A stretch of 64,000 nt of DNA, from assembly GCF_021249345.1 (NCBI RefSeq), contig NZ_CP089588.1, positions 1,364,001 through 1,428,000 of the forward strand, given 5' to 3'. The notes under the pieces are model-generated. The model made no database searches and was not told the origin of the DNA. It was given only the letters and a program-made list of their open reading frames with translations. Shown one piece after another: positions 1 to 64,000 of this stretch. A program made the position numbers and the translations under genes. This DNA is from Halobacterium wangiae. Lineage in GTDB: Archaea > Halobacteriota > Halobacteria > Halobacteriales > Halobacteriaceae. How positions within the stretch are numbered: the first letter of the stretch is position 1; each line of letters begins with the position of its first letter.

Positions 1-161
1 ACGACGTCCGCGGCGGTGCTGTCGCCGACGTCGGCGGCGTTCGCGAGTTCGCCGGACGACGCGACGGCGAGACTCTGGAACGACTCGAATCCGTTCTCTC
101 GGAGTTTCTCTGCGGTTGCGGGACCGACACCGGGGAGTTCCTCGAGGTCTGCTTCGGGCAT
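1..161 (-). CDS. radA: DNA repair and recombination protein RadA, N-terminal fragment
   Basis: Only the first 53 residues lie in the window; the gene runs off the left edge. The translation starts [16 protein letters not shown] and continues as a helix-hairpin-helix domain ([12 protein letters not shown]). This matches from memory the N-terminal DNA-binding domain of haloarchaeal RadA, the RecA/Rad51-family recombinase that forms filaments on single-stranded DNA. The ATPase core is not visible, so the call rests on the N-terminus alone. The start is the ATG complementary to 159-161. The downstream neighbour on the other strand is a lipoprotein gene, so the short region 162-277 holds two divergent promoters. 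Confidence 0.85.
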
Positions 162-277
162 GTACTCCTGGCTTGGCCCCTCCACCGTATAAAGGCTCGT
201 ATACACCGGACTGAAAGTGAAACTGGGGGTCGGAGGCAGGGGTACCTTTATTGCTGTCGTCCAACTCCTCTGTGCCG

Positions 278-1009
278 ATGCCCTCCAGACGGCTCGCAGC
301 GGTCCTCGCAGCGATGGTACTGCTCTCCGGCTGTTCGATGCTCCCCGGCGGTGGCGGCGAGCAGACCACGACGCTCGACTCTCCGGACCGCCACGAACTC
401 GTCTTCGCCTCCGAGACCGGCGGCCACGAGTACGAGGCGACGGTGACCGTCGAACGGGACGGCGAGCAACTCCTCTCGGAGACCGTCGCCTCCGACGGCG
501 ACGGCCTGTACGCGGAACTCGCGACGTTCGACGAGCCGGGGCCGTACACGGTGACGGTGGACACGACGCTCCCCGACGCGGGCGGGGAGAACGAGCGCGT
601 GCAGTTCGAGACGGACGGCGACCTCGGGAACGCGACCGCCGTCCACCTCGACTACCAGGACGTCGAGCACGCGACGTTCGAACTGCCCCGCCGCGACCTC
701 GAACACGAACTCGGCGTGCAGTCGGATCACACGTCCATCGACGGGCCACAGCCGACGGAGGTCCACTTCCGCGTGGAGCACCGCGGCGAGCAGGTGGCCA
801 CCGAGACGACGACCGTCCAGGGGAGCGAACTCACGCGGTCCGTCGACCTCGCGGAGACCGGCGTCTACAACGTCGCAGTCCGCATCGACGACACGTGGGC
901 GAACGACACCGTCGTCGTCACCACGCCCGCCCAGCACGTCGCGGTCACCGTCAACGACCACGGCGACGACGCGACCATCGAGGTCCAGCAGCCGTTCCAG
1001 TGGAACTGA
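278..1009 (+). CDS. secreted lipoprotein of unknown function
   Basis: The predicted protein has 243 residues. It begins with a short basic segment and a hydrophobic helix ending in a lipobox (LLSGC), followed by a Gly-rich linker, so it is probably exported and lipid-anchored on the outer face of the membrane. The rest is acidic and rich in beta-strand patterns (repeated VTV and VxF segments), suggesting one or two immunoglobulin-like or Greek-key domains. I do not recognise a named family. The ATG at 278 is preferred to an in-frame TTG at 251 because it puts the signal peptide at the N-terminus. It lies between radA (divergent) and nmd3 (same strand, 59 bases on). Confidence 0.75.
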
Positions 1010-1068
1010 CGGCGGACCGCCCCGGTCGTGACGGGCGACTTAACACGGTCGGCGGCCTACGGCGCGGT

Positions 1069-2169
1069 ATGACCGACGCAGGGACCTCTTTCTGCCCGCG
1101 CTGTGGCGACCCCATCGCCGAGGACGGCGACGGGGCCACTCGCCGCGAGCGCTCGCTCTGTGACGCCTGCTACTTCTCCGACTTCGACCTCGTGGACGCG
1201 CCCGACCGCATCGAGGTCCGGGTGTGTGCGCGCTGTGGCGCCGTCTACCGCGGCAACCGCTGGGTGGACGTCGGCGCCATGGACTACACGGACGTCGCCA
1301 TCGAGGAGACCAGCGAAGCCCTCGGCGTCCACGTCGAGGCCGAGGACGTCGAGTGGGAGGTGCGCCCGGAGCAACTCGACGAGAACTCCATCAGGATGCA
1401 CTGTTTCTTCTCGGGGACCGTCCGCGGCACCGTCCAGACCGAGGAGGTCGTCGTGCCAGTGAAGGTGAGCCGCCAGACGTGCACGCGCTGTGGCCGCATC
1501 GCCGGGGATTACTACGCCTCGACGGTGCAGGTGCGGGCGAACGGCCGCGACCCGACCAGCGAGGAGACCGACCGCGCGGAGGAACTCGCCCACAGCATCG
1601 TCGCCGACATGGAGTCGACGGGCGACCGGAACGCATTCGTCACGGAGATCACGGACGCCGAGTCCGGCATCGACATCAAGCTCTCGACGAACAAGATCGG
1701 GCTGAAGCTCTCCCGGAAACTCGTCGAGGAGTTCGGCGGCGGCTTCGAGGACCACGAGACGCTCGTCACTGAGGACGAGGACGGCAACGAGGTGTACCGG
1801 GTGACGTACGCGGTCCGCTTCCCGGAGTTCAAGCCCGGCGACGTCATCGACCTCGCGGACGACGACGGCGGCCCGGTGCTCGTGCGTTCCGTGCGTGGGA
1901 ACCTGAAGGGCGTCCGGGTCACCACCGGCGAGCCGTACGAGGCGAGCTACGAGGACGGCGACAGTCCCGAGGCCCGGAAACTCGGCGCCCGCGAGGACGC
2001 CGCCGAGGCCACCGTCGTCACCGTCGAGGACGACAACTCAGTCCAGATCCTCGACCCCGAGACGTTCGAGTCGAAGACCGTGCCGCGACCGGACTACGTC
2101 GACGAGGACGCCAGCACCGTCCCGGCACTGAAGTCCCGCGCCGGCCTCCACGTCCTCCCCGAAGCGTGA
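1069..2169 (+). CDS. NMD3-family 60S-type ribosomal export/assembly protein
   Basis: The protein has 366 residues. Zinc-ribbon cysteine pairs occur at C9/C12, C31/C34, C53/C56 and C138/C141, in the CxRCG style of the Nmd3 N-terminal domain, followed by a central region and an OB/SH3-like C-terminal half. Eukaryotic Nmd3 is the export adaptor of the large ribosomal subunit; archaeal homologues are thought to act in large-subunit maturation, though the exact role is unsettled. The start at 1069 puts the first CPRCG motif near the N-terminus; a much longer open frame upstream is a by-product of high GC. The stop overlaps the next start by four bases (GTGA), so the two genes are probably translationally coupled. 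Confidence 0.88.
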   Translation: MTDAGTSFCPRCGDPIAEDGDGATRRERSLCDACYFSDFDLVDAPDRIEVRVCARCGAVYRGNRWVDVGAMDYTDVAIEETSEALGVHVEAEDVEWEVRPEQLDENSIRMHCFFSGTVRGTVQTEEVVVPVKVSRQTCTRCGRIAGDYYASTVQVRANGRDPTSEETDRAEELAHSIVADMESTGDRNAFVTEITDAESGIDIKLSTNKIGLKLSRKLVEEFGGGFEDHETLVTEDEDGNEVYRVTYAVRFPEFKPGDVIDLADDDGGPVLVRSVRGNLKGVRVTTGEPYEASYEDGDSPEARKLGAREDAAEATVVTVEDDNSVQILDPETFESKTVPRPDYVDEDASTVPALKSRAGLHVLPEA

Positions 2170-3200
2170 CGGACCTCGCCGTCGTCGTCCCGAAACCCGA
2201 CGCCGAGGACCGCATCGCGGCCCTCGAAGCGGAGGGCGTCTACGACGACGCCCGGAAGGTCAGCGAGCACGACGCCGAGCGCGTCGAACTCCCGGTGACC
2301 GAACGCCCGCAGACCACGGCCTTCGAACGTGTCGTCGAGCAGCACGATCCCGAGATGCGCTCCCCGGACCTCGACGCGCTCCTCCGCGAGCGCGGCTGGA
2401 GCGACGAGGAACTGGCCCGTGCGCCCTCCTCGTGGGCGGTTATCGGGACCGTTCTCCTCGCGTCGTTCGGCGACTGCCCCCGCCCCGAGGAGGTCGGCGA
2501 GGCGCTGCTCGACCTCCACGGCGAGGCGGACACCGTGCTCGACCGCCGTGGGGTCAGCGGAGAACACCGCGAACCCGACGTGGCGGTCGTCGCGGGCGCG
2601 GGCGACACCGAGACCGTCCACACCGAACACGGCACGCGGTACGCGATGGACCTCGCTCGCGTGATGTTCGCGCCCGGGAACGAGGCCGAGCGCGTCCGCA
2701 TGGGCGAGGTCACCGGCGACGGCGAGCGCGTGCTTGACATGTTCGCGGGCGTCGGCTACTTCGCGCTCCCGATGGCGCGGGCCGGCGCCGACGTCACCGC
2801 CGTCGAGACGAACCCCGAGGCGTTCCGCTTCCTCGCGGAGAACGCACAGCTCAACGACGTCGCCGACCGACTGGACTGTCTCCTCGGCGACTGCCGCGAC
2901 GTGGAGACGACGGCGGACCGGGTCGTGATGGGCTACTACGACGCGCTCGGCGGCGGCCCCGTCCACGGTGAGGGTGACGACCCGGGCTACCTCGCGGCGG
3001 CCCTCGACAACCTGGTCTCGGGTGGCACGCTCCACGCGCACGCCGTCGCGCCCGAGACCGAACTCCCGGACAGGCCGGAGACGGCGCTCCGCGAGGGCTG
3101 TGAGCGCGCCGGCCGCGACGTCGACGTCGAGGCGGTGCGGCGGGTGAAGTCCCACAGCGAGGGCGTCTACCACGTCGTCCTCGACGCCCGCGTGGACTGA
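2166..3200 (+). CDS. Trm5/TYW2-family tRNA modification enzyme, Taw2-like
   Basis: This is a 344-residue class I SAM-dependent enzyme with motif I DMFAGVGYF at about 191-199 and an acidic residue in the following strand (VETNP). Trm5 methylates N1 of G37; the related TYW2/Taw2 transfers the aminocarboxypropyl group of SAM onto the wyosine precursor at position 37. The segment after strand 4 reads DRVVMGYYDA (about 251-260) rather than the NLP-type motif of Trm5, which favours Taw2. The start is a GTG overlapping the nmd3 stop by four bases. The assignment between Taw2 and Trm5 is inference; membership of the family is clear. Confidence 0.8.
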   Translation: MTDLAVVVPKPDAEDRIAALEAEGVYDDARKVSEHDAERVELPVTERPQTTAFERVVEQHDPEMRSPDLDALLRERGWSDEELARAPSSWAVIGTVLLASFGDCPRPEEVGEALLDLHGEADTVLDRRGVSGEHREPDVAVVAGAGDTETVHTEHGTRYAMDLARVMFAPGNEAERVRMGEVTGDGERVLDMFAGVGYFALPMARAGADVTAVETNPEAFRFLAENAQLNDVADRLDCLLGDCRDVETTADRVVMGYYDALGGGPVHGEGDDPGYLAAALDNLVSGGTLHAHAVAPETELPDRPETALREGCERAGRDVDVEAVRRVKSHSEGVYHVVLDARVD

Positions 3201-3238
3201 CCAGCAGGTCTTTGGGTCGACAGTGCTACAGTTCCAGT

Positions 3239-3322
3239 ATGACCCGGCAGCAGGTGCTCGCCGTCTTCCTGACGGTGCTGATGCTCGGCTCCTCGATAGT
3301 GTACGGGCTCTCCTTCATCTGA
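3239..3322 (+). CDS. tiny single-span membrane protein, 27 residues
   Basis: A short reading frame begins MTRQQVLAVFLTVLM and continues with hydrophobic residues to LSFI. It would form one membrane helix. It lies 38 bases after the taw2-like gene on the same strand and 13 bases before the 3' end of the convergent helicase gene. Such tiny membrane proteins are common in haloarchaea but are usually missed. No function can be given; coding status rests on the clean hydrophobic pattern and the position. Confidence 0.5.
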   Translation: MTRQQVLAVFLTVLMLGSSIVYGLSFI

Positions 3323-3335
3323 GGCGGCCGGCCGC

Positions 3336-5138
3336 CTACTCGGTGTTCCAGACATCGGCCATCGGTCCGGACACCGACGGCTGCTCGTCCTCGTCGTCAG
3401 CGCCGTCGCTTTCTGCCGACGCGCCAGTCGCAGTTCTGCCGCTGTTCTCGGTCGCGTTTCCACCCGTGGACGGGGCTTCCACCTGATCGACGCCGCCGGT
3501 CGTGTCGCCGAGCGCGGCGTCGACGTCCACCTCGGGCAGGTCTGGGACGCTCATCCGGTCGACCTGCTCGCGGAACCACGGCGGCATGTCGGTGCGGGCG
3601 CGCTCGAAGAGGTCGAGGATGCTGGTGTCCGCGACGTACGTCGCGCCCTGGTCGTCTGGTGCGCGGACGACCCGTCCGCAGGCCTGGATGACTGTCCGCA
3701 GGGCGGTGCGGTAGTACCACGCCCACTGGCCGTCGGCGAGGCGGGCGGCGACCCGGGAGTCGTTCGTGTTGAGGAACGGCGCCTTGCAGAGCACCTGCCA
3801 GCGCGAGAGGTCGTAGGCGAGGTCGAGGGCCTCCTCCATCTTCACGGCGATAAAGACCTCCGGGTCGTCGCTGGCCTTCCAGCGTTCGAGTTCCGCGTCC
3901 CGCGTGTCGCTGTCGTGGGTGCGCACGCGGTCGCCGACCCCGTACTTACGGAGGTGGCCCGCGAGTTTCTCCGCGATGTCGTAGGAGTGGGCGTGGACGA
4001 TGCCCTTCTCGTCCGGGTGGTTCGCCATCACGCGCACCACCGTCTCGGCCACCTTCGGGAGGGTCTCGTCGCGGTGCTCGTAGGTCATCTTCCCCTGGGT
4101 GACGTCGTACAGCGGCCGGTTCTCCACGGGGAACGTGTGTTCGACGTCGACGAGCGCGACGTTCGACGGGTCGAGGCCGACGCTCCGGCAGAACGCCTCC
4201 TTGTTGAGGATGGTCGCCGAGAGTAGCGCGTGCCGGTTCGCGCGGTCCCACACCGTGTGCGTGAGGTAGCGCTCGGGGTCCATCGGCTTCACCGTCACGC
4301 CGTTCTCGTCGGCGTCGACCACCCACGTCGTGGCCGACTCCGGGTCGTTGTAGTCCTCGACGAACCAGCTTAACTCGGAGATGAGCTCCTGGAGGCGGTC
4401 GCGCTCGCCGGCCTCCTCGGCGGTGAGTTCGTCCTGGCCGAGCAGTTCGTCCTTGGCCGCCTCGCAGACCCGCGTGAGGTGTTCGGCGAAGTTCACCGCG
4501 GCGTCCACGTCGCCGTCGAGGTCCGGCACCCGAACCTCCTCCCAGACGGGGACGGTGCGGTCGTTCAGGTCGATGGTGGCGTACATCTCCGCCCACTCCG
4601 CGAGGCCGTGGGCCTCGTCGATGACGCAGACGTCCCGGGTCCGGAACACCTCCGACCCGGCGGTCCGCATGAAGTACGCCAGCGTCATCGCGGCGTAGTC
4701 CCGCGAGGAGGCGATGGCGCGGTCCGAGAAGTACGGACAGCGGTGTTTGACCGCGCAGTCGTAGCCCCGCTCGCGGGCGCAGGGCGCCCGGTCGACCGGC
4801 GTCGTCTCCTCGTTCGGGAGGATGCAGGTGTAGTTGGACTTCCCGCGGATGAGCTTGAGGTCGTCCAGCAGGTCGTCCTCCGCGACGTCGTCCAACTGGC
4901 TCACCTGTGGCGTGGTGTAGTAGGCGCCGGTGGCGTCCGTCGGGTCGGCCTCCTCGACGGTGCGAGCACACCCCATGATCGCGCGAGCGACGAGGCTCTT
5001 CCCGCTGCCCGTCGGCGCGCGCACCAGCACCACGTCGTTGCCGTCCTCGAAGGCCGCGCGCACGTCCCGGAGCGCCTGTTCCTGCGCGCCCCGGAACTCC
5101 GGCGCGGGGAACTCCCCGACGATGCGACCTGGTTTCAC
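3336..5138 (-). CDS. XPD/Rad3-like superfamily 2 DNA helicase with Fe-S cysteines
   Basis: The protein has about 600 residues with Walker A APTGSGKS (41-48), a DEAH box (174-177) and four cysteines C105, C120, C128 and C134 between them. That is the position of the [4Fe-4S] domain of XPD-family helicases, which unwind DNA 5' to 3' in repair. The C-terminal helicase domain contains the QACGRVVR motif VI segment. The last 60 residues are Ser/Glu/Asp-rich and probably disordered. The GTG at 5138 is the preferred start because family members begin just before FPAPEFRGAQ; an upstream ATG would add a short basic, Pro-rich extension. The upstream gene is divergent (5253). Confidence 0.88.
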   Translation of the reverse strand: MKPGRIVGEFPAPEFRGAQEQALRDVRAAFEDGNDVVLVRAPTGSGKSLVARAIMGCARTVEEADPTDATGAYYTTPQVSQLDDVAEDDLLDDLKLIRGKSNYTCILPNEETTPVDRAPCARERGYDCAVKHRCPYFSDRAIASSRDYAAMTLAYFMRTAGSEVFRTRDVCVIDEAHGLAEWAEMYATIDLNDRTVPVWEEVRVPDLDGDVDAAVNFAEHLTRVCEAAKDELLGQDELTAEEAGERDRLQELISELSWFVEDYNDPESATTWVVDADENGVTVKPMDPERYLTHTVWDRANRHALLSATILNKEAFCRSVGLDPSNVALVDVEHTFPVENRPLYDVTQGKMTYEHRDETLPKVAETVVRVMANHPDEKGIVHAHSYDIAEKLAGHLRKYGVGDRVRTHDSDTRDAELERWKASDDPEVFIAVKMEEALDLAYDLSRWQVLCKAPFLNTNDSRVAARLADGQWAWYYRTALRTVIQACGRVVRAPDDQGATYVADTSILDLFERARTDMPPWFREQVDRMSVPDLPEVDVDAALGDTTGGVDQVEAPSTGGNATENSGRTATGASAESDGADDEDEQPSVSGPMADVWNTE

Positions 5139-5252
5139 TGTCGGAGGGCAGGCGGGCCGCCGGGTTAACCTCACCGCTCGAAGACGACCGCGCGGCCGGG
5201 CCGGGCGAGTCGCCTGCTACAGTTTAACACGCTCGCGGCCGTTGGTCCTCTC

Positions 5253-5855
5253 ATGGCCCGAGACCACTTCGAGTCCGAACTGACAGGCAGTCGCGAGGAG
5301 ATCGCAGCGGCACTGAGCGGCGTGACAGACGGGATCCTCGCGGGGTCGGTGCGACTGGACGACGGCGCGGACGCCGTCACCGTCGACGTGCCCGAGGACA
5401 TCTCCCTGGAGATAGAACTCGAGAGCGAGGACGACGAACTGAGCCTCGAACTCGAGATGGAGTGGCCCGCGCCGGACGGTTCGCCGGCCGTCGCCCCCGC
5501 CGAGCAGCAGCCCGAATCGAGCGGCGACGTGGGCGGAGCCGACACGGGCGAGACCGAACCCGTCGAGGGGGGCGCGGAGACGTCGGCAGCGGGCACGGAC
5601 GCGTCCGACGCGGCGGCGCCCGCCGAAGGGACCGAGGACATCGTCGTCCCGGTGGCCGCGGCCGACGCCTCGCAGTCCCTGGCCCGCTTCGAGGTGTTCC
5701 GCGACCGGGGCGACGAGTGGCGCTGGCGGCTCCGCCACCGCAACGGGAACATCATCGCGACCAGCGGCGAGGGGTACACGCGCAAGCACAACGCCTGGAA
5801 GGGGCTCCGGAGCGTGGTGCAGAACGCGCCCGAAGCGGAGGTCCACGAGGACTGA
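5253..5855 (+). CDS. amphi-Trp domain plus DUF1508 (HVO_2922-type) protein
   Basis: The 200-residue protein has two parts. Residues 1-75 resemble the small amphi-Trp domain (acidic, alternating LELE strands, ending in WPAPDG). A low-complexity Ala/Glu/Pro linker follows (about 76-130). Residues 135-190 form a DUF1508/YegP-like domain with the FEVFRDRGDEWRWRLRHRNG pattern and the GEGYTRKHNA segment seen in HVO_2922-family proteins. The function is unknown; YegP-like domains bind no known ligand with certainty. The gene stands alone between a divergent helicase and a convergent channel gene. Confidence 0.75.
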   Translation: MARDHFESELTGSREEIAAALSGVTDGILAGSVRLDDGADAVTVDVPEDISLEIELESEDDELSLELEMEWPAPDGSPAVAPAEQQPESSGDVGGADTGETEPVEGGAETSAAGTDASDAAAPAEGTEDIVVPVAAADASQSLARFEVFRDRGDEWRWRLRHRNGNIIATSGEGYTRKHNAWKGLRSVVQNAPEAEVHED

Positions 5856-5892
5856 CGACCCGGGAACGGACGCCGGTCGGCCGGCGAGGCGC

Positions 5893-6894
5893 CTACGACT
5901 CGCGAGTGTTCGGCCACTCGTGCTCGTCGGACCGCACGAGGCCGAGTAGCCGCCGTCGACGCTCCTCGAGGTCGGCGAGTGCGTCGGCGAACGCCTCGTC
6001 GGAGACTGTGGGGACGCCCGCTTCGCGGAGGGCGTCGAGGTCGGGTCCGGGCGGCGCTTCCTCGGCCGGTTCGACGTACGCGGAGCCGACCGTCTGGAGG
6101 TACTCGCCGACGCTCGACCGGGACTCGGCGAGCAGGAGCGCGCCGGGGCGGTCGGCCTCGGGGACGCCGTGCTGGAACAGCGTGAGCGTCTCGTCGAGCA
6201 CCGCGACGCTGGTCGTCGGCGCCCGGTCGGACTGTCTGGTGTAGAAGTAGTGGAGTACGGGGTACGCCATGTGGTTCGCGGTCAGGGTGTTGAGCTGTGT
6301 CGCGACCGTGTTCAGGGGGACGCGCAGCCCGGAGAACCGCTCGCCGTCCCAGCTCCGCCGGAGCACCTCCGTGCCCCGCTCCCCCAGTCCGCTGACGTTC
6401 TTCGCGAACGTCCGCTTCTGCGTGACCGCGCCGAGCACGGAGAGGACGTACGTGACACTCAGCGTCACGAACAGCATCCCGCTCCCGGCCGCGAGCGTGG
6501 TGGCGACCTGCCAGACCGTCCCGCGCGGGACGAAGTCGCCGTTGCCGAGCGTGAAGAACACGTACCCAGTGAAGTAGACGAGGTCTCCCCACCCGACCGT
6601 GCGGGCGCCGAACGCGTCCGCGATCGCCTCGCCCGCGCTCGCGAACACCAGCGTCCAGCCGCCCCACAGCCCGGCCGTCCAGACGACGAACCCGGCCCCC
6701 AGCACCAGCGGCCCCCCGAGCTCGAGCAGCCGCGACTCCCGCGACCCAACGCGCCGCAGCACCCGCCACGTCCCCGACATCAGGCGCGCCGTCAGCGGGC
6801 CAGCGCCGCCCTCCACCCAGACGATCGTCCACAGCAGGTCGACCACGACCCCGACGAGCAGGACGAGGCCGACGACGAGGGTGACGACGCTCAT
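5893..6894 (-). CDS. two-TM-type potassium channel family membrane protein
   Basis: The 333-residue protein has an N-terminal hydrophobic helix (about 4-24), a second span near 62-85, a pore loop with TLGNGDFVP (about 113-121) and a further span (about 125-157). The TLGNGD segment corresponds to the TxGxGD selectivity filter of Ion_trans_2 potassium channels. The remaining 170 residues are soluble and may be a cytoplasmic regulatory region; no RCK/TrkA-N glycine motif is evident. It is convergent with the amphi-Trp gene, 38 bases away. Ion selectivity is inferred from the filter only. Confidence 0.82.
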   Translation of the reverse strand: MSVVTLVVGLVLLVGVVVDLLWTIVWVEGGAGPLTARLMSGTWRVLRRVGSRESRLLELGGPLVLGAGFVVWTAGLWGGWTLVFASAGEAIADAFGARTVGWGDLVYFTGYVFFTLGNGDFVPRGTVWQVATTLAAGSGMLFVTLSVTYVLSVLGAVTQKRTFAKNVSGLGERGTEVLRRSWDGERFSGLRVPLNTVATQLNTLTANHMAYPVLHYFYTRQSDRAPTTSVAVLDETLTLFQHGVPEADRPGALLLAESRSSVGEYLQTVGSAYVEPAEEAPPGPDLDALREAGVPTVSDEAFADALADLEERRRRLLGLVRSDEHEWPNTRES

Positions 6895-7076
6895 CCCCCG
6901 TCCCTCCCGCTGCCGGACGCTCGCTGCGGGACCCCACCAGCCGCGCCACCCGGAACCGTACTGCCTCCGCTGGACTGGTTCGAGTCAGTTCTCACCCGCG
7001 GGAGTACGCGCTCGACGCGGAAAGGTCCCCTACCGGCAGCCGCCAGCCGTTTTCCGAGTGCGCCGACAGCCCACGG

Positions 7077-7277
7077 TCAGTCCCGGAGGTCGTCGACGTC
7101 GCCAGCTCCCGGGTCGTCGGGCAGCGCGTCGATGCAGTCGAAACAGAGGAAGAACTCGGTGTCGTCCGTGAACTCCAGGGTCATCCCACCAGTCCTGGTC
7201 TGGCTGGTCGTCCAGATGTTCGCGATGCCGCCCGCGAGTCGGACCTCCCCGGCACACCCCTCGCACTGTTCGGCCAT
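7077..7277 (-). CDS. small zinc-binding protein, 66 residues
   Basis: The product begins MAEQCEGCAGEV and carries a second CFDC pair near residue 45, so two CxxC knuckles could bind one zinc ion. Haloarchaea encode many such small zinc proteins, mostly of unknown function. The ATG at 7277 is chosen over an upstream in-frame start because it puts the first knuckle close to the N-terminus. The gene lies 182 bases upstream of the channel gene on the same strand and is divergent from the cysteine-cluster gene at 7410. Confidence 0.65.
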   Translation of the reverse strand: MAEQCEGCAGEVRLAGGIANIWTTSQTRTGGMTLEFTDDTEFFLCFDCIDALPDDPGAGDVDDLRD

Positions 7278-7409
7278 ACCTCTCGTTGTGGTCCGGTGGG
7301 CAAACACTTTCGCCTCCAGGAGGGGGCCAGCCGTCTTTCACTACTCGAAGTAGTATCCCTGGCTCCCGCAGGGGGTACTCTGAACACCCTCAATCACGAA
7401 CGCGCGACC

Positions 7410-8282
7410 ATGGAGGTGGACTGCGAGAACTGCGCCGGCTGTTGTGTGGACTGGCGCGCGCTCGCGGACGTCCCCGAGCACGAGCGCCGCGGCCCACAGG
7501 AACCGCTCGACGACACGTACAACCTCGTGCCGCTCACGCGCGAGGACGTGCGGGCGTTCGTCGACGCGGGGCTGGGGGACGCGATGACGCCGCGGCTCTG
7601 GCGCGCTCGCGAGGGGCCGAGCGTCGAGGTGGACGGCCACCAGGTCGCCGCAGTCGCCGGCAAGCCGGCGTTCTTCGTCGGCCTCCGGAAGGTCCCGAAA
7701 CCGGTCGCCCCGTTCGACACCGACCCGCGGTGGCTGCCGACGTGCGCGTTCCTCGACCCCGAGACCCTCCAGTGTCGCATCCACGACGACCCCGAGTACC
7801 CCGCGGAGTGCGGGGCCTACCCCGGCCACAACCTCGCGCTCGACGTCGAGACCGAGTGCGAGCGCGTCGAGGAACACGTCGGCGGCGACCGCCTGCTCGA
7901 CGACACACCGCCCGGGGAGACGGCGGCGCTCCTGTTCGGCCCGGAGGCGGTCGGCCAGAAGGTGTTCGTCTACCCGGAGCCCGACGACCTGGCGGACGGC
8001 CTCGTCGACCGCCTCGTGGCAGGTGAACCCACCGACGTGGACCGGGCGCGGTTCGTCGCCGTCGCTGCCGCCAGCGCGCCCGGGACGACGGCCGTCGAAC
8101 CGACGAAACGCGAGCAGGCGTACGAGGCGACTCTCGACGCCGACTCCTGGGTCGGGCGCGCGGTCGCGGACTGGGCGACTCGCGCCGACAGCGACGACCC
8201 CGACCCGGCGCTCGGCGAGCGCGTGGAGGCGGCGCGGGGAGCGCCAGAGACGCCCGGCTGGGACGCACTGCGGTCGGAGTGA
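7410..8282 (+). CDS. YkgJ-family cysteine-cluster protein
   Basis: The 290-residue protein begins MEVDCENCAGCC (C5, C8, C11, C12) and has further cysteines at C112, C122 and C134 in a CAFLDPETLQC...ECGAYPG arrangement. This is the pattern of the YkgJ/UPF0153 family (CxxCxxCC), which is thought to bind zinc or an Fe-S cluster; its biochemical role is not established. The ATG at 7410 is preferred to an earlier in-frame start because it places the cluster at the N-terminus, as in the family. It is convergent with pstA, with 17 bases between stop codons. Confidence 0.8.
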   Translation: MEVDCENCAGCCVDWRALADVPEHERRGPQEPLDDTYNLVPLTREDVRAFVDAGLGDAMTPRLWRAREGPSVEVDGHQVAAVAGKPAFFVGLRKVPKPVAPFDTDPRWLPTCAFLDPETLQCRIHDDPEYPAECGAYPGHNLALDVETECERVEEHVGGDRLLDDTPPGETAALLFGPEAVGQKVFVYPEPDDLADGLVDRLVAGEPTDVDRARFVAVAAASAPGTTAVEPTKREQAYEATLDADSWVGRAVADWATRADSDDPDPALGERVEAARGAPETPGWDALRSE

Positions 8283-8299
8283 GGAGTGACCGGCGTTCG

Positions 8300-10018
8300 T
8301 CACTCACTCCGCTGGTACCTGTTCCGGACGACGATCGCCGTCCCGTTCATCAACAGCAACACCACGACCAGTGTGACGACCCCCGCCGCCAAAACGCCGA
8401 AGCGGAAGTCCGGGTCGAACTCCGACGACCAGGCGAATATCTGGCGAGGCATCGCGCTGAACTTGTCGAAGAACCCGTTGGGCGCCAGGCGCACGGAGGC
8501 CGCAGCGCCGATCATCAGCAGTGGCGCGGTCTCCCCGATGGCGCGGCCGAGCGCGAGGATGGTGCCGGTGAGGATGCCCGGGAGCGCCCGTGGCAGTACC
8601 ACGTTCCGTATCGTCTGCCACTGGGTCGCCCCCATCCCGTAGGAGGCGTTCCGCAGCGAGTCCGGGACCGCCCGGATGGCCTCCTGTGCGGAGATGATGA
8701 CGATGGGGAGGATCAACAGCCCCACCGTCATGCCGCCCACGACGACGATGCCGCCGGCCAGCCCGACCTCCTTGACGAAGAGGGCCAGCCCGAGCAGCCC
8801 GTAGACGACCGACGGGACCCCCGCGAGGTTGCCGATGTTGATCTCGACGAGGTCGACGAGTCGGCCGCGGAGGCCGCTGTCGGGCGCGTACTCCTCGAGG
8901 TAGATGGCGGCGCCGACACCGACCGGGAACACGAGGACGACGATGACGGCCAGCATCAGCACCGAGCCGACGAGCGGCGGGTAGATGCCTGCCTTCTCCG
9001 GCGTGATCGACGTCGGACTCGTGAGGAACGCCCAGTTCAGCCAGGAGTCCGGACCGGCGAAGCCCAGACTGTCGGTGAGCGCGACCCCGAGGGCGACGCC
9101 TCCGGCGAGGACCGGGGGGAACGCGAGTCCGGAGCGGCCCTCGCGCCGACGCACCACCCCCTCCAGGTAGACCGCAGTCGGGACGACCGTCGCCGTCGCC
9201 AGCAGGACCCAGTTCTGCGCGCTCAGCCCAACCGCCGGAGCGATGAACGAGCCGACGGTCAGGACCAGCAGGGACCCGGCCACGGTCTCGCGAACGCCGC
9301 GGTCGTCGTTCCGGCGACGCTCGACCACGCGACCGAACAGCAGGGCCGTGGGGAGGGTGACCGCTGCGAGGAGCAGTAGCCAGCCCGGGACCGCGCTCAG
9401 CACCGGACGGAGCACCGCGCCCACGCTCGGCAGCAGGTCGGGCGTCGCGAAGCTGACCGTGACGATCTCCGTGTTCGTCAGCGGCGACGTGAGCGTCGTG
9501 TCGACGCTCACTGCAGGGACGCCCTGGACGGCGACGAGTGGCGCCAGGACGACGACGGCCAGCCGTTCCACGGCGGCCGCCGGCCGGAACCGCTGGTGGG
9601 CGAGGACGGCGGCGCCACCCACGAACAGGGCCGCGACGAGTCCGAACCAGTCTGCGGGTGTGGCGATCTCGATGAACAGGACGGCCAGCCCGGCGCCGAC
9701 CACGAGGCCGACGACCGGAATCCCGGTGACTGCGACTGCGACCTCGCCGGCCGGTCCGTCGGCCGTGTAGTACGTCACCGCCAGCGCCAGCACCGGGAGG
9801 ACGACGGTCGCCGCGTAGACGGCGTGCCACCCGGGGTCGGCAGTGAACGGCTGGACGGCGTCGACGAACACGTACGCCAGCATCGCGGCGACCACCACCA
9901 GCCCGAAGACGGTCGCGGCGAGCGTGACGCCCTCGAAGAGACGGCCACGGAGTCGGCTGACGCCGGTCTCGCCGGTGAAACGGTGTTCTCCGTCCTCCGA
10001 GCGGTGTTCCTGGGCCAT
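8300..10018 (-). CDS. pstA: phosphate ABC transporter permease PstA, long form
   Basis: At 572 residues it is about twice the length of bacterial PstA. The C-terminal ~270 residues hold the ABC permease domain, with the YPPLVGSVL start and an EAA-type loop near EAIRAVPDSLRNASYGMGAT. The N-terminal half adds several more hydrophobic spans. PstA pairs with PstC to form the membrane channel of the high-affinity phosphate importer. Its ATG overlaps the pstC stop by one base (TGATG), which implies translational coupling. The gene expected next, pstB (the ATPase), is absent: the following gene is convergent and unrelated. Confidence 0.93.
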   Translation of the reverse strand: MAQEHRSEDGEHRFTGETGVSRLRGRLFEGVTLAATVFGLVVVAAMLAYVFVDAVQPFTADPGWHAVYAATVVLPVLALAVTYYTADGPAGEVAVAVTGIPVVGLVVGAGLAVLFIEIATPADWFGLVAALFVGGAAVLAHQRFRPAAAVERLAVVVLAPLVAVQGVPAVSVDTTLTSPLTNTEIVTVSFATPDLLPSVGAVLRPVLSAVPGWLLLLAAVTLPTALLFGRVVERRRNDDRGVRETVAGSLLVLTVGSFIAPAVGLSAQNWVLLATATVVPTAVYLEGVVRRREGRSGLAFPPVLAGGVALGVALTDSLGFAGPDSWLNWAFLTSPTSITPEKAGIYPPLVGSVLMLAVIVVLVFPVGVGAAIYLEEYAPDSGLRGRLVDLVEINIGNLAGVPSVVYGLLGLALFVKEVGLAGGIVVVGGMTVGLLILPIVIISAQEAIRAVPDSLRNASYGMGATQWQTIRNVVLPRALPGILTGTILALGRAIGETAPLLMIGAAASVRLAPNGFFDKFSAMPRQIFAWSSEFDPDFRFGVLAAGVVTLVVVLLLMNGTAIVVRNRYQRSE

Positions 10019-10953
10019 CAGTTGTACTCCTCCCGGTGTCGTTCGGCGATCCAGTTGCTGAGGTAGTTCATCACGAAGGTGATAGCAAACAGCGTCAGTC
10101 CGAGCGCGAACATGCTCTTGTAGGTCGGCGACGCGGCGCCGGCGTCGCTCGTCACGGCCTGGACCATGGCCGACGTCATCGTCTGGCCGGACTCCTGGAG
10201 GCTGGACGTCGGCGAGGTGAGGTCGAGCATCCGTGGCCGGAGTCCCATCGCCATGACGACGACCATCGTCTCGCCGATGGCCCGCGAGAGCGCGAGGATG
10301 AACGACGCGAAGATGCCGGAGATGGCGGTCGGGACGACGACGCTCGTCGACACTTGGAACTTCGTCGCGCCGAGTGCGAACCCGCCCTGGCGCAGGGAGT
10401 CGGGGACGGCGCTCATCGCGTCCTCGCTCAGACTCGACACCATCGGGATGACCATCACGCCGACCATGATCGAGGCGCTCAACACGTTGAACGTCCCGAG
10501 GTCGAGGCCGAGCGTCCGGAGGAACGGCGTCAGGTAGATCAGCGCCAGGTAGCCGTACACGACCGTCGGGACGCCGGCCAGGATCTCCAGTGCGGGCTTC
10601 AGCACCGAGCGTGCGCGGTCGGAGGCGTACTCGCTGAGGTATATCGCCGCGAGGACGCCGACCGGAATCGCGACGAGCGCGGCGACACCGGTGACGAGCA
10701 GCGTGCCGGTCACGAGTGGCAGGACGCCGAACTGGTCACGGGCGGTGATCCACGTCGTCCCCGTGAAGAAGGCGACCGGGTCGACCAGCTCGAAGAACTG
10801 GAGCGCGTCGAACGCGAGCGTGAAGATGATACTGCCGGTGACGACCACCGTGAGCGACGCGCACAGCAACAACAGGTACCGGTACAGCCGCTCGCGGACG
10901 ACTCGGCTCTGTTCGCCACCGGACAGCTGTAGAGATGGGGCTTGGTTACTCAT
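10018..10953 (-). CDS. pstC: phosphate ABC transporter permease PstC
   Basis: The 311-residue protein has six predicted membrane spans and the permease signature region ILAGVPTVVYG followed by the EAA-type loop (DAMSAVPDSLRQGGFALGAT). It is the partner of PstA in phosphate import. It follows pstS by 39 bases and overlaps pstA by one base, so pstS-pstC-pstA form one transcription unit. Length and topology are normal for the family. Confidence 0.95.
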   Translation of the reverse strand: MSNQAPSLQLSGGEQSRVVRERLYRYLLLLCASLTVVVTGSIIFTLAFDALQFFELVDPVAFFTGTTWITARDQFGVLPLVTGTLLVTGVAALVAIPVGVLAAIYLSEYASDRARSVLKPALEILAGVPTVVYGYLALIYLTPFLRTLGLDLGTFNVLSASIMVGVMVIPMVSSLSEDAMSAVPDSLRQGGFALGATKFQVSTSVVVPTAISGIFASFILALSRAIGETMVVVMAMGLRPRMLDLTSPTSSLQESGQTMTSAMVQAVTSDAGAASPTYKSMFALGLTLFAITFVMNYLSNWIAERHREEYN

Positions 10954-10992
10954 CTGAAATAGGGGGCGGTCACGGTGTCGAGGCGACGGCGG

Positions 10993-12042
10993 CTAGTTCT
11001 CGTAGACGTCTTCGAGCGTGCTGAGGTTCTCGTCGCGCATCTCGACGCTCGACGGCACGTAGCCGATCTCCTGGACGAGGTCCGTCTCGGCGTTCTCGAG
11101 GTAGAACTCGAGGAACTCGTAGACCTCCTCGCGCTGGATCGCGGACTCCGAGCCGTAGATGAACAGGGGACGGGCCATCGGGTAGGAGCCGTCCTTCGCG
11201 TTCGCGAGGCTCGGCTCGGAGGGTTCGTCGCCCTCCTCGGCGGCGATCTTCACGGCCTTGACGGAGTCGGAGTTCTCGTTGTAGTAGGCGTACCCGAAGT
11301 ACCCCATCGCGTACTGCGAGTCCTGGATGCCCTGCACGATGAGGTTGTCCTCCTCGGTGGGTTCGTGCTGGGCGGTGTGCTCGTACTCCTCGCCGATGAC
11401 GTTCGCGTTGAACCAGTCGTACGTCCCGGAGGTCGAGGCCGGGCCGAACAGTTCGAACTCCTCGTCGGGCCACTCGTCGCGGACGTCCGACCACATCTGG
11501 GCGCCGTCCTTGCGCCAGATCTGGGACAGCTCTTCGAAGGTCATGCTGTCGACCCAGTCGGCGTCGTTGTTGACCGCCATTGTCAGCGCGTCGCCGGCGA
11601 TGTGGAACTCGATCGGCTCGACGTCGTTGCCGCGGCAGTTCTCGACCTCGCTGTCCTTGACCGGGCGCGAGGCGCCGTTGATGTCCGAGTTGCCGGGGCA
11701 GAAGTGGTTCTCGAAGCCGCCGCCGCTGCCGGTCGAGTCGACAGTGACGTTGACCTGTGGGTGCTCCTCCATGAACCGCTCGGCCATCGCGTTCGTGACG
11801 GGGTACACCGTACTGCTGCCGGTGTTGACGACCTCCCCGGAGAGTGCGTCATCGCCGCTCCCCTCGGTCGTGTCGTTCCCGCTGCCGCCACTGTCACCGC
11901 CGCTGCCACCAGTGTCCCCGTCACCGTCGCCGTCGCCGCTCGAGGTACAACCGGCGAGTGCGGTCGCTCCGACGGCACCGGACGACAGCAGGAATCTCCG
12001 CCGCGATACCAGGTCGGACAGACGCTCTGAGTCGCGCGTCAT
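10993..12042 (-). CDS. pstS: phosphate-binding lipoprotein PstS
   Basis: The 349-residue protein has a twin-arginine signal (SRRRFLLS at 13-20) and a lipobox ending at C32 (ALAGC), then a Gly/Asp/Ser linker typical of haloarchaeal lipoproteins. The mature domain has the PstS phosphate-binding loop region (NTGSSTVYPVTNA) and the TGSGGGF segment. It captures phosphate outside the cell and delivers it to PstC/PstA. The ATG at 12042 is preferred to an adjacent GTG at 12045. The promoter region carries two TATA-like boxes with flanking repeats, listed separately. Confidence 0.94.
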   Translation of the reverse strand: MTRDSERLSDLVSRRRFLLSSGAVGATALAGCTSSGDGDGDGDTGGSGGDSGGSGNDTTEGSGDDALSGEVVNTGSSTVYPVTNAMAERFMEEHPQVNVTVDSTGSGGGFENHFCPGNSDINGASRPVKDSEVENCRGNDVEPIEFHIAGDALTMAVNNDADWVDSMTFEELSQIWRKDGAQMWSDVRDEWPDEEFELFGPASTSGTYDWFNANVIGEEYEHTAQHEPTEEDNLIVQGIQDSQYAMGYFGYAYYNENSDSVKAVKIAAEEGDEPSEPSLANAKDGSYPMARPLFIYGSESAIQREEVYEFLEFYLENAETDLVQEIGYVPSSVEMRDENLSTLEDVYEN

Positions 12043-12070
12043 CACCTGAAGCGGGGCGGTAATCTACTAA

Positions 12071-12089
12071 ACCCCTTTATAATAGGGGT
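12071..12089 (-). promoter_or_regulatory. pst operon core promoter inside an inverted repeat
   Basis: ACCCCT (12071-12076) and AGGGGT (12084-12089) are perfect inverted arms around an AT core that reads TTATAAT on the plus strand. The core is a TATA-like box about 35 bases upstream of the pstS start. A regulator bound to the arms would block or guide TBP. Phosphate control is inferred from the operon, not from a recognised box sequence. Confidence 0.5.
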
Positions 12090-12150
12090 CCGGGCTGCTC
12101 TGAGGTGTCCGGACTGCTACGGGCCGTTCAGAGCGGTTCGGGTGTCACTG

Positions 12151-12169
12151 TTCGCCTATATAGTTCGCC
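12151..12169 (-). promoter_or_regulatory. second TATA-like box flanked by direct repeats
   Basis: TTCGCC (12151-12156), TATATAG (12157-12163) and TTCGCC (12164-12169) form a direct repeat around a TATA-like core, about 110 bases upstream of pstS. Read on the minus strand it could give a longer pst transcript with a leader of roughly 90 bases. No plus-strand gene follows that it could serve. Confidence 0.35.
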
Positions 12170-12285
12170 TCGCTGGCTGGCAGCCCCACGCGTGGTAGTC
12201 GTGCCGGCCTGGAACGCTGCCGTCGCTATCGTGTGGAGAACACCGTGGTCACTGTCGCGTCGTCGTGCGCGGTAAAACAGGCGGG

Positions 12286-12456
12286 TCAGTTCTTCATCTG
12301 CTGGAACCGGTCGAGCAGTTCCTCCGCAGAGTCGCCCGAGTCGAACTCCACGGACCCCTCGTAGGTCGTCCGGGTGTCGTCGTCGGTAACCTCGACGTTG
12401 TTGTTCTTTGCCTCGCGGCGCTCGTGCTCGTCCTCGTCATAGGCACCCATTGACAT
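12286..12456 (-). CDS. DUF5786 family small acidic protein
   Basis: The 56-residue product begins MSMGAYDEDEHERRE and ends in a helix LLDRFQQMKN after the segment VEFDSGDSAEELL. This matches from memory the DUF5786 family found throughout haloarchaea. It is highly charged and has no cysteine or membrane segment. The function is unknown. It lies upstream of the pst promoter on the same strand, 243 bases from pstS, and downstream of the DUF5789 gene, so the two small proteins may share a transcript. Confidence 0.8.
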   Translation of the reverse strand: MSMGAYDEDEHERREAKNNNVEVTDDDTRTTYEGSVEFDSGDSAEELLDRFQQMKN

Positions 12457-12520
12457 GGCAGTCACTCACACGTTTGTAGTTGGTACCTATGAATGTAACG
12501 GATGTTCACACACCCGTCGG

Positions 12521-12805
12521 TCAGAACGAAACCTGGTCGGGGCCGTCGACACCCATCGGCGTCGGGTCGCGGTCGCTGTAGCCGACCCGTCCGACTGCGT
12601 CGGCGCCGACCGCACCGTACACCGCGAACGTCGCGTCGAGCGCGCTGTCGAACTCGCGGTCGCCGCTGCGCTCGATGAGCGCGCGCAGCGTCTCGCCGCC
12701 GTCGGCCTCGTCGAGTTCGTAGTCGCCGCAGGCCGCCACGAGTTCGCTGGCCGTCAGCGGGTACGACTGCGCCGCGAGCACGTCGGTGGTGTCTCTGAGT
12801 GTCAT
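12521..12805 (-). CDS. DUF5789 family protein
   Basis: The 94-residue protein has the pattern MTLRDTTDVLAAQSYPLTASE at the N-terminus and ends GRVGYSDRDPTPMG...QVSF, which matches the haloarchaeal DUF5789 family. It is mostly helical and acidic; its role is unknown. The ATG at 12805 is preferred to a TTG one codon upstream. It is divergent from the PHP-domain gene at 12927. Confidence 0.78.
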   Translation of the reverse strand: MTLRDTTDVLAAQSYPLTASELVAACGDYELDEADGGETLRALIERSGDREFDSALDATFAVYGAVGADAVGRVGYSDRDPTPMGVDGPDQVSF

Positions 12806-12926
12806 CAACGAGATGGTCGCCCAGGAACTACAAGAGGGTTCTGGATGAACAATAATGAATGTTCTAGGGGCCTTAGTCGCCGCGCCGGACCGGGCGGTTT
12901 AGGTGGCGCCGCGTCGCCACCCCCGT

Positions 12927-13730
12927 ATGGTCTACGCGGACCTCCACGTCCACACCGACAACTCGGACGGCACGCTGGCGCTCGGCGAGGTTCCCGCGGC
13001 CGCCCGCAACGCCGGCGTCGAGGCGGTCGCCATAACCGACCACGACCGACTCCACCCCGACCTCGACGCACCGGTCACGGAACGGGACGGCGTCGAACTC
13101 GTCAACGGCATTGAGCTCCGCGTGGCGGCCGACGACCAGCGCCTCGACCTGCTCGGCTACGGCGTCAGGGCCACCGACGCGCTCGTCGCCGAGACCGAAC
13201 GCATCCAGCGCGACCGCGTCGAGCGCGGCCGCCGCATCATCGAGAACGTCGAGGCCGAACTCGGCGTCACTCTCGACGTGGAACCCCGGGAGGGGCTCGG
13301 CCGACCCCACGTCGCCCGCAGCGTCGTCGCCCACCCCGACACCGACTACGACGAGATCGGCCCCGTCTTCGACGACCTCATCGGCGACGACGGCCCCTGT
13401 TTCGTCGCCCGCGACGTCCCCGACTTCGAGACGGGCGTCGCGCTCCTCTCGGAGTCGTGTGGACTCGTCGGCCTCGCCCACCCGCTGCGCTACGAGGACC
13501 CCCCGGCCGCGCTCGCGCGCTGTGACGTCCTCGACGCCGTCGAACTCCACTACCCCTACGACCGGCCGGTCGGCGACGACCCGGACGAGGGCGGCGCGGC
13601 GCTCGTCCGCGCGGCCATCGACGACCACGACCTGCTCGCTACGGGGGGTAGTGACGCCCACGAACGCACGCTGGGGAAAGCCGGTCTCGACCGCGAGGCG
13701 TACCTGGCAGTTCGACGACGACTCCCGTAA
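12927..13730 (+). CDS. PHP-domain metal-dependent phosphoesterase
   Basis: The 267-residue protein begins MVYADLHVHTDNSDGTL with the HxH motif (H7, H9) and continues with ITDHD, a later GLAHP segment and a C-terminal GGSDAHE motif. These are the metal ligands of the PHP (polymerase and histidinol phosphatase) fold. Stand-alone PHP proteins of this length hydrolyse nucleotide or oligonucleotide phosphates (YciV/TrpH-like); the substrate cannot be told here. The start is fixed by the conserved DLHxH strand at the very N-terminus. Confidence 0.85.
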   Translation: MVYADLHVHTDNSDGTLALGEVPAAARNAGVEAVAITDHDRLHPDLDAPVTERDGVELVNGIELRVAADDQRLDLLGYGVRATDALVAETERIQRDRVERGRRIIENVEAELGVTLDVEPREGLGRPHVARSVVAHPDTDYDEIGPVFDDLIGDDGPCFVARDVPDFETGVALLSESCGLVGLAHPLRYEDPPAALARCDVLDAVELHYPYDRPVGDDPDEGGAALVRAAIDDHDLLATGGSDAHERTLGKAGLDREAYLAVRRRLP

Positions 13731-13777
13731 CTTCCTCTGCCGTGAGGGTCATGTAGCCCGAGCCCCAACCAACGTGC

Positions 13778-13939
13778 ATGCAGTGTCACTACTGCGACGG
13801 GAGTGCGGACGTCACTGTCGACAAGGACGGTGTGAAGGTCGGTGTCTGCGAGGACCACTTCCAGGACCGGCTCGACGAGCTGTCGGACAGTGAGACCCTC
13901 CAGCGACTCCGGGAGCAACTCGAGATAGAGCGGTCGTAA
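13778..13939 (+). CDS. DUF6757 family small zinc-finger protein
   Basis: The 53-residue product begins MQCHYCDGSADVTVD and has a second metal-ligand set VGVCEDHF, so C3, C6, C24 and H27 can bind one zinc ion. A helical tail (LQRLREQLEIERS) follows. This matches from memory the DUF6757 small zinc fingers of haloarchaea; targets are unknown. The gene starts 47 bases after the PHP gene on the same strand and is convergent with the ferredoxin gene 50 bases away. Confidence 0.75.
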   Translation: MQCHYCDGSADVTVDKDGVKVGVCEDHFQDRLDELSDSETLQRLREQLEIERS

Positions 13940-13989
13940 CCGTCGCGGACGGCCGGAGCAGTTCTCTCGCCTTCGCTCGCGAACAGTCG

Positions 13990-14875
<886 letters not shown>

Positions 14876-14877
14876 CC

Positions 14878-15249
14878 ATGCCCGAACACCCGCCCCGGGT
14901 CGTCTTCGACGACGACTGCGGCTTCTGCACGTGGTGTGCGAACTGGGCTGCCCGGCACGGCGACGTCGAGACGGTCGGGTTCGAGCAGCTCACACCGGAC
15001 CAGCTGGCGCGGCTCCCAGAGGACTGGGAGAACTGCACGCACTTCCTCACGGACGACGCGGTGTACTCCTGCGGCGAGGCCGTCGAGCGCGCGCTCGTCC
15101 ACGACTTCCCGGTTCTCGGCCCGGTGTTCGCCGTGCTGCGTGCGATTCCCGGCTACGCCTGGCTCCGCGAGCGGCTCTACCGCTTCGGCGCCGACCGTCG
15201 GGTCCTGCTCGGGAAGCTCGCTCGCGACGACCCGCCCGCGCGGCGCTAG
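14878..15249 (+). CDS. DCC-family thiol-disulfide oxidoreductase-like protein (DUF393)
   Basis: The 123-residue protein has the family signature FDDDCGFCTWC near residues 10-20 (C14, C17) and the conserved ALVHDFPVLGPVFAVLRAIPG segment. DUF393/DCC proteins are thioredoxin-like and presumed to be redox active through the CxxC pair. The start codon lies two bases after the cupin stop. A partnership with the cupin protein is inferred from this spacing. Confidence 0.83.
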   Translation: MPEHPPRVVFDDDCGFCTWCANWAARHGDVETVGFEQLTPDQLARLPEDWENCTHFLTDDAVYSCGEAVERALVHDFPVLGPVFAVLRAIPGYAWLRERLYRFGADRRVLLGKLARDDPPARR

Positions 15250-15283
15250 GCGTCGTCAAGCGATTCGAACACCGACGCTGCGG

Positions 15284-16168
15284 TCACTCCACGACGCGGA
15301 CGGGCGTCACTTCTGCGACTGCGTCGACGGTGGCGACGTAGCCAACGTCGTCGAGGTAGTCGAGGAGTGCCTCCGGGTTCGAGACTCCCGAGAGACCAGT
15401 TCTGCCCATGGCTACCGCCGCCCGCAGTTCGTCCGTCCACCCCTTCTCGGGTTCACGGTCGACGACCGTGACGACTCGCGCATCCCCGTCCGGATTCGCC
15501 GGGTCGAGTCGGAGCATGTGGTGGGCCGCGTAGTCGCCGACGACCTTCCGGACGCGGTGCGTCGTCCCGTCCGCCCGGAGGTAGCTGTGGCCCTCGAACG
15601 TCTCGACGGCGGCCGGCCGCTCCTCGTGGTGGCCGACGGCGAACGACCCGTTGTCCAGCATCTCGTCGGCGACTGCGCGCTCGCTCTCGGTGAGGTCCGT
15701 GTAGTCGAGGACGTCACCGTCCGCCTCGCTGTCGGTCGCCTCGACGAGGCTGTACTGGTAGCTCGCCTCTTCGGCGAAGTCGGCGAACGACGCGGTCGCA
15801 TCGTACGTCTCGTCCCGGAACTCGACGTAGTCGAACTGGCCGAGCACGAGCGTCTCCTCGGGGTCCGTGTCGCCGGGTCGGGTGAGGTCCACGCGTCCAT
15901 CGCTCTCGGCGGCGTCGACGACCAACTGGGAGAGGTCCGGGGCGGCGACGGCGACCGTCGCCCCGTCCGGCACCTCGCTCGGCGCTACCTGCGTGGCGTC
16001 TAGTTGCAGGTCGACGGTCGTCTTCGGACCTGCCGTCGTCGTCTCCTCCGTCGTCGTGTCCGGCTCCTGGGTAGTGTCGCCGGTCGAACCGCCACCGCTC
16101 GCACAGCCAGCGACGACCGCGAGCAGCACTGCACTCCCCGTCCGGAGAGCGTTCCTGCGGGAAACCAT
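15284..16168 (-). CDS. Tat-exported lipoprotein of unknown function
   Basis: The 294-residue protein has a twin-arginine signal (SRRNALRTG), a hydrophobic stretch and a lipobox (VVAGC), followed by a Thr/Glu-rich low-complexity linker. The mature part is acidic and shows no motif I recognise. It contains an AHHMLRLDP segment and several beta-rich stretches. The ATG at 16168 is the first position that yields a proper signal peptide; a longer open frame upstream is the shadow of the acyl-CoA dehydrogenase. Confidence 0.75.
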   Translation of the reverse strand: MVSRRNALRTGSAVLLAVVAGCASGGGSTGDTTQEPDTTTEETTTAGPKTTVDLQLDATQVAPSEVPDGATVAVAAPDLSQLVVDAAESDGRVDLTRPGDTDPEETLVLGQFDYVEFRDETYDATASFADFAEEASYQYSLVEATDSEADGDVLDYTDLTESERAVADEMLDNGSFAVGHHEERPAAVETFEGHSYLRADGTTHRVRKVVGDYAAHHMLRLDPANPDGDARVVTVVDREPEKGWTDELRAAVAMGRTGLSGVSNPEALLDYLDDVGYVATVDAVAEVTPVRVVE

Positions 16169-16245
16169 ACGCGTCGTTCCAGCGCGCCGAGTAAGTGCTT
16201 TGTCGGACGGCGATTGACGACGACCCCGTGGCAGAGAAGAGCGGC

Positions 16246-17406
16246 TTACTGGTACGCTGCGATGCCGGTGAGGTCCTCGCCCAGGATGAGCGTGTGGATG
16301 TCGTGGGTCCCCTCGTACGTGTAGACGGTCTCCATGTTCGCCATGTGGCGCATCGGCGAGTAGTCCGTGGTGATGCCGTTGCCGCCGAGCATCTCGCGGG
16401 CGACGCGGGCCTGGTCGCGGGCCATCCGGACGTTGTTGCGCTTGGCCATCGAGACGTGCTGCGGGCGGAGGTCGCCGCGCTCCTTGAGGTCCGCGAGGCG
16501 GTGGGCGAGCAGCTGGCTCGTGGTGATCTGGGTCGCCATCTCCGCGAGCTTCTGCTGCTGGATCTGGAAGCCGCCGATCGGCTTGCCGAACTGCTCGCGG
16601 TCGGTGGCGTAGTCGCGGGCGGTCTCGAAGCAGTCGCGGGCCGCGCCGACGGCGCCCCACGCGATGCCGTAGCGGGCCTGCGTCAGGCACGAGAGCGGCC
16701 CCTTCATCCCCTCGACGCCGGGGAGGCGGTTCTCCTGGGGGACGCGGACGTTCTGGAGGCTGATCTCGCCCGTGATCGAGGCCCGGAGGCTGAGTTTGTC
16801 GTCGATCTTGTTCGTCGTGACGCCGTCGCGGTCGGTCTCCACGAGGAAGCCGCGGACCGTGCCGCCCTCGGAGGCGTCCTTCGCCCACACGACCGCGACG
16901 TCCGAGATGGGGGAGTTCGTGATCCACGTCTTCGAGCCGTTCAGGACGTACTCGTCGCCGTCCTTCTCGGCGCGCGTCTCCATCGCGGAGGGGTTCGAGC
17001 CGTGTTCGGGTTCCGTGAGGCCGAAGCAGCCGACGGCCTCGCCGGCGCCGAGTGCCGGCAGCCACGTCTCCTTCTGCTCCTCGCTCCCGAAGGCGTGGAT
17101 CGGGTACATGACGAGTGCGCCCTGCACGCTCGCCATCGAGCGCAGCCCCGAGTCACAGGCCTCCAGTTCCTGCATCAGCAGGCCGTACGCCTTCTCGCCG
17201 ACGCCGGGGAGGCCGTACCCCTCGAGGTTCGGCGCGTAGAAGCCGAGTTCGCCCATCTCCGGGATGAGCTCGGTCGGGAACGTCCCTTCGACGTAGTGTT
17301 CAGCGACGTCCGGTCGGACGTTCTCCGCGACGAACTCGCGGGCGGTGTCGCGGATGAGCCGCTCCTCGGCGGACAGGTCTGCCTCCAGACCCACGTAATC
17401 GAGCAT
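16246..17406 (-). CDS. acyl-CoA dehydrogenase, glutaryl-CoA dehydrogenase-like
   Basis: The 386-residue flavoprotein has the substrate/FAD region CFGLTEPEHGSNPS, the WITNSP segment, and a C-terminal TYEGTHDIHTLILG segment that contains the catalytic Glu position used by glutaryl-CoA dehydrogenases. The arginine-rich ITGEISLQNVRVP region is also typical of that subgroup. It would oxidise a short or dicarboxylic acyl-CoA to the enoyl form, passing electrons to an electron-transfer flavoprotein. The ATG at 17406 (MLDYVGLEADLS) matches family N-termini better than an upstream start. Substrate specificity is inference. Confidence 0.85.
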   Translation of the reverse strand: MLDYVGLEADLSAEERLIRDTAREFVAENVRPDVAEHYVEGTFPTELIPEMGELGFYAPNLEGYGLPGVGEKAYGLLMQELEACDSGLRSMASVQGALVMYPIHAFGSEEQKETWLPALGAGEAVGCFGLTEPEHGSNPSAMETRAEKDGDEYVLNGSKTWITNSPISDVAVVWAKDASEGGTVRGFLVETDRDGVTTNKIDDKLSLRASITGEISLQNVRVPQENRLPGVEGMKGPLSCLTQARYGIAWGAVGAARDCFETARDYATDREQFGKPIGGFQIQQQKLAEMATQITTSQLLAHRLADLKERGDLRPQHVSMAKRNNVRMARDQARVAREMLGGNGITTDYSPMRHMANMETVYTYEGTHDIHTLILGEDLTGIAAYQ

Positions 17407-17481
17407 GAGAGCTAGTCGGCGAGCGGCGGTCAAAAAGCCTGCTAGTCGGTCTCGCACCGTCGAACGCCGACGGTGTGGCGC

Positions 17482-18171
17482 TCAGTCGGCCGCCGGGGAG
17501 TCGGCGACGCTGCGCGTGAAGTTGTCGAACAGCTGTTTGGCCTCGCAGGCCGCGGCGTAGTTCTCGTCGTCGATGCCCGCCAGCACCTCGGCGACGCGTT
17601 CGTCGCTCAACTCCCCCTTCCGGGTCGTCACGCGTTCTGCGGTCTCGGGGTCGTACTCGGGGTGGAACTGGACGCCGACCGAGTCGTCGACGCGGAACGC
17701 GTGGACGCCGTAGTCGTTCTCCGCGAGCAGTTCCGCGCCCGGTGGGAGTTCCGTGACCGTGTCGGAGTGGGTCGTGAAGACGGTGACGGAGTCGCCGACG
17801 CCGTCGAAGATCGGGTCGTCCGTCGTCACCTCGACCTCGCGGTAGCCGATCTCGTACTCGCCCATCGTCTCCACGTCGCCGCCCAGCGCCGCTGCGATGA
17901 CCTGGTGGCCGAAGCAGACGCCCAGTAGGGGCACACCAGCGTCGTGGACGTCGGCCACGTAGTCGACGAGCGGCTCGATCCACGCCTCGTCGTAGTAGAC
18001 CGAGGCGCGGGACCCGGACACGACGACGCCGTCGTAGTCCGTGCTCTCGGGGAGTTCACCCGAGACGGCGTGGAACTCGACGAGGTCGGTGTCGAGTTCT
18101 CGGCGGAAGTTCCGGGTCGTGTCCGTGGAGTCGTGGGCGGCGTTCAGCAACGCGACGCGGGACCGGCTCAT
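17482..18171 (-). CDS. class I glutamine amidotransferase-like protein
   Basis: The 229-residue protein has the nucleophile elbow GVCFGHQ with C86 and the His-Glu pair FHPEYD (H170, E172), a complete catalytic triad of the GATase type 1 fold. It stands alone, without a synthase partner, and resembles GMP-synthase-like amidotransferase domain proteins. Such stand-alone members are often annotated as peptidases or amidotransferases without proof. The substrate is unknown. Confidence 0.83.
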   Translation of the reverse strand: MSRSRVALLNAAHDSTDTTRNFRRELDTDLVEFHAVSGELPESTDYDGVVVSGSRASVYYDEAWIEPLVDYVADVHDAGVPLLGVCFGHQVIAAALGGDVETMGEYEIGYREVEVTTDDPIFDGVGDSVTVFTTHSDTVTELPPGAELLAENDYGVHAFRVDDSVGVQFHPEYDPETAERVTTRKGELSDERVAEVLAGIDDENYAAACEAKQLFDNFTRSVADSPAAD

Positions 18172-18360
18172 TCGAGTACTGGTAGTAGCTGCAGCTTAAA
18201 GGCGGTTTCGCCGCCGCAGGGGGCCCCGGGGTCGTTCGAGCGGGGGCGGACACCCGGTAGCACCGGCCTACTCGTTCGTAGACTCGACTTAGGACGGTCC
18301 GGGGGGCCGGTCGCGGGCGCTCCGAATCACCTTTGACGGGGCACCGTCACGTCCGAACAA

Positions 18361-19542
18361 ATGCGTGCCATCAAGGACAGCGTCCACGACTACATCGAGG
18401 TCGCGGGCGTCGCGGAGGCGCTGCTGGACGCGCCCGCCGTCCAGCGGCTCCGCCACATCAAGCAGCTGAGCACGATTCGGCTGGTCTACCCGTCGGCGAA
18501 CCACACGCGCTTCGAGCACTCCCTGGGCGTCTACCACCTCGCCGACCGCGCGCTCGACTACCTCGACGTCACCGGCGCGCGAGCCGACACCGTCCGGGCC
18601 GCCGCGCTCCTCCACGACGTCGGCCACGGCCCCTACGGTCACCAGACGGAGGGCATCATCCAGCGTCGCCTCGGCCGCCACCACGACGAGGTCGGGGAAC
18701 TGCTCACGGAGGGCGTCGTGGGGGAGACGCTCCGCGACCACGGCCTCGACCCGGACCGCGTCGCCGCCGTCGTGGCGGGCGAGGGGCGACTCGGCCAGCT
18801 CGTCGCGGGCGAACTCGACGTCGACCGGATGGACTACCTCGTGCGGGACGCCCACCACACCGGCGTCCCCTACGGCACCATCGACCACGGCCGCCTGCTC
18901 CGTGCGCTCACCTTCCGCGACGGCGACCTGGTGCTCGCCGAGGGGAACGTCGCGACCGCCGAGAGCGTGCTCGTCGGCCGCGCGCTGATGAACGCCACCG
19001 TCTACCGCCACCACGTCTCCCGCATCGCGGGGTCGATGCTCGAGCGCGCGAGCGAACGCCTCCTCGACGAGACCGACCTCGACCCGGCGACGTTCGCGCG
19101 TACGACCGACGCCGAGTTGCTCGGCGCGCTCCGCGAGTACGACGCCACCGCGGACGCCGCGCGCCGCATCCACGACCGCGACCTCTACAAGCGCGCGGTC
19201 TGGACCGAACGCGGCGACGTCCCCGACGACCTGGTGGCCGCCGACTACCACGACGTCCGGGAGTTCGAGCGCGACATCGCCGAGAGTGCTGGTGTCACCG
19301 AGCAGTGCGTCGTCGTCGACAACCCCGGCTCCCCGTCGATGCCGGAGTCCTCCGTGCGTGTGGCAGTCGGTGGAGACGTCCGCCCCCTCCACGAGCAGTC
19401 GCCGCTCGTCCGCGGGATGCAGGAGTCCCAGCGAGTCCAGTGGCGCTTCGGCGTCTACGCTCCCGACGAGCACGTGCCGGCGGTCGCGGCGGCCGCCGAG
19501 CGCGTCCTCGGCCTCGGCGGCGTCGGCGACCCGACGGAGTAA
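18361..19542 (+). CDS. HD-superfamily phosphohydrolase (dGTPase/SAMHD1-like)
   Basis: The 393-residue protein has the HD ligands in order: RFEHSLGVYHLA with H53, LLHDVGHGPYGH with H85/D86, and ELDVDRMDYL near residues 151-160. It starts directly with IKDSVHDYI, as in the family. These proteins hydrolyse dNTPs or other nucleotides with a divalent metal; the true substrate here is not known. The gene follows a 190-base divergent region shared with the amidotransferase gene. Confidence 0.85.
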   Translation: MRAIKDSVHDYIEVAGVAEALLDAPAVQRLRHIKQLSTIRLVYPSANHTRFEHSLGVYHLADRALDYLDVTGARADTVRAAALLHDVGHGPYGHQTEGIIQRRLGRHHDEVGELLTEGVVGETLRDHGLDPDRVAAVVAGEGRLGQLVAGELDVDRMDYLVRDAHHTGVPYGTIDHGRLLRALTFRDGDLVLAEGNVATAESVLVGRALMNATVYRHHVSRIAGSMLERASERLLDETDLDPATFARTTDAELLGALREYDATADAARRIHDRDLYKRAVWTERGDVPDDLVAADYHDVREFERDIAESAGVTEQCVVVDNPGSPSMPESSVRVAVGGDVRPLHEQSPLVRGMQESQRVQWRFGVYAPDEHVPAVAAAAERVLGLGGVGDPTE

Positions 19543-19643
19543 CGCGCACGCTTTCGTACCGTGTTCCGGACGAACGAGCTCTCAGCCCGCCCGTTCTGCC
19601 GTAAACCCTATCCGTACACCCTGGTTATACCACACGATAGATA

Positions 19644-20027
19644 ATGACATACTCTGGGGGGCGTCCGGGCGACTCCGGACCCGACGCTACGTCCGCTCGG
19701 GCAGACAGCCAGCCGTCGGTCGACGCGCTCCTCGACGTCCTGGCCGACGCCCACCGGCGGTTCCTCGTCGAGTTCCTGCGCGAACAGCCAGCGGAGACGT
19801 GCTCGTTCGCGGCGGCTATCGACCACGTCGTCGCGCGGGCAGAGCGGGAGCGCGAGGAGCAACTGGACCACGACGACGTCGAACTCCAGTTCTACCACCG
19901 CCACCTCCCGAAGCTCGCGGACGCCGGGCTCCTGGAGTACGACACCCGCAGCGAGACGATCCGCTACCGACCGAACGAGCGTCTGGAGCTACTGTTCGAC
20001 GGCATCCAGGAACTCCGCACGGACTGA
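19644..20027 (+). CDS. winged-helix protein (DUF7344-type)
   Basis: The 127-residue protein has an N-terminal Ser/Ala-rich tail, then a winged-helix pattern: LLDVLADAHRRFLVEFL, a polar middle and HRHLPKLADAGLLEYD, where the recognition helix and wing would lie. This matches the DUF7344 family of haloarchaeal transcription regulators. The target is unknown. TATA-like sequence is present shortly upstream (gttatacc near 19624). It is convergent with alaS, 27 bases apart. Confidence 0.72.
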   Translation: MTYSGGRPGDSGPDATSARADSQPSVDALLDVLADAHRRFLVEFLREQPAETCSFAAAIDHVVARAEREREEQLDHDDVELQFYHRHLPKLADAGLLEYDTRSETIRYRPNERLELLFDGIQELRTD

Positions 20028-20054
20028 AGAAGCCGTTTCTCGACGCGTCGCCGG

Positions 20055-22832
20055 TCAGGCGCTCGCGACTTCGCGCAGCACGTCGGGCGCCGCCTCGAGC
20101 GCGTCGTCGAGTCGCTCGCCGTCGGGACCGCCGCCCTGCGCGAAGTCCGCCGGGCCGCCACCGCCGCCGCCGACCATCCCTGCGAGTTCGCCGACGACTT
20201 CGCCCGCGTTCACGGGCACGCCGTCGGGCACCGCGACGACGAACTGCGCACCGTCCGCGCCGGAGCCGACGACCGCTATCTTCCCCTCCTCGGCGAGCGC
20301 GTTCGCCGTCGCGCGGAGTTCGCCCATGTCCGAGTCGATGCGCTGGACGACCGCCGTCGTCCCCGCGACGTCGACCTCCTCGCCGTCGCCGCCGCCCGAG
20401 GCGCGGGCCGCCGCGAGCTGTTCTTTCAGTTCGTCGATGGTCTTCCCGCGTTCCTTCCACTCCGTGAAGAACCGCTCGGCGGTATTGGGGACCTCGTCGG
20501 GCGAGACGTCGAACGTCTCGGCGGCCGCGAGCAGGTCGTCTTCGGTCGACTGGACGTGCTCGATGGCGGCCGCGCCCGCGGCGAACGTCAGGCGCTCGAC
20601 GCCGTCCTGGACGCGCTCGGCGTTCAGGATCTTGATCGCGCCGATCTCGCCCGTGCGGGCGACGTGCGTGCCGCCGCAGGCCTGGACGTCCTCGCCGACG
20701 TGGACGAGACGGATGTTCTCGCCCGTCGGGACGCCGCCCTGGTAGAGGTCGAAGCCGTACTTCTCCTCGGCCTCGTGGCGGTGGGGCCACTCGCGCTGGA
20801 CGGACGTGTTCTCGCGGACGACCTCGTTGGCCACGCGTTCGATCTCCTTGACCGTCTCCCGGTCGAGGCGCTCGAAGTGCTGGACGTCGAGGCGCGAACT
20901 GTCCGTCCCCTTCTGGGCGCCGGCCTGCCGGATGTGGTCACCGAGCACCTGCCGGGCCGCGTAGCCGACGACGTGTGTCGCGGTGTGGTGGGTCATCAGG
21001 CGCTGGCGGCGCTCCACGTCGATCTGGCCGCGCACGAACTCGCCCTTCCCGGGATTCTTGTCCGTCCGGTGGAGGACGACGTCGCCGCGCTTCTGGACGT
21101 CCAGGACGTCGGCAGTGAGGTCGTCCGTCGACAGCGTGCCACGGTCGGCCGGCTGACCCCCGCCCTCCGGGTAGAACATCGTCTGGTCGAGCACGACGTC
21201 GTACGTCGTCTCGTCGTCGCCCTCGCGCTCGAAGACGTCGAGGACGACCGCCTCGAACTCCGAGCGGTAGGCGTCGTCGTAGTACAGCGGCTCGGTCTCG
21301 GGGAGGTCAGCGACGCGCTCGTCACCCGCTTCGCCGCCAGCCACCGCACTCTCGGTGTCGTGGCGCTCGGCGACGAGCGAGTAGAAGTTATCCGGGGACT
21401 CCACGTCCGCCCCGACGTCGTCGGCGATGTCCGCGACCATGTCCGGCTGGATGCCGTGGGAGTCGTACAGTTCGATGAGCTCCTCGGTCGGGACGGGTTC
21501 GCCGCGCTCGGCGTACTCCTCTGCGAGCTGTTCGACCCGCCGCCCGCCGCGTTCGAGCGTCTCGGCGTACTTCTCGACCTCGCTACGCACGACGCTCCGG
21601 ATGGTGTCCCGGTTCTGGTAGCCGAGGCGCTCCGCGGCCATGTCGACGAGTTCGTCGAGCGGGACGTCCGCGCCGACGCTGTCGACGAGGCGCTTCGTGC
21701 GGCGCAACACCATCCGCGCGAGGTAGCCCGTGCCGACGTTCGACGGGACGATGCCGTCGCCGAACATGTACGCGAGCGTCCGGGAGTGGTCCGCGATTGC
21801 GTAGATCTCCTCGAGCGGTTCGACGAGCTCGCCGAGTCGAGCGGTCTCCACGCCGAGTTTGTCCGCGATGTTGTCTCTGGCCGCCTCCATGTCCTCGACC
21901 TCGTCGATGTCAAGGTTCCCCGAGAGCTTCGCCGCGCGGTGGACGAGCTGTTCCTCGTCCTCGGAGTAGTCGAGGCCGGCCTGCTTTTTGAGGAAGTCGA
22001 TCATCTCGGGGTAGACGGCCTCGTAGACGGTGGGGGTCCCCTGGCTCATCCACGTCCAGCGCTCGACGCCGTAGCCGGTGTCGACGACCCGGCGGTCCAT
22101 CCGCGTGTAGCGGTTCCCGTCTTTCATCTTGTACTCGCCGTCCGGGTCCTGTTCGAGGGACATGAAGACTAGCGTCGCCAGCTCCAGCCCGCGGAAGATG
22201 ACCTCGAACGCCGGCCCGGCGTTGCCGCCGCCGACCCACGGGTCCTCGATGAACGTCAGCTCCTCCAGGTCGACGCCGACCTCGTCGAACAGCAGCTCGC
22301 AGTACTCGACGGTCTGGTCCTTCCAGTACACCTCGCCCTCGTAGGCGTAGTCGGTGCCGGGGTCGGCGTTGAACGCGTGGTGACCGAGCATCTCGAACGC
22401 CATCGTGTGCCGGCCGGTCTTCCCGACGTTGTCGATGTCCTGCATTCGGATGCAGGGCTGGGAGACGACCAGCGGGTTCGCTGGCGGCGGCGACGCCCCC
22501 GAGGTGACGTGGGGCTGGAAGTCGTAGATCGATGCCTGCGTGAGCAGCACGTCGTCGCGCCACCGGTTGGCCGCCACGGGGTACGGCTCGATGCGCTCGT
22601 GGCCGTGCTCCTCGAAGAACGAGAGGATGCGCTCGCGCATCTCCGTCAGCGAGTACGACTCGTCGAAGCCGGGGTCGTCGATGAACTGGTAGTCCTCGCA
22701 GGGCGGTTCGCCGCACGTCTCGCGGTCGTGGTCGCGGGTCCAGAAGTGTACACCACAGTCTGTACACTCCTTCCGCTCGAAGTCCTCCTCCTCGAAGTAG
22801 TCGAGGCGGTACTCCGACTCAAGATCGCTCAT
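20055..22832 (-). CDS. alaS: alanyl-tRNA synthetase
   Basis: The 925-residue enzyme charges tRNA-Ala. It has the archaeal N-terminal cysteine insertion ([10 protein letters not shown]...C40, C45), the class II catalytic core ([28 protein letters not shown]-like region), and the editing domain with the THHTATHV and [12 protein letters not shown] metal motifs. A C-terminal DHHA1/oligomerisation region contains a Gly-rich GGGGGG segment. The ATG at 22832 gives the expected N-terminus; a longer frame upstream is not conserved in type. A TATA-like GTTTTACTC lies about 27 bases upstream, consistent with a leaderless mRNA. Confidence 0.96.
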
Positions 22833-23057
22833 TGGGAGTAGGTGGCCGACGAACGAGTAAAACAGTTCCGGGACTGTGAGACGGCGAGTGAGCACCGCGA
22901 ACGAGCCTTCTCGGGATATTCGAGCGGTGACCGGAGAGAACCGCGAGCGCGAGGCGCCTAACGGCGCCCCGAGCGGAGCGAACCGTGAGCCGCGAGCACG
23001 GGTCCGTTTGCGCGGTGAGCGACTGCCTTACACGCTGTCCCTCGTAATCCTGTGCCG

Positions 23058-24338
23058 ATGGAACGACGGCGTCTCTCGCGGCGCGCCCTCCTCGCCGCGC
23101 TCGGTTCGACCGCGGCCGCCACCGCCGGCTGCACCGCTCCCTCGCGGTCCCCAAGGACGACCAGCGAACCGTCCACCGGCAGCGACGCTGCGGACGACCC
23201 CGAGATCTCGCTGTCCGGCGACGACGCGTGGACCACCTACGGCTACGAGTCCGGCCACAGCGGCTACAACCCGGACGCCGCCGGCCCCGACGCGGACCCC
23301 ACGCAGGTGTGGGAGTCGTACGTGGAGGGTATCTACACGCTCCGGGAACCCGCCGTCGCGGACGGCCGCGTCTACGTCGGTAGCGAGCAGTCGACGTGGG
23401 CGTTCGACGCCACGACCGGCGAGCAGGAGTGGCGCACCGACCTCGACTCGATGCCCCACCACTACCCACCGACGTACGCCGACGACACGCTCTACGTCGT
23501 CTCCAAGGAGTCCGGCGGCGTGAACAACAGTGCGCCGGGCTACGTGCGGGCGCTGAACCCCGAGAACGGCGCGAAACGGTGGACGACGGGGCTGCCCGTC
23601 ACCTCGACGGTCGCCCACGACGGCGACCGCCTCTACGTCGCCGCGAAGGAGTCTGGGGCGGGCTACGTGCGCGCACTCGACGCCGAGTCGGGCGACCTGG
23701 GCTGGCGATTCGACGTGCCCGACGCCTCGCAGAGCTACGTCACCGGGACGCCCACGTACGCCGACGGCACGCTGTTCGTCGCCGCCACGCACGTCGCGGC
23801 CGACGGCTCGAAGTCCGGCGCGCTGTACGCCCTCGACCCCGACGACGGCAGCGTGAACTGGTCGTGGGAGGCGGACAGCGCGCTCCCGGTCTCCCCCGTC
23901 GTCGCGAACGACCGCGTCCACCTCGCCACGCGCGGCGGCGCCGTCCGGGCGTTCTCTGTGGACGGCGAGGCGGCGTGGTCGGCGGACACCGGGGCGGGGG
24001 TGTACACCCGTCCGACGTACGCGAACGGTCGGCTGTTCGTGCTCACCACCGCGGACATCGTGGCCTACGAAGACGCCGGCGAGGAACTGTGGCGGGCCGG
24101 CAGCGAGCGCACCCAGATGACCGGGATGACCGTCGCGGAGGACACGCTGTACGTCGGCGGCGAACCGCTGTTCGCCCTCGACGCGACCGACGGCTCGGTC
24201 ACCTTCGAACTCGAGGTCGGCGTCTTCCACGGCTCCTACGGCGCACCCGTCGTCGTCGACGACGTGCTGTACGCCGGTATCTGCATCAAGGAGGCGGCCG
24301 GCGGGCAGTACGACAACTACGTCCGGGCGTTCGTGTAA
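23058..24338 (+). CDS. Tat lipoprotein with PQQ-like beta-propeller repeats
   Basis: The 426-residue protein has a twin-arginine signal (SRRALLAAL) and a lipobox (ATAGC), a Ser/Thr-rich linker, then repeating units of the form VADGRVYVGS...AFDATTGEQEWRTD, repeated about seven times. This is the PQQ-enzyme/outer-membrane-protein-B-type propeller. There is no sign of the catalytic residues of true quinoprotein dehydrogenases, so it is more likely a binding or scaffold protein outside the cell. The ATG at 23058 gives the best signal peptide. Confidence 0.83.
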   Translation: MERRRLSRRALLAALGSTAAATAGCTAPSRSPRTTSEPSTGSDAADDPEISLSGDDAWTTYGYESGHSGYNPDAAGPDADPTQVWESYVEGIYTLREPAVADGRVYVGSEQSTWAFDATTGEQEWRTDLDSMPHHYPPTYADDTLYVVSKESGGVNNSAPGYVRALNPENGAKRWTTGLPVTSTVAHDGDRLYVAAKESGAGYVRALDAESGDLGWRFDVPDASQSYVTGTPTYADGTLFVAATHVAADGSKSGALYALDPDDGSVNWSWEADSALPVSPVVANDRVHLATRGGAVRAFSVDGEAAWSADTGAGVYTRPTYANGRLFVLTTADIVAYEDAGEELWRAGSERTQMTGMTVAEDTLYVGGEPLFALDATDGSVTFELEVGVFHGSYGAPVVVDDVLYAGICIKEAAGGQYDNYVRAFV

Positions 24339-24436
24339 CGTCGTTCCCGCTCACCAGCGGGCCTCGCGCCCACCCCGTCGGGGCGAGTGGGTCCGCCTCC
24401 CGCAGCGATAAACCCGCGGAGCGCCTCGTACGAGGC

Positions 24437-25420
24437 ATGGGACGAATGGTCGACGGCGAGTGGCGAACGGAGGAAGAGCAGATCGACCTCGGCGAGGACG
24501 GCGAGTTCGAGCGCGACTCCACGAGCTTCCGGGACTGGGTCGGCGAGGAGTACCCCGCGGAGTCGGGGCGCTACCACCTCTACGTCTCCTACGCCTGCCC
24601 GTGGGCCCACCGCACGCTGCTCGTGCGCGCCCTGAAGGGTCTGGAGGACGCCATCTCGGTGAGCGTCGTCGACCCGGTGCGCTACGACCAGGGCTGGGAG
24701 TTCGACTCCGACGTGCCCGGCGCGACGCCCGACCACCTCTTCGACGCCGAGTACCTCCGCGAGGTGTACGTCCGCGCCGACGAGACGTACACGGGCCGAG
24801 TGACCGTCCCCGTCCTCTACGACACGGAAGCGGACACCATCGTGAACAACGAGAGCGCGGAGATCATGCGGATGCTCGACGGCGCCTTCGACGAGTTCGC
24901 GACCCGGGACGTCGACCTCTACCCCGAGGGCTACCAGGACGAAATCGACCACCGCATCGAAGACATCTACGACCCCATCAACAACGGTGTCTACCGCGCG
25001 GGGTTCGCTGGCAGCCAGCGCGCCTACACCAGGGCCGTCGAGGACCTGTTCGAGGCGCTCGACGAGTACGACGACCTGCTCGCCGACCGGCGCTACCTTG
25101 CCGGCGACGTGCTCACGCTCGCGGACGTGGCGATGTTCACCACGCTGTACCGCTTCGACGAGGTGTACCACACGCACTTCAAGTGCAACCGCGAGCAGAT
25201 CGCGGACTACGACAACCTCTGGCCGTATCTCCGCGAGCTCTGCCAGCTCCCCGGCGTCGCGGAGACGCTCCACATGGACCACGTGAAGAACCACTACTAC
25301 CGGAGCCACGCCGACCTCAACCCGAAGCGCATCGTGCCTGTCGGACCGGACCCGGACTTTTTCGCGCCCCACGACCGCGACGAACTGCCAGGCGGGCCGC
25401 CAGAGACGTTGCGGCAGTGA
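24437..25420 (+). CDS. glutathione S-transferase family protein, ECM4/YqjG-like
   Basis: The 327-residue protein has the thioredoxin-fold active site SYACPWAHR (C54), the NNESAEIMRML region and the C-terminal helical domain with DVLTLADVAMFTTLYRFDEVYHTHFKCN. These are the marks of glutathionyl-hydroquinone reductases. Haloarchaea are known to use gamma-glutamylcysteine, not glutathione, as their main thiol, so the physiological thiol substrate is probably gamma-glutamylcysteine; that is inference. It is followed 32 bases on by tspO on the same strand. Confidence 0.87.
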   Translation: MGRMVDGEWRTEEEQIDLGEDGEFERDSTSFRDWVGEEYPAESGRYHLYVSYACPWAHRTLLVRALKGLEDAISVSVVDPVRYDQGWEFDSDVPGATPDHLFDAEYLREVYVRADETYTGRVTVPVLYDTEADTIVNNESAEIMRMLDGAFDEFATRDVDLYPEGYQDEIDHRIEDIYDPINNGVYRAGFAGSQRAYTRAVEDLFEALDEYDDLLADRRYLAGDVLTLADVAMFTTLYRFDEVYHTHFKCNREQIADYDNLWPYLRELCQLPGVAETLHMDHVKNHYYRSHADLNPKRIVPVGPDPDFFAPHDRDELPGGPPETLRQ

Positions 25421-25452
25421 ACTGATTTGGGGCTGGCCGCCCTCGTCCCCGT

Positions 25453-25932
25453 ATGGACCTCTCACGCGAGGACCTCCCCGGGCTCGTGGTCGCCGTCGTC
25501 GTCTGCGAGGTGGTCGGCGCCTCCCCCGCACTCGTCACCGCGACCGGCTCCGGAACGTGGTACGAGACGCTCACGCAACCCGCTCTCGCCCCGCCGAACT
25601 GGGTGTTCGGGCCGGTGTGGACGACGCTGTTCGCGCTGCTCGGGGTCGGCGTCTACCTCGTGTTGCGCGACGGCCGCGGCCGCCAGCGGACGGTGGCGTT
25701 CGGCCTCTTCGTCGCGCAGTACGTGCTCAACGTCTCGTGGACGCTCGTCTTCTTCGGCGGGGAGAACATCGCCGGCGGCCTCGCGGTCATCGCCGCGCTC
25801 TGGGCGCTCATCGTCGCCACGATCGTGGCGTTCTGGCGGGTGCGGCCCGTCGCGGGCGCGCTGCTCCTGCCGTACCTCGCCTGGGTGTCGTTCGCCGCCT
25901 ACCTCAACTACGCGTTCTGGACGCTGAACTGA
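25453..25932 (+). CDS. TspO/MBR-family tryptophan-rich membrane protein
   Basis: The 159-residue protein has five hydrophobic spans and the family motifs WYETLTQPALAPPNWVFGPVWT, NVSWTLVFFG and PYLAWVSFAAYLNYAFW. TspO proteins bind porphyrins and related ligands in the membrane and are linked to stress and redox responses. The start follows from the first predicted span. It is convergent with a small gene, nine bases apart. Confidence 0.9.
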   Translation: MDLSREDLPGLVVAVVVCEVVGASPALVTATGSGTWYETLTQPALAPPNWVFGPVWTTLFALLGVGVYLVLRDGRGRQRTVAFGLFVAQYVLNVSWTLVFFGGENIAGGLAVIAALWALIVATIVAFWRVRPVAGALLLPYLAWVSFAAYLNYAFWTLN

Positions 25933-25941
25933 GCGGTCGTC

Positions 25942-26238
25942 TCACTCGCTGCCGCGGTGTTCGGCGCTGACGCCGATGCCGCCCTCGTTCCACTCGCGGA
26001 GCTGGTCGTCGACGGCGCGCAGAATCTCGTTCGTGTTGGAATCCATCCCGTCGGCGACCTGGAAGACGTACGCCGCCAGCAGGCTGACGTGCGGCGAGAA
26101 GTCGCTCCGGTCCCGGGGGTCGTTCTGGATGAACATCTCCGGTCCCGTCGGCGCGTGGTACAGCACCGACATCGGCACGTCGTCGAGTTCGGTCACCGCC
26201 TCGATGACCTTCTCCTGGTACTCGGTGAGGTCTGCCAT
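25942..26238 (-). CDS. conserved-looking small acidic protein, 98 residues
   Basis: The product begins MADLTEYQEKVIEAV and ends in an acidic helix (ILRAVDDQLREWNEGG). The centre reads VLYHAPTGPEMFIQNDPRD. It has the acidic, helical look of a soluble haloarchaeal protein, with no cysteine or membrane segment. I do not recognise the family. It is separated from rfcS by 104 bases on the minus strand, so it could be downstream of that gene in one transcript. Confidence 0.68.
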   Translation of the reverse strand: MADLTEYQEKVIEAVTELDDVPMSVLYHAPTGPEMFIQNDPRDRSDFSPHVSLLAAYVFQVADGMDSNTNEILRAVDDQLREWNEGGIGVSAEHRGSE

Positions 26239-26341
26239 CCCCTCACGGTGCGGACGCGAGGGGGAAGAACCCTGCTGTTCGGTCGGCCATGCGTCTCACC
26301 GTCTGAATCGTGGACGTCTTAGCTCTGCGCCTGGAGCGCCC

Positions 26342-27313
26342 CTACTCTCGCGCTCGGAGCGCGACCGAGGCCAAAAGCGCCTCCAGCTGGACGCGCTCGT
26401 TGGCGCCCTCCGCGATGCGGTAGTCGGCCTCGCCGAGGCGGTCGAGCAGGCGCACCGCGGCCTCCTCCTCGACGTCGAACGACCAGATCGAGCGGTGGAT
26501 CTGGTCGATGATGTCGCCGCCCGCCAGCCCGCGGTTCGTCAGCAGGTCGTCGAGCGTCGAGCGCGCGGCCGTGAAGTCGCCGTCCAGTGCCTCGGTCACC
26601 ATCCCCTCGATCTCCTCGGGGCGGGCGGTCGCGGTGATGGCGTAGACGACCGCCTCGTCGACGACGTCGCCGGTCGCGGAGGCCGCCTGCAGGGCGTTGA
26701 TCGCGCGGCGCATGTCGCCGTCGGCGGCGTAGACGAGGGCGTCGATGCCGTCCTCGGTGTACTCCAGGTCCTCGCGGGACGCGATGTCCCGGAGGTGGGC
26801 GGCGACGGCGTCGTCGTCAATCTGGGAGAACCGGAACACCGCACAGCGGGACTGGATGGGGTCGATGATCTTCGAGGAGTAGTTACAGGAGAGGATGAAC
26901 CGCGTGTTGGCCGAGAACTGCTCCATCGTGCGGCGGAGCGCGGACTGGGCGTCGTCGGTGAGTGCGTCTGCCTCGTCGAGGAAGATGATGCGGTAGTCGT
27001 AGCCGCCGAAGGAGGCCCGCGCGAAGTTCTTGATGCGGTCCCGGACCACGTCGATGCCGCGCTCGTCGCTGGCGTTCAGTTCGAGGAAGTTCTCCTGCCA
27101 GTCGTCGCCGTAGATCTCCCTGGCGATGGAGACCGAGGAGGCGGTCTTCCCGGTGCCGGCGGGTCCAGCGAACAGCAGGTGGGGGAGGTCGTCGCGGTCC
27201 ACGTAGCTCTGGAGGCGCTCCGTGATGTCGGGGTGGCCGACGACGTCCTCGAGTCGCTCCGGCCGGTACTTCTCGACCCAGATTTCCTGCCGTCCGCCGG
27301 CGGCGTCTGCCAT
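26342..27313 (-). CDS. rfcS: replication factor C small subunit
   Basis: The 323-residue AAA+ ATPase has Walker A GPAGTGKT (50-57), Walker B FLDEAD (111-116) and the SRC arginine-finger motif (155-157). With its large subunit it forms the clamp loader that opens PCNA and places it on primed DNA. A second RFC-like small subunit is encoded at 62974-63978 and pcna at 49182. No intein interrupts the gene, although archaeal rfcS genes often carry one. Confidence 0.94.
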
Positions 27314-27509
27314 GTGGACTGCGTGGCACTACCCGGACTTAAACTCCGCGAGACGGACGGCCACGCGGTCGACCAGCAGGAGGCCGCGGTTCGAGCGAGC
27401 GGTGACTTCCGGAGCCGCGAGCCACGCGGCCGCGGCCCACACCCGTGCGGGCCGGACGGGCCAACACGTTCCGGACACGCTTATGTGACCTACCGTTGAT
27501 AGTTTACCC

Positions 27510-28598
27510 ATGAACACGTCCCCTACCGGCCCTCGAAGAGCAGTCGTGCTCGCGCTCCTCGTCGCACTGTCGTTGCCCCTGTTCGCGGGCGTCGCGGCGG
27601 CCGACGAGCGCGCGGGCGGCACCGTCGTCGTCGAGGAGGGGGAGACGGTCACCGGCGGCCTGCAGGCGACGGCCGGCACCGTCGTGGTCCGGGGCACCGT
27701 CGAGGGGAACCTCGAAGCGTTCGCCGGCACGGTCGAGATCGCCGAGTCCGGCACCGTCACCGGGAACCTGGAGGGGGCGGCCGGCAACGTCCGCATCGCG
27801 GGCACCGTCGAGGGTAACGTGGAGGCCGCGGGCGGGAGTTTCGTCGTCGCCCAGTCTGGCACCGTCGGCGGCGACGTACAGGTCGGCGCCGGGTCGTTCT
27901 CGCTCGACGGCACCGTCGACGGGACGGTCCAGGTCGGCGCCGGCAGCATCTCGCTCGGCGAGAGCGCGGCCGTCGGCGGCGACTTCCTCTACGACGGCGA
28001 ACTCACCCGCGCCGAGGGTGCGACCATCGACGGCGAACTCCGCCAGGACTCCAGTCTCGGGTTCAGCACCGTGCCGCGGCTCTCCTGGGCCGCGGGGTGG
28101 GTGCTGACGCTGTACGGCATGCTGCTGACGCTGATCGTCGGCGCGCTGCTGTTGCTCGCGTTCCCCGGCACCTCCGCGGCCATCGCCGAGAGCACCATCA
28201 CGTCGCCGCTGCGCACGCTCGGGGTCGGCTTCCTCGCACTCCTCGCCGGACCGCTGCTGTTCGTCCTGCTGTTGCTGTCGATCGTCGGCATCCCGCTGGC
28301 GTTCCTGTGGCTGTTCGTCTTCGGACTGCTGCTGTTGCTGTCGTTCGTCTGGGGCGAGTACGCCGTCGGCGCGGCACTGCTCTCGCTGGTGAACTACGCG
28401 AACCGCTGGCTCGCGCTCGTCGTCGGCGTGGTCGTCGTCTTCCTCGTCGGTCGCGTCCCAATCGTCGGCGGTATCGTCGAGTTCCTCGTCCTCCTACTCG
28501 GCCTCGGTGGACTCGCACTCACCACCGTCTACTGGGGGCGCCGCCGTCGTCGGCGCGACACGAGTGAACCGATGCGGACGGGCACGGACGAGCGCTAA
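27510..28598 (+). CDS. bactofilin-domain protein with C-terminal membrane helices
   Basis: The 362-residue protein has a signal peptide (about 1-30), then a beta-helical bactofilin-like region (about 35-185) of repeated short units such as GTVEGNLEAFAGTVEIAESG, and finally at least four hydrophobic helices ending in a basic tail (WGRRRRRR). Bactofilins polymerise; here the polymerising part would face outside and be tied to the membrane, a layout seen in polymer-forming cytoskeletal-like proteins of haloarchaea. The role is unknown. It is the first gene of a short plus-strand run with the SAMP and acetyltransferase genes. Confidence 0.8.
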   Translation: MNTSPTGPRRAVVLALLVALSLPLFAGVAAADERAGGTVVVEEGETVTGGLQATAGTVVVRGTVEGNLEAFAGTVEIAESGTVTGNLEGAAGNVRIAGTVEGNVEAAGGSFVVAQSGTVGGDVQVGAGSFSLDGTVDGTVQVGAGSISLGESAAVGGDFLYDGELTRAEGATIDGELRQDSSLGFSTVPRLSWAAGWVLTLYGMLLTLIVGALLLLAFPGTSAAIAESTITSPLRTLGVGFLALLAGPLLFVLLLLSIVGIPLAFLWLFVFGLLLLLSFVWGEYAVGAALLSLVNYANRWLALVVGVVVVFLVGRVPIVGGIVEFLVLLLGLGGLALTTVYWGRRRRRRDTSEPMRTGTDER

Positions 28599-28636
28599 CC
28601 ACACGGCTGAAGGTCGCCCGTCGGCTACGCCACTGC

Positions 28637-28834
28637 ATGCAGGTGACCGTCGAGGTGGTCGGCGAGGACACCCACGAGTTCGACGTGACCGACGAGACGT
28701 ACGCCGACCTCCTCGAAGTAGTGGAGCTCAGCCCGCACGAGGTGTCGGTGATGGTCGAGGGGCGCCCGGTCCCCGAGGACCAGCCGGTCGACACCGACCA
28801 CGTGCGCGTGCTCAGACTCATCCGTGGCGGGTAG
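28637..28834 (+). CDS. SAMP2-type ubiquitin-like small archaeal modifier
   Basis: The 65-residue protein has a beta-grasp pattern (MQVTVEVVGEDTHEF ... VSVMVEGRPVPEDQ) and ends in the diglycine tail LRLIRGG. Such proteins are activated by an E1 (UbaA) and attached to proteins or used as sulfur carriers in tRNA thiolation. The nearest match from memory is Haloferax volcanii SAMP2. The protein contains no lysine at all: the position equivalent to the chain-forming Lys58 of that protein is Arg57 here. It overlaps the next gene by 11 bases. Confidence 0.87.
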   Translation: MQVTVEVVGEDTHEFDVTDETYADLLEVVELSPHEVSVMVEGRPVPEDQPVDTDHVRVLRLIRGG

Positions 28835-29207
28835 CGTCGACGTCCGGCCAGCGTCGACCCGCGACCACCTCGGTGTGATGCGGGTGCTCGACGGCGCGAA
28901 CCTCGAACTCTCCGCGACCACCGCCGCGGACCGTATCGACGCTGGCACGGTGTTCGTCGCGGACGACGACAACCGCATCGTCGGGGCGCTCGTCGCGATA
29001 TCCCGAGACGAGGGTGCTCACGTCGAGGCCGTGGCCGTCCGCCGGAAGCGGCGCGCGAGCGGCATCGGCTCCGCGCTCGTCGAGGCGGCGGCCGACCGGT
29101 GGACGCCGCTCACTGCGGACTTCGATCCTCCAGTCAAACCGTTCTACGACTCGCTGGGCTTCGACATCGAGCAGAACGGCGACCGCTACCGCGGCGTCCG
29201 CGACTGA
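28824..29207 (+). CDS. GNAT-family N-acetyltransferase
   Basis: The 127-residue protein has the acetyl-CoA-binding motif region VRRKRRASGIGSALVEAA (the RxxGIG variant of QxxGxG/A) and the final FYDSLGFDIE segment of GNAT enzymes. The substrate is unknown. The GTG at 28824 lies inside the end of the SAMP gene, an 11-base overlap, so both are made from one mRNA. The start could also be slightly later, but the first strand (VDVRPAS) needs this position. Confidence 0.82.
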   Translation: MAGSVDVRPASTRDHLGVMRVLDGANLELSATTAADRIDAGTVFVADDDNRIVGALVAISRDEGAHVEAVAVRRKRRASGIGSALVEAAADRWTPLTADFDPPVKPFYDSLGFDIEQNGDRYRGVRD

Positions 29208-29210
29208 TCC

Positions 29211-30581
29211 TCAGACGAGTGGTTCGACGAGGTCGACGCCCGCGTCGAGTAGTTCCGCGACGCGTTCGCCGCTGTCGCCCTCGGCGTAGACGCGCATCTT
29301 CGGTTCCGTGCCCGACGGGCGGACGAGCAGCCACGTGCCGTCGGCGAGCAGGATCTTGAAGCCGTCCGTGTCGTTGACGCGCTCGACGGCGACGCCCGCC
29401 ACCGCCTCGGGGAGCCGCGTTTCGAGGTCGGCGAGCACCGCGGCCTTCCGGTCGTCGGGGCAGTCGACGCTGCGCTTGTCCTGGTGGATCTCGCCGTGCT
29501 CGGCGGCGATGGCGTCGAGGCGGTCGTCGAGGTCCCGTTCGCTGGCGGCGGCGCTCGCGACCAGCGCCATCAGCACGCCGTCCTTCTCGCGGACGTGGCC
29601 GCGCATCGTGTAGCCGCCGGACTCCTCGCCGCCGAACAGCGCGTCGTGTTCGCCCATCGCCGCCGCGACCCACTTGAAGCCGACCGGCGTCTCGACGACG
29701 TCGCAGCCGTGGGCTTCGGCGATGCGGTCGACGAGGAACGTCGTGGAGACGGTGCGGATGGCCGTCCCCGTGTCGGACTCGAGGAGGTAGTCGTAGACGA
29801 GCGCGAAGTAGCGGTTGCCGTCGAGGACACCGCGCTCGGGCGTGACGACGGCGACGCGGTCAGCGTCCCCGTCGTTGGCGACCCCGAAGTCCGCGTCGTG
29901 TTCGTCGACGGCCATCGCGAGCCCCTGGAGGTTCGCCTCGTCGGGTTCCGGCGCCGTCCCGCCGAAGTCGGGGTCGCGCTCGCAGCGCTGGCAGATCACG
30001 TCGGCACCGGCGCGTTCGAGCAGGGCGTCGGTGACGCCACGCCCGCTCCCGTGCATCGCGTCGTAGACGACCGTGAGGCCGGAGAGGTCCGCCTCCACGA
30101 GGTCCAGGCAGTGCTCGGCGTACGAGGCGACGAAGTCGACGTCCCGTACGTCGCCCGTGTGCTCGTCCGTCTCGGGTTCCCGGAGGTTCGCCTCGATGGC
30201 CTCCGTCACCTCGGGGAGCGCGGGTGCGCCGTCCTCGGGGAGGAACTTCACGCCGTTGTACTCCGGCGGGTTGTGCGAGGCGGTGACGACGAGCGCGCCC
30301 GCCAGGTCGCGCTCGACGATGGCGTGGGAGACCAGCGGCGTCGGGCAGTCCCGCTCGGGCAGCAGGACGTCGAAGCCGTTCGTCGCCAGCACGTCCGCGA
30401 TGTCCTCGGCGAACCCGCGGGACGTCTCGCGAGCGTCGTAGCCGACAGCGACCGTCTCACCCGCGTGTCCCGTGTCCTCGAGGTAGTCGGCGGCGGCCTG
30501 CGCGACCACGCGGACGCGCTCGCTCGTGAACACGTCCAGCGTGGCGCGCCAGCCGTCCGTTCCGAAGGAGATGGCGTCCAT
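29211..30581 (-). CDS. phosphohexomutase (phosphoglucomutase/phosphomannomutase family)
   Basis: The 456-residue enzyme has the active-site serine motif VTASHNPPEYNG (S102), a metal-binding DGDADR segment near residue 250, the sugar-binding GGEESGGYTM loop and the phosphate-binding RPSGTEPKMR segment near the C-terminus. It interconverts hexose 1- and 6-phosphates for glycan and polysaccharide synthesis. Which hexose is preferred cannot be read from the sequence. It is convergent with the GNAT gene, three bases apart. Confidence 0.92.
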   Translation of the reverse strand: MDAISFGTDGWRATLDVFTSERVRVVAQAAADYLEDTGHAGETVAVGYDARETSRGFAEDIADVLATNGFDVLLPERDCPTPLVSHAIVERDLAGALVVTASHNPPEYNGVKFLPEDGAPALPEVTEAIEANLREPETDEHTGDVRDVDFVASYAEHCLDLVEADLSGLTVVYDAMHGSGRGVTDALLERAGADVICQRCERDPDFGGTAPEPDEANLQGLAMAVDEHDADFGVANDGDADRVAVVTPERGVLDGNRYFALVYDYLLESDTGTAIRTVSTTFLVDRIAEAHGCDVVETPVGFKWVAAAMGEHDALFGGEESGGYTMRGHVREKDGVLMALVASAAASERDLDDRLDAIAAEHGEIHQDKRSVDCPDDRKAAVLADLETRLPEAVAGVAVERVNDTDGFKILLADGTWLLVRPSGTEPKMRVYAEGDSGERVAELLDAGVDLVEPLV

Positions 30582-30715
30582 GGTCCAACGTCGCTGCGTC
30601 GCGTCAAAACCCCTGTGGTCGACCGGACCTCTCGCGGAATCTACAGAAATCGAGTGCCGGTGATTCCCGACGGCGACCGCCGCGAGTTTAACCGACTATC
30701 CCCAACGGTAGGGTA

Positions 30716-31303
30716 ATGACTGGGCCCCCACTCGTCGTCGGCATCTCCGGGAGCCGTCGCGCCGGCAGTTACACCCGACAGGCCATCGAGCACGCACTCG
30801 CCGTCGCGGAACGAGCGGGCGCGGAGACCGACCACGTCGACCTCGGCGACGTCGACCTCCCACTGTACCACCCGGACCGTTCCGTCGAGGACTCGGGCGA
30901 CGCGGCCGACCTGCTCGCCCGCGTCCGCCGGGCCGACGCCGTCATCGTCGGCTCCCCGAACTACCACGGGAGCTACTCCTCGACGTTCCGGAACTTCCAC
31001 GACTACTGTGGCTTCGACGAGTACGAGGACACCGTCGTCGGCCTGCTCGTGGTCGCCGGCGGCGGCACCATCGCGTCACCGCTGGACCACATGCGGGTGA
31101 CGATGCGGGGCGTCCACGCGGAGGTGGTCCCCGACCAGGTCGGCATCCTCAACGCCTCCTCGAAGTTCGAGGACGGCGTACTCGTCGACGAGGCCATCGC
31201 CGACCGCATCGAGCGCATGGTTGAGGGTGTCCTCGCGGCCACCCGTCGCCGACTGCTCGCGGCCGAACACCCGGTCGAAGTGGAGACCGAGGCCGACGAC
31301 TAG
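30716..31303 (+). CDS. NADPH-dependent FMN reductase family protein
   Basis: The 195-residue flavodoxin-fold protein has the FMN phosphate loop GISGSRRAGSYTRQA and the GSPNYHGSYSSTFRNFHDY segment of the FMN_red family. It would reduce FMN, quinones or azo compounds using NAD(P)H. The start ATG follows a TATA-poor but A-rich stretch (30700-30715) and is divergent from the phosphohexomutase gene. Confidence 0.87.
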   Translation: MTGPPLVVGISGSRRAGSYTRQAIEHALAVAERAGAETDHVDLGDVDLPLYHPDRSVEDSGDAADLLARVRRADAVIVGSPNYHGSYSSTFRNFHDYCGFDEYEDTVVGLLVVAGGGTIASPLDHMRVTMRGVHAEVVPDQVGILNASSKFEDGVLVDEAIADRIERMVEGVLAATRRRLLAAEHPVEVETEADD

Positions 31304-31335
31304 ACGGGAGAACTCGGAGCGGCGTAGAACGACAC

Positions 31336-31569
31336 CTAGAACAGCTGTTCCTTCTCGGGTCGCGAGAGTTGTTTGATCTCGTGTTCGCGGCTCATGGCCG
31401 CCGCTCTCGTCTCGTAGGACTCGACGTGCCGGAGTTCGACCGGCGTCCGGCCGCGGGTGTACTTCGCGCCCTCGCCGGCGTCGTGTTCGGTTACGCGGCG
31501 GTCCACGTCGGTCGTGTAGCCCGTGTAGTACGTGCCGTCGCTACACTCGAGGACGTAGACGTAGTGCAC
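31336..31569 (-). CDS. GIY-YIG nuclease-superfamily protein (UPF0213-like)
   Basis: The 77-residue protein has the core motifs of the fold: YVYVLECSDGTYYTGYTTDVDRRV (the GIY-YIG equivalent is YVYVL...YYTGYT, with the key Arg) and the EHDAGEGAKYTRGR segment. Stand-alone members of this size are found in many prokaryotes; an endonuclease role is inferred from the family. It is convergent with the reductase gene. Confidence 0.88.
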   Translation of the reverse strand: MHYVYVLECSDGTYYTGYTTDVDRRVTEHDAGEGAKYTRGRTPVELRHVESYETRAAAMSREHEIKQLSRPEKEQLF

Positions 31570-31607
31570 GACCGAAACGTGACGGCGGGGCGTAACCTGT
31601 GTTTCGG

Positions 31608-31757
31608 TCAGGCCTTGCGCCCCCGGTCGCGGGACACTTCGGCGATTCCGACGTTCGCCGAACAGTTCGGGCAGGCCATGAGCCGACCGTCCTCGTCCGC
31701 GAACACGCGGACGAAGTCGTCGGACACGTGGCCGTCACAGTGGTCACAGCGGGGCAT
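31608..31757 (-). CDS. small two-knuckle zinc-finger protein (DUF7563-like)
   Basis: The 49-residue product starts MPRCDHCDGHVSDDFV and has a second pair CPNC at about 29-32, so four cysteines can bind one zinc. A short basic tail (SRDRGRKA) follows. It resembles the DUF7563 small zinc-finger family from memory. The role is unknown; small size and conserved cysteines suggest nucleic-acid or protein binding. It is 38 bases upstream of the GIY-YIG gene on the same strand. Confidence 0.75.
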   Translation of the reverse strand: MPRCDHCDGHVSDDFVRVFADEDGRLMACPNCSANVGIAEVSRDRGRKA

Positions 31758-32067
31758 GGGGGTGGTTGCCGACGGGTCGTCGGCACTGTGTGAGTACGCC
31801 GCACACGATTAAAGGAGTTTTCCCAAATTGGAACATAATTTCTTCCAACCCGAACCTCAGTTCGTGGACGCCGACGCGCCGGCAGACTACCGCCGGAGTG
31901 GCTGTCGCGGGCGAGCGGCCCACCCCGTCAGCACCGCCACAGACAGTTCCTTCCAAGGGGGTGTCGCGTTGGTCCTTCTCGATACAGGCGTGAACAGGGG
32001 CCAACAGGGGGATGAGGCCGCCGATTATGGGAAGCCTTATAAGGAGGGCAAGAAAAAACCCGATTGT
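31758..32067. other. divergent intergenic region with inverted repeat
   Basis: This 310-base stretch separates the zinc-finger gene (minus) from the histone-fold gene (plus). It is more AT-rich than its surroundings. TTGGAA (31828-31833) and TTCCAA (31843-31848) form a perfect inverted repeat around an AT-rich core. I see no convincing reading frame in it. A strong TATA box near the right end is listed separately. Confidence 0.5.
32035..32044 (+). promoter_or_regulatory. TATA box of the histone-fold gene
   Basis: CCTTATAAGG is a 10-base palindromic TATA box centred about 28 bases upstream of the ATG at 32068, so the mRNA is probably leaderless. The surrounding A-rich run (agaaaaaacc) is also typical of a strong archaeal promoter. 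Confidence 0.6.
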
Positions 32068-32235
32068 ATGGCAGACCTCATCGTCAAGGCCGCTGTGAAG
32101 GAAGAACTCAACGACAAGAACGTTGCCTCCGACTTCTACCAGGCACTCGACGAGGAAGTTTCGGAACTCCTCGAAGACGCCGCCGAGCGCGCGGAATCCA
32201 ACGGTCGAAAGACCGTCCAGCCGCGCGACCTGTAA
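32068..32235 (+). CDS. DUF1931 histone-fold-like protein, 55 residues
   Basis: The product begins MADLIVKAAVKEELND and contains the helix KNVASDFYQALDEEVSELLEDAAERA, ending in RKTVQPRDL. The last segment is the typical end of an archaeal histone fold (RKTVxxRD), and the match from memory is the haloarchaeal DUF1931 group. It is acidic, unlike DNA-packing histones, so DNA binding is doubtful. The start is supported by the TATA spacing. A T-run follows the stop. Confidence 0.82.
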   Translation: MADLIVKAAVKEELNDKNVASDFYQALDEEVSELLEDAAERAESNGRKTVQPRDL

Positions 32236-32254
32236 TTCGGTTCCAACCTTCTCG

Positions 32255-32262
32255 ATATTTTT
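32255..32262 (+). terminator. T-run terminator after the histone-fold gene
   Basis: The sequence atattttt follows the stop codon by about 20 bases. It is preceded by GGTTCCAACC (32239-32248), a small inverted repeat. A T-run without a long stem is the usual archaeal termination signal. Confidence 0.5.
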
Positions 32263-32304
32263 CGCGCCCCGTAGCGACCGCGCCGTCCACGGTACCGACG
32301 GTAG

Positions 32305-32979
32305 CTACGGCTCCGTGACGCGGACGCCGTCCGCAGTACCGACGTAGACGGCGTCCGCCATCCCGACGAAGAGGCCGTGGTCGAGGACGCCAGGGAGCGC
32401 CGACAGCGACGCCGCGAGTTCGTCCGGACGCTCGATCCGGCCGAACGCGCAGTCCAGGACGAGATTGCCGTTGTCCGTCACCACCGGCCCGTCCTTCCGT
32501 TCGGCGGCTCTGAGGTCGGGGTCGCCACCCAGGTCGCGGACGCGCTCGGCGACCACCGTGTGGGCGTCCGGCAGCACCTCGACGGGGACCGGGTAGTCGA
32601 GCGCGTCGGCCTCCTTCGAGGGGTCGGCGACGACGACGAAGCGGTCCGCACTTGCGTCGACGAGTTTCTCCCGGGCGTGGGCCGCACCGCCACCCTTCAC
32701 GAGGTCGCCGCCTGCCACCTGGTCGGCGCCGTCGATGGCGACGTCCACGGACGCCTCCTCGAGGGTCGTCAGCGGGATCCCCGCCTCGATGGCGCGCTGG
32801 CGCGACTGGAAGGAGGTCGGGACGCCCTCGATGTCGACGTCGGCGTCGCCGAGCGCGTGGATCGCGTGCGCCGCCGTGCTCCCCGTCCCGAGGCCGACCA
32901 CCATCCCCTCGGCCACCTCGTCGGCGGCGGCCTCTCCCGCCCGCCGTTTCGCCGCCTCGCTGCCGCCCGTGTTCTTCAT
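32305..32979 (-). CDS. rpiA: ribose-5-phosphate isomerase A
   Basis: The 224-residue enzyme has the family motifs GLGTGSTAAHAI, DGADQVAGGDLVKGGGAAHAREK and the VVADPSKE segment. It interconverts ribose 5-phosphate and ribulose 5-phosphate for nucleotide and sugar metabolism. The ATG at 32979 (MKNTGGSEAAKRRAGE) is preferred to an upstream start because it matches family N-termini. Confidence 0.94.
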   Translation of the reverse strand: MKNTGGSEAAKRRAGEAAADEVAEGMVVGLGTGSTAAHAIHALGDADVDIEGVPTSFQSRQRAIEAGIPLTTLEEASVDVAIDGADQVAGGDLVKGGGAAHAREKLVDASADRFVVVADPSKEADALDYPVPVEVLPDAHTVVAERVRDLGGDPDLRAAERKDGPVVTDNGNLVLDCAFGRIERPDELAASLSALPGVLDHGLFVGMADAVYVGTADGVRVTEP

Positions 32980-33115
32980 GGCGGACTGTGGCACGCGCCC
33001 GACCAAAAACCCACGCGCTCGGCGGGAACCCGGTCGTCGCCGTGCCGACGGAACTGCCGCCGACCGGGTTTATCCAGTGGTTAACTAAGGTGGTGAGGCG
33101 TCGCAAGACGAACGA

Positions 33116-33643
33116 ATGACACGCGCAACTCGTCCGGGGGAGGCGAGCGAGCGACCGGACGAGGGTACTCTCGCGTTGCTTCCCACCTCGGGCGTCGAGA
33201 ACGGCGAGCACGTCTGCGCCGCGCGCCTCGCGGACGCCGACGCCGCCTTCGTCGTCGCCATCCGGCAGTCTCCCGGCGGGTGGCTCGACGGCCGCTCCGA
33301 GACTCTGCCGCCCACGCGGTTCGTCGCCACGTACCCGCACCCCGACTGCGTCCGCACCGTCTCCGACCCCGGCGACCTGACCGGCATCGGAATCGCCGTC
33401 TCCGAGTTCCTCGACGCGCTCCCGGCCGACGCCACGCCCGGCGTCTGTCTGGACTCGCTCACGACACTCCTGCAGTACACCGGCCCGACGCGCGTCTACC
33501 GCTTCCTGCAGGTGTGCGTCGGCCGCGTCCGTGCCGCCGACGGGACGTTCCACTGCCACGTCGACCCGAGCGCGCACGGCGACGACGTGATGACGACGCT
33601 CGAGGACGTCTTCGACGTCGTCCTCGAAACCTCTTCGCGCTGA
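33116..33643 (+). CDS. DUF7504-like RecA-fold protein without a P-loop
   Basis: The 175-residue protein shows strands and helices reminiscent of the KaiC/RecA core: GTLALLPTSGVENGE at the start, VCLDSLTTLLQYT in the Walker-B-like position, and CHVDPSAHGDDVMTTLEDVFD at the end. A classical P-loop (GxxxxGK) is missing, so it is unlikely to hydrolyse ATP. This matches the haloarchaeal DUF7504 group. The role may be regulatory. It is convergent with the orc gene, separated by the repeat element at 33668-33849. Confidence 0.65.
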   Translation: MTRATRPGEASERPDEGTLALLPTSGVENGEHVCAARLADADAAFVVAIRQSPGGWLDGRSETLPPTRFVATYPHPDCVRTVSDPGDLTGIGIAVSEFLDALPADATPGVCLDSLTTLLQYTGPTRVYRFLQVCVGRVRAADGTFHCHVDPSAHGDDVMTTLEDVFDVVLETSSR

Positions 33644-33667
33644 CGGCGACGCCACACCCGACCTCCG

Positions 33668-33849
33668 AGCATCCGCGAGCGAGCGGCTCGAACGAGCCCG
33701 AGCGAAGCGGTTCACTCCGCGACCGCAGGGAGCGGAGGCCGACGACTGACTAACGCGGCGCGAAGCGCCGCGGCTGGAAGGAGGAGTGCTTTTTCCGCAA
33801 GTTTTTGCCGAGGGGGTCGCGGAGCGACCCCCGCAGCGCAAAAAGTGCG
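33668..33849 (+). repeat. stop-codon-adjacent intergenic element, copy 1
   Basis: One of three related elements in the window. It has a GCATCCGCGAGCGAGCGG start, a hairpin GGCTCG-AA-CGAGCC (33685-33698), the segment GCGGTTCACTCCGCG, a GAGGCCGACGACTGA motif, a GAAGGAGGAGTGC motif and a second hairpin with nine-base arms (33812-33820 and 33824-33832) flanked by T- and A-runs. It ends at the stop codon of the convergent orc gene. The second hairpin and flanking runs could act as a two-way terminator. Confidence 0.75.
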
Positions 33850-34974
33850 TTAGAGCTGTTCCTTGACCGTCTCGGGGTCGTGGGCGAGGCGGAGCGTCCG
33901 CGAGCGCCCGCGGCCCTCCAGTTGCTCGTACTCGGCCTCGATGAGCCCGAGTTTGTCGAGTTTGTTGACGATCTCCGTGTAGCGCGTGTAGCCGAGGTCC
34001 GTGCGCTCGCGGAACTCCTCGTACACCTCGCCGGCCTGCTCGCCGTCGAAGTTCGCGACCGTCTCGACGAGCGCGCGCTCCTGGTCGGAGAGCGCGCGGA
34101 GGTTCCGCGAGAGGTGGATGTGTTTGGCCTGCTCGTAGACGGCGTCGACGTCCTGCGGTTCGACGGTCTTGCTCGCGCGGGACTCGGCGTGGAGGCCGGC
34201 CCGCCGGAGTACGTCGATACCGACCCGGAGGTCGCCGGCCTCGTCGGTGAGTTTGCTCACCTTGTCCAGCACCGTCGTCGGCACCGCGCCCTCGCGGAAC
34301 CCGACCTCGATGCGGTCCCGGAGGATGTCCGTGATATCTCCGCGGTCGTAGGAGGGAAAGTACGCCTCCTCGGGGCGGAACACGGACTGCACGCGGCTGT
34401 CGAGGTTCTCGATGACGTCGAGGTCGAGGTCCGAGGACACCACGATGACGCCGACGCGCGCCCCCGAGTGGGTCTCGTGGGCGCGCAGCAGCGAGTACAG
34501 CGTGTCGGAGGCCTCGCCCTCGTAGAAGAGGTAGTTCACGTCGTCGAGCGCGACCACGAGCACCTCGTCCTCCTCGGCGATCCGCTCGGCGACCTGCCCG
34601 AACAGCTTCTTGAACGAGATGCCCGAGGACGGCGGCTCGTACTCGAAGATCTCCTCGAAGACGCGGGAGAAGACGGCGTAGCGCGTGGAGTCGACCTGGC
34701 AGTTGACCCGCACCGTCCGCACGCCGCGCTGGCCGCCGAGTTCGCCGAACAGCTTCTGTACGGCGGTGGTCTTCCCGGTGCCGGGCGGTCCGCGGACCAT
34801 CACGTTCAGCGGTCGCGACCCCCGGACGGCAGGGCGGAGCGCGTACTGGAGGGTCTGTAGCTGGGACTCGCGGTGGCGGAACACCTCGGGGACGTAGTCG
34901 ATCTCGAGGACGTGCTCGTCGCGGAAGACGGTCTCGTCCCAGCCCAGCATCCCCTCTTCGGGGTCGTCGTCCAT
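33850..34974 (-). CDS. Orc1/Cdc6-family replication initiator-like ATPase
   Basis: The 374-residue AAA+ protein has Walker A (GPPGTGKTT), Walker B (VVALDDVNYL), the sensor region (SSDLDLDVIENLDSRVQSVF) and a C-terminal winged-helix domain (YTEIVNKLDKLGLIEAEYEQ). It resembles the orc10-type group of haloarchaea from memory. No origin repeats (ORB boxes) are seen next to it, so it may act away from an adjacent origin. The ATG at 34974 is supported by a TATA-like GCATTAAGTAGC about 28 bases upstream; several GTG codons lie between. Confidence 0.88.
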   Translation of the reverse strand: MDDDPEEGMLGWDETVFRDEHVLEIDYVPEVFRHRESQLQTLQYALRPAVRGSRPLNVMVRGPPGTGKTTAVQKLFGELGGQRGVRTVRVNCQVDSTRYAVFSRVFEEIFEYEPPSSGISFKKLFGQVAERIAEEDEVLVVALDDVNYLFYEGEASDTLYSLLRAHETHSGARVGVIVVSSDLDLDVIENLDSRVQSVFRPEEAYFPSYDRGDITDILRDRIEVGFREGAVPTTVLDKVSKLTDEAGDLRVGIDVLRRAGLHAESRASKTVEPQDVDAVYEQAKHIHLSRNLRALSDQERALVETVANFDGEQAGEVYEEFRERTDLGYTRYTEIVNKLDKLGLIEAEYEQLEGRGRSRTLRLAHDPETVKEQL

Positions 34975-35034
34975 CACTTTCACCACGCTCTCACAGCTAC
35001 TTAATGCTTCGCCACGAGGCCGTAAAGAGGGGCG

Positions 35035-35808
35035 TTACCGGCTGCTGACGGCGGTTTCCTCGGGCGGCACCGTCGCCGACTGCCACCCGAACTCGAAGTA
35101 GTCCCGGCCCCACGCCAGCGCTGGGTCCGTCCGTGCCAGCAGGAACGACTGGTCGTCGAAGGTGCCGTCGAGGTGGGGCAACTGGACGAGCAGCGCGTCG
35201 TCGGTCACACAGAGCGCACACGGGGCGTCGCCGGCCCGGACGGAGACGCCGTCCTCGGAAGCCGACACGCCGCTGTCCGCCGGTGAGAGGCTCTCGTCGA
35301 GTACGACGCGAGTTCGCGCACCGCTCGCCCGCCCGGTCAGCGCGTCCGCGCGCTCGGGGTCGCGGACCGTGAGGAACGCGTCGACCCGCTCGGCCGACGA
35401 CAGCAGCGACTTCGCGCGCGCTCTCGCTCGCGTCGGGTAGGTGTCGGGGCTCTCGACCACCTCCGCGTCGGCGAGCGCGGGGAGTCGCCGCCGGAACGGC
35501 GTCGGGAGGACGCTCGCGTCGTGGGACTCCCAGTAGCCGTCGCCGTCGAGCAACCGGGCGACACGCTCGCGGTCGGCGAGACGGCCCGCCACGACGTCGC
35601 CGAGTCCCGTCGTCGCCAGGTCGTCGTCGCCGTGCACCACCAGTCCCGCCTCCGAGAGCGCGTCGACGGCCTTGTACACCGCCGACCGACTCCCCTCGAC
35701 GGCAGCGAGCAGGTCGTCGGTGGTCGCCCCACCGTCCGCGACGGCGTGGAGGACGGCCCGCCGCACGGCCGAGCGCGCGACGAACTCGTGTATCGTGTCG
35801 GAGACCAT
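35035..35808 (-). CDS. winged-helix transcription regulator with FilR1-type domain
   Basis: The 257-residue protein has an N-terminal winged helix (ATTDDLLAAVEGSRSAVYKAVDALSEAGLV, about 28-57) and a C-terminal effector-like domain with the RVDAFLTVRDPERADAL and DALLVQLPHLDG segments. This is the two-domain plan of the FilR1/DUF1724 group of archaeal regulators. The ligand and targets are unknown. It is divergent from the Rieske gene, which it may control; that is inference from position only. Confidence 0.75.
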   Translation of the reverse strand: MVSDTIHEFVARSAVRRAVLHAVADGGATTDDLLAAVEGSRSAVYKAVDALSEAGLVVHGDDDLATTGLGDVVAGRLADRERVARLLDGDGYWESHDASVLPTPFRRRLPALADAEVVESPDTYPTRARARAKSLLSSAERVDAFLTVRDPERADALTGRASGARTRVVLDESLSPADSGVSASEDGVSVRAGDAPCALCVTDDALLVQLPHLDGTFDDQSFLLARTDPALAWGRDYFEFGWQSATVPPEETAVSSR

Positions 35809-35935
35809 GTGCGGAGGCTACTCCTGTCCGGTGGGTGTCGTTTTCGACGATTCTCACGAACTGGGTATCGTGGCGCGAGACGGGTGGAGGCCGCCGAATT
35901 CAACGCTTTTGGGGATTCGAGTGGGCGTTCGAGGT

Positions 35936-36781
35936 ATGTCCTCCAACGACGACAAGTACCCGGCGAACTCCGGCCGTCGCCGGTTCGTGAAAGGCGTGGT
36001 CGGGTCGGCCGGCCTGGCCAGCGCCGGCACCGCCGGGGTCGCCGCCGTGAACTCACTGGTCTCCTCGTCTGGCGTCGGCGGCGGCGCGGTGGCCTACTAC
36101 GGCATCGAGAACACCAAGGGGCCCGCCCCTCGCGCGATGCCCCAGATCCCCGTCGAGATAGACGACGAGGGCTACCTCAGGGGCCGCTGGACCGGGTTCG
36201 AGGAAGTCGAAGCCAGGGACGGGAGCACGAAACTCGTCGTCCAGACCGAGGAGATCGGCGGCATCGAGTACTCGCCGCAGTGGTTCCAGTACTGCGGCAT
36301 CCAGGGACTCGGCGGGCTCTCCCCGGAGTACGACGGCGACAACTACTTCCGGTACGCGTCCGGCGGCCGCGCCTACGACTGGCAGCCGTCGAGTGGTCGC
36401 GTCGCCGTCGAGGACTTCGCGGACTACGAGACGTGGACGAACGGCGTCGGCACCGACGGTCTCGGGAAGGGTGCGTTCGCCACGTGGCGCTCACAGGACG
36501 TCGACACGCCGATCCCCGTCCAGATACTCCGGAGTTCGCGCATCGAGCGGGCCGCGGAGGGCGACGACGAGGGGGCGGAGTGGCTCGCCGCGAGCACCGA
36601 CGAGGGGTTCATGGCGGTGCTGAACAAGTGCACGCACTACTGCTGCACGCCGAAGTTCAAGTCTCCCCAGGGGCCGAAGTTCGACGCCGGCGACGAGTCG
36701 TACTGCCCCTGCCATCAGTCCGCCTACGACCCGTTCAGCATCGTGAAGCGCTCGTTCACGGCACTCCCGCGGCCGGAGTAG
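35936..36781 (+). CDS. Rieske [2Fe-2S] iron-sulfur protein
   Basis: The 281-residue protein has a twin-arginine signal-anchor (GRRRFVKGVVG) and the two Rieske boxes KCTHYC (C and H ligands) and YCPCHQSAYDPF near the C-terminus. The [2Fe-2S] domain would sit outside the membrane and accept electrons from a quinol. Rieske proteins of this type normally work with a cytochrome b, but no cytochrome b gene is adjacent here. It overlaps the histidine-kinase gene tail to tail by 26 bases. Confidence 0.9.
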   Translation: MSSNDDKYPANSGRRRFVKGVVGSAGLASAGTAGVAAVNSLVSSSGVGGGAVAYYGIENTKGPAPRAMPQIPVEIDDEGYLRGRWTGFEEVEARDGSTKLVVQTEEIGGIEYSPQWFQYCGIQGLGGLSPEYDGDNYFRYASGGRAYDWQPSSGRVAVEDFADYETWTNGVGTDGLGKGAFATWRSQDVDTPIPVQILRSSRIERAAEGDDEGAEWLAASTDEGFMAVLNKCTHYCCTPKFKSPQGPKFDAGDESYCPCHQSAYDPFSIVKRSFTALPRPE

Positions 36782-37904
36782 GGTCGACGGTCGCCGGGAT
36801 GGTGAAGTAGAACGTCGCTCCCTCACCGGAGTCGGACTCGACCCAGATGTCGCCGCCGTGGCGTTCGACGATGCGCTCGCACATCGCGAGGCCGATGCCG
36901 CTCTCACCGGCCTCTCCCGCTCCGTGGCCGTGAACCTGCTCGAAGACGGTGAAGATGCGGTCCTGGTGTTCGGCGGCGATACCGACCCCCTCGTCGGCGA
37001 CGGCGAACCGCCAGGTGTCACCCGTCCGTTCGCCGCTCACGTGGATCCGCGGCGGTTCGTCGCCGCTGTACCTGAGCGCGTTCGAGAGCAGGTTCTGGAA
37101 CACCTGTGCGAGCTGGTCCGAGTCCGCGGGCACCGTGGGGAGGTCGTCGACGGTGACTGTCGCGTCTGTCTCCTCGACCCGTAGCTGGAGGTCGGTGAGT
37201 ACGTCCTCGAGGACCGCGTTGGTGTCCGTCGGCTCGAACGCCCCGCCCTCGGTCGTGACGCGGGAGTACTCGAGGAGGCTCTCGATCATCGTCCGCATGC
37301 GGTCGGCGCCGTCCACCGCGTACTCGATGAACTCCTCGGCGTCCTCGTCCAGGTCGTCGCCGTATCGGTTCTCGATCAACTGGAGGTAACTCGACACCAT
37401 CCGCAGCGGCTCCTGGAGGTCGTGGGACGCCGCGTACGCGAACTGTTCGAGGCGCTCGTTCGACGCCGCCAGCTGTTCGACCGCGTCCTCGAGTTCGCTC
37501 GCCCGCGTCCTGGCCTGCGCGTTGTAGATGCCGGTGGCGAGTCCGGCGAGGCTGGCGAGTCCCGTCAGGATGAGGACGACCGACGGCTCGTCGACCTGTT
37601 CGCCGGGCTGGAGGCTGTAGAACCCGAGGACGGCGAGCATCACTACGAGCCCGCCGAAACACCAGGCAACGACGGTCGGGTAGAACTCGGGGTTGACCTG
37701 GAAGCGGTCCAGTCGGCTCCCGCCGTAGAGGATGACGAAGCCGGGACCGGCGACCAGCAGGAAGACGATGAGTTCGTCCAGTAGCGGGTCGCCGAGGTCC
37801 TGAGTGAGCACCCAGCCGACGGCGAGCACGACGTACAGCGCTCCGAGCGCGCCGACGAGTCGTCGTCCGCCGACGGCGGAGACGGAGCGCTCCCAGGCGT
37901 TCAT
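36756..37904 (-). CDS. membrane histidine kinase
   Basis: The 382-residue protein has several hydrophobic spans in the first 125 residues, a short coiled-coil linker, the HisKA box FAYAASHDLQEPLRM (phospho-acceptor H161) and an ATPase domain with the N box (NLLSNALRYS), DEGVGI and GIGLAMC. No response-regulator gene is adjacent, so it is an orphan sensor. The ATG at 37904 is preferred to a TTG three codons upstream. It ends inside the 3' end of the Rieske gene (26-base convergent overlap). Confidence 0.88.
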   Translation of the reverse strand: MNAWERSVSAVGGRRLVGALGALYVVLAVGWVLTQDLGDPLLDELIVFLLVAGPGFVILYGGSRLDRFQVNPEFYPTVVAWCFGGLVVMLAVLGFYSLQPGEQVDEPSVVLILTGLASLAGLATGIYNAQARTRASELEDAVEQLAASNERLEQFAYAASHDLQEPLRMVSSYLQLIENRYGDDLDEDAEEFIEYAVDGADRMRTMIESLLEYSRVTTEGGAFEPTDTNAVLEDVLTDLQLRVEETDATVTVDDLPTVPADSDQLAQVFQNLLSNALRYSGDEPPRIHVSGERTGDTWRFAVADEGVGIAAEHQDRIFTVFEQVHGHGAGEAGESGIGLAMCERIVERHGGDIWVESDSGEGATFYFTIPATVDPTPAAGVP

Positions 37905-37952
37905 TTCCTCCAAGTACGCGAACAGTCCTAATAATGTCGTGGGAGCGGCCGT

Positions 37953-39923
37953 CTAGAACTTCTCCAGCAGCCGGCCGTAGAAGTCGCTGCCGCCGCCCTC
38001 CGCGAGTTTCTCCACGATGAGTTCGGGCGTCGAGCGCGCGAGGTGGTCCTTCACGGGGGAGCGCTCGACGACGAGTTCGCCGTCCTCCAGCCCCCTCGCG
38101 CGGATGCCGTCGACGGTCACGTCGAAGCCGCACTGCTCGGCGATCTCGCCCGCGAGGTGGGAGACGAACACGCCAGACGCGCCGGCCTCGTGGAGTTCCT
38201 CGAGGATGCCCGCGACGATCTTCGCCGACGCCCCGGGCTCCGTGATCGACTCGAGTTCGTCGACGAGCACGAGTTTCCGCGCGGCGCCCTCCGTGAGCCC
38301 CGCGAAGTCCCGGAGCGTCGCCTCGAAGGCGCCCGCGTCCAGCGTCCCCTGGGACTTCGCGTAGTAGTGGAGTTCCTCGACCTCGGGGACGCGGGCGGAC
38401 TCGGCGGGCACCGGGAGGCCCATGTGCGCGAGCACGACGACGACGGCCACGAGGTCCAGCGTGCTCGTCTTCCCGCCGGAGTTCACGCCCGACAGCAGCG
38501 AGACGCCGTCGACGCCGTAGTCCACGGGGTCGACGTCCTCGAAGTCGACGTCGAGGATGGGCGAGCGGCCGCCGTCGACGTCGAACCCGCGCCCGCCGCG
38601 CTCGGCGAGCACGCAGTCGAAGTCGTCGGCGAACCGCGCGACGGCCAGTTCCACGTCCAGGTCCAGCGCCCGGTTCACGAGCGCCCCCGTCGGCTCCCGG
38701 AGGTCCGCGAGCGTCGCCGCGAGGTCGCGCTTGCGCTCGGCGGCACGCCGGTCCCGGGTCGCGGTGAGGTCCTCGCGGAGCCGCGAGACCGCCTCCTCGT
38801 CGTGAGTCACCGGGAACGTCGGGTCGTCGCCGAACGCCCGGCGCGCGACCGCCGCCTCGCCGTCCCGCAGGTCGAGTGCGTCCACGAGGTTGTCGCGGGC
38901 GGCGTCGACGGCCGCGGCGTACTCGTCGGCGAGTTCCCGGGAGAGCAGACTGTCGACCCCCGCGCCGCGCTCCACGAGGCTCAGCAGGTCCGCGCCCTCG
39001 ATGGTCACGTCCTGCTCCTGGATGGCCTCCCGGAGCCGGTCGTTCGCCACGGACTCGGACGTCGAGACGGCGGCGTCGAGGTCGTCGACGGCCGTCGACA
39101 GGCGGTCGAGTTCCTCGTCGCCGGCGACGCTCCCGTCGCTCTCCAACTGTTCGAGCGCCGCGTCCAGTTCGTCCAGGTCGACGTCCGTCTCCAGCCCCGC
39201 GGCCTGGTGGACCGCGACGGCCGCCCGGATGCGGTCGCGGTTCGTCGCGAAGAAGGAGAGCACGCGCTCCGGCACGACCTCCTCCGGTCGGTCGAGCGCG
39301 TCCGGTTCGACGCGCACGTCGCCCTCGACCTCGACGCCGACGAACGCCTCGTCGAGCGCGACCACCGTCGAGTACCCCCGCGCCAGATCCGCCAGGCCGC
39401 GGGCGTCCTCGACGACTTCAACGGACAACTCGGGGAACGTCTCCCGCGCCGCGCTGTACGTCTCCGCGTCGGTCGTGGCGAGACACCGGTCCCGGACCGC
39501 GAGACTGTCCGGCCGCGACAGCGGTTCGACGCCGTCCAGCGCCTCCAGCACTGCGAGGTCGGGGTCGCGCTCCATCGCCGCCGCGGCGAACTCGTTGACC
39601 TCCGCGATACGCGAGTCGACGGCGCTCGGGTAGAACGTCCGCAGCCGCTGGCTCGCGTACTCCGTCACCGCGCGCTCCTGCAGCAGTTCGAGGACGACCT
39701 CGTGCACCTCCCGCGCGCGGTCCGTGGCGAGGAAGCCGCCGTCGTCGTCGTGGCGCGCGCGGATGGCGCCCTGGACGATGCGCGCGGCCCGCCCCTCGCT
39801 GACGCCCGGCGCGGCCGCGACGGCCGCCACGTCGCCGCGCTCCAGGGCGTCCTCGGGGTCATCGAGCGACCTGAGGGCGTCCGCGGTCTTCGCACCCACG
39901 CCCGGAATCGCCTCCAGTTCCAT
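37953..39923 (-). CDS. archaeal MutS-family ATPase with N-terminal HhH domain
   Basis: The 656-residue protein starts with a helix-hairpin-helix region (AIPGVGAKTADALRSL), followed by long helical lever regions and a C-terminal MutS ATPase with Walker A SGVNSGGKTST and Walker B VLVDELES. It is closer to MutS2-type proteins than to mismatch-sensing MutS1, because the mismatch-reading domain is not evident. No Smr nuclease domain is seen. A role in recombination or repair is likely but not shown. Confidence 0.85.
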   Translation of the reverse strand: MELEAIPGVGAKTADALRSLDDPEDALERGDVAAVAAAPGVSEGRAARIVQGAIRARHDDDGGFLATDRAREVHEVVLELLQERAVTEYASQRLRTFYPSAVDSRIAEVNEFAAAAMERDPDLAVLEALDGVEPLSRPDSLAVRDRCLATTDAETYSAARETFPELSVEVVEDARGLADLARGYSTVVALDEAFVGVEVEGDVRVEPDALDRPEEVVPERVLSFFATNRDRIRAAVAVHQAAGLETDVDLDELDAALEQLESDGSVAGDEELDRLSTAVDDLDAAVSTSESVANDRLREAIQEQDVTIEGADLLSLVERGAGVDSLLSRELADEYAAAVDAARDNLVDALDLRDGEAAVARRAFGDDPTFPVTHDEEAVSRLREDLTATRDRRAAERKRDLAATLADLREPTGALVNRALDLDVELAVARFADDFDCVLAERGGRGFDVDGGRSPILDVDFEDVDPVDYGVDGVSLLSGVNSGGKTSTLDLVAVVVVLAHMGLPVPAESARVPEVEELHYYAKSQGTLDAGAFEATLRDFAGLTEGAARKLVLVDELESITEPGASAKIVAGILEELHEAGASGVFVSHLAGEIAEQCGFDVTVDGIRARGLEDGELVVERSPVKDHLARSTPELIVEKLAEGGGSDFYGRLLEKF

Positions 39924-40231
39924 CGCCCGGGCCTACGTGCCCCGCGCCAAAGGTCTTACGAGGGTTCGTGTCAGGTGGTGTGTACTCCGTTGGTGGCGAC
40001 GACTCCGTTAGAATGCCCTCGCGTCGCTCGGCTCCCGGGCACCGGAAGACTCGCGTCGCTCGTCTTCCGAGGTCACGTTCGCTACGCTCACGTGACTCTC
40101 GCTGCGCTCCTTGCGGTGCTTACTTCGTCCGGGTTCGCCGACCGGCGCTCGCCCTTTCAGTCCGCCAGGGTGTCGGTCGTGGAGTAGGCAAGTCTGCATT
40201 CGAACTCTGGCGTTGCAGGAAGAGCCGCCAA
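39924..40231. other. intergenic spacer with CCTTTCAGTCC repeat
   Basis: This 308-base stretch lies between the 5' end of the MutS-family gene and the 3' end of tatC. I see no supported reading frame. It contains GCCCTTTCAGTCCGCCAGGG (40151-40170), related to sequences near 58167 and 61805, together with clustered short CGCTCG-type repeats. Its function is unknown; a terminator or a selfish spacer repeat are options. Confidence 0.5.
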
Positions 40232-41362
40232 CTAATTTCCAGTCCACCGCAGCAGCGCGAGCGTCCCCTCGAAGAGGGCGATCATAGTGATGGCGACGAT
40301 GATGGGGACGACGCCGGTCGGGTCGATGGCGCCGAACGTGAACGAGATCCCCGCGAACGCCGCCCAGAACAGCAGGCGGCGGCTCTCCAGCCAGCGCCGG
40401 GTGACGACGCCGAGCATGATGGCGAGCATGATGAACAGCGGAATCTGGAAGACGACGGCGAGGTACCCCATCACCATCAGTATGAGGTTGAACGTCGTGC
40501 CGAGTGCGAACGCGACGTCGGCCGTGCCCTCGGTGTACCCCTGGAAGTAGTCCATCGTGTACGGGAGCACGAGGAGATAGCCGAACAGGACGCCGAGCAC
40601 GGCGAGCACGAGGCTGCTGGGGACGGCCGCGAGGTAGTAGCGCCGCTCGTGCTTGTACAGGCCGGGGCGCATGAACGCGTAGGACTCGTAGACGAAGACG
40701 GGGAGCGCGACGACGAGGCCGGCGAGGCTGGCGACCTTCACCTGCGTGATGATGAGCTCCAGCGGGTGGTAAACGCGGGGGTCGACGGCCTCGCCGCCCG
40801 GGAGGACGTAGTTCCAGATGGTGGTGATGAGCCCCTCGGTGAGCGGGAAGACGACGACGCTGGCGAGCCCCGCCACGGCGATGACGATGGCGAGGCGCTT
40901 GATCATCTCCTCGATGTGGACGGCGAGGGGCTGTTCGGCGTCGCTCTCGGGCGCACTCGCCACCAGGTCGTCGTCGGACGTCGGCGTCTCGTCCGGCTCG
41001 ATGACGGTCTCCGTGGCGGAGTCGCCCGGTTCGTCGGCCTGGTGTTCCTCGTCGGCGAGCAACTGGGGGTCCGACGCCGTCGAGGGTCCCTCCCGGGTCT
41101 CGGGGGTGTGGAAGTCCTCGGCGGTCCACCCGTCGCCGCTCGACTGCGGGCGAATCGCGGGCGTGAGGTCGCTCCAGTCGCCGAGTCGGCCGCCGGGTTC
41201 GATGGAGCGGACGGCCGGGGTGAGGTCGCCCCAGTCGGTGCGGTCGGTGCGGTCGGCGGGGGCGTCCTCGACGCGGCGGACGGCTGGCTCGAGGCCACTC
41301 CAGTCGACGCGTGGCGCACGCTCGCCGTGCACGTCGCGTCCGCCGTCCGGTTCCTCGGCCAT
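40232..41362 (-). CDS. Tat translocase TatC, single-domain type with N-terminal repeats
   Basis: The 376-residue protein has about six membrane spans in its C-terminal 240 residues (HIEEMIKRLAIVIAV onwards, with FMRPGLYKHERR), the usual TatC fold. It is the receptor of twin-arginine substrates, corresponding to haloarchaeal TatCo. The first 140 residues are acidic and cytosolic and hold three tandem units of the form DW..L.PA.R (residues 20-29, 43-52, 62-71). The gene is divergent from the double TatC gene, each with its own TATA-like box. Confidence 0.9.
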   Translation of the reverse strand: MAEEPDGGRDVHGERAPRVDWSGLEPAVRRVEDAPADRTDRTDWGDLTPAVRSIEPGGRLGDWSDLTPAIRPQSSGDGWTAEDFHTPETREGPSTASDPQLLADEEHQADEPGDSATETVIEPDETPTSDDDLVASAPESDAEQPLAVHIEEMIKRLAIVIAVAGLASVVVFPLTEGLITTIWNYVLPGGEAVDPRVYHPLELIITQVKVASLAGLVVALPVFVYESYAFMRPGLYKHERRYYLAAVPSSLVLAVLGVLFGYLLVLPYTMDYFQGYTEGTADVAFALGTTFNLILMVMGYLAVVFQIPLFIMLAIMLGVVTRRWLESRRLLFWAAFAGISFTFGAIDPTGVVPIIVAITMIALFEGTLALLRWTGN

Positions 41363-41454
41363 TACTGGTCGCCTCTTGGCGGCGGGTCCGTTATAGGCTT
41401 TCTTTTGGCGGTCGACGGGAAGATTGATAATTGCGAGCGGGTTAGCCGGTTCCA
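41363..41454. promoter_or_regulatory. divergent tatC promoter region
   Basis: In 92 bases two promoters face away from each other. AGCCTATAAC on the minus strand (41390-41399) is about 32 bases from the TatCo-type start. GATAATT (41425-41431) on the plus strand is about 27 bases from the TatCt-type start. TTGGCGG occurs twice between them and could bind a shared regulator. Confidence 0.5.
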
Positions 41455-43620
41455 ATGAGTAGCTCCGGCTCGGACATCGTGGATCCGGACACGGCGCGTG
41501 CCATCGGCTCCGGCCGGGAGACAGTCGGCGTGCTGTTGCGCTCTGCACAGAAGCGCCTCCAGCACGTCTTCATCGCGTTCGCTCTCGGTCTCGTCGGCGG
41601 CATCTTCGCGATGCGACTGTACGTCTGGCCGGAACTCCGCGAGGACCTGCTCGTCGAGACCGCGGAAATCATCGCCCAGACGCCGTTCGACGTCATCCTG
41701 ATGCAGGTGAAGATCGGGCTGTTCACCGGCGTCGCGTTCATCGTCCCGGTCGTCCTCTACCACGCCCGCGAACCGCTACGGGAGCGGGACATGATCCCGG
41801 AGCTTCGCATCACGAAGTACCACGTCTTCGGCTTCGTCGTGGTGTTCCTGGGGCTGGCCGCCGTCGGCATCGCCTACGCCTACCTCCTGTTCTTCCCGCT
41901 GATGTTCGACTTCCTGGCGGGGAACGCCGTGGGGTCCGGGCTGGCGCCGAAGTACTCCATCGTGAAGTGGACGGAGTTCATCTTCTTCCTCGCACTGTCG
42001 TTCGCGCTCGCGGCCCAGCTACCTCTCCTGATGTCGGCGCTCTCGTACACCGGCATCGTCCCCTACGAGACGTTCCGGGACAAGTGGAAGTACGCCGTGA
42101 TGGGCATCTTCGCGTTCGGCGCGATGTTCTCCCCGCCGGACCCGTTCACGCAACTGCTGTGGGCGACGCCGCTTATCCTGCTGTACGGACTGTCGCTGTA
42201 CCTCTCGAAGGTCGTCGTGACGATGAAACGCGGCCGCGAACACGTCGACGTCGGTGGCGTGTTCCGCGAGCGCTGGAACCGCATCCTCGGCGTGGCCGTC
42301 CTCGGGTTCGGCGCGGGCTACGCGTTCGGCAACTTCGAGGGCGTCGCGGCGATCAACGACGGTCTCGCTGCCATCGGGTCGTCGGTGCGGCTCTCGACCG
42401 CGGCGGCGACGTTCGGCGTCCCGGCGGAGACGAGTTTCCTCCTGCTCGGCGCCATCTTCGCGGCGGTCGCGCTGCTCGCGGCGCTGTTCTACTACGTCTA
42501 CGTCGCCGTCGAACGCGCCGCGAAGGCGGTCGCCGCGGCGGGCGGCGGCGCACCCACCGAGATCGACCTCGACGTCGTCGACGTCCAGGGCGTCCGCGCC
42601 GCACCCCCGGAGAAGTTCGCGTCGATGAGCGAGGACGAGGCGATGGCCGCCGCCCAGCGCGCGCTCGAGGACGGTGACGACCAGAAGGCCCAGGCCATCC
42701 TCGACCGCTTCGACGAGGTCCAGGCCGAACTCGAGGCCCAGGCCGAGGAGAGCGAGGACGAGTCCAACCCGGTCCAGAGCACGGCAGCGGGGATGATGGA
42801 CGCGTTCACCGAGGAGGAGACGACCGAGGACGACATCGGCGGCTACTACTACGACATCCGGTTCATCCTCGGCAGCCTGCGCTCGCGGGCGTTCCGCATC
42901 GTCGGGACGTTCATGGCGCTTCTGGTCACCATCTTCGGGTGGTTCTACTACGGCGGGTTCGCGGAGCTGCGCGACGACTTCATCGCGCGCATCCCCCAGG
43001 ACGTCCAGCCGGCGGGCGACGTCGCGTGGCCCATCACGCTCCACCCGGTCGAGGCGCTCGTCTTCCAGGTGAAGATCTCGACCGTGCTGGCGACCATCGG
43101 CGTGCTCCCCATCCTGATCTACTACATGTGGCCGGCGCTCGCCGACCGCGGCCTCGTCACCGGCGACCGGCGCACCATCCTGGTGTGGGGCGGCGGCATC
43201 GTCGGCGGCCTCGCGGTCGGGAGCTACCTCGGCTACTCGTTCGTGGCGCCGGAGCTCATCTCCTTCCTCGTCTACGACGCACTCCAGTCGGGGATGGTCA
43301 TCAGCTACACCGTCAGCAACTTCGCGTGGATGGTGTTCCTGCTCACCGTCGGTATCGGCCTGCTGGCGGACATCCCGGTGACGATGGTGCTGTTCCACCT
43401 CGGCGGCATCGTCTCCTACGACACGATGCGGCGGCGCTGGCGCGTCCCCGTGCTCTCCATCTTCGCGTTCAGTTCCCTCGTCACGCCGGACAGCCTCTAC
43501 ACGATGTTCCTCATCGCGCTCCCGATGATCCTGATGTACTTCCTGGGGCTGGGGATACTGTTCGTCGTCACGCTCGGCGGCCGCCGCGGCGGGCCGCGGA
43601 CGCCGGCCTCTGAGGCGTAA
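41455..43620 (+). CDS. Tat translocase TatC, double-domain type (TatCt)
   Basis: The 721-residue protein carries two TatC domains: residues about 20-280 (LQHVFIAFALGLVGG, REPLRERDM, FLALSFALAAQLPLL) and about 465-715 (FRIVGTFMALLVTIF, DIPVTMVLFHLGG), joined by an acidic linker and extra hydrophobic helices for about 14 spans. This fused TatC is a known haloarchaeal speciality and fits the heavy use of Tat export there. The start ATG follows its TATA-like box. No tatA is adjacent. Confidence 0.93.
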   Translation: MSSSGSDIVDPDTARAIGSGRETVGVLLRSAQKRLQHVFIAFALGLVGGIFAMRLYVWPELREDLLVETAEIIAQTPFDVILMQVKIGLFTGVAFIVPVVLYHAREPLRERDMIPELRITKYHVFGFVVVFLGLAAVGIAYAYLLFFPLMFDFLAGNAVGSGLAPKYSIVKWTEFIFFLALSFALAAQLPLLMSALSYTGIVPYETFRDKWKYAVMGIFAFGAMFSPPDPFTQLLWATPLILLYGLSLYLSKVVVTMKRGREHVDVGGVFRERWNRILGVAVLGFGAGYAFGNFEGVAAINDGLAAIGSSVRLSTAAATFGVPAETSFLLLGAIFAAVALLAALFYYVYVAVERAAKAVAAAGGGAPTEIDLDVVDVQGVRAAPPEKFASMSEDEAMAAAQRALEDGDDQKAQAILDRFDEVQAELEAQAEESEDESNPVQSTAAGMMDAFTEEETTEDDIGGYYYDIRFILGSLRSRAFRIVGTFMALLVTIFGWFYYGGFAELRDDFIARIPQDVQPAGDVAWPITLHPVEALVFQVKISTVLATIGVLPILIYYMWPALADRGLVTGDRRTILVWGGGIVGGLAVGSYLGYSFVAPELISFLVYDALQSGMVISYTVSNFAWMVFLLTVGIGLLADIPVTMVLFHLGGIVSYDTMRRRWRVPVLSIFAFSSLVTPDSLYTMFLIALPMILMYFLGLGILFVVTLGGRRGGPRTPASEA

Positions 43621-43792
43621 CTCGCTCCGGCACCGGTAGCACGTCTCACTCGACCGCTCTCTGTACGCGACCCACTACGACGAGTAGCAGTTGGCTCGGT
43701 GGTGGCTGGCTCGTAACGCAGTCCTCGAACCGACGTTCCAGTGGCACGGCCGAGACGCACCGCTTATACTCTCTGGATAATACTGGGGTAAT

Positions 43793-43969
43793 ATGCCCAA
43801 GATCAGCGTGGAGGTGCCCGAGGAACTCCTCGCGGACCTCGACGAACACGTCGGCGACGACGGGAAGTTCGTGAACCGCAGCGACGCCATCCGGGCGTCC
43901 ATCCGGAAGACCCTCGACGTCCTCGACGACATCGACGACCGCCACGGGAGGCTCGACGATGAGGAGTGA
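43793..43969 (+). CDS. ribbon-helix-helix (CopG-like) DNA-binding protein
   Basis: The 58-residue product begins MPKISVEVPEELLADLDEHV and has FVNRSDAIRASIRKTL in the helix region, the ribbon-helix-helix pattern. It dimerises to bind DNA. A TATA-like CTTATACT (43763-43770) lies 26 bases upstream, so the mRNA is probably leaderless. Its last bases overlap the start of the transporter gene by 11 bases, so it may regulate that operon; that is inference. Confidence 0.85.
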   Translation: MPKISVEVPEELLADLDEHVGDDGKFVNRSDAIRASIRKTLDVLDDIDDRHGRLDDEE

Positions 43970-44672
43970 GGAGCGACTGGCGACCGGCCGCATCGTCCTC
44001 GTCGGCCTGTTCGTCACCGCGCTGGTGACCGCCCAGCTCACCGCCTCGAAGATCCTGCTGTTCGAGATCCCGTTCAGCCTCCCGTTCGCGGAGTCGGCGC
44101 TCGTGATGCCCGGCGCGGCGTTGGCCTACGCGCTGACGTTCTTCGCGTCGGACTGCTACTCCGAACTGTACGGCCGCCGGGCCGCCCAGGTGATGGTGAA
44201 CGTCGGCTTCGCGATGACGCTCGTGATGCTCGCGCTCGTCTACACCACCATCGAGGCGCCCATCGCGGGGTTCTCGCCGGTCGGCCAGGGCGAGTTCTCC
44301 CGCGTGCTGTGGTCGAGTTCGAACGTCGTGGTCGGCAGCCTGCTCGCCTACGTCGTCAGCCAGAACTGGGACGTGATCGCGTTCCACGCCATCCGCGAGC
44401 GCACCGGCAGCGACCTCCTCTGGGTGCGGAACGTCGCGTCGACGGCGACCAGCCAGGCCATCGACACGGTCATCTTCATCACCGTCGCGTTCTGGGCGGC
44501 GCCCACCCTCTTCGGCGTCGGCACCGCGAACACGCTCGACGAGATCCTCGCGCTGGTCGTCGGGCAGTACGTGCTCAAACTCGGCATCGCCGTCCTGGAC
44601 ACGCCGTTCGTCTACGCCGTCGTCGGCGCGTTCCGCGACCGCGGCCTCGGCACCACCCCGGTCACGGAGTAG
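43959..44672 (+). CDS. queuosine precursor transporter (YhhQ/VUT family)
   Basis: The 237-residue protein has six hydrophobic spans and the family segments LVTAQLTASKILLFEI, ALTFFASDCYSELYGRRAA and GSDLLWVRNVASTATSQAIDT. YhhQ proteins import queuine-type deazapurine precursors; in haloarchaea the likely use is archaeosine at tRNA position 15, which is inference. It overlaps the ribbon-helix-helix gene by 11 bases. Confidence 0.9.
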   Translation: MRSEERLATGRIVLVGLFVTALVTAQLTASKILLFEIPFSLPFAESALVMPGAALAYALTFFASDCYSELYGRRAAQVMVNVGFAMTLVMLALVYTTIEAPIAGFSPVGQGEFSRVLWSSSNVVVGSLLAYVVSQNWDVIAFHAIRERTGSDLLWVRNVASTATSQAIDTVIFITVAFWAAPTLFGVGTANTLDEILALVVGQYVLKLGIAVLDTPFVYAVVGAFRDRGLGTTPVTE

Positions 44673-44724
44673 CCCGTTCCCGCTTTCGTCTACTTTTATC
44701 ACCCCGTATCCCAGAGCGCGGTAC

Positions 44725-45894
44725 GTGACAGCAACCAGGGCACTCGCGGTCTGCACGCTGGTCGTGCTCGCCGGCTGTACCGGCGCACTCGGCCCATTCG
44801 GTAGTGGTGACGACGGTCCGTCGCCACCGCCGGGTGTCGAGGACGACGCCGTGAACGCCACGGTGCTCCTCGACGCGCACGTCGCATCGCTGGAGAACGA
44901 GTCGTTCACCGCCACGCTCCCGGGTGGACCGGCGGGCCACGGCGGCAGCGTGACCGCTCGCGTGAGCGCGAACGACACCGCTCGCGTGGCACGCGAATCG
45001 GCGCTCGGCGGGACGGCGAACGTCTACGTCGCCGACGGCAGGTCGTACTGGGCTACCGACGAGTCGGCCACGGAGTACGTCGTCTCGAACTGGTCGGCGC
45101 GCCACGACCGCTCGCCGCGCGCCCAGTTCGCGGCACCGCCGGCACTCAGGCAGACGCTCGGCGTCGTCGACGGCCGCGCCTCGCCGGCGCTCTCGCCGAA
45201 CGGGACCGTCGAGCGTGACGGCCGCACGCTCTGGCGGCTGGACGTCGAACCGTCGAACCAGACGACCGCCGCCGCGCTCTCGGACGTCCACGGCCGCGTG
45301 CTCGCCACACCGGACGGCCGCATCGTCGAGGCCGCCTACCACTACGACCGCAGCGGGACGGCCGTGAATCTGACGTACGAACTCTCGGCCGTCGAGGAGA
45401 CGGTCGTCGAGCGCCCCGACTGGGTGGACGACGCGCGCCGCCACGGCGACTACCGCGGCTTCGGGTCCGACGACCGCCGCCTCACGACGGACGTCCCCGC
45501 GGGATTCTCGGGGGAGTCCCGCGGTCTCGTCACGCTCGTCGGCGTCCCCGAACGCGCGAACCACGGCGACGTCAGGGCCAGGCCGGTCGGCGTCACCGAG
45601 GACCCGCTGGGGGACGCCGTCGTCGCCTGGTACGCGTCCGTCCAGGCGGCAGCCAGCCACGACCACGCCTTCCTCACGTTCCAGTACAACGAGTCGCTGC
45701 TCCCCGCGAACGGCTCGGAGTCCGAACTCGACGTCTACCGGTACTCGAAGCAGGAGGCGGCGTTCGTCGCGCTCGACGCGGACGTCGACACCGAGGAGAA
45801 CGAAGCGTCGGTGCGCGTCGACGACGCCAACGGCCTCTACGTCGTCTTCCACACGCCGACGTACGAGCGACTCCGCGAGCGCCTGGAGGACTAG
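44725..45894 (+). CDS. secreted lipoprotein, DUF7537-like
   Basis: The 389-residue protein begins with a hydrophobic signal and a lipobox (VLAGCTG) using a GTG start at 44725. The mature protein is acidic, with repeated NxT/S sites suitable for N-glycosylation and a beta-rich pattern typical of surface lipoproteins that haloarchaeal genomes label DUF7537. The role is unknown. It ends in a four-base convergent overlap with rlmE. Confidence 0.75.
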   Translation: MTATRALAVCTLVVLAGCTGALGPFGSGDDGPSPPPGVEDDAVNATVLLDAHVASLENESFTATLPGGPAGHGGSVTARVSANDTARVARESALGGTANVYVADGRSYWATDESATEYVVSNWSARHDRSPRAQFAAPPALRQTLGVVDGRASPALSPNGTVERDGRTLWRLDVEPSNQTTAAALSDVHGRVLATPDGRIVEAAYHYDRSGTAVNLTYELSAVEETVVERPDWVDDARRHGDYRGFGSDDRRLTTDVPAGFSGESRGLVTLVGVPERANHGDVRARPVGVTEDPLGDAVVAWYASVQAAASHDHAFLTFQYNESLLPANGSESELDVYRYSKQEAAFVALDADVDTEENEASVRVDDANGLYVVFHTPTYERLRERLED

Positions 45895-46664
45895 CGCTTC
45901 TCCGCGAACCCGAAGTTCGGCTTCACGTCGGTCACTTCGACCTCGACGGTCTCGCCTTCCGCGGCGTCGGGCACGAAGATGGTGTACCCCTCGACCTTCG
46001 CCACGCCGTCGCCCTCGTCGCCCTCGCCGACGACGTCGACCTCCAGGACGTCGCCCTCCTCGACGGGCGCGTCCACGCGGTTCTTCGCAACGACGTACAG
46101 CTCCGAGGAGGAGTCACGGGACGCATCCGGCGTGTACGTCCGGGTGAACGCGAACTCCTCCTCGACGTCCGCGAGGAAGTCCTTGAAGTCCTGGCCGTCG
46201 AAGACCTTCACCGCGAAGTGGCCGCCATCGGTCAGCACCTCGCGGGCCGTGTCGAGGGCCTGTCGCGCGAGGTGGACCGAGCGCGCGTGGTCGAGGTTGT
46301 ACTCGCCAGTCATGTTCGGCGCCATGTCCGAGAGCACGACGTCGACGCCACCTGTGCCTGCCGCCTGCCGGATCTGCTCGCGGGTGTCCGCCTCGGTCAT
46401 GTCGCCGCGGATCGTCTGCACGCCCGCCTCGGTGTCGATGTCGTCGATGCGCTGGAAGTCCACACCGATGACGCGGCCTCGCGCTCCAGCCTCCTCGGCG
46501 GCGACCTGCAGCCACCCGCCGGGCGCCGCGCCGAGGTCCACGACCGTCGCGCCGCCGAACAGCAGGCCGAACTCGTCGTCGATCTGCTTCAGTTTGTAGG
46601 CGGCGCGGGTCCGGTACCCCTCCTGTTTCGACTTGTTGTAGTAGTGGTCCTTTCCGTTCCCCAT
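45891..46664 (-). CDS. rlmE: 23S rRNA 2'-O-methyltransferase RlmE with TRAM domain
   Basis: The 257-residue protein has the RrmJ/FtsJ SAM-binding motif VVDLGAAPGGWLQVA, the SDMAPN motif and a conserved catalytic Lys in AVKVFDGQDF, followed by a C-terminal TRAM domain (VEEGDVLEVDVVGEG ... KPNFGFAEK). It methylates a uridine of large-subunit rRNA. The extra TRAM domain is typical of the haloarchaeal form. The start ATG begins MGNGKDHYYNKSK, the usual N-terminus. Confidence 0.93.
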   Translation of the reverse strand: MGNGKDHYYNKSKQEGYRTRAAYKLKQIDDEFGLLFGGATVVDLGAAPGGWLQVAAEEAGARGRVIGVDFQRIDDIDTEAGVQTIRGDMTEADTREQIRQAAGTGGVDVVLSDMAPNMTGEYNLDHARSVHLARQALDTAREVLTDGGHFAVKVFDGQDFKDFLADVEEEFAFTRTYTPDASRDSSSELYVVAKNRVDAPVEEGDVLEVDVVGEGDEGDGVAKVEGYTIFVPDAAEGETVEVEVTDVKPNFGFAEKR

Positions 46665-46716
46665 AGTCAGTTGTCGGCGCTACGCCGCGTGAACGGAAAA
46701 CCGCGTCGTTCCCCCG

Positions 46717-47376
46717 TCAGTCGGCCCGCACGGGCACTGCGACCTCGTTCGTGCGGAGGAACGGGAGGGTGCCCGGCGAGTCGTAGCCGAGGAAGAACGG
46801 GTCGCCGGTCGGCTCGATGCCGTGCTCGTCGAGGGTCTCCAGCAGTCGCCGCTCGTGGTCGCGGATGCGACTGTCGGTCGGCCGCCACGAGAACTCGCGG
46901 ACCGCGACCGTCCGTGCTGGCTCGGTCACGAGGTCGACGTCGGGGTCGGTGGGCTCCGGCGCGCTGTCGGCGGTGTAGTCGGCGGGCAGGTAGAACGCCA
47001 TCCGGACGCCCTCGCCGGCTGACCGCTCGCCACCTCCGGGTAGCACCGCGGTCGGCCGGACTCGGACCGGCGCCGTCATCGGGACCCGGGTCCCCGCGAT
47101 GCGGACGGGCGCGGTCATCTCGATGCCTCGCTCGCCGGTGTTCTCGCCGCTGATGTAGCCGAACAGCCGCGAGAACGCCTCTCGGCGGTCCTCGGCTGCG
47201 CTCTCGACGAGCACCGTCTCCGGGTAGCGCCGCAGTTCGACGCCGTCGAGGGTGAGGACGGTGTCGTAGTCGAGTCGCTCGGTCTGTCGGGATTGGTACG
47301 TCACGGCTGCTGCGGCGAGGCCCACTGTCGCGGCGACTCCGGCGGCCGCTGCGAGGACTCTGGTGGTGGTACGCAT
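46717..47376 (-). CDS. SOUL-family heme-binding-type protein with signal anchor
   Basis: The 219-residue protein starts with a hydrophobic helix (MRTTTRVLAAAAGVAATVG) and continues with the SOUL pattern: VELRRYPETVLVES, FGYISGENTGERGIEMTAPV and FYLPADYTAD. Some SOUL proteins bind heme; here no proven ligand histidine can be named. It is separate from rlmE by 52 bases on the same strand. Confidence 0.85.
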   Translation of the reverse strand: MRTTTRVLAAAAGVAATVGLAAAAVTYQSRQTERLDYDTVLTLDGVELRRYPETVLVESAAEDRREAFSRLFGYISGENTGERGIEMTAPVRIAGTRVPMTAPVRVRPTAVLPGGGERSAGEGVRMAFYLPADYTADSAPEPTDPDVDLVTEPARTVAVREFSWRPTDSRIRDHERRLLETLDEHGIEPTGDPFFLGYDSPGTLPFLRTNEVAVPVRAD

Positions 47377-47408
47377 ACGAGTCGTAGGGCTCTGAGGAGA
47401 ATAAGCGT

Positions 47409-47471
47409 TCACTCGGAGGCGACGAATCGGACGACGATCTCGGGGACGTCCCGGAGCACGAACGCCGCCAC
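47409..47471 (-). pseudogene. short coding-like remnant or unrecognised micro-gene
   Basis: Reading the minus strand into a TGA at 47409-47411 gives a convincing protein tail: VAAFVLRDVPEIVVRFVASE from a GTG at 47471, with more protein-like residues in frame further upstream (LQGQQSLGPVD). No good ATG is seen upstream before the DUF4382 gene. It could be a short protein, a broken gene, or chance. Codon third positions are mostly G or C, like nearby genes. Confidence 0.25.
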
Positions 47472-47620
47472 GTCGACCGGACCGAGTGACTGCTGGCCCT
47501 GGAGTGCACGCGGCTCCCACCGCGTCCAGCGGCTTCGAAGTCCGCGACACTCCCCAGGGTGTCCCTTCGACCGGAAAACCGCGAGAAGAACACACCGCGA
47601 GTCGCTGCGGTCGCCGTGCG

Positions 47621-48937
47621 TCAGTTCGCAGCGACGACCGTCGACGCGTCGACGGTGACCGTCTCGTCGTCGCTCGTCACCGTCACCTCGGAGTCCACGC
47701 TCGCGTTCGCCGGCACGCCGAAGGTCAGTTCGCCGTCGGCGTTCGTCTCGCCGACGACGTCGCCGTCCACGGCGACCGTGGCGTTCTCGACGGCTTCACC
47801 GTCGTCGTCGGTCACCACGACCGTGACGTTCTCGCCCGCAGTGAACGAACCCTCGAACGCGACGGCGAGATCGGTGGACGCGTTCGTCTCGTCGTCGTCC
47901 GCCTCACTGTCCTCGCTCTCGTCGAACTCGAACTCGAGTTCGGCCTCACCTTCGCCGTACTCGCTGTCCTCCCCGGTGCTCGCCTGGAGTTCGAACTCCT
48001 CGACGTCGGCGGGCACCTGGACGGTCGCGGTACCGTTCGCGTCCGTCGTGGCGACGACCTCCTCGTCGACGCGCACCTCGGCGTCGGCGACGGGTTCGCC
48101 GCCCTGGGTGACCTTCACGGTCGCGTTCTCTCCGGCGGAGACGTTCCCGACGACGCTCGCGCGGAGTTCCCGCTCGTCCTCGTCGTCACCGCCGACGACG
48201 TCGATGGGGACGTCCGTGCCGGACTCGCTGGCGACCGGTTCCAGGATGAACTTCCCGCTGTTGCCCGCCTCGAAGACGGTGATGTCGAAGACGAAGTTCA
48301 CGCTCCCCGCGCTCGTCACCTCGACGTCCTTGTTCAGGTGGAGCTTCTGGGAGGGGAGTTTCACGTTCACCTGCTCGCCCGTCTTCAGCGTCCCGTTCAC
48401 CTCGCCGACGTGGACGAAGACCGTCTCGTACTCGCCCGACGGCACGCTGAGGTTGCCCAGCAGCGTGGCGTTGGCGCCCTGGAGTTCGGTCAGGTCGACG
48501 GTCCGCGAGTCGACGTCGCGTTCGACCCGCTCGCCGTCACCCGAGTCCTCGGACTCGTTGGTCTCGGTCTCTGGCTCCTCGGTCTCGGTCTCCTCCGAGG
48601 CGTTCTCGGCAGTGGTGGTCGCCGTCTCGTTGGCGGCCGTCGTCGTCTCTACAGTGGTCGTTGTCGTCGTCTCGTTGTCCGTCGTGTTCGCGGACGCGTC
48701 GCCGGACGCATCCGCGTCACCGCCCGCCTCGCCCTTCTTGAAGCCGACGCTCGTGACGGTCACGTTCAGGTGTTCGAACTGTCCGATAGCGTTCTCCTCG
48801 TCGCTCACGTAGAACTGGACGGTGCCGCTGTCGTCCGCCGACTCGGTGCCGGTGGCGTCCGGCCCCGCGATGCCGCCGGCGCAGCCGGCGAGGACGACCA
48901 GCGCGGCTACCAGTATCGTCGGTACGGTGTGGCTCAT
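47621..48937 (-). CDS. DUF4382-type lipoprotein with adhesin-like repeats
   Basis: The 438-residue protein has a signal with lipobox (VVLAGCAG) and a DUF4382 start ([28 protein letters not shown]). After a Thr/Glu-rich linker come repeated carboxypeptidase-regulatory-like units of the form [28 protein letters not shown] and [27 protein letters not shown]. It is extremely acidic and probably surface exposed. A TATA-like CCTTTTACGT (48964-48973) is about 31 bases upstream of the ATG. Confidence 0.83.
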
Positions 48938-49012
48938 TGCACTCGGGCCCAGTCACCCACGCCACGTAAAAGGGGGACGCCCTGAAGCGGGATTGCGCCG
49001 CCGAGGAGCCGA

Positions 49013-49026
49013 ATTAATCCCGATTA
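49013..49026. promoter_or_regulatory. palindrome between the DUF4382 gene and pcna
   Basis: TTAATC-CC-GATTAA is a perfect six-base inverted repeat about 45 bases upstream of the DUF4382 TATA-like box and about 156 bases upstream of the pcna start. The spacing suits an activator or shared operator for the divergent pair. No known binding motif is recognised. Confidence 0.35.
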
Positions 49027-49149
49027 ACTGGGCTTTTACCCACGACTTGCCGTCAGCACCTCCGACGGTTCTCGTTCGCTCTCCGAACGCACGGTGCGCG
49101 CCGACGCGAACGCCGTCCTGCGGTCTCGCGAGCACGCGGAACGTGGGGC

Positions 49150-49157
49150 TTTTTATT
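49150..49157 (+). promoter_or_regulatory. TATA box of pcna
   Basis: TTTTTATT is centred about 28 bases upstream of the pcna ATG at 49182, the spacing expected for a leaderless transcript. Confidence 0.55.
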
Positions 49158-49181
49158 CCCGGATTTCGTAGCGACTCTCAT

Positions 49182-49925
49182 ATGTTCAAGGCGATTGTGA
49201 GCGCCGACACGCTCCGGGAAACACTCGACTCCGTGAGCGTGCTGGTGGACGAGTGCAAGATCCACCTCGACGAGGACGGACTCTCCATCCGCGCCGTCGA
49301 CCCCGCGAACGTCGGGATGGTGGACCTCGACCTCGGGGCCGCCGCGTTCGAGTCCTACGAGGCCGACGGCGGCATCATCGGCGTCAACCTCTCTCGACTC
49401 GAAGACATCGCGGGCATGGCCGACGCGGGCCAGCTCGTCCAGCTCGAACTCGACGAGGAGACGCGCAAGCTCCACATCCAGATCGAGGGTCTCGAGTACA
49501 CGCTCGCGCTCATCGACCCCGACTCCATCCGGCAGGAACCCGACATCCCGGACCTCGACCTCTCCGCGCACGTCGTCGTCGAGGGCAAGGACATCGACCG
49601 CGCCGTCCGCGCCGCCGACATGGTCTCCGACCACATCGCGCTCGGCGTCGACACCGCCGACGAACTGTTCTACGTCGACGCGGCGGGCGACACGGACGAC
49701 GTCCACCTCGAACTCACCCGCGACGACCTCATCGACCTGGAAGCCGGCGACGCCCACAGCCTGTTCAGCCTCGACTACCTCAAGGACATGAACAAGGCAA
49801 TCCCGAAGGACGCGGAGGTCGAACTCGAACTCGGCGACGAGTACCCCGTCAAACTCCACTTCGACATCGCTGAAGCCCAGGGCCACGTGACGTACATGCT
49901 GGCGCCGCGGATTCAGTCCGACTAG
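49182..49925 (+). CDS. pcn: DNA polymerase sliding clamp PCNA
   Basis: The 247-residue protein begins [19 protein letters not shown] and has the two-domain clamp pattern, with [18 protein letters not shown], the interdomain connector around [17 protein letters not shown], and the C-terminal [10 protein letters not shown] end. It encircles DNA and tethers polymerases, ligase and nucleases; RFC subunits encoded at 26342 and 62974 would load it. Strong acidity is usual for haloarchaeal PCNA. The stop codon is followed directly by repeat element copy 2. Confidence 0.96.
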
Positions 49926-50110
49926 GTACCTTTTGCTGCACTCACTCGGGCGCTGACGCGCCCTCGTTCGCTGGCAAAAGCTACGCTAAAAGCACTCCTC
50001 CTTCAGTCCGCTTCGCGTCCCTCAGTCGTCGGCCTCCGCTCGTTCGCTACGCTCACTCGCGGAGTGAACCGCTTTGCTCGGGTCCGTTGGACCGCTCGCT
50101 CGCGGATGCT
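49926..50110 (-). repeat. stop-codon-adjacent intergenic element, copy 2
   Basis: Read on the minus strand it has the same order as copy 1: GCATCCGCGAGCGAGCGG, hairpin GGTCC-AAC-GGACC (50081-50093), GCGGTTCACTCCGCGA, GAGGCCGACGACTGA, GAAGGAGGAGTGC and a hairpin near GGGCGC-GCGCCC. It begins right after the pcna stop codon. The first hairpin differs in sequence from copy 1 but keeps full pairing. It may act as a terminator. Confidence 0.75.
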
Positions 50111-50275
50111 GGCGAGCCGGCTGTGAAGGTTCAAATAGCAGGCCGGGACCAACCCGGCGCGTGACGTAATCCGAGGGCAGGTCCGGTCTAGGCGGGAGCG
50201 CGGCACACCGGCCTGCCAGCCAGCGTGCCGCCTGTTCGAATCCGTCTGGGAGCGGAGCCGTCAGTCCGTCGGCCG
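50111..50275. other. hairpin-rich intergenic stretch, possible structured RNA
   Basis: This 165-base stretch has no reading frame I support. It holds GCCGGG-ACCAA-CCCGGC (about 50141-50157), then GCGTGACGTAATCCGA, and further on GCGGCAC...GTGCCGC with an inner GGC...GCC pair. The first part recalls the 5' domain of archaeal SRP RNA, but the rest of SRP RNA is missing. A TTCAAATAG box lies just upstream. Confidence 0.3.
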
Positions 50276-50950
50276 CTACAACTCCCCCTCCCACTCGGCC
50301 GCAAAGCGCTCCGCGAACTCCTCCAGGAAGGCGTGGCGTTCGGCCGCTATCTCGCGGCCCGTCTCCGTGTTCATGTTCTCGTGGAGGCGCAGCAGCTTCG
50401 CGTGGACGTGGTGGAAGGTGCTCCCCGGCGCGTCGTCGTCGATGCCGGCGTCCTTCTCGTAGGCCTCCTCCTCGGGGAGCGGGCGGTCCACGTCCCACAT
50501 GAGGTTGCCGTGCGCGCCGCCGAACTGGAACGCGCGGGCGATGCCGACGGCGCCGATAGCGTCGAGGTTGTCCGCGTCCTGGAGCACCTCCGCCTCGACG
50601 GTCTCGGCGGTCAGGGGGTCGTCCTCGAAGTCGTACTCCTCGTGGACGGCGACGCAGTGACAGACCGGGTCGACGAGGTCCGCGGGGACGTCGGCGTCGG
50701 CGAGGATCTCGCGGACCTCCGGGATGGTCTCCTCTGGGTGCGTAAAGCCGTCGCCGCGGATCCGGTGGAGGTCGTGGACGAGCGCGGCCACGCCGACGAT
50801 TCGGGGGTCAGCGTCTTCGGCCTCGGCGATGCGGGTGCCGACGCGGTTGACGCGCCACGCGTGGTGCACGTCGTGGCCCGACGAGTCTCCGTCGAGGTGG
50901 GCGGCCATCTTGCTCGCGACGCGGTCGAACAACGAGTCGTCGCTGGGCAT
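50276..50950 (-). CDS. HD-domain phosphohydrolase
   Basis: The 224-residue protein has the metal ligands HDVHHAWRVN, LVHDLHRI and HEEYDF in order, with the DNLDAIGAVGIARAF segment of the YedJ-like group. The ATG at 50950 is preferred to an upstream in-frame start that would lie inside the neighbouring gene's spacer. The substrate is unknown. It follows the archaetidylserine decarboxylase gene by 30 bases on the same strand. Confidence 0.85.
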   Translation of the reverse strand: MPSDDSLFDRVASKMAAHLDGDSSGHDVHHAWRVNRVGTRIAEAEDADPRIVGVAALVHDLHRIRGDGFTHPEETIPEVREILADADVPADLVDPVCHCVAVHEEYDFEDDPLTAETVEAEVLQDADNLDAIGAVGIARAFQFGGAHGNLMWDVDRPLPEEEAYEKDAGIDDDAPGSTFHHVHAKLLRLHENMNTETGREIAAERHAFLEEFAERFAAEWEGEL

Positions 50951-50980
50951 GCGCGACCGTTCAGCGACACGGGCCAAAAA

Positions 50981-51607
50981 TCACTCGACGCGGAGCGGCT
51001 GCTCCACGCGGCGCCCGTCGCGGCGAGCGAGCACCGTCTCTCCGGCCGCTACCTTCTCGCCCTCCTCGACTACGACGTCCCCGCGGTCGTACTCCCGGGG
51101 GAGGAGGACGTCCGCGCGACTGCCGAACGAGATGTGGCCGATGCGGTCCCCGCGCTCGAGTTCGTCGCCTGCCTCGACGTAGGGGTGGATGCGGCGGGCG
51201 AACGCGCCCGCGATGAGCACCACCTCGAACTCGCCGCAGTCGATGCGGACGCGCTCGTTGTGGTGGGACTCCTTGTCGAACGCCGGGCGGTGGCCACCCG
51301 AGCGGTGACTGACGGCTTCGACGGTGCCGTCGAGGGGCGCGCGGTTCACGTGCACGTCGGTGACGTTCATGAACACGCCGACGCGGACGCGGCCGTCCTC
51401 CTCGCGAATCACGGACACCTTGCCGTCGGCGGGCGAGGCGACGCCCTCGTGTGGGGGCGTGCGCTCGGGGTCGCGGTGGAACCAGAGCACGAACCCGGAG
51501 ACGGCGAGCGCGAGCACGCCCCACAGCGACGAGACGGCCAGCAGCGCGAGCCCGACGACTGCCGACGGGAGCGCGTACACCCACTTCCAGGAACCGCGAG
51601 CGAACAT
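50981..51607 (-). CDS. archaetidylserine (phosphatidylserine) decarboxylase
   Basis: The 208-residue protein starts with two hydrophobic spans, then FHRDPERTPP, SPADGKVSVI, FMNVTDVHVNRAP and the self-cleavage region HISFGSRADVLLP, where the Ser after FG would become the pyruvoyl group. It converts archaetidylserine to archaetidylethanolamine in the membrane. Length matches the short family members found in archaea. It shares its strand with the HD gene downstream. Confidence 0.9.
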   Translation of the reverse strand: MFARGSWKWVYALPSAVVGLALLAVSSLWGVLALAVSGFVLWFHRDPERTPPHEGVASPADGKVSVIREEDGRVRVGVFMNVTDVHVNRAPLDGTVEAVSHRSGGHRPAFDKESHHNERVRIDCGEFEVVLIAGAFARRIHPYVEAGDELERGDRIGHISFGSRADVLLPREYDRGDVVVEEGEKVAAGETVLARRDGRRVEQPLRVE

Positions 51608-51691
51608 ATCCCTACTGTGGACGGCCAGCGCCGATAGCCCTTCGGTCGGGAGCGGGGCGTTTATCGGGCCTCGCTCGCAAGGGTGTCAGCG

Positions 51692-52771
51692 ATGAACGCG
51701 CGTCACGCTCGCTACCCGTTCCTCGGGGAGGCACGCACCGCCGTCCAGGAGGCGGGCGTCGACCTCGCCCGTGTCGTCGCCGAGGAGGACGCCGTCGTCG
51801 AGCGCGCCCGCGAGCGCGTCGTCGGCGCGCTCACCAGCGGCGCGATCGGCGAGCGGGCGCGCTCGGACCGCGTCGAACTGCTCTCGTACCCCGTCGCTCG
51901 CGTCCTCGTCTCCGTCGTCGACGAACACATACTCGTACGGAAGTACGCCGACGCGGAGGCGCGCGCGGCCCACGAGCGGTTCACGACCGACGAGACCGAC
52001 GAGTCGGAACTCCGGAGCGTCGGCGACGAGGCCAGCGTCTCCCGCGCGGAACTCCTCCGGGAGTTCGACCTCACGGACCACGTCTACGCCACTGACGACG
52101 GCTACGACGTGGACGTCCCGACGTACCTCCTGCTGGCGTCGTCGCTGCGGGGCGACGAGTGGCGCCTCGTCAACCGCGCGCTCGACGGCGGTCGGGTCCC
52201 GGTCCGCGAGCCGGAACTCGACACGCTCCTCCGCCAGGCCGTCCGCGACCGGGTGGCCGAGGGGCTCCCACTGGACGTCCCCGACGAGATCACCGAGGCG
52301 ATGGAGGCGCCGGCGACCGCCGTCCGGGACGTGCTCGCGGACATGGACCTCACGCGGGAGATCGACACCGTCGTCCCGGAGCTGTTCCCGCCGTGCATGC
52401 AACACCTCCTCGACGCGGTGCAGCGCGGCGAACACCTCGCCCACCACTCCCGGTTCGCCATCACCGCGTTCCTCGCGAACGTCGGCCTCACGACCGACGA
52501 GATCGTCGAGATCTACTCCGTCAACCCGGGCTTCGGCGAGGAGATGACGCGCTACCAGACCGACCACATCCGCGGAGAGTCCAGCCCCACGGAGTACACG
52601 GCGCCGTCGTGTGCGACGATGAAGGCGTACGGGGACTGCACGAACCCCGACGACCTCTGCGACGCCATCAACCACCCGCTGTCGTACTACGAGGCGAAAC
52701 TGGACGACGAGGACGACGAGGACCTCGAAGACTGGCGCGACCGCGAGGAACAGGACGCCGAGGCAGAGTAG
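51692..52771 (+). CDS. priL: DNA primase large subunit PriL
   Basis: The 359-residue protein begins MNARHARYPFLGEAR and carries the four cysteines C235, C307, C316 and C323 that hold the [4Fe-4S] cluster of the PriL C-terminal domain (LFPPCMQ, APSCATMKAYGDC, DDLC). With PriS it makes RNA primers. The acidic C-terminal tail is common in haloarchaea. The ATG at 51692 is preferred to a GTG three codons upstream. PriS is not in the window. Confidence 0.92.
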   Translation: MNARHARYPFLGEARTAVQEAGVDLARVVAEEDAVVERARERVVGALTSGAIGERARSDRVELLSYPVARVLVSVVDEHILVRKYADAEARAAHERFTTDETDESELRSVGDEASVSRAELLREFDLTDHVYATDDGYDVDVPTYLLLASSLRGDEWRLVNRALDGGRVPVREPELDTLLRQAVRDRVAEGLPLDVPDEITEAMEAPATAVRDVLADMDLTREIDTVVPELFPPCMQHLLDAVQRGEHLAHHSRFAITAFLANVGLTTDEIVEIYSVNPGFGEEMTRYQTDHIRGESSPTEYTAPSCATMKAYGDCTNPDDLCDAINHPLSYYEAKLDDEDDEDLEDWRDREEQDAEAE

Positions 52772-52809
52772 AACCAGTCAGTCCGGACGGTCGGACCGCA
52801 GTACGTCAC

Positions 52810-53010
52810 TCACTCCTGTTTCGTGGAGAGCCAGTAGCCGACGCCGGCCATGAGGAGGATGAAGGCGACGATAGCGCCGACGACGGTGTACGCGGCGGTC
52901 TGACCGGACCCGTCGGCCATCGTAGCGCCGCCGACGAGAATTCCGATGAACACGAGGACGGACACGATGGCAACACCCGCCTCGAGACGGGCGTCCAGCG
53001 ACTCAGACAT
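52810..53010 (-). CDS. small membrane protein with two helices
   Basis: The 66-residue protein begins MSESLDARLEAGVAIVSVLVF and has two hydrophobic spans (about 12-30 and 40-58), ending in a short soluble tail (STKQE). It resembles small two-span proteins (DUF7472-like) that are often found near priL in haloarchaea, from memory. The role is unknown. It is convergent with priL, 38 bases apart. Confidence 0.65.
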   Translation of the reverse strand: MSESLDARLEAGVAIVSVLVFIGILVGGATMADGSGQTAAYTVVGAIVAFILLMAGVGYWLSTKQE

Positions 53011-53179
53011 GGGAAGCGCTTTCGTCGGACCCGGGAAAAGCGCTTCGAAGCGGCGGCCGTCCGTCGGCGTCGAGCCCCCGGCGGAGAACGGGGTCGACCT
53101 CCCATCACTAGAGGGGCTGAGAACCCAAGAACACTGCGCTTTTGAGGGGTTTAGGGTGGTAGAGCCCCTCGATTACGGT

Positions 53180-53827
53180 ATGGAATCCGCCACACCGACC
53201 GACCAGCAGAACGACGCGCGGGCCCGCCGCGCCCGTGAGGAGCGGATGGTCGTGCGTGCCGTCGGCGGTGGCATCTACGAGGTGGCGACGCCCTCCGGTA
53301 ACGTCTACCAGGTGGACCTCGACGGCGGCCGCTGTACGTGTCCGGACTACCAGTTCCGGCGCACGCAGTGCAAGCACCTGCGACGCGTCGCGATGGAGGT
53401 CACCGCCAGGCGGGTCCCCGTGCCCGGCCAGCGGGAGGCGACGTGTGCCGACTGCGGCCAGACGTTCTTCACCGAGGAGAGCACGCCCGACCCCGCCTAC
53501 TGTGAGGACTGCACGCTGGCCCCGGGCGACCCGGTCATCGACCGCGAGACGGGGAGTCTGCTCCTCGTCGTCGAGTCGAGTGGGGACCGCGCGAGCGAGG
53601 TCCGCATCGCCGACCGCGGCTGGTCTGTCGCCGACCACTACTCGAACCAGGGGTACGACCCCGACGACAGGGTCGTCGACGTGCTCTACCCGCTGGATCG
53701 CGGCGTCTCGCCGGAGGACATCTCGCCGCGGGACCTGAAACGCTACTCGTTCCCGCGGGGCCGCCTGCGCCGCCCCACCGAGCGACTCAGTAGTCGTCGA
53801 GACCAGTTCGTTCCGGCCCCCCAGTGA
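53180..53827 (+). CDS. SWIM zinc-finger protein with extra zinc ribbon
   Basis: The 215-residue protein has the SWIM motif [15 protein letters not shown] (C52, C54, C64, H66) and a second zinc set C89, C92, C108 and C111 (CADCGQTFF...CEDC). SWIM domains bind DNA or proteins in recombination and other settings; archaeal members are poorly studied. The C-terminus runs 41 bases over the end of the convergent hjc gene. Proximity to hjc suggests, but does not show, a link to recombination. Confidence 0.85.
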
Positions 53828-54212
53828 GCTCCTCGATATCCGTCCCGTCCTCGAGGGCCTTCTCCTTCTTCACCCGGTAGCTGCCGGCGTCCGTCGTGTG
53901 GAGGTCCGCGGGGTGGAAGAAGTACCAGTCCTCCCGGTCGAAGCGCACGCCGATCCGTGGTTTGGCGCCGAAGTTCCGCGCGAAGTAGACGAGCGCCTCG
54001 ACCTCCTCGCCCGTGAGGTAGATGGGGTCGCCCGCGCTCGACTTCGCCTCGATGGCGTAGAAGACGTCGCCGTCGCCGGCGAGCACGTCCGGGAGTTCGC
54101 GCTCCGTCGCGCTGCCGCTGGCCGGCGCCCGCATCACGGCGAACCCGCGCTCGTCGAGCGCGTTCACGAGCTGGCGCTCTCGCCGGTTGCCTTTCGCGTT
54201 GGAATTAGACAT
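53787..54212 (-). CDS. hjc: Holliday junction resolvase Hjc
   Basis: The 141-residue protein has the archaeal resolvase active-site residues E12, D42, E55 and K57 in the order [30 protein letters not shown] and FYAIEAKSS, the E...D...ExK nuclease core. It cuts four-way DNA junctions formed during recombination. It overlaps the 3' end of the SWIM gene by 41 bases in convergent orientation. Confidence 0.92.
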
Positions 54213-54301
54213 CGCCGCCCTCCCTGCTCGCAGTCATACACCGGGCTATGCAGCGGGGGGATAGGAGGCTTGCGCCCGAGGGACAGCGACATTCTTCGGC
54301 A

Positions 54302-54367
54302 AGCATCCGCGAGCGAGCGGTTCGAAGAACCCGAGCGATGCGGTTCACCGAGCGCAGCAAAAGGTCC
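54302..54367 (+). repeat. stop-codon-adjacent intergenic element, copy 3 (short)
   Basis: A shortened copy: GCATCCGCGAGCGAGCGG start, hairpin GGTTC-GAA-GAACC (54319-54331), CCGAGCGATGCGGTTCACC, and then an A-run before the stop codon of the convergent ahcY gene. The hairpin sequence differs from the other two copies, yet all pairs are kept. It may serve as the ahcY terminator. Confidence 0.7.
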
Positions 54368-55651
54368 CTAGGTCCCGTGCCGCCAGCCGCTCATGTACTC
54401 GGCCTGAACCTCGGTGAGTTCGTCGAGTTCGACGCCCTCCGCGTCGAGTTTGATCTCCGCGAGTTCGCGGTCGAGTTCGTCCGGGACCTCGTGGACGCCG
54501 GCCGCGTAATCGTCGCCGTTCTCGACGAGTTCGCGCACGCAGACCGCCTGCACGCCGAAGGACTGGTCCATCACTTCGACCGGGTGGCCGAGACTGACGG
54601 GGGTGGCGAGGTTGACGAGGCGCCCCTCCGCCAGCACGTTGATGCGGCGACCGTCGTCGAGGCGGTACTCGCGGACGCCGTCGCGGACCTCTCGTTCGGA
54701 CTCGGCGAGGTCCGAGAGTCCCTCGAGGTCGATCTCGATGTCGAAGTGGCCGGCGTTGGCGAGCACGGCGCCGTCGGTCATCTGCTCGAAGTGCTCCTCG
54801 ACGATGACGTCGCGGTTCCCCGTGGTCGTGATGAAGACGTCGCCGATTTCGGCGGCCTCGTCCATCGACATCACGTCGTAGCCCTCCATGTGAGCCTCGA
54901 GCGCGCGCCGCGGGTCGATCTCGGTGACGATGACGTCGGCGTTCTGGCCGGCGGCCTTCTTCGCGACGCCCTTCCCGCACTGACCGTAGCCCGCGACGAC
55001 GACGTCCTTGCCCGCCCACGCGAGGTTCGTCGTCATGGCGATGGAGGCCAGGGAGGACTCGCCCGTGCCGTGGACGTTGTCGAACAGCTGTTTCATCGGC
55101 GTGTCGTTGACCGCGAAGACCGGGTACTCGAGGGCGCCGTCGTCGTCCATCGCGCGGAGGCGGTGGACGCCCGTGGTGGTCTCCTCGGTGCCGCCGACGA
55201 TGGTGTCGATGAGTTCGGGGTGTTCCTCGTGGACGCGGAAAACGAGGTCGCCGCCGTCGTCGACCGTGACGGAGGGGTCGTGAGCGAGGACCGCGTCGAT
55301 GGCCTCGTAGTACGCCTCGTCGTCGACGCCGTGCTCGGCGTAGCTCGTGATGTCATCGTTGGCGTCGAGCGCGGCGCTGACGTCGTCGTGGGTCGACAGC
55401 GGGTTGCAGCCCGTGATGGCGACCTCCGCTCCGGCGTCCGCCATCGTCTCGACGAGCGCGGCGGTCTTCGCCTCGACGTGGAGCGCCATCCCGACGGTCT
55501 CGCCGGCCAGCGGCTGGTTCTCGACGAACTCCTCGCGGAGCGCGGTGAGGATCGGCATGTGTTCGAACGCCCAGTCGATCTTCTTCCGCCCGGACTCCCG
55601 GGCGGCCTCGACGTCGTCGAGGTGGTCGCTGATCGGCGACGCAGTTGTCAT
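54368..55651 (-). CDS. ahcY: adenosylhomocysteinase
   Basis: The 427-residue enzyme splits S-adenosyl-homocysteine into adenosine and homocysteine, clearing the product inhibitor of methyltransferases. It has the family segments VAITGCNPLSTHDDV, the NAD-binding VVAGYGQCGKGVAKKA motif, TTTGNRDVI and LANAGHFDIEID. The ATG at 55651 gives the usual N-terminus. A deaminase gene two loci away (56644) could handle the adenosine released. Its 3' end touches repeat copy 3. Confidence 0.95.
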   Translation of the reverse strand: MTTASPISDHLDDVEAARESGRKKIDWAFEHMPILTALREEFVENQPLAGETVGMALHVEAKTAALVETMADAGAEVAITGCNPLSTHDDVSAALDANDDITSYAEHGVDDEAYYEAIDAVLAHDPSVTVDDGGDLVFRVHEEHPELIDTIVGGTEETTTGVHRLRAMDDDGALEYPVFAVNDTPMKQLFDNVHGTGESSLASIAMTTNLAWAGKDVVVAGYGQCGKGVAKKAAGQNADVIVTEIDPRRALEAHMEGYDVMSMDEAAEIGDVFITTTGNRDVIVEEHFEQMTDGAVLANAGHFDIEIDLEGLSDLAESEREVRDGVREYRLDDGRRINVLAEGRLVNLATPVSLGHPVEVMDQSFGVQAVCVRELVENGDDYAAGVHEVPDELDRELAEIKLDAEGVELDELTEVQAEYMSGWRHGT

Positions 55652-55803
55652 ACGAACGCGGACGGCGACCGAACCCAAAACCCTACCGAAGCCGTCAGCG
55701 CCGTCCGACATCGCTCGGCCGACGGCGGTGCCGCTGCTGGCCAGTTCGATGCTGTCGATACGAGCCCGACTGCCGAGTTCGCGCCCGCAGAAAGCGAGTG
55801 CCG

Positions 55804-56508
55804 CTACGGCGGTCCGTTGCCGTTACCGCCGCCGTTGCCGTTACCGCCTGCATTGCCGTTGCCGCCGCCGTTACCGTTGTTTCCGCCGTTGTTCCCGTTG
55901 CCGCCGGCGTTCCCGTTACCGTTCCCGTTGTTGCCGTTCGCTTCCGCGTCGGACTCGTCGGAGTCGTCACCGTCGTCCTTCGGCCCGGGGTCGACGTGGT
56001 CCGGGCGGTTGTCCGCGCCGGGGTTGTTGTCGACGACGAACGCCGACACCGTCTGCCCGCTCATGTTGCCCTCCTCCTGGAGGGAGGCGACGAACGCGGA
56101 GACCCGAGCGCCGAACGTGTCGAGTTCCTCGGAGTCGTTCTCCTCGGTCTCGTTCGTCTCCTCGGTCGGCGCGACGAGGTCGAGCGTGGTCGACCCCGTC
56201 GCGTTGTCCACGGACGCCGTCACGGAGACGGAGACGTTCTGGTCGGGTGCCGCCAGCCCGACGGTGCCGTTCTCGTCGGTGACGTAGTCGCCGCTGCCGG
56301 CGTACGTCGAGTTGTTCAGTGCTTCGACGGTGACTGACGCGTTCGCCACCGCGGACCCGTTCTCGCTCACCGTCACCGTGACGGTACCGTCCGTCGCCTG
56401 GTCGCCGCCGACCGCGAGGTCGTCGGCCGCCATCGCTCCACCCGGAACGACGGCGACGACCGCGACGACCAGCGTTACGACCAGTAATGTGTGCCCTGTG
56501 TTCCGCAT
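55804..56508 (-). CDS. secreted protein with Asn/Gly-rich repetitive tail
   Basis: The 234-residue protein has a signal peptide (about 1-27), a beta-rich domain with many NxT/S glycosylation sites (AVANASVTVEALNNS, GTVGLAAPDQNVSVSV) that resembles a carboxypeptidase-regulatory-like fold, a short helix and a low-complexity tail of about 45 residues made of NGN/GGN repeats ending in GNGPP. No C-terminal membrane anchor is visible. Such tails are often involved in surface attachment or phase separation, but the role here is unknown. Confidence 0.75.
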   Translation of the reverse strand: MRNTGHTLLVVTLVVAVVAVVPGGAMAADDLAVGGDQATDGTVTVTVSENGSAVANASVTVEALNNSTYAGSGDYVTDENGTVGLAAPDQNVSVSVTASVDNATGSTTLDLVAPTEETNETEENDSEELDTFGARVSAFVASLQEEGNMSGQTVSAFVVDNNPGADNRPDHVDPGPKDDGDDSDESDAEANGNNGNGNGNAGGNGNNGGNNGNGGGNGNAGGNGNGGGNGNGPP

Positions 56509-56643
56509 TGCGACTAGATAGTTACCAGCAACGGTGGCATAAGGCTACTGGCCGATTCGGGTTCTCGGCGCCGCTTGCCGTCGTCTTCGGGCGGTTTCGT
56601 GCGTTCTGCGACTCGCCGGGGTCGGGCTCTCCGAGGTGTTCTG

Positions 56644-57933
56644 TTACGCCGCTCGTTCGGCGACGGCGGCCGCACGGGACGCCGCGCGCTCCCGGACCGC
56701 GTCCTCGTCGAGGGTCAGCACCGCCCGGTCCCGCATCAGGACGTCGCCGTCGCAGACGGTGTGGCGGACGTCGCTCCCGCCCGCGGCGTACGCGAGGTGG
56801 GAGACGTAGTCGTGGACGGGCGTGAGGTGGGGCGCGGAGAAGTCGACGACCGCGAGGTCCGCGTTCGCGCCCACCTCGATGCGGCCGGCGTCGAAGCCGA
56901 GCGCCCGCGAACCGCCGGCAGTGGCCATCTCGACGGCCGCCTCCGCGGGCACCGCGGCGGCGTCGTCCGCGGCGAGTTTACCGAGCATCGCGGCGTCACG
57001 GAGTTCGTCGAAGAGGTCGAGGTCGTTGTTCGACGCCGCGCCGTCGGTGCCGAGCGCGACGTTCACGCCTGCCTCGCGCATCGCCTGGACGGGCGCCATC
57101 CCCGAGGCGAGTTTCATGTTCGACGCCGGGCAGTGGACGACGCTCGCCGAGCGCTCCGCGAGCAACTCGACCTCGCTGTCGTCGGTGTGGACGCCGTGCG
57201 CGAGGAAGTCCCCGGGTTCGAGCAGCCCCACGCTGTCGGCGTACTTGAGGGGACGAACGCCGCGCTCGTCGACGATGGGGTCGACCTCCGCGGTCGTCTC
57301 GTTCGCGTGGAAGTGCACTGGCACGCCCGCCTCGCGGGCCTGCCCGACGAACTCCCGGAGGTACGCCTCGCCGACGGTCGTGAGGCTGTGGGGCATGTAC
57401 GCCGTGCGGATGCGTCCGCCCGCCGCGCCGTCGAACTCCAGTGCGACCTCGATGCTCTCCTCGTTGTCCGCGACTGCGTCGTCCTCGTCCTTCCCGATGG
57501 TGACGACGCCGTGGCCCAGTCGCGCCCGCACGCCGGCTCTCTCGACGGCCGCCGCGACCTCCGGCACGTGGAAGTACATGTCCGCGAACGCCGTCGTCCC
57601 GGACTTGATCATCTCCACGAGCGCGAGGTCCGTCCCCGCCCGCACGTCCTCGGCGCCCAGCTCCGCCTCCGCCGGCCAGACGTCCTCCTGCAGCCACGCC
57701 TCGAGGGGTTTGTCGTCGGCGTACCCCCGCAGCAGCGTCATCGCCGCGTGGCAGTGGGCGTTCACCAGCCCCGGCATCACCAGGCAGCCGTCGGCGTCCA
57801 GTCGCTCGTCGCCCTCGGACACGTCGCCCACGTCGAGAATCTCGCCCGCCTCCTGGTCGACGAGCACGTCGCCTTCCACGACGGTCATGTCCGGTCGGAG
57901 GACCCGTCCGCCCGCGACTCGCAGTGTGGTCAT
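56644..57933 (-). CDS. amidohydrolase, deoxyadenosine/MTA/SAH deaminase-like
   Basis: The 429-residue enzyme has the metal ligands in NAHCHAAMTLLRG (HxH), HFHANET, HGVHT and GTDGAASNND, all in the order of the MtaD/DadD group. These deaminate 5'-methylthioadenosine, S-adenosylhomocysteine or 5'-deoxyadenosine. Substrate choice cannot be read from the sequence, but position near ahcY suggests SAH or adenosine salvage. The ATG at 57933 gives the MTTLRVAGGRVL start. Confidence 0.88.
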   Translation of the reverse strand: MTTLRVAGGRVLRPDMTVVEGDVLVDQEAGEILDVGDVSEGDERLDADGCLVMPGLVNAHCHAAMTLLRGYADDKPLEAWLQEDVWPAEAELGAEDVRAGTDLALVEMIKSGTTAFADMYFHVPEVAAAVERAGVRARLGHGVVTIGKDEDDAVADNEESIEVALEFDGAAGGRIRTAYMPHSLTTVGEAYLREFVGQAREAGVPVHFHANETTAEVDPIVDERGVRPLKYADSVGLLEPGDFLAHGVHTDDSEVELLAERSASVVHCPASNMKLASGMAPVQAMREAGVNVALGTDGAASNNDLDLFDELRDAAMLGKLAADDAAAVPAEAAVEMATAGGSRALGFDAGRIEVGANADLAVVDFSAPHLTPVHDYVSHLAYAAGGSDVRHTVCDGDVLMRDRAVLTLDEDAVRERAASRAAAVAERAA

Positions 57934-58387
57934 GGGTTCGGCTTCGGCGGTTCGCGGTGTGAATCTGTCGGGTTCCGCGTTCGTGATTAGTGTTCGGGGA
58001 TTTCGCTTCGGCTGACTACCCCGCCTCAGAAGCCCCCGCGGTCTCGGGTCGAGAGACTCACTGCGCTCCTCACTCCCTTCGGTCGTTGCGGTGCTTGCGC
58101 CGTCTGTCTTCCCCGAGACCGCGGCCCCTTCCATTCCCACCCACTGCCGGCTGACCAACCGGCGATGGGCGGACTGAAAGGGGCGGCGCACTCGGTGAAG
58201 GCGGACGACGCAAGCACTGGACTGAACGAGCGTAGCGAGTGAAGGAAGCGCGCAGCGAGTCCCCCGAGTGCGCCGGGGCTTTCGGGTGTGGTAGTCGGCC
58301 GGACTGCCATTTCCCACGAATCCGCCACCAGACCACGTCCTGCCACAAGGAAAACCTAGTTCCGGGTGCCACGCCTACACCGCTCAC
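57934..58387. other. long intergenic spacer with repeats
   Basis: This 454-base stretch between the deaminase and hisG has no supported gene. It has a 13-base perfect inverted repeat CCGCGGTCTCGGG (58036-58048 and 58112-58124), and GGGCGGACTGAAAGGGG (58167-58183), which is the complement of a motif also seen near 40153 and 61805. The end towards hisG is AT-richer and should hold the hisG promoter. Confidence 0.5.
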
Positions 58388-59236
58388 ATGCGAATAGCCG
58401 TGCCCAACAAGGGCCGTCTCCACGACCCGACGCTCGACCTCCTCGACAGAGCCGGTATCGGCGTCGAGAACGGCGCGGACCGACAGCTGTACGCCGACAC
58501 GGTCGACCCCGACATCACCGTGCTGTACGCGCGAGCGGCCGACATCCCGGAGTACGTCGCGGACGGCGCGGCGGACCTCGGCATCACGGGCCTCGATCAG
58601 GTGCGGGAGTCCGGGGTGAGCAACGTCGCGGACCTGCTCGACCTCGACTACGGGAAGTGCCGGCTGGTGCTGGCGGCGCCCGAGGACGGTGACATCACCG
58701 AACCCGCGGACCTGGACGGGAAGACCGTCGCGACGGAGTTCCCGCGGGTCACCCGGGACTACTTCGAGGGGGAGGGCGTGGACCCGGACATCGTGGAGGT
58801 CACGGGGGCGACCGAACTGACGCCCCACGTCGAGATGGCCGACGCGATCGTGGACATCACGTCGACGGGGACGACGCTGCGGGTGAACCGGCTCGCCATC
58901 GTCGACGAGGTGCTCCAGAGTTCGGTGCGGCTGTTCGGCCGCGAGGACGTCGTCGACGACTCGAAGGTCGAGCAGGTCGTGACGGCGCTCCGGTCCGTGC
59001 TCGACGCGGAGGGGAAGCGCTACCTGATGCTGAACGCGCCCGAGGAGAACCTCGAGGCCGTCGAGGACGTCATCCCGGGGCTCGGCGGCCCCACCGTGCT
59101 CGACGTCGACGAACCGGGGACGGTCGCGGTGCACGCCGTCGTCGAGGAGCGGGACGTCTTCGAGGCGGTCAACGCCCTCAAGGGCGAGGGCGCGTCGGGC
59201 ATCCTGGTCACCGAGATTGAGCGGCTCGTGGAGTAG
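58388..59236 (+). CDS. hisG: ATP phosphoribosyltransferase HisG, long form
   Basis: The 282-residue enzyme starts histidine synthesis by joining ATP and PRPP. It has the catalytic part ([43 protein letters not shown] loop) and a C-terminal ACT-like regulatory domain ([19 protein letters not shown]), so it is the long, histidine-inhibited type. No other his gene is nearby. Its stop is adjacent to the convergent gene's stop with no gap. Confidence 0.95.
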
Positions 59237-59593
59237 CTACCGGAGGCCGTCGCCGACGTTCTCGCCGACTCTCACGGCGTAGCCGACCAGCGGGTACGCG
59301 ACGAAGCCGACGACGCTGAGCGCGGCGAGCGCGAGCGAAGTGAGCTGCTGGTCGTGTGGTGACCCGCTCGCGAGCGTGAGGACGGCGGCGACGGTCGGTG
59401 CGATCCACACGCCCGCGAGCAGTTCCGGTCGGTCGAGGAAGTAGTACGCGGAGAGGGCGAGTACGGCGAAGATCCCGAAGACGGCGGCGACGTCGGCGCT
59501 AGACCGGGAGACGAACGAGGCGACGTAGGCGAGGAGGGCCGCCAGCAGGGCGAGTGCGCTTCCGCGGAGCGCCTGGCGGTCGTAGTCGTTCAT
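59237..59593 (-). CDS. small membrane protein, four spans
   Basis: The 118-residue protein begins MNDYDRQALRGSAL and has about four hydrophobic helices. No motif is recognised. It lies downstream of the tbp cluster on the same strand (60-base gap to the next gene) and ends directly against hisG. It may be co-transcribed with tbp. Confidence 0.7.
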   Translation of the reverse strand: MNDYDRQALRGSALALLAALLAYVASFVSRSSADVAAVFGIFAVLALSAYYFLDRPELLAGVWIAPTVAAVLTLASGSPHDQQLTSLALAALSVVGFVAYPLVGYAVRVGENVGDGLR

Positions 59594-59653
59594 ACGCGCC
59601 GGTACACAGCATCCGACAAAAAGTTCGGGCGGGCGTTCTCCCTGCGTGCGAAT

Positions 59654-60022
59654 CTACCCGGGCGCGGTGCCGAGCAGCGCGAGCAGGTTCGCGGCGAGCA
59701 GCACGAGCGCGAGCGACACCACGTAGTGCATCACGACGACGAGCAGCGCCGTCCGGTACTTCACCCGGTAGACGGCGTGGACGGCGACGAGGTCGGCGGT
59801 GAGGCCGACTGCGACGATGACCAGTGGGCTGTAGCGGACGAGCGCGATGGTGACGATGGCGGGCGCGAGGCCGACGAGGAACGCGCGCTTCCAGGGCACC
59901 TCGCCGAGCACGTAGGTCGCCGCCGCGTGGGCGGTGAAGCTGAACAGGAGCCAGCCGGCGAGGAACGTGCCGACGTACTGGGCGAGCGTCCCCGGGCTGG
60001 GCTGGACCGCGAGCGGGACCAC
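59654..60022 (-). CDS. membrane protein (DUF7473-like), four spans
   Basis: The 122-residue protein uses a GTG start (MVPLAVQPSPGTLAQYVGTF) three bases after the tbp stop codon, so it is translated from the tbp transcript. It has about four hydrophobic spans and resembles the haloarchaeal DUF7473 group from memory. The role is unknown. Confidence 0.75.
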   Translation of the reverse strand: MVPLAVQPSPGTLAQYVGTFLAGWLLFSFTAHAAATYVLGEVPWKRAFLVGLAPAIVTIALVRYSPLVIVAVGLTADLVAVHAVYRVKYRTALLVVVMHYVVSLALVLLAANLLALLGTAPG

Positions 60023-60025
60023 GGC

Positions 60026-60586
60026 CTACTCGAGGAGGCCGAGCTCTTCGAGCCGGGAGACGATCTTGTCGACGGCGTGTTCGGCGTCCTCGGGCTTCTT
60101 CCCGCCGGTGATGACGAGCTTCCCGGAGCCGAACAGCAGCGCGACGACCTCGGGTTCGTCGAGGCGGTAGACGAGGCCGGGGAACTGCTCGGGCTCGTAC
60201 TCGATGTTCTCGAGGCCGAGGCCGATGGCGATGGCGTTCAGGTTGAGCTGGCGGCCGAGGTCGGCGGACGTGACGATGTTCTGGACGACGATCTCGGGTT
60301 CGTCCTCGACCTGGATGGAGAGTTCGCGGAGCTTGTCGAAGACGATGCGGAGGCTCTCGTGGACGTCGTCGGTCGACTTCGCGCCGGTGCAGACGATCTT
60401 CCCGGAGCGGAAGATGAGCGCGGCGCTCTTCGGTTCCTGGGTTCGGTAGACGAGGCCGGGGAACTGCTCGGGGTCGTAGTCGGCGCCCTCGAGGTCCATC
60501 GCGACGCTCTGGAGGTCGAGTTCCTGGCCGATTCCCGTCGAGGCGACCACGTTTTCAATGTTGATGGTTTCCTTGGGGTCGGTCAT
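60026..60586 (-). CDS. tbp: TATA-box-binding protein
   Basis: The 186-residue protein is the archaeal TBP: two imperfect repeats (residues 8-90 and 98-180) with the paired segments FPGLVYRTQEPKSAALIF and FPGLVYRLDEPEVVALLF, and GKIVCTGAK / GKLVITGGK. It bends promoter DNA and recruits TFB. Many haloarchaea have several TBPs; this one has the normal core look of the main form. A palindrome overlaps its own promoter start region, suggesting autoregulation. It leads a short operon of two membrane proteins. Confidence 0.96.
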   Translation of the reverse strand: MTDPKETINIENVVASTGIGQELDLQSVAMDLEGADYDPEQFPGLVYRTQEPKSAALIFRSGKIVCTGAKSTDDVHESLRIVFDKLRELSIQVEDEPEIVVQNIVTSADLGRQLNLNAIAIGLGLENIEYEPEQFPGLVYRLDEPEVVALLFGSGKLVITGGKKPEDAEHAVDKIVSRLEELGLLE

Positions 60587-60592
60587 CGTTCG

Positions 60593-60623
60593 CCTTAAAT
60601 CACGTATTTAAGGCTTATAAAGG
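60593..60623 (-). promoter_or_regulatory. tbp promoter with palindrome over the start site
   Basis: Read on the minus strand: TATA-like CTTTATAAGCC (60613-60623), then the perfect palindrome CCTTAAAT-N5-ATTTAAGG (60593-60613), then the ATG at 60586. The predicted transcription start, about 26 bases from the TATA centre, falls inside the palindrome. The arms touch the TATA box, so a dimer bound there would block initiation. Confidence 0.55.
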
Positions 60624-60703
60624 TTGGTAGTCCCGGTGACTTCCGCTCAAGTACTCCGGCGGTCATCGGTAGCCTGATTGGCCGCGGGCGCGGACCTGGG
60701 GGC

Positions 60704-61666
60704 GTGTACGTCCTCGAACTCGGCGGTGACGACGATCAGTTCGCCGCCGCCGAAGCCGCGGCCGCCGCCACCGAGGTCCGCGTCGTCGCGCCCGGTCTCG
60801 CCGTCGCCAGCGACGTGGACCGCGAGCGCTTCCGCGGCCTCGCGTACGCCCACCGCGCCGGCGACCACGTGGCCGACACCGACGCCAGCGTCGACACCGC
60901 GGCGGACGCCCTCCGGACCGCCGATGTCGACTGCGAGGGGTCGGTCGCCGTCCGCGCCCGGGACGTCCGCGGCACCGCGGGCGTCGACACCCAGCGCGCC
61001 GAACGCGAACTCGGCGGCGTGCTCGTCGACCGCGGCTTCGCCGTCGACCTCGAGGACCCCGACCACGAACTGCGCGCGCTATTTGCGGAGGATTCCGCCT
61101 ACCTCGCCTGGCTCGCCGCCGAGTCCGTCCGCGACTACGGCGACCGCAAGCCCACCGACCGCCCGTTCTTCCAGCCGGGGAGCATGGACCCGCTGCTCGC
61201 CCGCGCCGTCTGCAACCTCGCCCGCGTCGAAGCCGGCGACCGCGTCCTCGACCCGATGTGCGGGACCGGTGGCGTGCTCGTCGAGGCCGGACTGCTCGGC
61301 GCACGCCCCCTGGGGACGGACGCCCAGTCGAAGATGGTCCGGGGCGCCCGCCAGAATCTCGCGCACTTCCTCGACGACTACGACGTGGCGCGCGCCGACG
61401 CTACCAGCCTCCCGCTCCGGGACGACAGCGTCGACGCAGCAGTGTTCGACGCGCCGTACGGCCGGCAGTCCAAGATCGAGACTCACGACCTCGCGGACCT
61501 CGTCGGCGGCGCGCTCGCGGAGGTCCGCCGCGTGAGCGACCGCTGTGTCCTCGTCGCGGACCGCGACTGGCGCGACGAAGCGGCGGACGCGGGGTGGACC
61601 GTCGAATCCCGGTTCGAGCGCCGCGTCCACCGCTCGCTAGTGCGGTACGTGCTCGTGCTGGAGTGA
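60704..61666 (+). CDS. tRNA guanine-10 N2-methyltransferase (TrmG10-like)
   Basis: The 320-residue protein has an N-terminal THUMP-like region and a C-terminal SAM domain with the motif I VLDPMCGTGGVLVEAG and the catalytic motif DAPYGRQ (the (D/N)PPY type, here APY). It fits the archaeal Trm-G10 enzyme that forms N2-methyl- and N2,N2-dimethylguanosine at tRNA position 10. The start is a GTG at 60704. It is divergent from tbp. Confidence 0.85.
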   Translation: MYVLELGGDDDQFAAAEAAAAATEVRVVAPGLAVASDVDRERFRGLAYAHRAGDHVADTDASVDTAADALRTADVDCEGSVAVRARDVRGTAGVDTQRAERELGGVLVDRGFAVDLEDPDHELRALFAEDSAYLAWLAAESVRDYGDRKPTDRPFFQPGSMDPLLARAVCNLARVEAGDRVLDPMCGTGGVLVEAGLLGARPLGTDAQSKMVRGARQNLAHFLDDYDVARADATSLPLRDDSVDAAVFDAPYGRQSKIETHDLADLVGGALAEVRRVSDRCVLVADRDWRDEAADAGWTVESRFERRVHRSLVRYVLVLE

Positions 61667-61993
61667 GGGTCCGCCTGCTGAAGACTCGCTGCCGACGTGA
61701 TCGCTTGAAAGCCCTCGGCACGCTCGCGATCGCTCGCCAGCATATCGCTCGCTGCGCTCGCGATAGTGGCTGCCGAGGCGACCAGACAAGCGCGAGCGTG
61801 CCTCGCCCTTTCAGTCCACCAGGCGACCGGTTGGTCGACCGCCGACACACGCCGGCCACGTGACAGCGTCTGTCGGACGGCTTCGTAATCCAAAATCGAG
61901 ATTCCGAGAACTACAGATCCGTTCGGCTACACTCCAGCAAGCTTCACTTTCGAAGTGAAAACCGCATTGAACGATGCGTGTGTACGCTCGAAC
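61667..61993. other. intergenic region with spacer repeat and operator-like palindrome
   Basis: In 327 bases without a gene there are clustered CGCTCG-type repeats, GCCCTTTCAGTCCACCAGG (61805-61823) followed by GACCGGTTGGTC (hairpin), and, 35 bases before the next start, TTCACTT-TCG-AAGTGAA (61943-61959), a perfect inverted repeat that may bind a regulator of the following membrane protein. Confidence 0.5.
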
Positions 61994-62605
61994 ATGGCAC
62001 AGGAGACGTCCGCGCTCTCCCCGCGACTCGCGCGCGCCGCCGACTGGGGCGTCTACGCGCTCGTCGTCAGCACGCTACTTGGCCTGCTCGCGTTCCTCAC
62101 CAACCCCGTCCCGGACCCCTCGTTCCCGTGGGCGACGCTCCCGGCGTCGCTGCGCCTCCCGGTGACACAGCCACGCATCGAGCACTGGCCCGTGACGTAC
62201 ACGCTCGCCGTCTGGACGTGGGTGTTCGCGCTCCCGCTCGCGTTGCTCGCGGTCTATCGGCGGATCGCACCGCGGATTGGTCTCGGTGCGAGCGCGTGGC
62301 TCGTCGGCCTCCCGGCGGCGCTGATGGTCGTGCTCACGACGTACTGCCGGTTCTTCTGGCCGAAGCTCCACCCCGCGTCGTGGAACGCGCCCTCCTACAC
62401 GTTCGCCTGCTGGGGCTACTGCTCGTCGTACGTACCGGCGTGGAGCAACCTGGCGTACCTCGTCGCGGGGCTCGGCGTCGGCGCGTTCCTGCTCGCTCGC
62501 CAGCGCAGCGACCGCGGGCGCCTGGTCGCCGGCGCGTTCGGCGTCCTCGCACTCCCGCTCGGCCTGCCGGCGCTCGTCTACGCGCGACGGACCTCCGTCC
62601 GGTAG
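61994..62605 (+). CDS. membrane protein with five or six spans
   Basis: The 203-residue protein begins MAQETSALSPRLARAADWG and has five to six hydrophobic helices. A central region is rich in aromatic residues and cysteines (SYTFACWGYCSSYVPAW), with a Pro/Trp-rich loop before it (HPASWNAPS). I do not recognise the family. It overlaps the next convergent gene by 28 bases. An operator-like palindrome precedes it. Confidence 0.7.
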   Translation: MAQETSALSPRLARAADWGVYALVVSTLLGLLAFLTNPVPDPSFPWATLPASLRLPVTQPRIEHWPVTYTLAVWTWVFALPLALLAVYRRIAPRIGLGASAWLVGLPAALMVVLTTYCRFFWPKLHPASWNAPSYTFACWGYCSSYVPAWSNLAYLVAGLGVGAFLLARQRSDRGRLVAGAFGVLALPLGLPALVYARRTSVR

Positions 62606-62943
62606 TAGTTGGCCACGGCGGCGACGACGAACGCCGCGGCGCTCACGGCGAGCGCGGTGGTCTGGTTCTCGGCGATGGGCTGGAGGTCGAGCACCGCGAG
62701 CGCGACGACGGCGAGCACGTAGCCGAAGAAGCAGACGAACCACACCGAGTAGTACTCCAGACCGACCTGGTCGGTGACGACCGCCCAGCCGACGACGAAC
62801 CCCGGACCGAGAATCAACAGCGGCCCCCACCACGGGGTGTTCGCGCCGGCGATCGCACTCAGGAGCACGGTCGCGGGCAACGCCACCATCAGCATCGACC
62901 CGAGTACGACGCCGACTCGTTCCAGGGTGTCGGGAAGGGACAC
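62578..62943 (-). CDS. membrane protein, four spans, convergent overlap
   Basis: About 121 residues with four hydrophobic helices; the C-terminus (NYYRTEVRRA) lies inside the end of the neighbouring gene (28-base overlap). A GTG at 62943 (SLPDTLERVGVV) is preferred to another GTG at 62964, because a TATA-like box with leaderless spacing lies upstream of it; this choice is uncertain. It follows the RFC-like gene closely. No function is known. Confidence 0.65.
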   Translation of the reverse strand: MSLPDTLERVGVVLGSMLMVALPATVLLSAIAGANTPWWGPLLILGPGFVVGWAVVTDQVGLEYYSVWFVCFFGYVLAVVALAVLDLQPIAENQTTALAVSAAAFVVAAVANYYRTEVRRA

Positions 62944-62973
62944 AGGCGGTATCCGGCGCCCCACGTAGAAAAG

Positions 62974-63978
62974 CTACCGCCCGAGTTCCGCGAGCAGGCG
63001 GCCGAGCTGGATGCGGTCGCTGTTCCCCTGCGTGAGGTCGAACTCCACGTCGCCGGCGAGCACGTGGAGCGCCGCGAGTTCGTCGCCGGAGTACCGCGAG
63101 CGTCCGACGCGGAGCAGGTCCCGCAGGACCTCCTCGCCGTCCATCCCCTCGTCGACGAGCAGGTCGTCGAGGGTCTTCCGGGCGTCCGTGAACTCGCCGG
63201 CCTCGGCGTCGTCGAGCATCGACTCGACGGCGTCGTCGGAGCCGACCTCCTGGAGCGTCTCGTAGGCGGCGTTCATCGTCACCTCGCCCTCCTGCTCGGC
63301 GGTCGTCTGGGCGCCCAGCACGGCCTTCCGGAGGTTGCCGTCGGCGTAGCCCGCGACGAACTCCAGGCCGTCCTCGTCGTAGTCGACGCCCTCCGCCTCG
63401 ACGATGTCGCGGAGTACGGCGACGATCTCTTCGGGCGTGGGGGCCCGCATCGACACCGGGAAACACCGCGAGTGGATCGGCGGGATGAGCTTCGAGGGCT
63501 GCCGGGTCCCGATGACGAACTGCGTCGCCTCGTGGTGGCGCTCCATCACGCGGCGCAGCGCCTGCTGGAAGTCCTCGCGGATAGCTTCGGCGTTGTCCAG
63601 TAGGATGGTGTTGTACTCCCCGGAGACCGGCGCGTAGCTCGCCGTCTCCTTGAGCACGTGGTTGATGAGGTCGGCCTTCGAGGAGTTCCGGCGGCGCTTC
63701 GAGGAGATGAACGACGCGAACCGGGGGTCCTCGCTGATCTCCTTCTTCGTCATGCCGAAGAAGTCCGCGACGTTCAGCTCCACGAGGTCGTTGTCGGGGT
63801 CCGCGTGCGCCTGCTCGGCGAGCGCGCGCACCGCGGCCGTCTTCCCCGTGCCCTCGGGGCCGTACACCACGAGGTTCACGGGTTCGTCGACGGCCTCCTG
63901 GAGGCGGTCGCGCACGTCGGCCTGCGGGATGTCCGCCAGCGACGGCGCGTGCGTGTCTATCCACAGCGGAGCGTCCAT
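62974..63978 (-). CDS. RFC-like clamp loader small subunit (second paralogue)
   Basis: The 334-residue AAA+ protein has Walker A GPEGTGKT (40-47), an SRC motif (170-172) and RFC-type C-terminal helices. Walker B reads LLDNAEA (126-132) where active subunits have DEAD, so ATP hydrolysis may be weak or lost. Haloferax-type genomes encode three RFC proteins; this fits the third (RfcC-like). It would join RfcS in a mixed clamp loader. The ATG at 63978 is used; a GTG lies one codon upstream. Confidence 0.88.
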   Translation of the reverse strand: MDAPLWIDTHAPSLADIPQADVRDRLQEAVDEPVNLVVYGPEGTGKTAAVRALAEQAHADPDNDLVELNVADFFGMTKKEISEDPRFASFISSKRRRNSSKADLINHVLKETASYAPVSGEYNTILLDNAEAIREDFQQALRRVMERHHEATQFVIGTRQPSKLIPPIHSRCFPVSMRAPTPEEIVAVLRDIVEAEGVDYDEDGLEFVAGYADGNLRKAVLGAQTTAEQEGEVTMNAAYETLQEVGSDDAVESMLDDAEAGEFTDARKTLDDLLVDEGMDGEEVLRDLLRVGRSRYSGDELAALHVLAGDVEFDLTQGNSDRIQLGRLLAELGR

Positions 63979-64000
63979 CACTGCGGGGTAGCCGCCCGGC

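Follow-up and report, generated by a model that had tools for sequence, protein, structure and literature searches.

What can a protein modifier do in the cell if it contains no lysine itself? Haloferax is known to form SAMP2 chains linked through Lys58, often likened to polyubiquitin as its prokaryotic counterpart, and its NcsA bears apparent poly-SAMP2, Lys204 being a mapped site. The SAMP2 encoded in the DNA analyzed here (a stretch of 64,000 nucleotides from Halobacterium wangiae, hereafter the window) raises this question directly. The first-pass annotation, made from the letters alone, recognized the protein as a SAMP2 ending in GG, with Arg57 at the position of Haloferax Lys58 and no lysine in 65 residues, and concluded that homotypic lysine-linked SAMP2 chains are impossible. 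These readings were borne out by the profile matches and the alignment given below, whereas the interpretation built on them was supported only in part. The following features of the window are relevant:

27510-28598, same strand as samp2: membrane protein with a bactofilin domain (PF04519, 2.1e-14), the immediate upstream neighbor of samp2
28637..28834, + strand: samp2, encoding a SAMP2 orthologue of 65 aa that lacks lysine and terminates in VRVLRLIRGG
28824..29207, + strand: GNAT-family acetyltransferase gene (Pfam Acetyltransf_7, 1.9e-11), GTG start

The samp2 open reading frame, running from an ATG start to a TAG stop, encodes 65 residues (MQVTVEVVGEDTHEFDVTDETYADLLEVVELSPHEVSVMVEGRPVPEDQPVDTDHVRVLRLIRGG), none of them lysine, and its GC3 amounts to 94%. 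Judging from the matches to the Pfam SAMP2 profile (PF21965; 4.5e-30, 104.3 bits vs. a cut-off of 27) and to the NCBIfam SAMP2 equivalog (NF041919; 3.1e-33, 114.1 bits vs. a cut-off of 70, residues 1-65 on model positions 1-66), the gene is real and not a chance open reading frame. The stop codon immediately follows ...LIRGG, leaving the di-glycine (Gly64-Gly65) exposed, as needed for adenylation by UbaA. The closest characterized counterpart, SAMP2 of Haloferax volcanii (HVO_0202; solved structures 2L32 and 4HRS), belongs to the same family, also ends in GG and is 69% identical over the whole length; the Halobacterium protein is one residue shorter and possesses arginine in place of both lysines, i.e., Arg57 for Lys58 and Arg63 for Lys64. 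Usual start codons are not expected to give rise to an extended protein that would include a lysine, since no in-frame ATG, GTG or TTG occurs between the preceding stop at 28565 and the samp2 start. A longer frame with an upstream lysine was hence rejected for the usual starts; by sequence alone, a single in-frame CTG at 28607 remains.

The absence of lysine is by itself not surprising. The predicted genes of the window encode 1.45% lysine and 6.8% arginine, and at this lysine frequency the probability of finding none in 64 residues is 0.39; in line with this, 45% of random 65-residue stretches drawn from the window's proteins and 12 of its 61 predicted genes lack lysine. The lysine-free SAMP2 is therefore statistically unremarkable and lies near the chance expectation.

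A survey of the orthologues gives a similar picture. SAMP2 is near-universal in the class (383 of 391 sampled genomes, nearly always as a single copy). The 220 SAMP2 sequences read represent eight families, albeit as an uneven sample that takes in all members of the window's family (Halobacteriaceae), selections from three further families and the top-scoring hits of the class-wide search. The residue at position 58 turned out to be threonine in 86 of them, arginine in 68, lysine in 39, glutamine in 17 and glutamate in 10, so general conservation of Lys58, with which the reasoning of the first-pass annotation stood or fell, does not hold. Lys58 is clustered in the family of Haloferax (f4, 25 of 52) and in f6 (8 of 9), with three cases each in f1 and f8. 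To judge from this distribution, SAMP2 cannot depend on Lys58 for its general function, because the protein is present in 383 of 391 genomes but the lysine only in 39 of 220 sequences. Sequences with no lysine at all make up 33 of the 220 (about one in seven, one sequence being partial) and occur in six of the eight families: 16 of 26 in Halobacteriaceae, six each in f2 and f8, three in f4 and one each in f3 and f9. In the genus Halobacterium, all 13 species have arginine at position 58 and 11 are lysine-free; the remaining two have one lysine each, in the helix (G010) or at position 64 (G007). With Lys58 in the minority and lysine-free SAMP2s both common and near the chance expectation, the special significance attached to the absence of lysine, real as it is, finds no support, and this absence does not speak for an unusual way of working. 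No report on a naturally lysine-free SAMP2 was found in a literature search covering few subscription journals.

The less expected fact is found at position 64, just before the di-glycine, a site overlooked in the first-pass annotation. Lysine resides there in 176 of the 220 sequences; in the full-length set, it is present in 174 of 193 (90%) outside Halobacteriaceae vs. 2 of 26 inside, where the other 24 have lost it in favor of arginine (16), glutamine (7) or serine (1). The lineage-specific change in Halobacteriaceae, as far as the aligned sequences indicate, is hence located at position 64 and not at position 58. GC content as the sole cause of this loss was rejected: among loci with at least 70% GC, Lys64 is kept in 18 of 22 from other families vs. 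1 of 19 from Halobacteriaceae. On a SAMP2 tree built with columns 58 and 64 left out, a minimum of 9 changes is required for Lys58, 19 for Lys64 and 16 for the lysine-free state, and the loss of Lys64 within Halobacteriaceae takes a minimum of 2, although such counts are rough for a short protein. As side observations, the SAMP2s of two Halobacterium loci (L023 and L025 from G012 and G013) and many f3 proteins harbor insertions of about nine residues or longer in the loop that precedes TYADLL, and a lysine is frequent in the VDVKGE motif of the f3 (Natrialbaceae-type) SAMP2s.

The potential partners of SAMP2 were sought in the whole genome, represented by a single contig of 3.11 Mb (99.9% complete). 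Protein and Pfam searches detected no second SAMP2 elsewhere in it, so there is no other, lysine-containing SAMP2 to do the work, an escape route that the first-pass annotation had provided for. SAMP1 is encoded at C1:800659-800922 (equivalog, 135 bits vs. a cut-off of 60) and has Lys4 as its only lysine. The genome also harbors equivalogs of UbaA (460 bits vs. 450), of the tRNA thiolase NcsA (627 bits vs. 500) and of desampylase (177 bits vs. 130), and encodes a second JAMM protein. Because SAMP1, UbaA, NcsA and desampylase all match above the equivalog cut-offs, the machinery known from Haloferax for SAMP2 sulfur transfer and conjugation is, by homology, present in Halobacterium. The predicted set of modifiers nevertheless differs from that of Haloferax in having no detectable SAMP3: SAMP1 is the only protein of the genome passing the ThiS-family cut-off, and SAMP3 was rejected as a chain carrier on this ground, a very divergent SAMP3 being possible. 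The Lys204 anchor of Haloferax NcsA aligns with a glutamate in NcsA of this genome; the position is lysine in two of the three aligned NcsA proteins of the genus Haloferax, and it was described as not well conserved (PMC4048286). With both the SAMP2 acceptor, Lys58 and possibly also Lys64, and the anchor lysine of NcsA absent, poly-SAMP2-NcsA of the Haloferax kind cannot exist here in the same form.

Collectively, these findings favor a Halobacterium SAMP2 that most likely operates, upon activation by UbaA, as a sulfur carrier for tRNA thiolation and as a mono-modifier forming no homotypic lysine-linked chains. By orthology with Haloferax, UbaA would adenylate the protein, and its C-terminal thiocarboxylate would donate sulfur for the NcsA-dependent 2-thiolation of the tRNA wobble uridine. 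On the same basis, SAMP2 would be attached through Gly65 to target lysines, and desampylase would reverse this isopeptide conjugation. A SAMP2 lacking its own lysine forms no homotypic lysine-linked chains and is thus expected to be attached as a single unit; beyond this, it could only act as the terminal unit on Lys4 of SAMP1. Chemistry excludes a lysine-linked SAMP2-SAMP2 bond as well as attachment of SAMP1 to a SAMP2 lysine; attachment of SAMP2 to Lys4 of SAMP1 is possible. The first-pass annotation, which allowed a conjugated protein to be a single modifier or to use the N-terminus only, overlooked this mixed linkage. The papers found report no conjugates of Halobacterium SAMP2, and single-modifier use alongside sulfur carriage is what we infer from the Haloferax system. 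Conjugation could differ if Lys64 had a role in the recognition of UbaA or of the target that arginine cannot fill. A comparable dual function, sulfur carrier and modifier, is displayed by a distant relative, the eukaryotic Urm1.

Published work includes an engineered Haloferax SAMP2 (K58R/K64R, "K>R"), a laboratory mutant with the same two substitutions that occur naturally in the Halobacterium protein, most of whose genus is lysine-free; this mutant still formed robust conjugates and yielded a single modified form of NcsA with no ladder (PMC4048286). It bears first on the suggestion that SAMP2 now serves Halobacterium for sulfur transfer only, its lysines being lost because conjugation was lost. 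Both SAMP2 lysines are indeed absent, Lys64 is gone from 24 of 26 Halobacteriaceae, and Lys204 of NcsA is not conserved in Halobacterium; still, this suggestion seems unlikely, as lysines of the modifier are needed for chains and not for conjugation, which the mutant demonstrates, and the genome still encodes an equivalog of desampylase, an enzyme known for removing conjugated SAMPs (though it could serve SAMP1). Sulfur carriage alone, offered as a fallback in the first-pass annotation, is therefore not implied by the absence of lysine.

Chains of another kind, built head-to-tail on the N-terminal amine, on serine or threonine, or as mixed chains via Lys4 of SAMP1, appear quite improbable. The single lysine of SAMP1 would suit the mixed variety, and linear linkages are at least processable, given that SAMP1 in linear fusions can be cut by the haloarchaeal desampylase exactly behind the GG (PMC4443979), but the lysine-free Haloferax SAMP2 built no ladder on NcsA, and Haloferax has no predicted E2 or E3 homologues that might steer linkages of this type (PMC4048286). 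The least probable proposition, that lysine was removed in Halobacteriaceae by selection against chains, can draw on the 16 lysine-free proteins of 26 and on the Lys64 contrast persisting at matched GC, but is likewise quite improbable considering that 39% of such proteins would be lysine-free anyway at 1.45% lysine, that several members of the family tolerate a lysine at 58, at 64 or in the helix, and that the counts are not independent, two changes at minimum accounting for the Lys64 loss.

The sequence survey has a bearing on the view of archaeal chains. About four fifths of the sampled haloarchaeal SAMP2s lack Lys58, so homotypic chains through this residue cannot be common to sampylation in haloarchaea at large; together with the many species that have no SAMP2 lysine at all, this suggests that lysine-linked SAMP2 chains are a lineage trait. 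Tentatively, and as a possibility that we would not yet call probable, homotypic lysine chains may have arisen late, in some haloarchaeal lineages, the majority of SAMP2s being used for mono-modification and sulfur transfer and Halobacterium being naturally chain-free. If true, proteasomal targeting in Halobacterium, if any, must work without SAMP2 chains. The species of this genus, some of them experimentally tractable, provide a natural setting for asking if proteolysis can be directed by sampylation when homotypic chains are lacking. Among the relatives, poly-urmylation was not seen in eukaryotes, and the archaeal Urm1 of Saccharolobus forms chains on six of its seven lysines (PMC12625751).

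The genomic neighborhood of samp2 is conserved as well. The GNAT gene begins 11 bases before the end of samp2, to which it is likely translationally coupled; it follows samp2 in all 26 Halobacteriaceae loci and in most haloarchaea sampled, a linkage already listed in 2010 (Makarova & Koonin 2010, PMC2948915). In one locus (L336 781-1536, genome G095), SAMP2 and GNAT constitute one open frame (...LRLVKGG-GTAGVDD...), as opposed to the separate overlapping genes of the window; its neighbors resemble the window's, with a replication-factor-C-like gene upstream (in another frame) and a phosphomannomutase-like gene downstream.

Fusions of another type were encountered in other haloarchaea, where SAMP2 continues in frame, with no stop after GG, into a peroxiredoxin-like protein. 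They occur in f6 (Halorussus-type; L037, L044, L045, L055 and L057), in f4 (L036, L202, L203, L204 and L214) and in further loci (L062, L063, L066, L069, L070, L072, L073 and L082), e.g., the L037 product combines the PF21965 and AhpC/TSA (PF00578) domains. No report of such a fusion in haloarchaea was found in the literature. By their architecture, these proteins look like ubiquitin-style fusion precursors requiring cleavage by a JAMM protease; in other species, a peroxiredoxin gene lies directly downstream of samp2. Altogether, 52 of the 220 SAMP2 frames (L009, L016 and L017 among them) run past GG, so that C-terminal trimming would precede activation of the extended forms; in 42 of the 52, the extension as read is shorter than 60 residues, two of these 42 being fusions that exceed the stretch read.
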